Assembly: GCA_018302125.1 (NCBI GenBank)
Contig: JAGWAC010000024.1
Span: 1-44,331, forward strand
Source: Candidatus Woesearchaeota archaeon
Lineage (GTDB): Archaea; Nanobdellota; Nanobdellia; SCGC-AAA011-G17; JACPIM01
Direction: 5' to 3'
DNA length: 44,331 nucleotides
Shown: positions 1-44,331 of the stretch, in pieces
Layout: each line of letters begins with the position of its first letter
How positions within the stretch are numbered: position 1 is the stretch's first letter
Notes under the pieces: generated by a model
Database searches by the model: none
What the model saw: the letters and a program-made list of their open reading frames with translations, nothing else
Told to the model about the DNA's origin: nothing
Translations under genes and position numbers: made by a program

Positions 1-155
1 CAACTTAGTTCTTTTTTCAAAAGTTTACAAACAAGTTTTGACATAGTCGTGTTTTCCTTTTGAGCCCTTTCTACGATTTTCTTAATAAGTTCACTTTCTA
101 CGTAAAAATGTCTTCTTTCAAATTTTCTCTCTTTACAAATTCCAGATTGAAACAT
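1..155 (-). CDS. small ribbon-helix-helix-like protein, C-terminus cut by window edge
   Basis: Minus-strand ORF read by eye: MFQSGICKEREFERRHFYVESELIKKIVERAQKENTTMSKLVCKLLKKELS-; short basic RHH-like pattern. Confidence 0.45.
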   Translation of the reverse strand, partial: MFQSGICKERKFERRHFYVESELIKKIVERAQKENTTMSKLVCKLLKKELS

Positions 156-228
156 GTTAATATCCCAACAAAGTTTTTATAGAAGAAATAACACCTTATT
201 CTTGAGCTGGGGTGTTATCACCTCTTCT

Positions 229-324
229 TTATTTTTCTTCTTTCGCCTCCTCATTTTGCTGTAAATTTTTTAATTCTGTTTCTAACCAATCCAAAAAACT
301 AGTAAATTGAGAGTTAAAGTCCAT
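229..324 (-). CDS. 31-aa small ORF (MDFNSQFTSFLDWLETELKNLQQNEEAKEEK)
   Basis: Start overlaps the end of the upstream RHH-like ORF; same strand and apparent operon. Confidence 0.3.
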   Translation of the reverse strand: MDFNSQFTSFLDWLETELKNLQQNEEAKEEK

Positions 325-466
325 TAGAACCACCAAATCGTTTATCTAAAAATTCTTTAAAAATAGATGTTTTTGTCCTGTATTCCTTACGACAAAGTTG
401 TTCTAATTTATTAAAAGTAAGGCTATCTAATTTTAAAGTTATAATTTTAAATTTGTTTTTCTCCAT
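314..466 (-). CDS. small ribbon-helix-helix-like DNA-binding protein (50 aa)
   Basis: ORF MEKNKFKIITLKLDSLTFNKLEQLCRKEYRTKTSIFKEFLDKRFGGSNGL; beta strand plus two helices pattern. Confidence 0.45.
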   Translation of the reverse strand: MEKNKFKIITLKLDSLTFNKLEQLCRKEYRTKTSIFKEFLDKRFGGSNGL

Positions 467-474
467 TTTCAATT

Positions 475-527
475 AATTACCATTAACTATAATTAACTAT
501 ATAAGCTTTTTGTTTTTAATGGTAATT
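475..527. promoter_or_regulatory. divergent intergenic region with inverted repeat AATTACCATTAA...TTAATGGTAATT (candidate operator)
   Basis: Perfect 12-nt inverted repeat arms 475-486 and 516-527 between divergent genes. Confidence 0.45.
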
Positions 528-548
528 AATGGTAGTTAGTTCACCAAA

Positions 549-1202
549 ATGCTTAAAAAGAATAATAACTCTGTAAAGAGGATGTTTACAAAAAACAAGT
601 TTATCTCAAAAGAAAAAAATCAAGGTAATCAAAGCACCAATACTTGGTCTTTAACAAAAGGACAAAATTTCACTACTTCTACTTTAAAAATAGAAGATGA
701 ACACCCAGATATAATAAAAAATATAAGAGTCTTAAAATTTATTCTTTTACCTCTTGAATATTGGTGTTTAAAAGTATTAATGAAAAAAGAATCTCCTTTG
801 TCTACTGGTTTTATTTATAATTGGCACTTAATTGAAATAGCGGAAAAATCTTTTGAATCTGTTACATTATCCGTAGATGATAAAACAGAGTTATGTAGTT
901 TAATTGGAGCTAAATTTTTAGACAATGAACTTAATAAAAAGTTAAATGATACTGTAAAAATTACAGAAGCCAATTATCGTGAAATTGAAAAATTATTAAG
1001 GAGTAAAAAAATAAAATTTCATAGTTATAAACTTATTTTACAAACATTAGAAAGATTAGAAAATTGGGGTCTTTTAAAAAGAAGATACCCAGAAAAAGTT
1101 TCTAAAATAAATTTCTATTGGATAATTAACCCACAATTCTATTTAAAATACGGAAAACAATTAGAAGAATTATTTAAAGAAGAAAATAAATCTACTTCTT
1201 AA
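549..1202 (+). CDS. hypothetical protein, possible winged-helix region in C-terminal half
   Basis: 217-aa ORF; accessory-element context. Confidence 0.5.
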   Translation: MLKKNNNSVKRMFTKNKFISKEKNQGNQSTNTWSLTKGQNFTTSTLKIEDEHPDIIKNIRVLKFILLPLEYWCLKVLMKKESPLSTGFIYNWHLIEIAEKSFESVTLSVDDKTELCSLIGAKFLDNELNKKLNDTVKITEANYREIEKLLRSKKIKFHSYKLILQTLERLENWGLLKRRYPEKVSKINFYWIINPQFYLKYGKQLEELFKEENKSTS

Positions 1203-2460
1203 ATTTACCATAAGCAGTTACAAATTTACTTATTAACTCTGGGTCTGTTTGTTTTAAATATTCACAAAAACTAATTAATATTTTTTGTTCATCTTCCATT
1301 TTATTAATATCATTTATTCTTTGTCTATCCAAAGGTCTTTTACATTGCTTACAAAATTCATCAGTAAAACCATTTTGAATATTACAAAAAATACATAATT
1401 TCGTTTTAGGTGTAAATTGTTCATAACCATTTTCTGCTTTTATAATTCCCTTTTTAATTAATTCTATATTAAATGTATCTTTCTGTGTTGATAAATTATA
1501 AGTTTGTAATTGGTCTGTAGAATGCCAACCAGCCAAATGCATTATTGTTAAGTCACTATCCCCCCTCAATAACCTAAAAGTAATTCCATTTCTTTTTAAA
1601 GAATAACATGTTACGGGTTTATTTATTCCTAAACTTTTACAAGCTAATCTTATTTGATTGTTAATTGCTGATGGGGTCATTTGTTTTCCAAAAGTTTTAT
1701 CACTTGTAGAAATAAAAAGAAAACAATCCTTATCATTTTTCTTCGGGTGCTTTTCTAACCACTTAATAAGATAAGGCAAACTATCAATTATTTGCATTTC
1801 TTTAATACCTTCTTTTCCGTGAGAAGAAACAGATAATCTTGCATAATTATCCAATATTTTAACATCTTTTATTCTTAAATAAAGAATTTCTTGTGGTCTT
1901 CCTAAAGATTCAAATGATACAGCTAAATAACATTGCATCAGAGGATTATTACTAAAGAAGCTTACAATTTGTTCATATTCTTCCCATTCAAGTTTATCTT
2001 CTCTTGCTTTTTGCCTACTTTTATCTGCTCTAAATTTAAAAGAATTTGCTAATTTGAATTGTTCACTTTCTTCTCCAAATAAAATCTTAAAAATATAACT
2101 TTTGTCTTTAAAGTAATCTTTTTTAGATCTATCATTAAATTGTTTGTTAGCATAAAGAATTGTGTTTTCCCAGTCTTGTTTTTGCAATAATTTTATATCT
2201 TTTTTACAGATATAAGTGATAATTTTCAGTGATTTTATGATTCTACGTCTAAATACATAGCTTTTATCATATAAATCAAAATAATCAATTAATTTTCTAA
2301 AATACTTAAGATTTACTTTATTCTGAACATAATATTTGCTATTATGAGAATGCTTTTCTCTTTCTTCTGGTTTTAACAGAAGCTTATCCAAGTTATTTGC
2401 TTCTTTTTCATACTTGGTTTTATTATCATAAATATCATTTTCAGCCATTAACCACACCAA
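1192..2460 (-). CDS. tyrosine recombinase/integrase with C-terminal zinc ribbon
   Basis: Catalytic-type motifs GRPQEILYLRIKDV, YSLKRNGIT, HLAGWHSTDQLQTYN (Tyr nucleophile) plus CIFCNIQNGFTDEFCKQC. Confidence 0.85.
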   Translation of the reverse strand: MVWLMAENDIYDNKTKYEKEANNLDKLLLKPEEREKHSHNSKYYVQNKVNLKYFRKLIDYFDLYDKSYVFRRRIIKSLKIITYICKKDIKLLQKQDWENTILYANKQFNDRSKKDYFKDKSYIFKILFGEESEQFKLANSFKFRADKSRQKAREDKLEWEEYEQIVSFFSNNPLMQCYLAVSFESLGRPQEILYLRIKDVKILDNYARLSVSSHGKEGIKEMQIIDSLPYLIKWLEKHPKKNDKDCFLFISTSDKTFGKQMTPSAINNQIRLACKSLGINKPVTCYSLKRNGITFRLLRGDSDLTIMHLAGWHSTDQLQTYNLSTQKDTFNIELIKKGIIKAENGYEQFTPKTKLCIFCNIQNGFTDEFCKQCKRPLDRQRINDINKMEDEQKILISFCEYLKQTDPELISKFVTAYGKFKK

Positions 2461-2510
2461 CCATAATTTACTTATAAGTTAAGGTGGGCGGTTTCAAATA
2501 GAATATAATA

Positions 2511-2656
2511 TCCCCGCCGGCGGATTCGAACCACCAACCACTCGGGTTCAGCTGTCTGTTATTCATCCTTAGTTTTCAACTATGTCTAACAGCGAATTTA
2601 TCTACAGCCGAGAGCTCTACCATTGCTCTCCCCTAAGGGATTTGAGCTAGACGGGG
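2511..2656 (-). tRNA. tRNA-Tyr(GUA) with two introns (D-loop, ~2623-2641; anticodon loop, ~2547-2601)
   Basis: Acceptor CCCCGTC/GGCGGGG, discriminator A, T-arm GGTGG-TTCGAAT-CCGCC, anticodon stem CTCGG/CCGAG, loop CTGTAG; C1-G72 typical of archaeal tRNA-Tyr. Exact boundaries of the anticodon intron uncertain. Confidence 0.85.
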
Positions 2657-2665
2657 AATGATAAA

Positions 2666-3154
2666 TTAATCACAATTAATGTTTTTAAGTATATTGGTTT
2701 TTAGAATTTTGTGTTTTTTTCTTGGATAAAAATATGTGGCTTTATCATAGCATTTATCATAGATAATACTGCTTTCATGTTTATTTAAATTTAAGACATA
2801 ACATGTCTTTCTTTTTTCTATCTTAGATTTACATTTTATAAATAACTTTGAAAGTAACATTTTAATATCCATAAGGAATAAATAATAACCAGAACTTATA
2901 TGAACTGTTCCTTGTGTAATATGATCATCACCATCAATTACACCCCCAATAAAACTTGCAATATTTTTATTAGAAGAATTTATTATTCTAGGAACTCTAG
3001 CTGTTAAAGATTTATTTCCTATCGGCATATTAAATTTCTTATTTAAACAATTACTATAAAGTGCGCTATTATCGTGTTTTGTTGGTCTTCTGCCTAATTG
3101 TTTTTCTAATTTCTTAACATCCATAATTAATTTCTCTTTTTCAGATTTAGACAT
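2666..3154 (-). CDS. LAGLIDADG-type homing endonuclease-like protein (single motif)
   Basis: Motif IASFIGGVIDGDDHI followed by alpha/beta core-like sequence; 162 aa. Confidence 0.65.
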   Translation of the reverse strand: MSKSEKEKLIMDVKKLEKQLGRRPTKHDNSALYSNCLNKKFNMPIGNKSLTARVPRIINSSNKNIASFIGGVIDGDDHITQGTVHISSGYYLFLMDIKMLLSKLFIKCKSKIEKRKTCYVLNLNKHESSIIYDKCYDKATYFYPRKKHKILKTNILKNINCD

Positions 3155-3285
3155 TATTTTAAATAAGATTTTAAAATATTTAATTACTTATATTAAATTT
3201 AGAGTAGCCCAGGAATTTTCCGAGAAACCCGAAAGAATTTCAGAAAAATAATAAAAGAACCAAGAAAAATAACTTATAAATTTAA

Positions 3286-4719
3286 CTAAAGTTCTCTTTT
3301 TAATTCAAATTTAGCAATATTAGATTTTCTTATTACTAATTTATTGTCTTTTGCGAACTGCAATGAAGCTGGTGGCAATCTTATATTTCCAAACAAGTTT
3401 AATTGTGGCTCTATTTTGTATGAAATAACTCTTTCTTCTCCCCTATGCATCTTGTGAATTTCCCAGATAAATCTTAGTCCATGTGAACCTTGCTGAATAT
3501 GTTTGGGCTCTAATGTGCCGAAATCTGAATAATGTCTGATTAATTTAGGCAACAAATCAATAATTTTAAGATCATGGATGTCCTTGTTTGTATAATTTTG
3601 TACATTTAACACAACTTTCAAATGCTGTTTGTGTTCTTTTCCTTCTTTTATCAACATAACTCTTTTTGTAATTCTTAATGCCCTTGTTCTTGAATAGAAT
3701 ATAACACCACCCAGGATTATCAAAACAAGAATTGTAAAGAACAAACTATTGTAATTAGTTTCAACAATTATATTTTGCTGCTCGCCGGGGTTTAGGATTA
3801 AGTTCCACTGCAAAAAAAACTGGGAATTTTCCTTTACATAATCTCCCCTAACAGAAGTTTCTGTAAATATTCTTTGAAATGTTCCGACGGGATATTTAAC
3901 TGATTTTTCTACTTTTACATTGCCGTTATTTATTTTTGTTATTGTTGTTCTGGCTGACAGAAATCCAGATTCCCTGTTTATTTTTTCCTGTACATCTTTT
4001 GATTCCTCAACTTTGAAGGTAAGTCTTTTTTCTCCTTTTAATGAACCTTGATAATACAATCTCAAAAATAAATCATAGTTTCCTATAGGAGTTTCTGAAA
4101 TAAGCTTTATTGCAAATTGCTTTACAATTTCCTGATTTCTTGCCAATGTAAGTTTATGCTCTTCATTAAAATGCGAACTGGTTAACAAGAAATCCAAATC
4201 TGAAAAATCCTGGTTAAGATTATTTTTGAAAGTTATATCCAGAAGAAATTCTCTTGATGGAAGAATTTTATCAGGAACATTTGTTCTTATTGAAATTATT
4301 TCACCTGAACTTAATATGAAAGAAGCCAAGGGATAAATCTGTTTTACATCTGAATTTAACAAAGACTGAACAATTAAATTTACTGTGTAAGCTTTTTCTG
4401 CTTTTATATTTTGAGCATACCTTACCTTTACTTCAAAAGAACCTTCTGATCCAGCTGGAATAGTAAGCTGTGTTGGAGAAACTGAGATTCTAGCTGCAAC
4501 ATCTGAAAACGGGTGCATTGAAAATGGATCAGGAGTTATCTTAATTATGTCATCCCTTATCTGCAGATTTTTTATCCTTACCTGAAATATAACTTCAGAA
4601 CCTGGAAATGCTTTCGAGTCAACTTTAATTGATGAAATTTCAATTTTTTGCTGTGCAAAAACAGGAGAAACTAACAAAAGAGAAAACAAGATTAGAAAAA
4701 CCACCCTTTTAAATATCAT
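3286..4719 (-). CDS. secreted, membrane-anchored protein with N-terminal signal peptide and internal TM helix
   Basis: Signal peptide MIFKRVVFLILFSLLLVSPVFAQ; TM SLFFTILVLIILGGVIFY; beta-rich extracytoplasmic region. Confidence 0.6.
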   Translation of the reverse strand: MIFKRVVFLILFSLLLVSPVFAQQKIEISSIKVDSKAFPGSEVIFQVRIKNLQIRDDIIKITPDPFSMHPFSDVAARISVSPTQLTIPAGSEGSFEVKVRYAQNIKAEKAYTVNLIVQSLLNSDVKQIYPLASFILSSGEIISIRTNVPDKILPSREFLLDITFKNNLNQDFSDLDFLLTSSHFNEEHKLTLARNQEIVKQFAIKLISETPIGNYDLFLRLYYQGSLKGEKRLTFKVEESKDVQEKINRESGFLSARTTITKINNGNVKVEKSVKYPVGTFQRIFTETSVRGDYVKENSQFFLQWNLILNPGEQQNIIVETNYNSLFFTILVLIILGGVIFYSRTRALRITKRVMLIKEGKEHKQHLKVVLNVQNYTNKDIHDLKIIDLLPKLIRHYSDFGTLEPKHIQQGSHGLRFIWEIHKMHRGEERVISYKIEPQLNLFGNIRLPPASLQFAKDNKLVIRKSNIAKFELKREL

Positions 4720-4831
4720 ATTACTTAATTTTAGAAACTTATATATAAATATTATGGTAAAAAATTAAACAATATATTGCATTTTTAAGCTTTCTAAATG
4801 CAGAATTCTTTATTTTAAAGAAAACAAAACC

Positions 4832-4840
4832 TTTATATAG
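4832..4840 (+). promoter_or_regulatory. candidate TATA box (TTTATATAG) upstream of tRNA-Asp/tRNA-Lys/rpo cluster
   Basis: AAACCTTTATATAG matches archaeal BRE/TATA-like composition. Confidence 0.35.
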
Positions 4841-5022
4841 TGAGAAATTTCCGATTTTTCTACAGAACACTATAAATAATACTAAAAATCAATAATGTTC
4901 TGTCTGGAAGCAGGAAATTATGAACATCGTCGTAACATTAACTATTTTAAAAGAGAGAACAATAAATTTTTTATTAATCAATTTTACACCTGCTAGTAAG
5001 AACTATTCAAAATCAGAAAAAA

Positions 5023-5137
5023 GCCCTGGTAGTGTAGTCGGCTATCATCCGGCCCTGTCGGAAACTTTTAAAAGTTTCTAAAAAGGCTAGAAGTTTATAG
5101 AAAGGCCGGGACCCGGGTTCAAATCCCGGTCAGGGCG
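5023..5137 (+). tRNA. tRNA-Asp(GUC) with 42-nt intron at 37/38 (5061-5102)
   Basis: GCCCTGG/TCAGGGC acceptor, G73, T-arm CCGGG-TTCAAAT-CCCGG, anticodon stem CGGCC/GGCCG; BHB: CTGT/ATAG central helix, bulges CG^G and AA^A, inner AAACTT/AAGTTT. Confidence 0.93.
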
Positions 5138-5139
5138 TT

Positions 5140-5289
5140 GGGCCGGTAGCTCAGGTTGGCAGAGCACTTGAATATTATGCTAATAAAGCTAAGCTAAATA
5201 TTGGTGAAGCTTTTAACCCTTGGAAACTTTGAGAAAAAGTTTCAAAAAAAGAGACCAAGGGGTCGAGGGTTCAAATCCCTTCCGGCTCG
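5140..5289 (+). tRNA. tRNA-Lys(UUU) with two introns (5171-5208 and 5216-5253)
   Basis: Acceptor GGGCCGG/CCGGCTC, D-arm GCTC/GAGC, T-arm GAGGG-TTCAAAT-CCCTT. Only removal of both introns restores CTTGG-CTTTTAA-CCAAG. Confidence 0.9.
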
Positions 5290-5304
5290 AATTCACATAA
5301 AAAA

Positions 5305-5556
5305 ATGGAAAAGAAAGAAAACTTCGACATCTTTGAGCATATTTTGGTACCTAAACATGTAATTTTAAATCAAGAAGAAATCAATAATTTATTAAAAAAA
5401 TTCAACATAACACCAGGTCAATTACCAAGAATAACTTCAAAAGATCCTGCTGTAAAATTATTGGGGGCTAAAGTAGGGGATGTTATTAAAATCATAAGAA
5501 AAAGCGAGACAGCTGGAACAAGCGAATTTTATAGAGTAGTAACAGGAGAAGAATGA
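5305..5556 (+). CDS. rpoH: DNA-directed RNA polymerase subunit H
   Basis: Archaeal RpoH sequence: HILVPKHVILNQEE...LPRITSKDPAVKLLGAKVGDVIKIIRKSETAGTSEFYRVV. Confidence 0.95.
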   Translation: MEKKENFDIFEHILVPKHVILNQEEINNLLKKFNITPGQLPRITSKDPAVKLLGAKVGDVIKIIRKSETAGTSEFYRVVTGEE

Positions 5557-7031
5557 AGAATTTAAATTTAGTTAAAAAATATTTTGAAGAGCATTCATTT
5601 ATCCAGTCAGACATTGAATCTTTTAATAATTTTATAGAAAGAAGAATGCCTGAGATAATAAAAGAAATTGGTGACATTGTACCGACAATTATTCCAGAAG
5701 ATGTTCAGGATTTTAAAATAAGGCTGGATGAAATTCAAGTTGGAAAACCTCAGATTATTGAGGCTGATGGCAGTAGAAAAGATATTTTTCCTATTGAGGC
5801 AAGAATCAGGAAACTTACTTATTCCGCCCCTATTTTCTTAAAAGTTTCTGCTCATATTGATGGTGTTCAAAGAGAATCTTTTGTCACACAAGTTGGAAAG
5901 ATACCAATCATGATCAAAAGCAAATTCTGCCACTTAAATGGACTAAAGAGAGATGAATTAATTGCAAAAGGAGAAGATCCAGATGATCCTGGTGGCTACT
6001 TTATTTTAAATGGAAATGAAAGGGTTTTAATTACAGTTGAGGATTTAGTTTCAAACAAAATATTTGTTGAAAAAACAAGTGTCGGGCCAAGTGAATATAC
6101 TGGAAAAATATTTTCTGAAATGGGAGCTTACAGGGTTCCTCACTTAATTGAACAAATGAAGGATGGAATTATTTACTTGAGCTTCACAAGATTCAAGAGA
6201 ATTCCTCTTTTTGTAATTATCAAGGCTTTGGGATTAATAAAAGATAAAGAAATTGCCGAGTTTATTTTAACTGAGAAGGAATATGATGAAGTTTTCATAA
6301 ATTTATATAGTGCAATGGAAGTAAAAACAGAAGAAGATGCATTAGAATATATTGCAAAGAAATTAAATTTCAATCAGCCCAAGGATGTAAGGCTAGTAAA
6401 AGTAAAAGAAAACTTGGACAAATATTTGCTTCCCCATTTAGGAACTTCACAAAAAGACAGAATTTCCAAAGCTTATAATTTATGCAAGTTAATAAAGAAA
6501 TACCTGATTATTTCAAAGAATGAAATTAAGATTGATAAAGATCATTACATGAACAAGAGATTGAAATTGAGCGGGGATTTATTGGCGGACTTATTTAGAG
6601 TAAATTTAAGATCGCTTGTAAATGACTTATTATATAATTTCCAAAGACTAGTAAAAAGAGGAAAATTCAGCTCTGTAAAAATAATTATCAGAGATAAATT
6701 ATTGACATCAAGAATAAATTCTGCAATGGCAACTGGGGCTTGGGTTGGCGGAAGAAAGGGAGTTAGCCAAAACATTGACAGAACAAATTTTTTAGCTTCA
6801 TTATCTCATTTGCAGAGAGTTGTTTCATTATTATCATCTACCCAGGAAAATTTTGAAGCAAGGGGATTGCATCCGACTCATTACAATCGTCTTTGTCCGA
6901 TTGAAACTCCAGAAGGTACTTCAATTGGATTAAGAAAAAATCTTTCATTAATGTGCAGCATAACTCAAGAACTTATTTCAGAAGAAAAGATTAAAAAAAC
7001 ATTAGAAGGAATGGGAGTAAAAATAAAATAA
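5553..7031 (+). CDS. rpoB2: DNA-directed RNA polymerase subunit B''
   Basis: RpoB N-terminal half; ends after PIETPEGTSIGLRKNLSL; ATGA overlap with rpoH. Confidence 0.95.
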   Translation: MKNLNLVKKYFEEHSFIQSDIESFNNFIERRMPEIIKEIGDIVPTIIPEDVQDFKIRLDEIQVGKPQIIEADGSRKDIFPIEARIRKLTYSAPIFLKVSAHIDGVQRESFVTQVGKIPIMIKSKFCHLNGLKRDELIAKGEDPDDPGGYFILNGNERVLITVEDLVSNKIFVEKTSVGPSEYTGKIFSEMGAYRVPHLIEQMKDGIIYLSFTRFKRIPLFVIIKALGLIKDKEIAEFILTEKEYDEVFINLYSAMEVKTEEDALEYIAKKLNFNQPKDVRLVKVKENLDKYLLPHLGTSQKDRISKAYNLCKLIKKYLIISKNEIKIDKDHYMNKRLKLSGDLLADLFRVNLRSLVNDLLYNFQRLVKRGKFSSVKIIIRDKLLTSRINSAMATGAWVGGRKGVSQNIDRTNFLASLSHLQRVVSLLSSTQENFEARGLHPTHYNRLCPIETPEGTSIGLRKNLSLMCSITQELISEEKIKKTLEGMGVKIK

Positions 7032-7032
7032 A

Positions 7033-8835
7033 ATGACTGATGTATATTTAGATGAAAAATTCATTGGAAAAATAGACAATGCAGATGAATTTATAAAAAA
7101 TATTAGAGAAGAAAGAAGAAGAGGAAAATTACCAAGCGCATTAAATATCTCTTACAACAAAATCTTCAAAGAAGTTTATGTTGAGATATCAAGAGAAAGA
7201 GCAGTCAGGCCTTTAATTATTGTTGAAAATGGAAATAGCAAATTAACAAATGAAATTTTAAAAGAATTAGATGAAAACAAATTAAACTGGAAAGATTTAA
7301 TTTCAAGAGGGGTAATTGAATATCTGGATGCTCTTGAAGAAGAATCTGCTTTAGTTGCTTTAAGAGAAGAAGATATTTCACCAGAGCATACTCATTTAGA
7401 GATTAGCCCTTCAATGATGCTTGGATTAACTACTTCTTTAGTTCCTTTTTCAAATTTTGGCCAGAGTTCAAGATTAAACAGGGGGAGCAAGACGCAGAAA
7501 CAGGCTTTAGGATTATATATTTCAAATTATCTTTTAAGAATGGATACTGATGTAAGCATATTGCAATATCCACAAGCCCCAATTGTAAGAACTGTTATGC
7601 ATGATATTTCTGGATATGAAAAACATCCTTCTGGACAAAATGTTGTTATTGCTGTAATGAGCTATGAAGGATACAACATGCAGGACTCTCTTGTAGTTAA
7701 TAAAGGAAGCATAGAGAGAGGATTGGCAAGATCATTTTATTTTAGACCATATGGTGCTGAAGAATTAAGATATTCTGGCGGATTAATTGACGAAGTTGGA
7801 ATTCCAGACAAAGAAGTCAAAGGCTATAGATCTGAAAAAGATTACAGATTATTAGAAGATGATGGGATTGTATTTCCAGAAGCTAAAGTAAAAACAGATG
7901 ATGTGATTATAGGAAAAACTTCACCACCGAGATTTTTAGGTGAACTAGAAGAATTCAGCATTGCTGCAAGCACAAGAAGAGAAAGTTCTGTAACTATAAA
8001 GCATGGCGAAGCTGGAACAGTTGACATGGTTGTTTTGACTGAAAATGAAGAAGGAAACAAATTAGTCCAGGTAAGATTAAGAGACCAGAGAATTCCTGAA
8101 GTCGGAGACAAATTTGCTTCTAGACATGGACAAAAAGGAGTTATTGGTTTATTAGTATCGCATTCAGACATGCCATTTACTGCATCTGGAATTACACCAG
8201 ACCTAATTTTTAGTCCACACTCTATTCCATCAAGAATGACTATTTCACATTTAATTGAAATATTAGGGGGAAAGGTGGGAGCTTTGTCAGGAAAATATAT
8301 TGATGGAACAATATTTGAAAGCCAGAGTGAAAAAGAACTAAGAAGTTATTTGAAAGAATTAGGTTTCAGAGAAAATGGAACAGAAAGAATGTACAATGGA
8401 ATAACTGGTGAAGAATTTAAAGTTGATATTTATATTGGGGATATGTATTATTTAAAATTAAAGCACATGGTTGCAAATAAATTACATTCAAGAGCATCAG
8501 GAAGAATCCAATTATTAACAAGACAGCCTATTGAAGGCAGAAGTAAGGGTGGAGGATTAAGATTAGGAGAGATGGAGAAAGACTGTTTTGTAGCTCATGG
8601 TGCATCCTTATTATTAAAAGAGAGATTTGATTCAGACAAAACAATAGTTCATATCTGCGAAAACTGCGGATTATTGGCAATAAGTGATAGTTACAGAAAC
8701 AGAAAATTCTGCACTATGTGCGGGAGCAATGTAACAATTACACCCATTGAAATTAGCTATGCTTTCAAATTATTAATAGATGAGTTAAAAGCATTATGTA
8801 TCTATCCTAGAATAAAATTAATCAGCAAATATTAA
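7033..8835 (+). CDS. rpoB1: DNA-directed RNA polymerase subunit B'
   Basis: GYNMQDSLVVNKGSIERG, GDKFASRHGQKGV, C-terminal zinc ribbon and RIQLLTRQPIEGRSKGGGLRLGEMEKDC. Confidence 0.95.
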   Translation: MTDVYLDEKFIGKIDNADEFIKNIREERRRGKLPSALNISYNKIFKEVYVEISRERAVRPLIIVENGNSKLTNEILKELDENKLNWKDLISRGVIEYLDALEEESALVALREEDISPEHTHLEISPSMMLGLTTSLVPFSNFGQSSRLNRGSKTQKQALGLYISNYLLRMDTDVSILQYPQAPIVRTVMHDISGYEKHPSGQNVVIAVMSYEGYNMQDSLVVNKGSIERGLARSFYFRPYGAEELRYSGGLIDEVGIPDKEVKGYRSEKDYRLLEDDGIVFPEAKVKTDDVIIGKTSPPRFLGELEEFSIAASTRRESSVTIKHGEAGTVDMVVLTENEEGNKLVQVRLRDQRIPEVGDKFASRHGQKGVIGLLVSHSDMPFTASGITPDLIFSPHSIPSRMTISHLIEILGGKVGALSGKYIDGTIFESQSEKELRSYLKELGFRENGTERMYNGITGEEFKVDIYIGDMYYLKLKHMVANKLHSRASGRIQLLTRQPIEGRSKGGGLRLGEMEKDCFVAHGASLLLKERFDSDKTIVHICENCGLLAISDSYRNRKFCTMCGSNVTITPIEISYAFKLLIDELKALCIYPRIKLISKY

Positions 8836-8836
8836 A

Positions 8837-11449
8837 ATGGAATATGTGTACAAAAAGGTAGGCAGCATTATTTTTGGTATGCTTAGTCCGGACAATATTA
8901 AAAAAATGGCAGCAACCAAATTAGTTACGCCAGAATTATATGACAAGGAAGGTTATCCAGTAGACGGCGGATTAATGGACACTCATCTGGGAATAATTGA
9001 TCCTGGCCTAAGATGCAAAACTTGTGCAGGAAAATTAAAAGAATGTCCCGGACATTTTGGATACATAGAACTTGCAAGACCAATTATTCATATTAAATAT
9101 GCTCCATTAATATTAAATGTTTTAAGAGGAACATGCAAAGTATGCTCAAGAGTTTTATTGGGTGATCAAGACATTGCAAAATATAAAGAAATACTTCCAA
9201 TAATTGAAGCTGAGAAAGGAGCAGAAGAAGCAAGAAGAAAATCAAAAGAAATTTTTTCATCTATCAAGAATACAAAGAAATGCCCTCATTGCGGCGAGAG
9301 GCAATATGTAATTAAAATTGAGAAACCAACTACTTTCTTTGAAAAAGACAAGAGATTAAGCCCTGTTGAAATAAGATTAAGATTAGAGAAGGTGCCAGAT
9401 TCTGATTTAGTATTACTTGGATTAAATCCTTATTATGCAAGACCTGAGTGGATAGTTTTAAATGTTTTAGCTATTCCGCCAGTAACAATCAGGCCTTCAA
9501 TTACATTAGAATCAGGAGAGAGAAGTGAGGATGATTTAACCCACAAGCTAGGAGATATTGTAAGAATTAACCAGAGATTATTTGAAAATATTAATGCGGG
9601 AGCTCCTGAAATTATTATTGAAGATTTATGGGATTTACTGCAATATCATATTACAACTTATTTTGACAACAGCACTGTTCAGGTGCCGCCTGCAAGACAC
9701 AGATCTGGACAAGTATTAAAAACATTAACTGAAAGAATCAAGAGCAAAGAAGGAAGATTCAGACATAATTTAGCTGGTAAAAGAGTTAATTTTGCCGCGA
9801 GAACTGTTGTATCTCCTGATACTGAGATTAAGTTTAATGAAGTTGGAATTCCAAAAATTGTTGCCATGGAATTGACTATTCCTGAGACTGTAACAGACTG
9901 GAATAAAGAATATTTGAAAAAATTGATTGAAAAGGGACCAACTATATATCCTGGTGCAAATTATATTGTAAGACCTGACGGAAAGAAAAAGAAAATTACA
10001 GAAGAAACAAAGCAGCAATTAATTGAAGAACTTGAAAATGGATATGTTGTTGAAAGACATTTGGTTGACAGTGATATTGCAATATTCAACAGACAGCCTT
10101 CTTTGCATAGGATGAGCATAATGTGCCACAAAATTAAAGTTCTAGGAGGAAAATCATTTAGATTAAACCCCTCAGTGTGCGAACCCTATAATGCTGATTT
10201 TGATGGTGATGAGATGAATTTACATGTTCCCCAAGGAGAGGAAGCAAGAGCAGAAGCTGATATTTTAATGCAAGTACAAACACAAATAATGAGTCCCACT
10301 CATGGAAAAAATATCATAGGGTGTGTTGAGGATTCTGTTTCTGGAGTTTACTTATTGACAAAAGACATGGAATTAACAAGAGAAGAAGCTTCACAATTAT
10401 TATTATCAATTGGTTTTGAAAATTTTGAATTTAAGAAAGAAAAAATAGGCGGCAAAGAAGTATTTAGCGCCTTGCTGCCAAAAGATTTTAATTACATTGG
10501 TTATGCAAAGAAATATACAAAATGCCCCCAATGCAGCGAAGGTATAAAACATAAATGTGAATTTGACACCTATGTTGTTGTAAAAAACGGCCAGTTACAA
10601 TGCGGTTTAATTGACAGCAATTCAATTGGTACTGAACACGGTGCATTGATAAGAGCATTGGTAATTAAATACGGCGAAGATGTTACAATAGATATCATAG
10701 GAAGAATTTTCAAATTAGGAATAAAGACTTTATTGAAAAGGGGATTTTCTACTGGCCTTGATGATACTGATTTACCTGAAGAATTAAAAGAAAAAATTGA
10801 AGATTTATTGCAAGAATCTGACGAAAAAGTTAGTGAATTTATTGACATGTACAAAAAAGACAAATTAGAAGCTTTGCCTGGAAAAACGATTGTGGAAACT
10901 CTGGAAGTTAGATTATTAGAAATTTTAAACAAAGTAAGAAACAAAATAGGCAATATTATTACTGAAAATTCATCTGCAGAAAATCCCTCAATTATTATGG
11001 CTGTATCAGGTGCTAAAGGTAATTTGTTAAACTTAGCCCAGATGGCAGCTTGTGTAGGTCAGCAGGCTTTAGGCGGAAAAAGAATTGAAAAAGGATACTT
11101 AAACAGAACATTGCCAATTTTCAAAGAAAATGATTTAGGGCCGGAGGCAAGAGGATTTATCAGAAATGGTTTCAAAGAAGGATTATTGCCTTATGAGTTT
11201 TTCTTCCACGCGATGACAGGAAGAGATGCTCTTATGGATACAGCATTAAGAACGCCTAAATCAGGTTATTTGTACAGAAGATTATCAAATGCATTGCAAG
11301 ACTTAAAAGTAGAATATGATGGAACAGTAAGAGATGCAAAGAAAGCTATTGTTCAATTCAAATATGGGGAGGACAATGTTGATGTCTCAAGAAGCGACAA
11401 TGGCAAAATAAATATCAGAAAAATAATTGATGATGTTACTGGCGAATAA
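8837..11449 (+). CDS. rpoA1: DNA-directed RNA polymerase subunit A'
   Basis: YNADFDGDEMNLHVPQ catalytic motif. Confidence 0.97.
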   Translation: MEYVYKKVGSIIFGMLSPDNIKKMAATKLVTPELYDKEGYPVDGGLMDTHLGIIDPGLRCKTCAGKLKECPGHFGYIELARPIIHIKYAPLILNVLRGTCKVCSRVLLGDQDIAKYKEILPIIEAEKGAEEARRKSKEIFSSIKNTKKCPHCGERQYVIKIEKPTTFFEKDKRLSPVEIRLRLEKVPDSDLVLLGLNPYYARPEWIVLNVLAIPPVTIRPSITLESGERSEDDLTHKLGDIVRINQRLFENINAGAPEIIIEDLWDLLQYHITTYFDNSTVQVPPARHRSGQVLKTLTERIKSKEGRFRHNLAGKRVNFAARTVVSPDTEIKFNEVGIPKIVAMELTIPETVTDWNKEYLKKLIEKGPTIYPGANYIVRPDGKKKKITEETKQQLIEELENGYVVERHLVDSDIAIFNRQPSLHRMSIMCHKIKVLGGKSFRLNPSVCEPYNADFDGDEMNLHVPQGEEARAEADILMQVQTQIMSPTHGKNIIGCVEDSVSGVYLLTKDMELTREEASQLLLSIGFENFEFKKEKIGGKEVFSALLPKDFNYIGYAKKYTKCPQCSEGIKHKCEFDTYVVVKNGQLQCGLIDSNSIGTEHGALIRALVIKYGEDVTIDIIGRIFKLGIKTLLKRGFSTGLDDTDLPEELKEKIEDLLQESDEKVSEFIDMYKKDKLEALPGKTIVETLEVRLLEILNKVRNKIGNIITENSSAENPSIIMAVSGAKGNLLNLAQMAACVGQQALGGKRIEKGYLNRTLPIFKENDLGPEARGFIRNGFKEGLLPYEFFFHAMTGRDALMDTALRTPKSGYLYRRLSNALQDLKVEYDGTVRDAKKAIVQFKYGEDNVDVSRSDNGKINIRKIIDDVTGE

Positions 11450-11482
11450 GCTTTTAGGAAAAGCTTAATCAAAAAAATAAAA

Positions 11483-14131
11483 ATGGAAGAACTTTACGAA
11501 AAATACAATGGAAAGATACCACAGAAAATTTTGGATGATGTAAAGAAAGAAATTTCTAAAATCAAAGTTACCAAAAAACAATTAGAATTAATCTTACAAA
11601 AAACAAAAGAAACTTATGAAAATTCTAAAATTCATCCCGGAGAAGCTATTGGCATTATTACAGCTGAAAGCTTTGGCGAACCAGGTACCCAAATGTCCGC
11701 ATCATATAGCAGTAAAATTATATTTAAATTAAAAGATAAAATAAGAATTATTGAGATTGGAAAATTTGTTGATTTATTAATGGAATTAAAAGGTTCTTTA
11801 GAATTAAATAATCATTCTGAAATTCTGCCTTTAAACGATTTAGAAATTTTTGTTCCAAGCTTAAACCAAGAAGAAAAAATAGAATGGAAGAGAGTTATAG
11901 AATGCAGCAGACATAAACACCAAAATAATATAATTAAAATAAAAACAAATTCTGGAAGAGAAATAACCTGTACAAATAACCATTCTTTTGTTACAAGAGC
12001 AAATAATTCTGTTGTTCCAATCAAAGGATCTGATTTAAAAATTGGAGACAGAATTCCTGTAATAAATAATTTCTTTTCTGATCATTATTTAAAAGATATA
12101 ACAATAAGTGAAAATATTGAAGGTAAAGAAATTACTATAAAAGAAGAAATTTTATATAAACCTGGTACCATAACAAAAGCAATTAGAAATAATATCGTTC
12201 TTGATGGTTTAAGTGGTTGGTATACTGGTGCTTATTTATCCGAGGGAGCGAATAATGGAAGTTCTGTTGGAATCTCAAATGTAGATGATAATTATAATCA
12301 GAAAGCTAAAAACTTTGCTATGAGTTTAGATATAGCTTATGTTGACAGAAGATGTCAAGACGAATATTGGCCAGGAAGAATGTTATTTATTTATTCTACT
12401 CCTTTAGCTAAATTTATTGAAAACACTTGTGGGACTGGTTCAGATTTTAAAAAAGTTCCTCAGTTTGCTTATTCTGCATCAGATGAATTTATCTCTGGAT
12501 TATTAAAAGGATATTTTGACGGAGATGGAAATTTCCATGTTGACAGAGATTTAATCAGAGCAAGCTCAAATTCAAAAGAATTAATTGATGGAGTTGCATT
12601 ATTGTTATCTAGATTCAAGATATTTTCTTATAAATCTAAAGATAAAAAGGGACAATACTGGTTATTAATACCTTATAAATATGCCCCACAATATTTAGCA
12701 CATATAGGAACTGACATTGAATATAAAAGGAAAGATTTAGAAATATTAGCTGAAAGAGCAAAGAAATTCTGGAATGAGAAATCACAAGATTATACTGACA
12801 TGATTTCTGGATTTGGAAATATTCTAGTTGATATATCCAAAAGATTAGGATTAATGACTGGGTATGTAAATAGTGCAACTAAAAGACAAAAAATAGGAAG
12901 AACTGCATTATTCAGGCATATTAAAAATTTTGAACAAATTGCTAAAAAAGAAAATATTGACATCTCTGCAGAATTAACAATTTTAAACAGAATGTTTAAT
13001 TCTGATGTTATATGGGATGAAATTATAGATATAGAAAAAGTAGATTATGAATATGAATATGTTTATGATTTATCAGTTCCTGGATTAGAAACTTTTACAA
13101 CTTTTGACGGAATAATTACACATAATACTTTAAATGTATTCCACTTTGCTGGAGTAGCTGAGGTTAGCGTAAGCTTGGGTTTACCAAGAATTATAGAATT
13201 ATTTGATGCTAGAAAAGTAATAAAGACACCAAGAATGGAGATTTATCTTAAAGCTCCTTTTAACAAAGATCCTGCAAAAGTAAGGAAAATAGCTTCAAAA
13301 ATAAAACAAGTAAGCTTGAGGGAAGTTGCAACTCATATTGCAATTGACCTTTCAAAATTAGAGATAAATATTTTCATAAATAGAAAAAAATTAAGAGATT
13401 TAGGCATTAATGATGATCAATTATTAAAAAATGTAACAGAAAGCATGAAAAATTTAAGCGTAAGATTAAATGAAGACAAGTTAATCATAAAGCCAAAATC
13501 AGAAGAAAATGAACTTCAAAGTTTATATAAATTAAAAGAAAAATTAAAGAGCGTGCATATCTCTGGAATTGAGGATATTGAACAAGTTTTACCTGTCAAA
13601 GAAAATAATGAATTTATGATCATTACATCGGGCACAAACTTAAAAGAAGTTTTAGAAATCAAGGAAGTTGATGGAACAAAAACAAATTCTAATGATATTT
13701 TTGAAATTTTTAAAGTGTTAGGAATAGAAGCAGCAAGACAAGCTATTATCAATGAAACAATGAAGATTTATGAAGACCAAGGTTTAGATGTTGATGTTAG
13801 ACATATGATGTTCATGGCTGATGTAATCACAAATTCAGGAAAAATAAAAGGAATTACAAGAAGCGGAATTACAGGTGATAAAGAAAGCGTATTGGCAAGA
13901 GCTTCTTTTGAGACCCCTATAAAGCATATTGTAAATGCGAGCTTAGTAGGAGAAGAAGACAAATTGAATTCTGTAATTGAAAATGTCATGTTAAACCAAC
14001 CTGTTCCTTTAGGAACTGGGTTGCCTGATTTAGTTTTAAAAGTAAGCGGGATTAATATAGATCAAAAAGAAGATAAACCTGAGAAAAAAACAAAGGAAGA
14101 GAAAAAAGGAAAAACTAAGGAAGAAAAATGA
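11483..14131 (+). CDS. rpoA2: DNA-directed RNA polymerase subunit A'' interrupted by an intein
   Basis: Extein GEAIGIITAESFGEPGTQM | intein | TLNVFHFAGVAEVSVSLGLPRIIELFDARK. Confidence 0.95.
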   Translation: MEELYEKYNGKIPQKILDDVKKEISKIKVTKKQLELILQKTKETYENSKIHPGEAIGIITAESFGEPGTQMSASYSSKIIFKLKDKIRIIEIGKFVDLLMELKGSLELNNHSEILPLNDLEIFVPSLNQEEKIEWKRVIECSRHKHQNNIIKIKTNSGREITCTNNHSFVTRANNSVVPIKGSDLKIGDRIPVINNFFSDHYLKDITISENIEGKEITIKEEILYKPGTITKAIRNNIVLDGLSGWYTGAYLSEGANNGSSVGISNVDDNYNQKAKNFAMSLDIAYVDRRCQDEYWPGRMLFIYSTPLAKFIENTCGTGSDFKKVPQFAYSASDEFISGLLKGYFDGDGNFHVDRDLIRASSNSKELIDGVALLLSRFKIFSYKSKDKKGQYWLLIPYKYAPQYLAHIGTDIEYKRKDLEILAERAKKFWNEKSQDYTDMISGFGNILVDISKRLGLMTGYVNSATKRQKIGRTALFRHIKNFEQIAKKENIDISAELTILNRMFNSDVIWDEIIDIEKVDYEYEYVYDLSVPGLETFTTFDGIITHNTLNVFHFAGVAEVSVSLGLPRIIELFDARKVIKTPRMEIYLKAPFNKDPAKVRKIASKIKQVSLREVATHIAIDLSKLEINIFINRKKLRDLGINDDQLLKNVTESMKNLSVRLNEDKLIIKPKSEENELQSLYKLKEKLKSVHISGIEDIEQVLPVKENNEFMIITSGTNLKEVLEIKEVDGTKTNSNDIFEIFKVLGIEAARQAIINETMKIYEDQGLDVDVRHMMFMADVITNSGKIKGITRSGITGDKESVLARASFETPIKHIVNASLVGEEDKLNSVIENVMLNQPVPLGTGLPDLVLKVSGINIDQKEDKPEKKTKEEKKGKTKEEK
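11696..13126 (+). other. RpoA'' intein, 477 aa, with LAGLIDADG homing endonuclease domain
   Basis: Starts S(ASYSS...), ends VYDLSVPGLETFTTFDGIITHN before Thr +1; motifs LSGWYTGAYLSEG and LLKGYFDGDG. Confidence 0.93.
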
Positions 14132-14379
14132 GTGTAGAACAATTAAAAAAATCATTGAAAGAAGATAAATTAGTTTATGGATTTAGAAGCACATTATTGG
14201 GTTTAAAAAACGGAAAAATATTAAAAATATTTCTTGCAAAAAACTGCCCCCAAGAATTCAAAGATAAATTAAAAAACTACAATGTAGATGTAATTGAATT
14301 AAATGACCCTAACAAGGAGATTTCATTAATCTGTAAAAAGAAATTTTCTGTTAACATTGTAAGCGCTGTGAAAAAATAA
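14128..14379 (+). CDS. rpl30e: ribosomal protein L30e-like
   Basis: Size, sequence (LVYGFRSTLLGLKNGKILKIFLAKNCP) and conserved position after rpoA2. Confidence 0.85.
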   Translation: MSVEQLKKSLKEDKLVYGFRSTLLGLKNGKILKIFLAKNCPQEFKDKLKNYNVDVIELNDPNKEISLICKKKFSVNIVSAVKK

Positions 14380-14786
14380 TGAAGTTAGACATAACAACAA
14401 TTGGTTACATAACAACCTTTGAGGGTGTAATAAAAATTAATGTAAAAGAGTGTTTTTTTAACAAAAACAAGCAACTAGTTTTTATAGTTAAAGAGGGACA
14501 GGGTAAAAAAGCTGTTGGAAAAAATGGGATGAATATCAGAAAGATGGAAAGACTTTTGAATAAAAAAATAAAAATCATTGAATTTAGTGAAAAACCAGAG
14601 GAATTTGTAAAGAACATTATTTCTCCCCTGAAAAGCCCTGAAATCAAACTGCAAGATGATGTTTTAACAATAAAAACAGATTCAACGCAGCTAAAGGCTT
14701 TATTGCTTGGAAGGGAAAAATTGAATTTAAAAGAAATACAGAACATAGTTGAAAAATATTTTCCAGTCAAGGTTGTTATTGACTAA
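14379..14786 (+). CDS. nusA: NusA-like KH-domain transcription factor
   Basis: KAVGKNGMNIRKMERLLNKKIKIIEF KH motif; conserved synteny. Confidence 0.88.
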   Translation: MKLDITTIGYITTFEGVIKINVKECFFNKNKQLVFIVKEGQGKKAVGKNGMNIRKMERLLNKKIKIIEFSEKPEEFVKNIISPLKSPEIKLQDDVLTIKTDSTQLKALLLGREKLNLKEIQNIVEKYFPVKVVID

Positions 14787-14834
14787 ATTAAAGCAAAAAT
14801 TTATAAATTAATATTTGAGAAAAAGCTTAAGAAA

Positions 14835-15272
14835 ATGAGCAAGAAATCAAAGGGTTCAGGATCTGGAAAGAAATTAAAGGAAAGAAGGAAGAAGTATAGA
14901 TGGAACAATAAATGGTTTACAAGAAGAGCGCTAAACTTGAAGAAAAAATCAGACCCATTGGAAGGATCTCCGCAGGCAAAGGCCATTGTTCTTGAAAAAA
15001 GACAGGTAGAAGCAAAGCAGCCGAACTCTGCTATGAGAAAGGCTGTAAAATGCCAGCTTACTAAAAATGGAAGACAGATCACTGCTTTTGTTCCTGGTTA
15101 TAATGCAATTAAGTTTATTGATGAACATGATGAAGTAATTATTGAATGCATTGGCGGAATAATGGGCAAAGCCAAGGGTGATATTCCTGGAATTAGATGG
15201 AAGGTTTCTAAAGTAAATGATCAGTGCTTGAATGCTTTAGTTAAAGGAAGAATAGAAAAAGGTAGAAGATAA
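14835..15272 (+). CDS. rps12: 30S ribosomal protein S12 (uS12)
   Basis: [28 protein letters not shown]. Confidence 0.97.
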
Positions 15273-15275
15273 AAC

Positions 15276-15875
15276 ATGGATAGAATTCTTTTATTCAATA
15301 AATGGGATACATCAGGTATAACAATTAATGATCCTGCTTTAAGAGAATATATAAATTTGAAACCAATTTTTGTTCCTAGAACTGGCGGAAGAAATGTCAA
15401 GATTAAATTTCACAAAAGCAAAAATAATATTGTTGAAAGATTAATGAACAAATTAATGGTTCCTGGACACAGAGGTAAAGAGCATAGATTAACTTCCGGA
15501 GTATGCACTGGCAAGAGTTTAACAGTTTATAGAATAATAAAGGAAGCTTTAGAAATTATTGAGAAACAAACAAAAGAAAATCCTGTTAAGATCTTAGTTA
15601 AAGCTGTAGAAAATGCAGCACCAAGAGAAGAAATTACTTCTATTGAATATGGTGGTGCAAGATACCCGCAATCTGTTGACTGTTCACCACAAAGAAGAGT
15701 TGATATTGCCTTGAAAATAATGGCCCAAGGATCTTATGCCCAATCTTTCAGGGGAAAGAGAAGGGCTGCAGAATGTCTTGCTGATGAAATTATAAAAGCT
15801 TACAATATTGACAACAAGTCAGCAGCTATTGCTAAAAAATTAGAATTAGAAAGACAAGCAGAAGCTAGCAGATAG
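15276..15875 (+). CDS. rps7: 30S ribosomal protein S7 (uS7)
   Basis: VENAAPREEITSIEYGGARYPQSVDCSPQRRVDIAL. Confidence 0.97.
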   Translation: MDRILLFNKWDTSGITINDPALREYINLKPIFVPRTGGRNVKIKFHKSKNNIVERLMNKLMVPGHRGKEHRLTSGVCTGKSLTVYRIIKEALEIIEKQTKENPVKILVKAVENAAPREEITSIEYGGARYPQSVDCSPQRRVDIALKIMAQGSYAQSFRGKRRAAECLADEIIKAYNIDNKSAAIAKKLELERQAEASR

Positions 15876-15887
15876 AATTTTAAAATT

Positions 15888-16215
15888 ACTTATATGCTGC
15901 TATCCACATTGAGTAAAAACTACCAACTAATAAAATAATACTTATTATATAATAAAGTGTTCTATTTTTTCGGGTTATAATTTGTACTAAATGATTTTGC
16001 AATTGATTTAAAATAAGCAAGTTGAGCAACCGCAAGAAATTTATTACTCATAATTGAAATAATAGCTAAAATTGATATAATACTCCCAATAATAAATAAT
16101 CTGAAATCCTTATTATTTTGGTGGTTTTCACCTTTTTAAAAGTATCTTTCAAAATAGCCTCTTCAAAAGCTTGAATTTTTTCATAAACATTTAGTGTTAT
16201 TTTATGTAAGTTATG
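15888..16215 (-). pseudogene. possible frameshifted two-TM membrane protein remnant
   Basis: Minus-strand pieces in different frames: ...VYEKIQAFEEAILKDTFKK / ENHQNNKDFRLFIIGSIISILAIISIMSNKFLAVAQLAYFKSIAKSFSTNYNPKK / TLYYIISIILLVGSFYSMWIAAYK; breaks at A-runs. Confidence 0.4.
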
Positions 16216-16276
16216 ATATTTGAGATGTTTTAAATAAAAAGAAAGAAATATAAACTAAAGTAAATATCAATTAACT

Positions 16277-16825
16277 ATGGTAAATATATTTAAACTTAAG
16301 TTAACAATTCTCCAGCAGGAAATTTTAAGACTTTTATTTATAAAGACTGGTGTATCACTTAATCAGAGGCAAATAGCAAAATTCTTGGCAGTTACACAAC
16401 CAGCAGTTATGAAAGCCCTGCCAAATTTAGGAAAAAAAGGTTTAATAAAAATACAACAAGATAAAGAAACTAAGAGATGGTCAATAGAATTAGATAGAAA
16501 TAATCATAAAGTTATGCAACTAAAAAGAGTAGATAATTTAAAACAAGTTTATGAATCTGGATTAGCTGATTTTCTTGAAAAAGAATTTGCAGGAGCCACA
16601 ATTATTTTATTTGGAAGCTATTCAAGAGGAGAGGATATAATCAATTCAGATATAGATATTGCTGTTATTGGCAGGAAAGATAAACTAATTGACTTAACAT
16701 ATTATGAAAAAACTTTAGATAGAAAGATTAATATAAATTTTTATGGTTCGTTCAAAAGCATTCATAAGCATTTAAAAGAGAACTTGTGCAACGGAATTAT
16801 ACTTATAGGGGGATTTGAGTTGTGA
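16277..16825 (+). CDS. HTH + MNT-family nucleotidyltransferase
   Basis: N-terminal winged helix (LNQRQIAKFLAVTQPAVMKALPNL) and GSYSRGEDIINSDIDIAVIG NTase motif. Confidence 0.85.
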   Translation: MVNIFKLKLTILQQEILRLLFIKTGVSLNQRQIAKFLAVTQPAVMKALPNLGKKGLIKIQQDKETKRWSIELDRNNHKVMQLKRVDNLKQVYESGLADFLEKEFAGATIILFGSYSRGEDIINSDIDIAVIGRKDKLIDLTYYEKTLDRKININFYGSFKSIHKHLKENLCNGIILIGGFEL

Positions 16826-17289
16826 AAGCAATAAAAAAATTTGATGAGTTTTTAAAAGAAAAAATAGTCAAAAAGCAAAGCACTGACAAATCAAGAGCAG
16901 AGTTTCTGATTCAAGAATCTGAAAACAGTTATATTAATTTATTGGAGAAAATACAAAAAATAAAGATAAGCGATATTAATGCTAATGATTTTGTAAAGTC
17001 ATGCTATGACATACTGATGGAGTTGATAAGAGCAAAGATGCTTTTAAATGGTTACAACGCGTCTGGTATCGGAGCACATGAAGCCGAAATATCTTATATG
17101 AGAGTTCTTGAATTTGATGAGAATGATGTCCAATTTACTGATCAGATTAGATTTTTTAGGAACGGAATGCTCTATTATGGAACAATCTTAGATAAAGATT
17201 ATGCAGAAAAAGTTATTGAATTTACAAAAAAGATATATAAAAATTTAACAAATAAAATTAAGGACAAAACAAGCCAAGCGGGTAAATAA
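16822..17289 (+). CDS. HEPN-domain protein, partner of upstream MNT
   Basis: 4-nt overlap (GTGA) with MNT gene; all-helical; motif IRFFRNGMLYYG. Confidence 0.7.
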   Translation: MKAIKKFDEFLKEKIVKKQSTDKSRAEFLIQESENSYINLLEKIQKIKISDINANDFVKSCYDILMELIRAKMLLNGYNASGIGAHEAEISYMRVLEFDENDVQFTDQIRFFRNGMLYYGTILDKDYAEKVIEFTKKIYKNLTNKIKDKTSQAGK

Positions 17290-17386
17290 TAATTTTGTCT
17301 TTTGTTTATTTGACTGAATTTTAAGATTATGGACTTCTGAGAAAACAAAACTTTTTAATGTTAAGGAATATAGTAAAAATTAAGAG

Positions 17387-17596
17387 GTGATTGTTATGAA
17401 ACAAAATTTAGGCAAGGTAGACAGAATTTTACGATTTTTTCTTGCATTTTGGTGGCTGGGTTCTTTTGCCCCGAATTATCAAATAGCATGGGTAAATTGG
17501 ATAATCTTCTTTGTTGGCTGGATTGCTTTAATTGAAAGTTTTGCTGGCTGGTGTTTATTGCACGACTGGTTTAAGATTAACAATAAAAATCAGTAA
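17387..17596 (+). CDS. small membrane protein, DUF2892/YgaP-like
   Basis: NLGKVDRILRFFLAFWWLGS...GWIALIESFAGWCLLHDWF. Confidence 0.7.
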   Translation: MIVMKQNLGKVDRILRFFLAFWWLGSFAPNYQIAWVNWIIFFVGWIALIESFAGWCLLHDWFKINNKNQ

Positions 17597-17693
17597 AAAT
17601 ATATTTAAAAATGTTATTCAAAAAAGACAATAAATTAGGTTGGTAATTATTTTTTGAATAAAGTATTTAAATCTTGCAAAGCATAGAAATAGT

Positions 17694-19349
17694 ATGAATT
17701 TTAAAAAAGGGGAAATAATTGTAATAGCTTTAGCTGTAATGCTCTTTTTAGGATTTATTTTTCTTGTAAAACCAAGTACAACTGGTTATATTGCGTATAC
17801 CTTAGTTTCTAATGAATATAATTATAATTCTTCTTTGGTTAATTTTTCTGATAATCAAATAAAATTAATTCCTTCAACAACTACAACCATAACAACATCA
17901 AGCTCAAATATTTTATTAAGCGCAGCTACACAAAATGAAGATAATAAATTATCCAAAGTAAATTCATTGAATAATGAAAGTGTGAATGTTGAAGAAGATG
18001 AAGAAGAAGAAATTTTAGATTTAACCTTTGCAAGCAATTTAGAAAATAATGATGTAATTTCAGCTTACATAAAGCATAATAAAGATACAAATGTGAAAAT
18101 TTGCCAGCCTTCCAATTTATGCCCAAATCATTATGCAAATTTAAATTATGATGGAACTCCAAAATATCTGAACTTTACCTTAAATTTAAGTTCTGAAAGA
18201 AATACTTTTGGGATTTTTCCAACATCAGAAAAAATTAAAATAGATTATGTTTATGCAATACATTTTGCAACAACTACAAATACAACAACAATTTATCCTT
18301 CTTCAACAACTATTGAAACAAATGACATTGAACCTGCAAACATAAGCAGATTTGATTATTTTAATTACAGCCATAATTTAAATGACCAGAACATAGAATA
18401 TTATTATTCAACAGATTCTGGAAATAATTGGAAAAACTTTACAGATCAAAATATTTCTGCATTAAATTTAACAAAAATAAAAATAAGAGCGATGCTATTT
18501 TCTAATGGAACAGAAACACCCATAATTGAAAGTTTAAGTTTATCTTATTCTGAAACCGAGAATGTAATTTTAGAAGAAATATATATTACAGAAATAAAAT
18601 CTCAAGAAAATCTTGCTTATTTAGTTATTTATTCTGATAATAATTTATCAGATGAAACAATAAATATCCAAGCATCAAATCTTTCAAATCCTGAAAAGAA
18701 CAAGATAAAGGCTGTTGAAATAAATGCAAATAATATATTATTTAATTCAGCTATTTTAAAGATAAACTACACTGATGAAGAACTTGGCAATATTAATGAA
18801 TCTAGTCTAAAATTTTATTATTATAATGAAAGTTCGGAAATTTGGGAAGAAAAAGAGTTTACATTAAACAAAGATGGAAATTATATTGAAAGCAATTTAA
18901 GCCATTTTAGTGTTTATGGAATTTTTGGGGATAAATTAAATCAAGGGGGTTCGAATGATGATGGAACTAGCGGTGGAAGTTCTGGCGGATCTGGAACAAG
19001 CACAACAAGTTCAGGTGCAAGCAGTTCGGGAGGCGGAGACAGGGCTCCTTCTTCAATAGCGCCTGAAAAAAGAACAATAGTAATACAAAATGTCCCACAA
19101 AGAGAAGGGCCAAAAGAAATAAAATTATTTGAAGAGTCAAAAGAAGAGAAAAAGAAACAAGATATAATAACTACACAAGCTGTAAAAGAGATTGATAAAA
19201 TTAATTACTTGGGAATTTACTTTTTTATAGCACTAGTAATAATTTTATATTTTATTTATCATAAGCATGTTAAAAAGACGAATTCTAAGCATGAAAAAAC
19301 TAAAATAAAAAAGCTTAAAAACCACAGATTTAAAGTAAAAATAAAATAA
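17694..19349 (+). CDS. secreted surface protein with PGF-pre-PGF-like region, Gly/Ser linker and C-terminal TM
   Basis: N-terminal hydrophobic segment, GGSSGGSGTSTTSSGASSSGGG linker, C-terminal TM and basic tail. Confidence 0.6.
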   Translation: MNFKKGEIIVIALAVMLFLGFIFLVKPSTTGYIAYTLVSNEYNYNSSLVNFSDNQIKLIPSTTTTITTSSSNILLSAATQNEDNKLSKVNSLNNESVNVEEDEEEEILDLTFASNLENNDVISAYIKHNKDTNVKICQPSNLCPNHYANLNYDGTPKYLNFTLNLSSERNTFGIFPTSEKIKIDYVYAIHFATTTNTTTIYPSSTTIETNDIEPANISRFDYFNYSHNLNDQNIEYYYSTDSGNNWKNFTDQNISALNLTKIKIRAMLFSNGTETPIIESLSLSYSETENVILEEIYITEIKSQENLAYLVIYSDNNLSDETINIQASNLSNPEKNKIKAVEINANNILFNSAILKINYTDEELGNINESSLKFYYYNESSEIWEEKEFTLNKDGNYIESNLSHFSVYGIFGDKLNQGGSNDDGTSGGSSGGSGTSTTSSGASSSGGGDRAPSSIAPEKRTIVIQNVPQREGPKEIKLFEESKEEKKKQDIITTQAVKEIDKINYLGIYFFIALVIILYFIYHKHVKKTNSKHEKTKIKKLKNHRFKVKIK

Positions 19350-19364
19350 TTAAGGAGTGATTTA

Positions 19365-22151
19365 ATGGCTACTGAAGAAGAATTATTAAAAACAATTAAA
19401 GAATTAATGAGTACGCCTGAAAGAATAAGAAATATATGCACTTCAGCACACATTGATATATAATTACTTATTAATGGTAATGTAATTATACAAGAGCATG
19501 GCAAGTGCATAAAAAAAGATTCTAGGTTGATACTTTCAGATGGATCTATAAAAAAAGCAGAGGAAATATTTAGCTTAGCCAAAGAAAAGGGAATTAAATT
19601 TGAAGAAAAAGAAGATCAAATAATTTATGATACTAGAAATTTAAATTTACAAGTTCCTTCTTTAAATAAAGAAACTGGAAAAATAGAAACAAAACAGATA
19701 GAATTGGCTTGGAAATTAAACGGAGGAAAATTAATAAAAATTAAATTGAGAGGTAATAGATCAATTTCTACTACACCAGAACACAAATATTTGATTTTTG
19801 AAAATAATAACATTATAAAAAAAGAAGCTTTTAAATTAAAAATTAATGATAAAGTAATTTGTCCTAAAACTATTGAAGGAAAGATTATAAATAATGTTCA
19901 AGAAATTGTAAATTCTGATGGGACAATTTCTTTGCTAAAATCTGAAGCATATGAAAATCTGGATTTTGTTGAGATTAAATCTATAGAAGAAGATTATTCA
20001 GATGTTGTTTATGATTTTACAGTAAAAGATAATCATAATTTTGTTGCTGAAGGTATTTTTATCTCAAATACAACTTTCTCAGATAATTTACTTTTAGGCG
20101 CTGGAATGATTTCTGAAGAACTAGCTGGCAAGGCATGTGTCATGGATTTTCATGAAGATGAAAAAGAAAGGGGAATTACAATTGATGCTGCCAATGTTTC
20201 TATGATTCATAAAGGGCCAAATGGAGAACCTTATTTAATAAATTTGATTGACACTCCGGGGCATGTAGATTTTGGCGGTGATGTAACCAGGGCTATGAGG
20301 GCTATTGATGGAAGTGTTGTTTTGGTTGATGCTGTTGAAGGAATTATGCCGCAAACAGAAACTGTAATTAAGCAGGCTTTAAGAGAAAGAGTCAAGCCAG
20401 TTTTATTCATAAATAAAGTTGACAGACTAATAAGGGAAGTTAAATTAACTCCAGAAAAAATGCAGGAAAGATTCCTCAAAGTTATTGGGGACATAAACAA
20501 ATTAATTGCAAGACTGGCGCCAGAAGAATTCAAGCAAAAATGGCAGGTTAATGTCCAGGAAGGAAGCGTTGCTTTTGGATCTGCAATCCATAAGTGGGCT
20601 TTAAGCTTTCCATATATGCAGGCAAATAATATTTCTTTTAAGAATGTAATTGATGCTTACACAAATGAGAAGCATGAAGAATTAGCAAAGATCGCCCCTT
20701 TACACAGAGTAGTTTTAAATATGTCAATAAGACACCACCCTAATCCGAAAGAATCACAAAAATACAGAGTTCCAAAATTATGGCATGGTGAATTAGAAAG
20801 CGAGGAGGGAAAATCATTATTAAACTGCGACCCTAATGGACCAGTTGTTTTTGTTGTTACAAAGATTGTCATTGACAGGCATGCTGGCGAGATTGCAGCT
20901 GGCAGATTATTTTCAGGGACAATAAAGTCAGGGCAGGAGATTTACTTAAATGGCGCAAAAAGAAAAGTAAGATTACAACAAGTAAGCATTTACAAGGGGG
21001 CGCAAAGAATTCAAATTGACGAGGGAAAGGCTGGAAATGTCTTGGGATTAGTTGGATTAAAGGATGTTTTTGCAGGAGAGACTGTTTCAAGCTATCCAAT
21101 GCAGCCATTTGAAGCTATCAAGCACATATTTGAACCTGTTATTACTAAGTCTATTGAAGCCAAGAAAGCCTCTGACTTGCCAAAATTAATTGAAATTTTA
21201 AAACAAGTTAATAAAGAAGATCCTGGAATAATTATTGAGATTAATGAGGAAACTGGAGAAAATTTAATTTCTGGAATGGGCGAGCTGCACTTAGAGGTAA
21301 TTGAGAACAGAATAAGGACAGAAAAGGGACTAGATGTAAAGACTTCACCTCCAATTGTTGTATTCAGGGAGACTGCATTAAAAAGGTCTCCTGAAGTAGA
21401 GGGGAAATCACCGAACAAGCATAACAAGTTCTATATTATTGTAGAGCCATTAGAGGAGAATGTTTATCATGCTATTAAAGAGGGAGAAATTGAAGAGACA
21501 AGAATGAAGAAAAAAGAACAAGAATTAGTTGATATTTTTGTCAAGTATGGATATGATGCAAAAGAAGCAAGAAAAATAAAAGAAGTTTTTAATGGAAATA
21601 TTTTGATTGACCAGACCAGGGGTATTGTCCATATTGGAGAGATTATTGAAATGGTCATGGATGGTTTTGAACAAGTAATGAAAGAGGGACCATTAGCAAG
21701 AGAACCTTGCACTAAGTTAAAAGTTTTATTAAGAGACACAAAATTACATGAAGATGCAATCCACAGGGGGCCTGCACAAGTACTGCCTGCTGTAAGAGAG
21801 GCAATTAAAGGGGCAATATTGCAGGCAAACCCAGTAATATTTGAACCATTACAGATTTTACAATTAGAAGCACCTTCACAATATTTAGGAGAGATTACAA
21901 AATTAATCCAGAACAAAAGGGGGCAATTACTAGAGGTTGAACAAGATGCAGATCATACAACAATGAAAGCAAAATTACCTGTTGCTGAAATGTTTGGAAT
22001 TGCCTCGGACTTAAGAGGGGCAACTGGCGGGCGTGGAACTCAGTCTTTAGTTGACCAGGCATTTGAAAAATTACCAAATGAATTACAACAGAAGATTATA
22101 AGACAAATCAGAGACAGAAAGGGATTGAAGAGAGAAGAAACACAGGTTTAA
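19365..22151 (+). CDS. aef2: translation elongation factor EF-2 = join(19365..19457,19497..22151), interrupted by a predicted 39-nt intron and an intein
   Basis: SD-like AAGGAGTGA then MATEEELLKTIKELMSTPERIRNICTSAHID^HGK|intein|TTFSDNLLLGAGMISEELAGK; G-domain and C-terminal EF-2 motifs (LIDTPGHVDFGGDVTRAMRAIDG; ATGGRGTQS). Confidence 0.9.
19458..19496 (+). other. predicted pre-mRNA BHB intron (39 nt) in aef2
   Basis: In-frame insert containing TAA; 9-bp stem TATAATTAC/GTAATTATA; 3-nt bulges AT^A and AG^C; central ATTG/CAAG (3 bp + A.G). Confidence 0.72.
19506..20069 (+). other. EF-2 mini-intein (188 aa), no endonuclease domain
   Basis: Block A CIKKDSRLILSDGS, block B RSISTTPEHKYL, block F/G VYDFTVKDNHNFVAEGIFISN, +1 Thr. 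Confidence 0.9.
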
Positions 22152-22319
22152 AAAATTATAATATGGCAACTTAACTAATTTTGCTGATTCTCGTAATTGA
22201 TATAAATAAGAATGAAAATATATCAAGGAGAGGTGAAGTAAAGTTGGCAAGTTTATTAACAAGAGAACAAGCAAGACAGTTTTTAAAAGAAAGACCTTTC
22301 TTTTGTGCATTAAAAAAAG

Positions 22320-22480
22320 CTTTTTTATGAAAAGCAAATTGTTTTCGTGCTTTCTTTTCCTTTGTTCCTGATTTTATTTCAAATAAAAATAATTTATATC
22401 CTACCAAGATAATTAAGTCAATGTAAAAAATATCTTCTCCTTTACATATAAAGTTTAACAAGACTGCTCTGTTGCTGGCT
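22320..22480 (-). pseudogene. PD-(D/E)XK-nuclease-like remnant
   Basis: NRAVLLNFICKGEDIFYIDLIILVGYKLFLFEIKSGTKEKKARKQFAFHKKAFF; D...ExK pattern in a fragmentary ORF with no credible start. Confidence 0.4.
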
Positions 22481-22793
22481 TATTTATGGTTGTTTTGCAG
22501 GTATTTTGATCTAGACAGGCTCTTTTTTGGACATTATTTCTGCAATCTGCCCAATCTGTACAAAACCAGGATTCTTTACAAGAAACTTCTTTAGAAGAAG
22601 TCTCATCAAGAACAACTGGAGATTCTTTGGTTAAATTCAAAAGATCTAGCCTTTGCTGTTCTAAAATCTCTTCCTTATCATAATCTTTTTTAATTTCTAA
22701 AACCATAGAGAAGAAGATTAAGATAAGAACTAAAATAAACAAATAAAAGAATTGGAGCATATATTTATTTTTAAATAAGCTCTTTTTTTGCAT
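22455..22793 (-). CDS. small membrane-anchored Cys-rich extracytoplasmic protein
   Basis: N-terminal TM then CKESWFCTDWADCRNNVQKRACLDQNTCKTTINKPATEQSC. Confidence 0.5.
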   Translation of the reverse strand: MQKKSLFKNKYMLQFFYLFILVLILIFFSMVLEIKKDYDKEEILEQQRLDLLNLTKESPVVLDETSSKEVSCKESWFCTDWADCRNNVQKRACLDQNTCKTTINKPATEQSC

Positions 22794-22992
22794 TTATTTT
22801 TAGTATATTATATAGTATAAAAATATACTTATAAAATTAGTGTTTTTGTTGTAGTGACTACCACACTTTTAATGCTTAAAAACAAAAAGGTTATAAATAT
22901 AGAATTCTATAAGAAGAATACTTAAAGACAATGTCTTTATATAAGAATATCACTGTAAAGTAGTCTTTAAGAATCTGGGGGAATAAAACAAA

Positions 22993-23121
22993 ATGGTTGA
23001 TGCTAAATGTAAGGAATGTGGAGCGCTTTTTGTTATTGACAGCTGTATTCCAGAGGAAATGGAGTGTTTCTGTGGTAGCGAAGTGTTCGAAATAATTGAA
23101 AAATCAATGGTTATAGCGTAA
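22993..23121 (+). CDS. small zinc-ribbon protein (42 aa)
   Basis: MVDAKCKECGALFVIDSCIPEEMECFCGSEVFEIIEKSMVIA. Confidence 0.5.
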   Translation: MVDAKCKECGALFVIDSCIPEEMECFCGSEVFEIIEKSMVIA

Positions 23122-23163
23122 ACTTTTAGAAAAGTTTAATCAAAAAGCCATAAATGAATTATA

Positions 23164-23541
23164 ATGAGGGTAGATAAGACTAGATTAGAAAAAGAATTTT
23201 TAGATGATTTAGCAGTAAAATTATGCCTTAATTACAAAAGCAGATTATATGTAAGAGAAGATAATGAAGATTCTAGTTACCCTGTAGATGTTCCTTTTTG
23301 GTTTATTGAAGAAATACAAAGCTTGCCAAAACTTTTAGGCTTAATTCCTAGAACAGAGAGACATTTAATCCTTGCAATTAATGATTTAAATTATAGTTAT
23401 CCAGAGATACAAGCAGTTATTTATGATAATAAAGTTAAGTCTAAAATAATCCAAGATTTAGAATCTTTTGCAGCAGAAAATGGATTTTTAATAAATCTTA
23501 AAGAAAGAAAACAACTTTACAGAATTGTCTGGGGAGAATAG
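23164..23541 (+). CDS. hypothetical protein
   Basis: 125-aa ORF upstream of pheS. Confidence 0.5.
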   Translation: MRVDKTRLEKEFLDDLAVKLCLNYKSRLYVREDNEDSSYPVDVPFWFIEEIQSLPKLLGLIPRTERHLILAINDLNYSYPEIQAVIYDNKVKSKIIQDLESFAAENGFLINLKERKQLYRIVWGE

Positions 23542-23630
23542 GTTTTCTCTTAATAAACTAAAAGACTTTTTACATTAGTGAATCTTGTCAAGACAGGAAC
23601 TTTTTTAAATATCTTAAGAGTTAGAGTATT

Positions 23631-25136
23631 ATGGATGTTGAGGAAATAATTAAGACATTAACCCCTTTAGAGAGAAGGGTTTTGCCTTTATTAAAAAAGA
23701 ATAACAATTTTAATTCTCTTGTAAATGCTTCAAATTTAAGTGAAACAGAAGTAAACAGGTCTTTATTATGGCTTCAAAACAAGAATTTGATTAAGATTAG
23801 TGAAGAAGTTAAAGAGAGTGTTGTTGTAGGGAGAAATGGGGAGGAATATTTAAAAGACGGACTGCCTGAGAGAAGAGTTTTGAATGTATTAAGCGAACGA
23901 AATTTAAGTTTAAGAGAATTAACAGATCATGCTTGTTTAGATGAGGATGAATTAAGAGTTTCTTTAGGAATTTTAAGAAAAAAAGATGCTATTGAAATTA
24001 AAGACAATGTAAGATTAAAAGATACTGGAAAAAAATTATTAAATTTAGAATTTGAAGAAGAGAAATTCCTGAAAAAATTGCCTTTAAATGTTAAAGAATT
24101 AGACAATAAGGAGATAGCTGTTTTATCTGAACTTAAAAAAAGAAAGAATATAATTAAAATTGAGAACTTAAAAACAAAAACTGTTTATTTAACTGAATTT
24201 GGCAGAAGTATTTTAGAAAAAGGTCTGAGAGAAGACTTGCTTGAGGGATTAACAATTGATTTATTAAAATCAGGGAAGTGGAAAGGAAAAGAATTCAGAC
24301 ACTATAATATTACATCAATTACACCAAAAATTTATGGGGGTAGGATACATCCACAAAGTTTAGTTATAGATAAAATAAAAAAAATCTTTTTAAATTTAGG
24401 ATTTAAAGAAATGAAAAGTCCTTGGGTTGATACTTGTTTCTGGTGTATGGATTCTATGTGGATTCCACAAGATCATCCTTCAAGAGAAGTGCAGGATACT
24501 TTCTTTTTACCTTACAAAGGAGATATTCCAAATGAGTTAAGCAAAAAAGTTGCTGATGTTCATGAGCATGGTGGGAAAACTGGGTCAAAAGGATATGGAT
24601 ATAAATGGAATCCTGAAATTGCTAAACAATTAATTTTGAGGACACATACTACTGCAACAACTTACAGATATTTTCATCAAAAAAATATAGAATATCCGGC
24701 TAAATATTTCTCAATTGGAAGAGTTTTTAGAAATGAATCTATAGACCAGACACATTTAGCTGAATTTCATCAAGTAGAGGGATTTGTAATGGATGAAGAT
24801 TTAACTTTAAGAGATTTAATGGGATATATAAAAGAATTTTATTCTAAAATGGGGATTTATAAAATTAAGTTTAAACCAGTTTACAATCCATATACAGAAC
24901 CATCAATGGAGGCTTATGGATATAATGAGCAACTAGGAAAATGGATTGAATTAATTAATTCTGGAGTTTTCAGACCAGAATCATTAGAACCTTATGGAAT
25001 TAATGTTCCTGTTATTGCATGGGGATTAAGTGTTGAAAGACTGGCAATGATGCTGTACAAACAAAAAGATATTAGAGAGGTATTCGGAACTTTAAATGAT
25101 TTAAACTTTTTAAGGACATATAATGCAAAATGGTAA
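23631..25136 (+). CDS. pheS: phenylalanyl-tRNA synthetase alpha subunit
   Basis: Class II motifs; KYFSIGRVFRNESIDQTHLAEFHQVEGFVMDE. Confidence 0.97.
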   Translation: MDVEEIIKTLTPLERRVLPLLKKNNNFNSLVNASNLSETEVNRSLLWLQNKNLIKISEEVKESVVVGRNGEEYLKDGLPERRVLNVLSERNLSLRELTDHACLDEDELRVSLGILRKKDAIEIKDNVRLKDTGKKLLNLEFEEEKFLKKLPLNVKELDNKEIAVLSELKKRKNIIKIENLKTKTVYLTEFGRSILEKGLREDLLEGLTIDLLKSGKWKGKEFRHYNITSITPKIYGGRIHPQSLVIDKIKKIFLNLGFKEMKSPWVDTCFWCMDSMWIPQDHPSREVQDTFFLPYKGDIPNELSKKVADVHEHGGKTGSKGYGYKWNPEIAKQLILRTHTTATTYRYFHQKNIEYPAKYFSIGRVFRNESIDQTHLAEFHQVEGFVMDEDLTLRDLMGYIKEFYSKMGIYKIKFKPVYNPYTEPSMEAYGYNEQLGKWIELINSGVFRPESLEPYGINVPVIAWGLSVERLAMMLYKQKDIREVFGTLNDLNFLRTYNAKW

Positions 25137-26782
25137 TATTAGAAACAAATTTTACTGAATTAAATAAAGCAATTGGAAAGAAATTAACAAAGAAAGAGTT
25201 AGAAGATACTTTGTTTGATTTAGGGATGGAATTAGAGAGGACAGAGAAAGATGAGATTAGAATTGAAATTACGCCTGACAGACCAGATTTATTATCAACA
25301 CAAGGATTAGGAAGAGCTTTAAAATCTTATTTGGGAATTAAAACTGGATTAAGAGAGTATAAAATAAAAAAATCTGAAATTAAAATCAATGTTGACAAAA
25401 GTGTAGAAAAAGTAAGACCTTATACAGTTGCTGCTGCTGTCAAGAATTTAAAGTTAGATTATGAAAAGATTAAAGAAATAATAAATATTCAAGAAAAATT
25501 ACACAATACATTTGCAAGAAAAAGGAAAAAAACTTCTATTGGAATTTATCCTTTGGAAAATATTAGTCCACCAATAACTTATTTGGCTGAGAAATCTGAT
25601 AAAATCAAATTTGTTCCCTTGGATTTTGAAAAAGAATTAACTGGAAAGGAAATATTGGAAAAACACCCAACTGGAATTAAATATGCTGATTTATTGAAAA
25701 GCTATGACAAATATCCAATTTTTGTTGATTCCAAGAATAAAGTTTTATCCATGCCACCTATTATTAATTCACAAGAATTAGGAAAAGTAAATGATAAAAC
25801 CAAAGATATTTTCATTGAGTGTTCTGGCCATGATATCAATGCTTCTGAACAAGTTTTGAATTTAATTGTAACTACTTTGGCTGATATGGGTGGAGAGATT
25901 TATTCTGTTGAAGTTAATTACGGAAACAAGAAAATGATTACTCCTAATTTAGAGCCTGAAAAGAAGGAAATAAAATTAAGTTATATAAATAAAATTTTAG
26001 GCCTTGAATTAAAATCAAAAGATGCAATTGAATTATTAAAAAGAATGGGGTATGATGCTTCTGGAACTGACAAAATAAGAATTTTAATTCCAAAGTATAG
26101 AACAGACATATGGCATGATATTGATATTGTTGATGATGTTGCAAGAGCCTATGGGTTTAACAACATGAAACCCACTTTTCCAAAGGTACATTCTGTTGCA
26201 GAAACAATTCCAGAGCATGATTTCCTTAATAGATTAAAAGAATTAATCATTGGATTAGGATATAATGAAACTTTTACATTTGGGTTAACAAGCAAAGATG
26301 ACCAATTTAGAAAAATGAATACAAAACCTTGCCCAAGCATTGAATTAGGAAGTGTAAAAGAACAGACAATCAATATGGTAAGAGTTTGGTTATTGCCTGA
26401 GTTATTAAAATTTTTAGTTAATAATAGAAGCAGAGAATATCCACAAAGAATTTTTGAAGTAAATGATGTTGTTGTCCAAGATAGTAAAGAGGATATTAAA
26501 TCTAAAAATGTTACTAGATTATGCTGCGTAAGTGCCCATGAAAAAGCTAATTTTACTGAAATTAAGCAAGTTTTAGATTATTTAGGACAAGTTTTAAATT
26601 TAAATTTAAGGCTCGAAGAATTAAGGCATGATAGCTTTATTGAGGGAAGATGTGCTAGTATTTTATTAAATGAAAAGGAAATTGGTTTTATGGGAGAGAT
26701 AAATCCTATTGCTTTGAATAATTTTGATTTACAAGTTCCTGTTTGTGCTTTGGAATTAGATGCTGAGAAATTACTGGGATAA
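25130..26782 (+). CDS. pheT: phenylalanyl-tRNA synthetase beta subunit (archaeal type)
   Basis: RIEITPDRPDLLSTQGLGRAL; overlaps pheS. Confidence 0.96.
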   Translation: MVILETNFTELNKAIGKKLTKKELEDTLFDLGMELERTEKDEIRIEITPDRPDLLSTQGLGRALKSYLGIKTGLREYKIKKSEIKINVDKSVEKVRPYTVAAAVKNLKLDYEKIKEIINIQEKLHNTFARKRKKTSIGIYPLENISPPITYLAEKSDKIKFVPLDFEKELTGKEILEKHPTGIKYADLLKSYDKYPIFVDSKNKVLSMPPIINSQELGKVNDKTKDIFIECSGHDINASEQVLNLIVTTLADMGGEIYSVEVNYGNKKMITPNLEPEKKEIKLSYINKILGLELKSKDAIELLKRMGYDASGTDKIRILIPKYRTDIWHDIDIVDDVARAYGFNNMKPTFPKVHSVAETIPEHDFLNRLKELIIGLGYNETFTFGLTSKDDQFRKMNTKPCPSIELGSVKEQTINMVRVWLLPELLKFLVNNRSREYPQRIFEVNDVVVQDSKEDIKSKNVTRLCCVSAHEKANFTEIKQVLDYLGQVLNLNLRLEELRHDSFIEGRCASILLNEKEIGFMGEINPIALNNFDLQVPVCALELDAEKLLG

Positions 26783-27160
26783 CTCTAATAATTTTTTTGG
26801 ATTTAATCCGTAAACTGCCTGCTGAATTCCAGTAATAGACCTTACATTTCTTTGTAAAATTTCTTTTTCAATTAATTTATCAACTAAAGTTTCTCTTGCC
26901 TCTCTAACTAATTCTGATTTTGTTTTATAGTGTCCATTTCTTAAATCTGGATCAGTATTATCAAAAAAATCAACAACACACTTAAGAGATATTTTTTCAA
27001 AATCTGTTTTTAATCCTAAATTTTTAGATAATTTGTCATAATTTATATCCGCTGTATCTATTGTTAGTAAACTGAGACCATTATCTTCTACTGTATATAA
27101 CATATCGAAGAATTTAAAATGAGTATTTATAAGCTTTGTGAATTTTAAATTTAAAGTCAA
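26771..27160 (-). CDS. hypothetical protein
   Basis: 129-aa ORF convergent with pheT. Confidence 0.5.
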   Translation of the reverse strand: MTLNLKFTKLINTHFKFFDMLYTVEDNGLSLLTIDTADINYDKLSKNLGLKTDFEKISLKCVVDFFDNTDPDLRNGHYKTKSELVREARETLVDKLIEKEILQRNVRSITGIQQAVYGLNPKKLLELSQ

Positions 27161-27196
27161 TAGATTTTTAAAGTGTTGAATTTGGAGAGATTTGTT

Positions 27197-27700
27197 ATGG
27201 AGTCTTTAATACCTGTGCTGGCTTTTTTGGGAATTTTTGTTGGTATCTTAATAGCAAAGTTTACTAGGGAAGAAATAAGAAATAACAGGAATTATTTATT
27301 AGTATTAAGCAAGATTATAATTGGAATCTTGATCTTAGTTGTTATTGTTTTTAGCAAGAATTTCTCATTATTGTTTATAGGTGTTTTACTCGGTTTTTTA
27401 AGTGCTTATGTATTATCTGAGTTTTTGTTTTTAGGTCTTGTATTGGGAATAAGCTTTTTTTTGAAGAAGGATATTACATTAATTACTTCTTCACTGGTTT
27501 TTATGTATTCTTTGGTTTATGGCAGCTTGATAAGATTAAGCACATTAACTTTTTCAAAGATTTTAGTCTTGTTTATTATGTTTTTTCTTCCTTTTAGCAT
27601 TTTTTTAATTGACGGCGTTTTAATGATAGACTTAGTTATTGGTTTTGTTGCTGGCGGTTTAAGCAATTATTTAATTGGAAACAAATTTGCTCTTTTTTAA
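27197..27700 (+). CDS. multi-TM membrane protein
   Basis: Several hydrophobic segments; ATG at 27197 (MESLIPVLAFLG) more plausible than 27173. Confidence 0.55.
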   Translation: MESLIPVLAFLGIFVGILIAKFTREEIRNNRNYLLVLSKIIIGILILVVIVFSKNFSLLFIGVLLGFLSAYVLSEFLFLGLVLGISFFLKKDITLITSSLVFMYSLVYGSLIRLSTLTFSKILVLFIMFFLPFSIFLIDGVLMIDLVIGFVAGGLSNYLIGNKFALF

Positions 27701-27739
27701 CAGAATAATTTATATAGTGAAGAATATAAATAGATCTTT

Positions 27740-27874
27740 ATGAAGCCATATAAAGGACAAAAAATATACGATGAAATGGAGAAAGTCCCTTTTTTAGATA
27801 GAGATATTTCTATTAGAGAATCAGATAATCGCGAATTAATAAGAAGGTGTATTGATTTCTTAATTTACTACTAA
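27740..27874 (+). CDS. 44-aa ORF (MKPYKGQKIYDEMEKVPFLDRDISIRESDNRELIRRCIDFLIYY), possibly a truncated remnant
   Basis: Continuous ORF read by eye. Confidence 0.3.
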   Translation: MKPYKGQKIYDEMEKVPFLDRDISIRESDNRELIRRCIDFLIYY

Positions 27875-27941
27875 TAAGTAATATTAATAATATGAATTTT
27901 GCTCAAATAACCTTAAAAATAGGTTAAAATTTAATTAAAAG

Positions 27942-28676
27942 ATGCTACATATTATCTCATTGGGATTATTTGACAAGAAAGATATCAGCGTAAAAGGGCT
28001 AGAAATATGCAAGAAATGTGATTTTCTTTATTTGGAAAAGTACACTAATTTTTTTGATTCTAATGCCAAGGAATTGGAGGAATTTATTGGAAAAAAAATA
28101 ATTGAAATAAAAAGAGAAAATTTAGAGAATAAAAGTCTTGAATTAATTAAAAAAGCAAAGAATTCAGATATAGGGATTTTTATTCCTGGAGACTGCTTTA
28201 GCGCAACTACACATATTTCATTATTATTGGAAGCTAGAAAAATGGGAGTAGAATTAAATGTTGTTCATGGATCAAGTGTTTTAACTGCTATTGGAGAGAC
28301 TGGATTAAGCCTGTATAATTTTGGGAAAATAACCACTATTCCTTTTGACAATAAAAATGTGAAAAGCCCAATAGAAGTTTTAAAGAATAACCGAAAATTA
28401 GGAATGCATACTTTATTTTTGTTAGATGTAAAAGAAAACAGATTGATGAGCATAAATGGCGGATTAAAATATTTGCTGGAAAATAAAATTGATGAAAATA
28501 CATTAATTGTAGGATGCTGTGGGCTAGGTAGTGAAAAAAAAGAAATAAGGGCTGGAAAAATTAAAGACTTAATTGATTATGAATTTAAAATTTATCCACA
28601 ATGCTTTATAATACCAGGAAAACTGCATTTTACTGAAGAAGAGGCTCTAGAAATGTTTGGGCTTGAAAACTCTTGA
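27942..28676 (+). CDS. dph5: diphthine synthase
   Basis: MLHIISLGLFDKKDISVKGLEICKKCDFLYLEKYT...DIGIFIPGDCFSATTH; SAM methyltransferase of diphthamide pathway. Confidence 0.93.
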   Translation: MLHIISLGLFDKKDISVKGLEICKKCDFLYLEKYTNFFDSNAKELEEFIGKKIIEIKRENLENKSLELIKKAKNSDIGIFIPGDCFSATTHISLLLEARKMGVELNVVHGSSVLTAIGETGLSLYNFGKITTIPFDNKNVKSPIEVLKNNRKLGMHTLFLLDVKENRLMSINGGLKYLLENKIDENTLIVGCCGLGSEKKEIRAGKIKDLIDYEFKIYPQCFIIPGKLHFTEEEALEMFGLENS

Positions 28677-29066
28677 GTAAAGCTCAAAATCATTTGGAGC
28701 ATAATCTATTTTTATAGAATTCCCAAAATTCTGTAATCCAACTAATTGTTTTAATGCTGGATTAGCTACTATTTTTCCAGAACTAGCTCCTAAGGGAACA
28801 TAAGGAATCTTATGGTCTTCTAAATAATCAAAAATTTTCGGGTTTTTTTGCCGAAGAATATCCAAAACTCTCTGTCTATCGTGTCTATCTAATTTTAAGG
28901 GCGCTTGCTCAAGAGAGATTATAATTGGTATTGTCTCTACTTGAGATTCTCCATTAAGTTTTCTATGCAAGTCATCAACAATACTAACTAATTTATCAGA
29001 AAAAACTCCAGGACTGCACCGGGGTGCCTCCTGTGATTGCTTTGCATCTTGAATTTCTTGATTCAT
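28647..29066 (-). CDS. hypothetical protein
   Basis: 139-aa ORF, convergent overlap with dph5. Confidence 0.45.
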   Translation of the reverse strand: MNQEIQDAKQSQEAPRCSPGVFSDKLVSIVDDLHRKLNGESQVETIPIIISLEQAPLKLDRHDRQRVLDILRQKNPKIFDYLEDHKIPYVPLGASSGKIVANPALKQLVGLQNFGNSIKIDYAPNDFELYSRVFKPKHF

Positions 29067-29107
29067 TTTAAATAGATTTTTTTAAATTTAATCATTTATA
29101 AAGTTTT

Positions 29108-29581
29108 TTATTTTTGAAAAGGAGAGATTGTTTTGTCTTCAACTACTTCTGATGTCTTGTCACTAATTTTTAAGTTTACTACATTTAAGTTTTTTAGGAC
29201 TATGGTGACATTCCATAAAATATTTTTATTTTGAGACTCTATTGACATAATCATTTTTGAAAATTTCTCTTCTTTGTATTTTTTAATTAAGAAAAAATTA
29301 GCTACTGATATAACTTCTTTTTCCTCTAGTTTTAAGTCTTTTAAAATTACTTCTTCTGGATTTTGATTTCTACTAATAAGGATATTTGTGTCTTTTAATA
29401 CAACATCATTATTATCAACAAAAAAAGTGTAAGTTGATTTTGTTTCTTCTGAAAAAAAGTTGAATTCCCATAATTTTTTTATTTGATCATCATTCAGGAA
29501 ACAACTTACTAATCTGGCTCTTGAGATTATAGCTTTAAACTTTTCTGAGTTTCTTATCTTATCAAAATCTTCTTTTATCAT
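29108..29581 (-). CDS. hypothetical protein
   Basis: 157-aa ORF. Confidence 0.5.
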   Translation of the reverse strand: MIKEDFDKIRNSEKFKAIISRARLVSCFLNDDQIKKLWEFNFFSEETKSTYTFFVDNNDVVLKDTNILISRNQNPEEVILKDLKLEEKEVISVANFFLIKKYKEEKFSKMIMSIESQNKNILWNVTIVLKNLNVVNLKISDKTSEVVEDKTISPFQK

Positions 29582-29623
29582 TTTATTTCAATAGATAATA
29601 ATGTATTTATAATTATCTTCTTT

Positions 29624-30376
29624 TTAATGAATAATATAGAATGCTCTGAGTTCTTTATCGGGCAAAGTCAATGTTCTTTTAGCAACTCTTAACTCTGGTT
29701 GTTTACCCTCTATAAAAGCAACACCCGATAATAAGGCTTGTCCTAATTTGTCTGTTTTTACATCTAAATAAATAAAAGGTATCTTAAGATCTGATGGAGT
29801 ATCTTCAAAAGAATGTCCTACGGCAACTAAGTGATTTTCAGGATGTGCATAACCAAAGAATTCATCTATTGGAGCATATTTTTTTCCTCTTGGGGAGGCT
29901 AAATCGCCAAAAACAAGTAATCTTTTTAGTTTTGTTTTAGATAATATTTCAGCAGCTTCTTTTTCTGGAGCAGCAGTAGATACAACTAAGCCATGTCTTT
30001 GTTTAATTTCTAAAACAGCTTTTTCAATTCCTGAAGATAAATTTCCATTTGAAATAATTAAACCTTCAAGATCAAGACAAAAAGTTCTTCTCTGATAATC
30101 TAAAACTCTTTCTAATCTCCTATATTCTTCGATTACCAAAGGATTATTAGTTTTTTGAGGATTAAAATTAGCTAAAACGTGTCTAATTACCTCTTGATTT
30201 TCAGACAGGGGAAATGTTTCTGCTCTATCGAAATTCTCTCCATAAATTTGTTTTAACATTTTAGCTCTTTTTCCATATGGAAAAGAAGAAACTAATTGTA
30301 ATCTTGCTTTTTTATGCAATTCATCTGCAACATTATATTCAGTTTCAGTAGCCATAATAGATATATGATTTTTCAT
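29624..30376 (-). CDS. HAD-superfamily-like protein
   Basis: RTFCLDLEGLI (motif I-like), GLVVSTAAP, GHSFEDTPSD (motif IV-like). Confidence 0.5.
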   Translation of the reverse strand: MKNHISIMATETEYNVADELHKKARLQLVSSFPYGKRAKMLKQIYGENFDRAETFPLSENQEVIRHVLANFNPQKTNNPLVIEEYRRLERVLDYQRRTFCLDLEGLIISNGNLSSGIEKAVLEIKQRHGLVVSTAAPEKEAAEILSKTKLKRLLVFGDLASPRGKKYAPIDEFFGYAHPENHLVAVGHSFEDTPSDLKIPFIYLDVKTDKLGQALLSGVAFIEGKQPELRVAKRTLTLPDKELRAFYIIH

Positions 30377-30481
30377 ATTAATTTAATTTATAAAGTAACC
30401 ACTATTTAGTGATTTAAAAAGGTTTTCTTTTTATTTTGGATTAATTTTGACTTTTAAATTTGGATAAAATTTTTTAAAAAT

Positions 30482-30853
30482 TTATTCAATTGAATCCTTG
30501 GCTAAAACAAAAGTCTGCTGAGAATGAAACTTTTTCAATTTCAAATTTAATCCTTGCTCTATTGAAGAACCGCCAATCAATATAAAAGCTTTATTTAAAT
30601 CTGGAAAGATACTTCCGCCAATAATATGATTAAGCAATTTTTCAGCAATTTGCTCTTCATTTAAATCATCAAGATTTTCTTCTCGGTTCAAAAGCATTTC
30701 TCCTTGTTTTATGTGGTCTTCTCTTGGAGAACCAAAACAAAGAAGACTATGACTTATATCTATACAAAACCTGATTATTTTTTCTTTTTCAAATTCAAAA
30801 GAATATTTAGCAAGATCTTCAGCAGTTAAATCATCGAAACTAATAATTAACAT
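30482..30853 (-). CDS. hypothetical protein downstream of thrS
   Basis: 123-aa ORF, same strand, 2 nt from thrS. Confidence 0.5.
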   Translation of the reverse strand: MLIISFDDLTAEDLAKYSFEFEKEKIIRFCIDISHSLLCFGSPREDHIKQGEMLLNREENLDDLNEEQIAEKLLNHIIGGSIFPDLNKAFILIGGSSIEQGLNLKLKKFHSQQTFVLAKDSIE

Positions 30854-30855
30854 TT

Positions 30856-33033
30856 TTATAGTTTAGAATTAATGCTTCTTGATGAAATTTCTTCTTTTAA
30901 CGATTTGACAAATTCATCTATTTTAACATTAAATTTAACTTTGCCATCTCTTGTTCTAATTGCCAAGGTTCTATTTTCTGTTTCTTTGTCCCCTATTGTA
31001 ATAATGTAATTAACTTTTTTCATTGTTTCTTCCAGTACTTTTTTACCTAAAGTTTCCTGCCTATCATTTAATTCTACCCTGATATCGTTTTCTTTTAATT
31101 TATTTTCAAGTTCTTTTGCAAAATTTAAAGACCTATCTGTGACTGTTATTATTGAAACTTGAACAGGAGACAACCATAATGGGAACTTTCCTGCAAAATG
31201 TTCTAATAAAACTGAAAAAAATCTCTCAACTGATCCCATTATTGCGGCGTGAATCATAACAATTTTTTCTTTTTCATCTTTTTCATTAATACAATATAAC
31301 CCAAATCGATCAGGCATATTTACATCAAGTTGAATGGTTGCAACTTGCCATTCTCTTCCTAATAAATCTACACCCAAGAAATCTATTTTTGGACCATAAA
31401 AAGCAGCTTCACCTTCAGAGATTACAAATTTTGCTTTTCTTTCTTTAGCAATTTCAATAAGTGATTTTTCTGCAAAACCCCAGACTTCCTTTGTTCCTAA
31501 ATATTTTTCAAAATGCTTAGGATCATGAAATGATAATCTTATTTTAAGTTCAAATCCGAATTTTGAGTAAAAGGTATCAACTATGTCCCAAACTTTCAAA
31601 AATTCTTCTTTTAATTGATTCTTTCTACAAAAAACATGAGCATCATCTTGAGTAATACAAAGAACTCTCGATAAACCTGTAAGTTCACCACTTTGCTCAT
31701 CTCTGTATACCATTGTTGTTTCAGCATAACGTTGAGGCATTTCTTTATAACTTCTCATTTGACTTGCAAAAATTTGTGTGTGATGTGGACAGTTCATAGG
31801 TTTCATTACAAATAGATGTCCATCTCTTGTTTTAATTTTGAATAAGTCGTCAGCAAATTTTTCCCAATGTCCACTTGTTTCATACAATTCTTTTTTTGTA
31901 ATATGGGGAATTGTAACTCTCTGGTATCCTTTTTCTTTTCTCAATTCCCAGACATAATCACTTAAAAGATCTCTTAAAATAGTGCCTTTTGGAGTCCATA
32001 ATGGGAGTCCAGGACCAACAAGTTCTGAGAAAACAAATAAGCCTTGTTCTTTTCCTATTTTTCTATGACTTCTTTTTTCTAATTCTTCCAGTTGCTTTAA
32101 ATAATTATCAAGATCTTTTTGATTTTCAAAGGCTATACCATAAATTCTTTGCAGCTGCTTATTATATTGCGAACCTTTCCAGTAAACTCCTGAAGTTAAC
32201 AATAATTTGAAGGCTGAATTTTTTGGAATTTCTTCCAAAGCTTCTCCCAAAATTAGATCTTCATATCCATCAAGTTCGTATATTTTAATTTTTTTAATCT
32301 CTTTTAAAATTTCTTTTTTATAGGGATTGTCTTTAAATTCGGACTTTGATTTTTTTAATTTAACTACTTTCTGCAAAATTTCATGCATTTTCTTTTCTAT
32401 TCTTTTAATGTCATCTGGAGTAAATGGGTGAGGCTTTTCAAAATCATAATAGAATTTGTCATCATCCAAATAATTTAAAGCTGGCTTTGAATTTGGAAAT
32501 ATGGATAGGACTGCTTTTCCCAAGACCAAAGTAAAAGCATTTCTTAGTTTGTCTAATTTATTTAATTCTTTAATTTGAATTTCTAATGGCTTGTCTATTT
32601 TTTCAATTCCTTTTGAATCTGCCAAAATTTCCCTTGACAATTCTGACAAAGGATGGCCTTTGCAAGATATTTCAAATGATTTATAATGCCCAAAAGGAGC
32701 TCTTGTTACTTTGAAATCTTTTTTTAACTTATATTCTGCATCTTTTAACATCTGCAAGGCAAATCTGGGAGAAGATAATTTAGAGCTTAAATGAGCATAG
32801 GGATAGAGAACTATATTTTTTGCTTTTACCTGTTCTGATATAGACTTAATCTCGTTTACTAAATTATCCAAAATTACCTTTGGGTTTTTTTCATCTTCTG
32901 ACTCAACTGCTGTAAAAATAACCAGACATTCATTTATTTTAACTTCTTTATTAGAAACTTCCTCAGCCTCTTTAATTGCTACTTTTACAGGCTTAAACTT
33001 TAAGTGATCAGCATGTATAGCCAGTATCTTCAT
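30856..33033 (-). CDS. thrS: threonyl-tRNA synthetase (archaeal N-terminal editing domain)
   Basis: MKILAIHADHLKFKPVKVAI N-domain; MKPMNCPHHTQIF; class II core. Confidence 0.97.
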   Translation of the reverse strand: MKILAIHADHLKFKPVKVAIKEAEEVSNKEVKINECLVIFTAVESEDEKNPKVILDNLVNEIKSISEQVKAKNIVLYPYAHLSSKLSSPRFALQMLKDAEYKLKKDFKVTRAPFGHYKSFEISCKGHPLSELSREILADSKGIEKIDKPLEIQIKELNKLDKLRNAFTLVLGKAVLSIFPNSKPALNYLDDDKFYYDFEKPHPFTPDDIKRIEKKMHEILQKVVKLKKSKSEFKDNPYKKEILKEIKKIKIYELDGYEDLILGEALEEIPKNSAFKLLLTSGVYWKGSQYNKQLQRIYGIAFENQKDLDNYLKQLEELEKRSHRKIGKEQGLFVFSELVGPGLPLWTPKGTILRDLLSDYVWELRKEKGYQRVTIPHITKKELYETSGHWEKFADDLFKIKTRDGHLFVMKPMNCPHHTQIFASQMRSYKEMPQRYAETTMVYRDEQSGELTGLSRVLCITQDDAHVFCRKNQLKEEFLKVWDIVDTFYSKFGFELKIRLSFHDPKHFEKYLGTKEVWGFAEKSLIEIAKERKAKFVISEGEAAFYGPKIDFLGVDLLGREWQVATIQLDVNMPDRFGLYCINEKDEKEKIVMIHAAIMGSVERFFSVLLEHFAGKFPLWLSPVQVSIITVTDRSLNFAKELENKLKENDIRVELNDRQETLGKKVLEETMKKVNYIITIGDKETENRTLAIRTRDGKVKFNVKIDEFVKSLKEEISSRSINSKL

Positions 33034-33068
33034 AAAATAAACTTTTATAATAAAGTATTTAAATTATA

Positions 33069-34943
33069 TTGTTTACTTTAAATTTCATGAAAAGGGTGCT
33101 ATTTGCTTTAATTTTCTTATTTATAATAATACCCAGTTCTTATGCCATAATTGAATTAAATGAGATTACCCCTAAAATATATAATCTGGGTGATAAAATA
33201 AAAATAAGCAGCTCTGTTCTGAGAGAGAATAGTTTTGATGGAATTTTAAAAATTCATTTATTATGTGACAGAGAGAAAGTTCCCTTAAATTCAAGAATTT
33301 TAAAACTAAGTGCAAATGAAAGATATAATTTCCTGGATGAGTTTACAATTCCCATTATAAGCACTGGTGATTGTTTTGCAAAGATCTTTATTGAAGAGAA
33401 TGGGAATTTAATAGAGGAGAAGAGTAGTGAAAATTTTAAAATTACAAAAGAATTGAGCGGAAATTTTGTTCTTGTCAACAGCAAAGTGCAACTGGGGAGC
33501 AATGTTGATATTACAGGGGATGTTTTCAAAGTAAATGGAAAAAGAATTGAAGGTATAGCAACTATTTATTTTAAGAGAAACAAAAATATTTCATTTATTG
33601 ATACAAAGGATATAAAAGAAGGAAGATTTATGTTCTCAGTTCCTTCAAATTATACTAATGTTGGGAGTTATTCTGTTGATTTCGACATAAGAGATGCCAA
33701 TGGAAATGAGAACATATTCCAGGATGCAATTATATTTGAAATTACAAATTTACTTAATCTTGACTTAAAATTAGACAAAGACAAAGTAAATCCCGGCGGA
33801 AATTTTGAGGTAATTGGCAGCGTAAATAATATTTATGGAAAAAGAGTGGATAGAGGAAGTTTTATTGTCAGGTTTAAAGAAAAAGAATTAAAAGGAGATA
33901 TTTTACTAGGGGATATAAACCAGAAAATTGCTGTTGACAATAATATTAAAACAGGATTTCATAATATTTTTGTTGAAGTTACTGATGAAGCTGGCAATAA
34001 GGGATCTGGAAATTTAAATATTGAAGTTCTTGGAAAAGCAAGCAAAGTAGAATTAAAAATTGAAAAGGATTCTTATAAGCCTGGTGATGGATTAAAGATT
34101 AGCGCTATTGTTTATGATCAGGGAAGGGATTTAGTAGACAAAGACATTGAAATTGAAATAAGAGATTCTTCTGGAGTAAAAAGAATTGATAAAACAATAA
34201 AAAGGGAATTTACATTTTCTTTGCCTTTGATTTCAAGACCAGGAGAATGGAGCATTAAAGCTACTTCTGGCGCTTTAAAAGATGAAAAGAAATTTTATGT
34301 TACTGAAATCAAGGACATAAACTATAAAGTCGAGGGACAAATGCTGGTTGTCACTAATATAGGCAATGTGGCTTTTGATGATATTTTGAATATAAATTTA
34401 GATGGAGTTACTTCAAGCTCTTCAATAAGTAAGAAGGTGTTTTTAGATCTTGGGGAAAGCATGAGCATTGATTTTGGAAAAGAAGTTACTACAGGAATTT
34501 ATAAAGTTACAATAAATGACAAATTATTTGACAATGTAAAGATTGAAGGAAGAAGCTTAATTGACTACAGAGAAAACATAAATTTGATATTTGTTCTTCT
34601 TGTAATACTTGTTTTAGGAGTTTTATTGTACAAAAAAAGGGGTGGATTTAAATTTGATTTAAAAAAATATTTTAGAAAAGAAAGAAAAGAATTTACTGGA
34701 TATGTGGATGATATTGGAAAGGTTTTACATGATAAGATGGAACAGAAAGAGAGATTTGTCAAAAAAGAGATGCAGCATTTAAGACCAAAATTAAATACCT
34801 TCACGGAGTATATAACAATAAAACCAAGGGAAGACAAATTAAATGAATACAAACAAAAGAGTTCTTATTTAAAAAAAAGGGAGAAAGAAAAAACAGAGCA
34901 GCATTATAAAGAAGGCTTATTTAATATGTTCAATGATAAGTGA
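33069..34943 (+). CDS. secreted beta-domain (Ig-like) repeat protein with C-terminal TM and basic cytoplasmic tail
   Basis: Signal peptide; repeated segments GSNVDITGDVFKVNGKRIEG / GGNFEVIGSVNNIYGKRVDRG / GDGLKISAIVYDQGRDL; TM LIFVLLVILVLGVLLY. Confidence 0.6.
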   Translation: MFTLNFMKRVLFALIFLFIIIPSSYAIIELNEITPKIYNLGDKIKISSSVLRENSFDGILKIHLLCDREKVPLNSRILKLSANERYNFLDEFTIPIISTGDCFAKIFIEENGNLIEEKSSENFKITKELSGNFVLVNSKVQLGSNVDITGDVFKVNGKRIEGIATIYFKRNKNISFIDTKDIKEGRFMFSVPSNYTNVGSYSVDFDIRDANGNENIFQDAIIFEITNLLNLDLKLDKDKVNPGGNFEVIGSVNNIYGKRVDRGSFIVRFKEKELKGDILLGDINQKIAVDNNIKTGFHNIFVEVTDEAGNKGSGNLNIEVLGKASKVELKIEKDSYKPGDGLKISAIVYDQGRDLVDKDIEIEIRDSSGVKRIDKTIKREFTFSLPLISRPGEWSIKATSGALKDEKKFYVTEIKDINYKVEGQMLVVTNIGNVAFDDILNINLDGVTSSSSISKKVFLDLGESMSIDFGKEVTTGIYKVTINDKLFDNVKIEGRSLIDYRENINLIFVLLVILVLGVLLYKKRGGFKFDLKKYFRKERKEFTGYVDDIGKVLHDKMEQKERFVKKEMQHLRPKLNTFTEYITIKPREDKLNEYKQKSSYLKKREKEKTEQHYKEGLFNMFNDK

Positions 34944-35139
34944 ACTACTCAGCCATAAACAGGCTGTCTGATAATTATTTTTAGTCAGCATATAAAAATA
35001 AAATATTCTTGTTATATCCTCTTTCTTTTTTTAAGTGTATAATCAAAATTACCAATAATTTTTGTTGTTTTTGGATTTTTTGATAGGATTTCTCTAATTT
35101 CTCTTATATTTCGTCGTGATTCATTAGACCATTCTAATC

Positions 35140-36051
35140 CTAATTTAATAATTTTAATTTATCTGCTAATTTGCAGGCCTGACAAATATCCTGGGAACAT
35201 GGTTCTGCACAGATTTTACAAGTTTTTATTTTCTTTAAATCAAGATGTTTTCTTAAAATCGGCTGAATTTCCATAAATGAATTTACAATAGAGTGCTTTG
35301 TTCCAGGATATTTTGCTTCTATTTCATTTAACCAGTCCCTTAAATTGCATCTATATGATACTGCTGCATTTGGGCATTCTACATATTCGTCTTTTAGATT
35401 ATTCAAAAAAGCAAATGCAGCTATTTCTCTTTCTGTCAAGAAATACAAGGGCTTAATTCTTCTGATAAATCTTTCATCTTGAATTACTCCTGTTATTGGA
35501 CCTAATCTTGCTGAAGCAGATATATTTCTTCTGAACTGGTTCATTAGAATTGTCTGGGCTTCATCATCCAAATTATGGCCTGTTGCCAATTTTGTTATTC
35601 CTAATTTCTTGGCTTTTGTATTTAGCAGATATCTCCTGAAAACACCGCAAATTGAACATGGCTTTTCTTTTGTGATTTTCAGCATTTTGTCCAAAGTATG
35701 GCCAAATTCTTTTTTATATGAAAAAGTATGCAAAGGAATTTTATTTTCTTTACAGAAATTTTTTAAGAAAGCAAGATTTCTATATCCTTCAATACCTTCA
35801 TCTATTGCCAGAGCCATTAATTTTATATTTTGATGTTTAAGGATTTTATTTAGAATATACAGTGTAGACATACTGTCTTTCCCTCCACTTGCCGCTATCC
35901 CAATAACATCTTTTTTATCAATTAATTTGTAAATCCTTATTGTCTTTCTTACTTTCTTTTCAAAATATCTATTGAAGCATTTTCTGCATTGATAGATATT
36001 GCTATTTGGAAGATTTATTACAGAATTTTTTTCACATATTTTACATGACAT
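35140..36051 (-). CDS. TtuA/Ncs6-type tRNA 2-thiolation protein (PP-loop ATPase)
   Basis: N-terminal CxxC zinc sites, SGGKDS PP-loop, CSICGVFRR, C-terminal CKICAEPCSQDICQAC. Confidence 0.88.
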   Translation of the reverse strand: MSCKICEKNSVINLPNSNIYQCRKCFNRYFEKKVRKTIRIYKLIDKKDVIGIAASGGKDSMSTLYILNKILKHQNIKLMALAIDEGIEGYRNLAFLKNFCKENKIPLHTFSYKKEFGHTLDKMLKITKEKPCSICGVFRRYLLNTKAKKLGITKLATGHNLDDEAQTILMNQFRRNISASARLGPITGVIQDERFIRRIKPLYFLTEREIAAFAFLNNLKDEYVECPNAAVSYRCNLRDWLNEIEAKYPGTKHSIVNSFMEIQPILRKHLDLKKIKTCKICAEPCSQDICQACKLADKLKLLN

Positions 36052-36052
36052 T

Positions 36053-37207
36053 TTAGTTTAGTATTTTCCTTACAATTGCATTTTTTATGGCTTTTTCAAT
36101 TAAAATATTCTTGCTCAATTTAGATTCTATTTTTTTAATTTCTTCTGGATCTGATTTTGTAGCTGGATGTTCAGCTATCATAAAAGAACAGCAGTCTTCA
36201 TAAGGCAAGATAGATAACTCAAAAGTCTTAATTTTTTTTGCAATTTGTATTATTTCTTCCTTGTCAAATCCGATTAATGGGGCGAGTACAGGTTTTTTTA
36301 CAGACTTATAAATTGCATCTAAGTTCTCAAGAGTTTGAGAGGCAACTGAAGCAACTGCATCGCCTGTTACAAGAACCTGAGCATTCTCATTTTCCAATAT
36401 TTTCTCTGCTATCATTAACATAAATCTTTTGTAAATTATCATTCTATATCTTGAATTAATCTCTTTTATTATTTCCTTTTGTATATTTTCGAATGGAACT
36501 AAGTATAATTTAGTTTTAAACTGGTATTTACTTAAAACATTAACAATATCAACTACTTTCTCCATTGACTGCTTTGTATTTATAGTTGAATTATAAAAAT
36601 GAACATAAATTACTGAACAACCACGTTTCATTAGATAATATGAAGATACTGGCGAGTCTATACCACCAGAAATCAACGAAACTACTTTTCCAGATACTCC
36701 AACTGGCAGACCGCCTAAAGATTTAATCTTTTCATTGTAAATAAAAGAATTATTTTCTGTTATTTCAATATAAATTGTAATTTCTGGATTTGTTAAATCA
36801 ACTTTTAAGTTTTTATTATTAATAATATAATCTCCCAACATATTATTCATTTCTAAAGATGAATATTTGAAATTTTTATTTGATCTTGAAGAGTTTATCC
36901 TGAATGAAGAAGTTTTTTCTGGAATTAAATTTAAAGCAATTTTCTTTATTTCTTCCAAATCTAATGAAGATTTTACAGCAAAAGAAAAATTAGTTATTCC
37001 GAATATATTGCCCAGCTTTTCTTTTAATATTTTCTTATTTGAGTTTTCTTTTAAATCTATTACTATTCTCCCATACAATCTTTTTACTGAGATGTAATCG
37101 TTTTTTAAGTTCCATTTTATATTTTCAACTAGCTTTTTCTCGAAAAAGGAACGATTTTTTCCCTTAGTACCGATTTCTCCATAATGCACAACTATAGAAT
37201 TATACAT
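36053..37207 (-). CDS. thiI: ThiI-type tRNA 4-thiouridine synthase
   Basis: THUMP domain and SGGIDSPVSSYYLMKRG PP-loop. Confidence 0.92.
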   Translation of the reverse strand: MYNSIVVHYGEIGTKGKNRSFFEKKLVENIKWNLKNDYISVKRLYGRIVIDLKENSNKKILKEKLGNIFGITNFSFAVKSSLDLEEIKKIALNLIPEKTSSFRINSSRSNKNFKYSSLEMNNMLGDYIINNKNLKVDLTNPEITIYIEITENNSFIYNEKIKSLGGLPVGVSGKVVSLISGGIDSPVSSYYLMKRGCSVIYVHFYNSTINTKQSMEKVVDIVNVLSKYQFKTKLYLVPFENIQKEIIKEINSRYRMIIYKRFMLMIAEKILENENAQVLVTGDAVASVASQTLENLDAIYKSVKKPVLAPLIGFDKEEIIQIAKKIKTFELSILPYEDCCSFMIAEHPATKSDPEEIKKIESKLSKNILIEKAIKNAIVRKILN

Positions 37208-37211
37208 AAAT

Positions 37212-37409
37212 TTAACCGCCGGAAATAACAGGCAAAATCCTTAATTGATCATTATTATTTAATTTAGTTTTATCTGTAATCAACTCATTATTTCTTATTA
37301 CTAAAGATGCTTCTGGATTTATATTTAATTTTGAAAACAAATCATTGAAATCCTTAATTTCAAGCTCTTTAGTTTCTTTTGTCCTTATAATGAATACTGT
37401 TATTTTCAT
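37212..37409 (-). CDS. ThiS/MoaD/SAMP-like ubiquitin-fold sulfur carrier
   Basis: 65 aa ending in LRILPVISGG (C-terminal Gly-Gly). Confidence 0.88.
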   Translation of the reverse strand: MKITVFIIRTKETKELEIKDFNDLFSKLNINPEASLVIRNNELITDKTKLNNNDQLRILPVISGG

Positions 37410-37482
37410 AAATTAAGAGGTTTAAAGATAATTTATAAGAGTTTTGTTTTTATATGGAAGAAGTAGTAAAAATTTCCATAAC

Positions 37483-37584
37483 TCACTGGGCTCTGCAGTT
37501 CAGACAGTAAAATAGATCTAATTCTTCCTCATCTTTTTTTATAGGACATTCTATCCCACAGTTTTCACATGCTCTTTTTTTCAT
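37483..37584 (-). CDS. 33-aa zinc-ribbon-like microprotein
   Basis: MKKRACENCGIECPIKKDEEELDLFYCLNCRAQ; two CxxC motifs. Confidence 0.45.
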   Translation of the reverse strand: MKKRACENCGIECPIKKDEEELDLFYCLNCRAQ

Positions 37585-37605
37585 AATAATCTTACCTATT
37601 TTTAT

Positions 37606-37911
37606 TTAACACGACCCTTTATAATAAGATTCTACGCCAGCCATACAAGCAAAACAACTATTGCTGTATTCTTTTCCATTACTACAAACCGGAGCGTATA
37701 ATGTTATACAAACTTCCGGTTTTTCTTCCGGACATTTTTCTGCTTCTACACATTTCTCTTTGTTGAAGTTGCATAAATAATTTTCCTGACATTCATGATT
37801 TTCTTGTGAACAATTATTTTTATTTATTAATGAACTTACAATTCCAAAAACTACAATTAATAAAAAAACTGACAACACAATCAACAATGTATTCAAAATT
37901 TTTTTTATCAT
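37606..37911 (-). CDS. membrane-anchored Kazal-like domain protein
   Basis: N-terminal TM; CITLYAPVCSNGKEYSNSCFACMAGVESYYKGSC matches Kazal cysteine pattern. Confidence 0.7.
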   Translation of the reverse strand: MIKKILNTLLIVLSVFLLIVVFGIVSSLINKNNCSQENHECQENYLCNFNKEKCVEAEKCPEEKPEVCITLYAPVCSNGKEYSNSCFACMAGVESYYKGSC

Positions 37912-38052
37912 GAATTTTAAATTACATTTGCATATAAAAATTTTTCTTAAATTTATTTTTTCTAGAAAAAAATTAAAAACAAAAACTATTTAAATGAAAA
38001 AAAACATATATTTTTTTAAATAATAATCTAAAAAAGAGGTGAAATAAAAAAA

Positions 38053-38136
38053 ATGGCAGCAAGAAGAAAAGCAGCATCTTCAAGAAAAAAAACTTCAAGA
38101 AGAACAACTGCTTCTAGGAGAAAAAAGAGGCGATAA
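38053..38136 (+). CDS. 27-aa Lys/Arg-rich basic peptide
   Basis: MAARRKAASSRKKTSRRTTASRRKKRR preceded by AGAGGTGA Shine-Dalgarno. Confidence 0.6.
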   Translation: MAARRKAASSRKKTSRRTTASRRKKRR

Positions 38137-38145
38137 ATTTTTGTG

Positions 38146-38173
38146 AGTGCTCAGGCATTCGTGTTTGGGCACT
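38146..38173 (+). terminator. 12-bp hairpin with UUCG tetraloop, followed downstream by a U-rich tract
   Basis: AGTGCTCAGGCA-TTCG-TGTTTGGGCACT then ...GTTTTTCATCTTATTTTTTC. Confidence 0.55.
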
Positions 38174-38239
38174 TAAAGTTTTTCATCTTATTTTTTCTTT
38201 ACATAAAATTAATAAATTTCAAATTGCATTTCTCAAATT

Positions 38240-38476
38240 ATGAAAAATATAGAAGTTGAATTAAAAATTCCTTTAATAAATTTTGAAGATACAATAGAAA
38301 AATTAAACAATACAGCACAAATTGCCAAAAAAGAAGAGCACTAAAAAGATATTTATTCTATTCCAATTCATAGAAATTTTCTGGAGAAAAAACCAGTTTC
38401 TGAATGGTTAAGAATCAGGCAAACAAAAGATGGATTATCTTTTATTAGAAAAAAAGGATTGTTAGATCCAGCTTAA
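38240..38476 (+). pseudogene. CYTH-domain (CyaB-like) gene remnant with in-frame TAA at 38342
   Basis: MKNIEVELKIPL...AKKEEH*KDIYSIPIHRNFLEKKPVSEWLRIRQTKDGLSFIRKKGLLDPA*. Confidence 0.6.
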
Positions 38477-39436
38477 AGGATTTTGATTATTTTGTTGACT
38501 TGGCTGTTGAGTGGTTGGCTGGGAATCTGGAACTAATGAGGGGGCACTATTCAGCTGATTTAAGGCTGTTTTCTTTATTGTGAACTTTGAATCAGATCCT
38601 TTTTCAAAGCCTATTGTGCATTCAAAATTCATCTCCCTATATGCAAGTGTTGCTGTCGGCTTTTTTTTCTTTATTTTTTGTTTTGCCCTGTAGGCCACAT
38701 CATAAATAAAGTTATCAAGATCCTCTTTTTTTATGTAAATTATATTTGTCTCCAGAATTTTTCCTGCATACTTTACTTTAACTGGCTTATTTGTTCCTTC
38801 ACAAATTATTTCTGTTATGTCCTTATCATAAACTAACGGCTCTATTTTTCCCAAGCCAAACAAGAAATTTACCAAATAATATTTTATGTTTGTTGCATGA
38901 TCTGGGGGAGTATTGAATTTTTTAGAATATTTATTTATTAATTTCCAGCCTTTTTCCATATTTTTTGGCTTCTTCTTAAAAACTTTCGCAAGAACCTTAT
39001 TATCATTCTCATCAATTTGCGGCTCTGTTAATGCATATTTGTCCAGAACTTTTACAGATGCAAGAACCTTATCTGTTATTTTATCCAATATTAGCTTTTT
39101 TTCGATTACTTGTGGTTCTGGCGGTTTTTCTTCTATTTTTGACTTTGGTTCTTCTTTTGATTTTTCTGGGATTTTTTTAACCACTGGCTTAATGTCTCTT
39201 TTTCCAAACAGCTTATTTAACAAAGTTACAGGAGATTGTTTTATTTCTGGTTTTTTAATTTGTTCCTGTATAACTGGCTGAATTTTTACAAATGATTTCA
39301 CTGCCCCCCACATAATTGTCACAAGAAGATCAGCTTTTTTCTTTGTCCCTATATCTTCATCCATAAAATCAATTATGGACTGAAGTTCTTTTCTATTTCT
39401 CTCTAATTCCTCATCAAAAATAAATTTAACAGGCAT
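38462..39436 (-). CDS. protein resembling the N-terminal domain of type II/IV secretion ATPases (VirB11/TadA/ArlI-like) without the Walker ATPase domain
   Basis: LGKIEPLVYDKDITEIICEGTNKPVKVKYAGK...; no P-loop in the ORF. Confidence 0.5.
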   Translation of the reverse strand: MPVKFIFDEELERNRKELQSIIDFMDEDIGTKKKADLLVTIMWGAVKSFVKIQPVIQEQIKKPEIKQSPVTLLNKLFGKRDIKPVVKKIPEKSKEEPKSKIEEKPPEPQVIEKKLILDKITDKVLASVKVLDKYALTEPQIDENDNKVLAKVFKKKPKNMEKGWKLINKYSKKFNTPPDHATNIKYYLVNFLFGLGKIEPLVYDKDITEIICEGTNKPVKVKYAGKILETNIIYIKKEDLDNFIYDVAYRAKQKIKKKKPTATLAYREMNFECTIGFEKGSDSKFTIKKTALNQLNSAPSLVPDSQPTTQQPSQQNNQNPLSWI

Positions 39437-39437
39437 A

Positions 39438-39740
39438 CTATAATTCCTGATTTTCCTCGTTGTATAAAGTAGAGGAGAAAGATGCTTTTTCTTTTACATA
39501 TCTTTCCAATAATAATAAACCGCGAGCAATTTTCTTGTTTTGCTCTAATAATTCTGATAATTTTACAGCCAAGGGCTCTTTAACATCGCCTTTTTCTATA
39601 TGATTGGCCGCTTTAGTGAATATTTCAACTAGATTATCTACTTTTTTTGCCAGTTGATTAATAGAATTTAACAATTCAATATTCTTTTTTTCCAAAGAAA
39701 TATTAGTTTTAATAAGCTCTTTCATTACCTCTTTTGACAT
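39438..39740 (-). CDS. small coiled-coil protein
   Basis: 100-aa ORF immediately upstream of the 38462..39436 gene. Confidence 0.5.
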   Translation of the reverse strand: MSKEVMKELIKTNISLEKKNIELLNSINQLAKKVDNLVEIFTKAANHIEKGDVKEPLAVKLSELLEQNKKIARGLLLLERYVKEKASFSSTLYNEENQEL

Positions 39741-39864
39741 AATATTATAATTGGATTACTTATTTATATATGTTATTATTTAATTATTTCTTATGGAAAT
39801 TAAAAAAACAGAACTTTTGATAATAGGAAAAAAGCTAGTTAATATTTTAAAAAAAAATTGATTT

Positions 39865-41487
39865 CTACATCATGCCAGACATGTCAGGCATTCCGCCTGG
39901 TGGCATTCTATCTTTTGACAGGCCAGATGCTGCAATCACATCATCAATCCTTAATAATAGTTCTGCTACTTCTGTTGCTGACTTAATTGCCTGTGTCTTT
40001 GTTTTTAATGGCTCTATTACTCCGGATTTCCATGCATCCATTATCTTTGAAGAATTTGCATCAACACCAGCCCACTTGTTTCCTTTATCGTGTTCAACTT
40101 TTAATTCTGTCAAAACGTCAATTGGATCTAAACCTGCGTTTTCTGCTAAAGTCCTAGGAATAATTTCAAGAGCATCTGCAAATGCAAGAACTGCGAGCTG
40201 TTCACGACCAGACAATTTAGTTGCATAGTCTCTTAGCTGTCTTGAAATTTCCATTTCAGTTGAACCAGCACCAGCAACTATTTTACCTATTTTTAATGCA
40301 GCAGCTATATCGCCCAGAGCATCTTTCATTGCTCTTTCTATTTCATCAACAACATGTTCTGTTCCACCCTTAACCAAGATTGTAACTGCCTTGGGATTTA
40401 CACAGTCTTTGACATAAGTCATCTGCTCATTCCCGATTTTAATTTCTTCAACTGTGCCTGCTTTTCCCAAATCTTCTTGCGATAAATCTGATAATTTGCT
40501 TATTATTTTTGCCCCTGTTGCTTTTGCCAATTTTTCCATATCTGATTTTTTAATTCTTTTTGATGCGTAAATCCCTGCTTTTGCCAAAAAATGAGCAACC
40601 AAATCGTCAATACCTTTTTGCGTGAAAAGAACATTTGCCCCTAACTTAATTACTTTATCAGCCATATCTTTAAGTATTTTTTCTTCCTGATCAATGAATA
40701 ACTGCAATTGTGTTGGATCAGAAACCTGTATTTTTGCATCTGTTTCTGTGTTTTTAATTTCCAATGCAACATCCAATAAAGCAATTTTTGCATTTTTCAT
40801 TGTTTTCGGCATTCCTGGATGAGATCTGTCTTTATCCAAAACTATGCCCTGGATTAATTCAGAATCTTCAATTCCACCGCCAACTTTTTTTTCTAATTTA
40901 ATATCTTCCAAATCCAAAGAACCATTTTCAAGAACCTGTTTTACTGCTTTAACTGCCAAATCTGCCAATAATTCTTTTGCAGATTCTGCTCCTTTGCCAG
41001 TCATAGCTGTTGCAGCTATTTTTTTTAAAAGGTCAACATCATCTTTTGATATTTTTTCACAAATCTTATTTAAAATTGACATAGCTTTTTCAGCAGCCAT
41101 TGCATAGCCTTTTGTAATAACAGTAGGGTGAACTTCCATGTCTAATAAAGCTTCAGCATTTTTTAATAGTTCACCTGCCAAAATAACTGCTGTTGTTGTT
41201 CCATCACCTACCTCATCTTCCTGAGTTTTAGCTACTTCCACTATCATTTTTGCAGCTGGATGCTCTATCTGCATTTCTTCAAGAATTGTTACGCCATCAT
41301 TTGTAACTACTATATCACCTACAGAATCTACCAACATCTTGTCCATTCCTTTTGGACCCAATGTTGTTCTGACTGTTTCAGCAACTAGTTTAGCTGCCAT
41401 TATATTATTTCTTTGGGCGTCTCTGCCTTTGTTCCTTTGTGTATTTTCAGCTAAAATAAATATTGGCTGGTTTTGTGTTTGAGCCAT
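39865..41487 (-). CDS. thermosome subunit (group II chaperonin)
   Basis: [55 protein letters not shown]-terminal [10 protein letters not shown]. Confidence 0.97.
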
Positions 41488-41612
41488 TTTTTTACCCCCG
41501 GATTTGTAATTTATAGTTTTATCCTAAAAATTAGTAAAAATGCTTAGAAAAAAGCGCTATATAAAGGTTATCTTTTTAAAAGTAATTATTACTTTCTAAT
41601 TGAATTTTGTCT

Positions 41613-41822
41613 TTAGAAGCCATAGGCTGTATATAAATCAAATAACAGCCTTGTTGTATAAGCTAAACAACCTACAGAAATTAATGCAGGCAAGTCTCTT
41701 TCCAGCAATCCTGTACTAATTTGGGCTTTAACTTCTCTTGAATCTTTTTCCTTCCTAAACATTGAAGAATCATATAAAATAAATTCTGTTTTTACTGCAG
41801 CTTCTAATTTCATAATAGTCAT
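41613..41822 (-). CDS. small hypothetical protein
   Basis: 69-aa ORF between leuS and thermosome. Confidence 0.4.
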   Translation of the reverse strand: MTIMKLEAAVKTEFILYDSSMFRKEKDSREVKAQISTGLLERDLPALISVGCLAYTTRLLFDLYTAYGF

Positions 41823-41905
41823 AAAAGAAAAAAGTTTTTAGATTATATTTAAATGTTGCGGCAGAATTACTATAATTAATTATAAAATGACCTAACTATG
41901 TCAAA

Positions 41906-44331
41906 TTATTCTAAGTAAATTGCTGGTTTTCCTGGTTTTGCTTTTTGTGCTTTATTTTCAGGATCATGTTTGTTTTTGTCATTAACTGCAAATATTTTTA
42001 TTTGCAAATTTGTTCTCTTCTGAATCTCATTTAATGAGCCTGCATAATTTTCAAGTTCTTTTGGCAGAATGTAAACAAATGCTTTTGAAACCTTTTTTCC
42101 CTTTTCTTTTACAATATTTACTATGTTTAGAATATCTGAAATTAACTTTTCAACTTGCTCTTCCTGCTCTTCTATTTCTGGATTTATTTTTTTTTCATTA
42201 AGCTTAGGCCAAGACTCTATTGATATAAAGGATTTTTCATTTAATCTAGACCAAAGTTCTTCTGCTATATGCGGTGCAAATAAAGAAATCATTTTTAATA
42301 AATCCCTATAACCTTCTTTTGCCGGATTATCAATTAAATAATCTGTGTACTTCATTAATTCTATAATTGCAAGATTGAATTTAAATTCCTCAATATAATT
42401 AGTAAAATTCTTTATTGCCAGATTTTTTTTGTGCTCTCCCTTATCATCTATTTGTTTAAGACTTAATTCTGAAATTCTCTGTATTTTCTCCAAGAATCTG
42501 AAACTTCCTTCTGCTCCCTTGTCTGACCATTCCATATCAGATTCTGGATTAGAGACTGACATTAAGAAAACTCTCGCTGTATCAATTCCATATTTATTAG
42601 AAATATCAGTCTGGTAAACTACATTACCAAAACTCTTGCTCATTTTATGATTATCTTTGTAAACAATTCCTTGGTTGAATAATTTTTGGAAAGGCTCGTC
42701 AAATTTCAACAATTTCATATCTCTTAAGACTTTTGTAAAAAATCTTGAATAAATTAAATGACCAACTGCATGTTCAATACCCCCTATATACTGATCAACC
42801 GGCATCCAATAATCAACTTCCTTTTTATCAAATGCCTCTTTATTATTATTAGGAGAACAGAATCTTAGGAAATACCAAGATGAATCTACAAAACCACCCA
42901 TTGTATCTGTTTCTCTCTTTGCATTTGACTTACAATTGGGACATTTTACATTTACCCATTCTTTAACATGATTTAATGGGTTGCCTTCTAATTTATAATC
43001 AATTTTTTCTGGCAATTTTAATGGAAGATCTTTTTCTTTTAATGGAACTATGCCACATTTATCACAATATATTATTGGTATTGGAGTGCCCCAATATCTC
43101 TGCCTTGAAATCAACCAGTCTCTTAATTTGTATTGTGTTATTTTTTTACCTAGTTTTTCATTTACAATATATTTTGATATTTCTACTATTGCGCATTTAC
43201 TATCCATTCCATCAAATTGATCAGAATTTTCTAAAGACCCTTCACCAACATAAGCCTCTTTTTTTATATCTCCCCCAAGGATGACTTGTTTAATTTGTAA
43301 ATTATATTTTTTTGCAAATTCATAATCTCTTTGATCATGAGCAGGAACTGCCATTACTGCACCTGTACCATATTCTGCAACAACAAAATTAGCTGCATAA
43401 ACAGGGATTTCTTCTTTTGTCAAAGGATTAACTGCATAAGAACCTAGAAAAACCCCTTCTTTTTCCTTTTCTTCAGAAACCTTTTTATTTAATTGTCCTA
43501 GTTCTTTTTTATTTGTTTTTGCTAGTTCATTAATTAATTTATGCTTAGGAGAAACAACCATAAAAGTCACACCAAAAATTGTATCTGGCCTTGTTGTAAA
43601 AATCTGAAGTTTTTCTTTTGAACCTTTAATTGAAAAATCAACTAATAGACCTTCTGACTTACCTATCCAGTTTCTCTGTAATGTTTTTATTTTATCAGAC
43701 CATTCTAATTTTTCTATATCTTTTAATAGCTCATCTGCATAAGCTGTTGTTTTCAGGAACCATTGCTCTAATTCTTTCTGTATAACTTCAGTATTTTCAT
43801 GTCTCCAGCATTTCCCATTTACAACTTCTTCATTTGCAAGAGTAGACTTACAATCAGGGCACCAATTTACTGGAGATTTTTTTCTATAAACAAGACCTTT
43901 CTCCAAGAATTTCAAGAAGAAATACTGATTCCACTTATAATATTCTGGCTCATGAGTAGAAATTTTTCTTGACCAGTCATAGGAATTTCCCAAGTCTTTT
44001 TGGTATTGAATTATCTGCTTGATTGCTCTTTCTGTATATTCCTTAGGATGAATTCCTTCTTTTTTTGCTGCATTTTCAGCTGGCAATCCAAAAGAATCAT
44101 AACCCATTGGGTAAAGAACATTAAAACCTTGCATTCTCTTGAATCTTGCAATTATATCACCAATAGTATAATTTCTTACATGGCCCATGTGTAAAGCAAA
44201 TGAGGAAGGATACGGAAAAAACTCTAAACAAAAATACTTCTCCTTTTTAGAATCTATTTTTGTTTTAAATATCTGGGTTTTCTCCCATTCTTTTTGCCAC
44301 TTGCTTTCAATTTGCTTAAAATTTAATTCTG
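41906..44331 (-). CDS. leuS: leucyl-tRNA synthetase, bacterial type, N-terminus cut by window edge
   Basis: Reading frame continues past the M at 44188 to the window end (ELNFKQIESKWQKEWEKTQIFKTKIDSKKEKYFCLEFFPYPSSFALHMGHVRNYTIGD); KMSKS motif. Confidence 0.95.
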   Translation of the reverse strand, partial: ELNFKQIESKWQKEWEKTQIFKTKIDSKKEKYFCLEFFPYPSSFALHMGHVRNYTIGDIIARFKRMQGFNVLYPMGYDSFGLPAENAAKKEGIHPKEYTERAIKQIIQYQKDLGNSYDWSRKISTHEPEYYKWNQYFFLKFLEKGLVYRKKSPVNWCPDCKSTLANEEVVNGKCWRHENTEVIQKELEQWFLKTTAYADELLKDIEKLEWSDKIKTLQRNWIGKSEGLLVDFSIKGSKEKLQIFTTRPDTIFGVTFMVVSPKHKLINELAKTNKKELGQLNKKVSEEKEKEGVFLGSYAVNPLTKEEIPVYAANFVVAEYGTGAVMAVPAHDQRDYEFAKKYNLQIKQVILGGDIKKEAYVGEGSLENSDQFDGMDSKCAIVEISKYIVNEKLGKKITQYKLRDWLISRQRYWGTPIPIIYCDKCGIVPLKEKDLPLKLPEKIDYKLEGNPLNHVKEWVNVKCPNCKSNAKRETDTMGGFVDSSWYFLRFCSPNNNKEAFDKKEVDYWMPVDQYIGGIEHAVGHLIYSRFFTKVLRDMKLLKFDEPFQKLFNQGIVYKDNHKMSKSFGNVVYQTDISNKYGIDTARVFLMSVSNPESDMEWSDKGAEGSFRFLEKIQRISELSLKQIDDKGEHKKNLAIKNFTNYIEEFKFNLAIIELMKYTDYLIDNPAKEGYRDLLKMISLFAPHIAEELWSRLNEKSFISIESWPKLNEKKINPEIEEQEEQVEKLISDILNIVNIVKEKGKKVSKAFVYILPKELENYAGSLNEIQKRTNLQIKIFAVNDKNKHDPENKAQKAKPGKPAIYLE

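Follow-up and report, generated by a model that had tools for sequence, protein, structure and literature searches.

The tRNA-Tyr locus

The window (the whole stretch of DNA that was analysed, 44,331 nt of a Candidatus Woesearchaeota archaeon) carries on its minus strand a tRNA-Tyr(GUA) gene with two introns and, directly upstream of it, the remnant of a homing endonuclease gene that covers part of the putative tRNA promoter. The original prediction for this locus dealt with a 19-nt insert in the D-loop and was silent on both the anticodon-loop intron and the decayed endonuclease gene that abuts the tRNA. The principal features are the following.

2511-2656, minus strand: tRNA-Tyr(GUA) gene, called by ARAGORN on the joined exons, with a C1-G72 pair and two introns
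2623-2641, minus strand: D-loop intron (predicted), 19 nt, between tRNA positions 15 and 16, a site that is empty in relatives
2547-2601, minus strand: anticodon-loop intron, 55 nt, at 37/38, with a conserved K-turn hairpin
2666-3154, minus strand: remains of a LAGLIDADG homing endonuclease gene, 162 aa, with 9 nt between its stop codon and tRNA-Tyr
2682-2693, minus strand: TATA-like element of tRNA-Tyr, TATACTTAAAAA, placed by comparison with relatives and presumed to act as promoter

Upon removal of both introns, ARAGORN calls tRNA-Tyr(gta), a regular tRNA of 72 nt with all four stems paired, which bears out the earlier expectation of a normal D-arm in the product. The C1-G72 pair is an archaeal feature of tRNA-Tyr, and A15 and U48 allow the usual Levitt pair. 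The same program misreads the unspliced gene as tRNA-Val, miscalls it as tRNA-Thr if the anticodon intron alone is removed, and recognises tRNA-Tyr with an anticodon-loop intron if the D-loop insert alone is removed. Run on the 44,331-nt window as it stands, it called zero tRNAs, and Rfam at the gathering score likewise misses this gene. Because AA is present on both sides, the boundaries of the D-loop intron are ambiguous by 1-2 nt, with no change to the product. An intron-free second tRNA-Tyr, against which the original prediction had cautioned, was sought in the archaeon's own genome (829 kb, 96.9% complete) by pattern and by covariance model, and no second tRNA-Tyr was found. Since this is the sole copy detected, the gene must work, and the 19 nt must be either removed or tolerated.

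Other genes of the neighbourhood may be recorded here. A tyrosine-recombinase-type integrase gene (window 1192-2460, minus strand) starts approximately 50 nt past the 3' end of tRNA-Tyr, a placement that resembles that of elements integrated at tRNA genes; an attachment repeat, in the form of a further copy of the tRNA-Tyr 3' end, was sought across the window and not found. Two adjacent tRNA genes on the plus strand (5023-5137 and 5140-5289), each exceeding the length of an intron-free tRNA, lie directly before RNA polymerase genes, and many of the tRNAs detected in this genome are likewise long. The RNA polymerase gene of the window has its closest relatives in Woesearchaeota.

The splice motif of the D-loop intron

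Within the first part of the gene, the elements of the predicted splice motif are arranged as follows.

2644-2647, minus strand: GCTC, 5' strand of the D-stem (positions 10-13) and of the central helix, from the predicted fold and comparison
2625-2628, minus strand: intronic GAGC, 3' strand of the central helix, from the predicted fold and comparison
2629-2640, minus strand: inner helix TCCC/GGGA with loop TTAG, from the predicted fold

On the minus strand the order is GCTC (2647-2644), AA^A, TCCC (2640-2637), TTAG, GGGA (2632-2629), GAGC (2628-2625), AA^T and GGTAGAGC, exactly as the original prediction had drawn it, and both a reading of the sequence and the predicted fold agree with that layout. 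Free folding of the pre-tRNA over its full length predicts GCUC-AAA-UCCC-UUAG-GGGA-GAGC, that is, central helix, 3-nt bulge and inner helix. The proposal that the D-stem strand itself serves as the central helix of a D-loop intron in tRNA-Tyr is supported by this fold and by inserts at the same position in relatives, and the intronic GAGC (2625-2628) rivals the exonic GAGC (2614-2617) for pairing in the D-stem. The description of the motif has to be revised. Bulges of 3 nt had been described on both sides; that at the 5' site stands, but it is the only bulge in the predicted pre-tRNA fold. The motif had also been called a perfect bulge-helix-bulge (BHB), but the outer helix is missing, as positions 8-9 (UA) lie opposite positions 18-19 (GG) and are unpairable. 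Because the 3' splice site is without helices on both sides, the motif is not a strict canonical BHB but a relaxed one, with a central helix, one flanked bulge and the other splice site in a loop.

The insert nevertheless has the attributes of an EndA-type intron: a regular tRNA upon removal, a 4-bp exon-intron helix (GCTC/GAGC) and an EndA gene in the same genome. It is close to certain, on the strength of sequence comparison, that the 19 nt constitute a spliced intron of this type, and excision in vivo very probably takes place. The length had been placed at the low end of those known; archaeal tRNA introns, however, are reported to span 11-129 nt with medians mostly of 12-25 nt (PMC4090602), and the shortest insert at the same position in a relative is 17 nt, so that 19 nt is an ordinary length for an archaeal tRNA intron.

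EndA of this genome and of the order

G000:C25:15176-15655 (L099): EndA gene

The source genome possesses one EndA gene, of 195 aa, in which the family's Tyr, His and Lys motifs are present; a second EndA subunit was sought in this genome up to E 10 and not found. A single EndA gene is also the rule in the order (95 of the 96 genomes where the family was found). Among solved structures, the alpha subunit of Nanoarchaeum equitans is its closest relative; a conserved Lys lines up with Lys161 in the ARMAN-2 loop, and the copies read share a C-terminal Trp. No EndA gene was found in the intron-bearing genomes G032 and G044, probably owing to genome incompleteness. According to a review, efficient cutting of relaxed motifs is confined to EndA of the (alpha-beta)2 and epsilon2 types (PMC6379350). 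With relaxed or otherwise non-canonical introns common in the order, its lone EndA may possibly represent an exception to the narrow specificity of single-type EndA.

The anticodon-loop intron

The 55-nt intron at 37/38 belongs to a widespread type, a covariance model of this region (R1) matching 81 of the 103 genomes of the order. In an alignment of 40 sequences (A1), a 6-bp basal stem shows double changes at every pair and is paired in 93.8% of cells, and the covariation score of the whole structure is 0.516, as against 0.220 for shuffled alignments. Adjacent to the stem are an invariant 5' GA and a 3' UGA, which is the arrangement of a K-turn. In the source archaeon, the 3' end of the intron (CAGCTG) pairs with exon CGGCTG (positions 29-34) and leaves U35 unpaired; across A1, this pairing holds in 98.8% of cells. 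C/D guides built into tRNA-Trp introns are known. In H/ACA guides of archaea, 5-6 nt separate the pseudouridylation pocket from the K-turn above it (PMC7991803). Some H/ACA-like guides have no lower stem, and U35 of tRNA-Tyr in Sulfolobus is modified by an H/ACA guide that acts in trans (PMC4652768). Given the K-turn, the pairing adjacent to U35 and these precedents (PMC7991803, PMC4652768), it is plausible that the anticodon intron acts as a built-in H/ACA-like guide for U35. However, neither a left guide strand nor an ACA box was recognised in the intron, and the protein enzyme for pseudouridine 35 (aPus7/TruD family) occurs in 78 of the 103 genomes, this one included; both observations count against a guide. 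Loss of aPus7/TruD as a correlate of the K-turn was likewise not seen, the family being retained in those 78 genomes, and a match of the intron to the sR39 C/D-box family was set aside at 12 bits against a cut-off of 50.

Inserts at 15/16 and empty sites in relatives

The 103 genomes of the order were searched for the D-loop motif and for tRNA-Tyr, the latter by pattern and with a covariance model that covers the anticodon region. By a pattern-based reading of D-arm states in what are nearly all metagenome assemblies, an insert at 15/16 occurs in at least 11 tRNA-Tyr genes of the order, in eight families, with lengths of 17-36 nt. The central helix of these 11 has all four pairs in ten and three of four in one, and the inner helix is always present. 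In total 14 inserts at 15/16 were collected, 12 of them in tRNA-Tyr (one from another order), one in tRNA-Asn and one in tRNA-Thr. Their sequences are unrelated, while the central helix is complete in 13 and has three of its four pairs in the remaining one, and the inner helix is found in 14 of 14. As these inserts share a helix despite unrelated sequence, the D-loop motif is not a product of chance; for the same lack of relatedness, recent spread of one intron is without support.

Most tRNA-Tyr genes of the order are without a D-loop insert. The uninterrupted first 24 nt of tRNA-Tyr in G060 are identical to the joined exon of the source archaeon, and the same-family relatives G001 and G002 lack the insert. 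Within a single genus, G029 has the intron and an endonuclease gene, whereas G027, G028 and G030 have neither the intron nor the upstream gene of that subfamily. Together, the conserved motif and the empty sites argue strongly, by comparison, for an intron that is spliced and that is gained and lost over time.

Interruptions elsewhere were also recorded. The D-loop introns at 15/16 in tRNA-Asn of G020 (L201) and tRNA-Thr of G049 (L202) have no endonuclease gene upstream. Eight tRNA-Tyr loci (L106, L120, L127, L143, L094, L097, L204 and L215) have inserts in the T-arm, variable loop, anticodon loop or anticodon stem, and that of G001 (L204) has three inserts within one gene.

The endonuclease gene upstream of tRNA-Tyr

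The protein encoded upstream of tRNA-Tyr belongs to LAGLIDADG_3 with the homing endonuclease associated repeat and is related to I-DmoI. In relatives the enzyme is approximately 265-305 aa when complete and carries two LAGLIDADG motifs, ITDGH and IDGDG. The gene in the source archaeon is judged to be decayed because some 94 residues are missing in frame, the first catalytic motif among them, and the second reads DGDD instead of the DGDG of relatives. The TATA-like element of tRNA-Tyr sits inside the last codons of this gene, and in relatives too the TATA region of tRNA-Tyr coincides with the last endonuclease codons (e.g., ...AACCAATATCTTTAAATAG), so that the gene abuts the promoter rather than replacing it.

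Inspection of the flanks of intron-bearing genes located a gene of the same type in the same place in G032, G053, G056, G077, G088, G099 and G029, and in the other-order locus L200, where the same pair of intron and endonuclease is present. The copy of G029 is interrupted by a contig end, with a fragment on a second contig. A profile of the subfamily (A2), built from members that it then retrieved, gave a wide score gap among the 103 genomes: ten hits at E<=4e-42 and the rest at 7e-30 or worse, the second-contig fragment of G029 aside. All ten members lie directly upstream of tRNA-Tyr, and the neighbouring tRNA-Tyr bears the D-loop intron for eight of them. The other two are from one genus and stand beside intron-free tRNA-Tyr genes; the copy of G091 has an in-frame stop, and that of G092 is apparently intact.

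Viral contigs yielded only distant relatives of the subfamily, at most 34% identical, and the resolution of the endonuclease tree is too low for a judgement on transfer. A duplicated 5' half of the tRNA upstream of the endonuclease gene, considered as a trace that would remain if the unit had inserted as a whole into the D-loop, was sought at nine loci and not found. The arrangement also departs from a mobile intron with an internal endonuclease, the intron being 19 nt long and the gene lying outside it, upstream of tRNA-Tyr.

Co-occurrence of intron and endonuclease gene

Among 75 tRNA-Tyr genes of the order, 8 have both intron and endonuclease gene, 3 the intron only, 2 the endonuclease only and 62 neither (Fisher 4e-7); that is, an endonuclease gene stands beside 8 of 11 intron-bearing genes versus 2 of 64 intron-free ones. 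When endonuclease labels were shuffled within families, the observed value was reached in 10 of 200,000 permutations, and a cruder count from flanks alone gave 1.5e-5. As in two-part homing, a free-standing gene is adjacent to the interrupted gene, and the two parts are jointly absent at 62 of 64 empty sites. Against a homing link, the intron-bearing tRNA-Tyr genes of G038, G044 and G096 have no endonuclease gene within 1.5 kb, and G092, with an intact gene and no intron, is the main awkward case. The association points to a selfish genetic element, with the insert as its mark and perhaps also its shield.

A model for the intron and the endonuclease

Taken as a whole, these comparisons favour, at a probability of roughly 0.6, a reading in which the spliced 15/16 intron and the upstream, tRNA-Tyr-dedicated endonuclease gene form a two-part selfish element. 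In this model, a homing endonuclease gene would have inserted directly upstream of tRNA-Tyr, against the promoter, and its product would cut the uninterrupted D-arm of intron-free tRNA-Tyr genes, although its target may lie elsewhere in the tRNA gene. The mini-intron would break up that target and thereby protect the host copy, and repair from the occupied copy would transfer the intron and the adjoining endonuclease gene together. Insertion into the D-loop would be rendered harmless by RNA splicing, in which each cut by EndA would follow the second A of its site (AA^A at one, AA^T at the other) and the exons would be ligated, presumably by RtcB, so that positions 10-13 could pair with positions 22-25 and the D-arm form. 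In the source archaeon the endonuclease would have decayed while the intron stayed, and the states seen (both parts; the intron with a decayed gene; the intron alone; neither part) may represent a cycle of gain, decay and loss. DNA cleavage at the D-arm, protection and co-conversion are steps that we infer from the sequence comparisons, and the homing link is much less sure than the splicing of the 19 nt. A more specific formulation, to which we would give slightly less than even odds, is that of a tRNA-targeting archaeal gene drive in two detached parts, a promoter-side endonuclease and a 17-36-nt immunising, spliceable insert that may be left behind as a scar.

Three other explanations were weighed, which in part overlap with the two-part element and with one another. 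The endonuclease gene might occupy the tRNA promoter region, next to a D-loop intron, by coincidence. Archaea are well known for non-canonical tRNA introns and for tRNA genes with several introns (PMC4090602), tRNA genes of the order are also interrupted in the T-arm, variable loop and anticodon stem, and D-loop inserts occur without an endonuclease in G038, G044 and G096 and in the Asn and Thr genes. However, the restriction of the subfamily to sites upstream of tRNA-Tyr, and the way in which it tracks the D-loop intron within families, make coincidence unlikely. Alternatively, the enzyme might target its own insertion point upstream of tRNA-Tyr, the intron being a by-product of repair and not a protective mark. 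The 3' end of the endonuclease gene always falls on the TATA region, which would accordingly be its own empty site, and the intron sequences differ everywhere, as such a scenario might predict; yet an exact insertion at 15/16 that always gives a spliceable motif requires selection at that site, and this alternative is considered distinctly improbable. Finally, it is very hard to credit that tRNA-Tyr is a pseudogene or keeps the 19 nt in a working tRNA, for although ARAGORN and Rfam at gathering score both miss the gene, the searches of this genome, with its rated completeness of 96.9%, turned up no other tRNA-Tyr, the exon stems are all intact with an A15-U48 Levitt pair possible, and the motif is preserved in a dozen unrelated inserts.

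The proposed two-part element may be compared with several known systems. Relaxed-BHB introns of the hBH and HBh' kinds, from Crenarchaeota and Nanoarchaeota, share with the 15/16 intron the short length, the location outside 37/38, the 4-bp central helix, the 3-nt bulge at the 5' site and the presence of a second intron in the tRNA (PMC4090602, PMC6379350). Position 15/16 is absent from those named in the review text (20/21, 22/23, 25/26 and others, an open list; PMC4090602, PMC6379350), and unlike the usual relaxed-BHB introns it occurs repeatedly with a homing endonuclease gene outside the intron; the source genome, moreover, has only one detected EndA gene. In Pyrobaculum oguniense, the enzyme encoded in the 16S rRNA intron Pog.S1213 cleaves locus 1205 where this is intron-free, and thereby secures that the short hairpin intron Pog.S1205 is co-converted (PMC4496867), so that there, as is proposed here, a nearby LAGLIDADG enzyme acts on a locus occupied by a short BHB intron; however, the Pog.S1213 gene lies inside a neighbouring intron of the same rRNA gene, whereas the present gene is a free-standing one that abuts the promoter of a tRNA gene on the upstream side, and its cleavage activity is putative. 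Mobile archaeal rRNA introns of the I-DmoI type share the protein superfamily (I-DmoI was matched) and BHB splicing, but hold the LAGLIDADG gene internally, whereas here it lies outside an intron of 17-36 nt. F-CphI and psbA of cyanophages reportedly exhibit collaborative homing, by a free-standing endonuclease and a nearby intron. As at tRNA-Tyr, the free-standing gene there stands beside a gene with an intron at the presumed target, but that intron is a group I intron in a phage protein gene, as opposed to a protein-spliced BHB mini-intron in an archaeal tRNA. No published description of such a tRNA-Tyr intron/endonuclease element was found in a literature search whose coverage excluded most subscription journals.

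These observations bear on the origin and placement of non-canonical archaeal tRNA introns. An intron at one defined position tracks an adjacent nuclease gene in several families, with the nuclease full, decayed or lost, and this tracking makes it possible to test directly whether a tRNA intron can originate by homing and act against a nuclease. If the model is correct, a scar left after decay of the enzyme would explain the origin of some of the scattered non-canonical tRNA introns, and the splicing enzymes would gain a further role, that of tolerating a selfish element in an essential tRNA gene.
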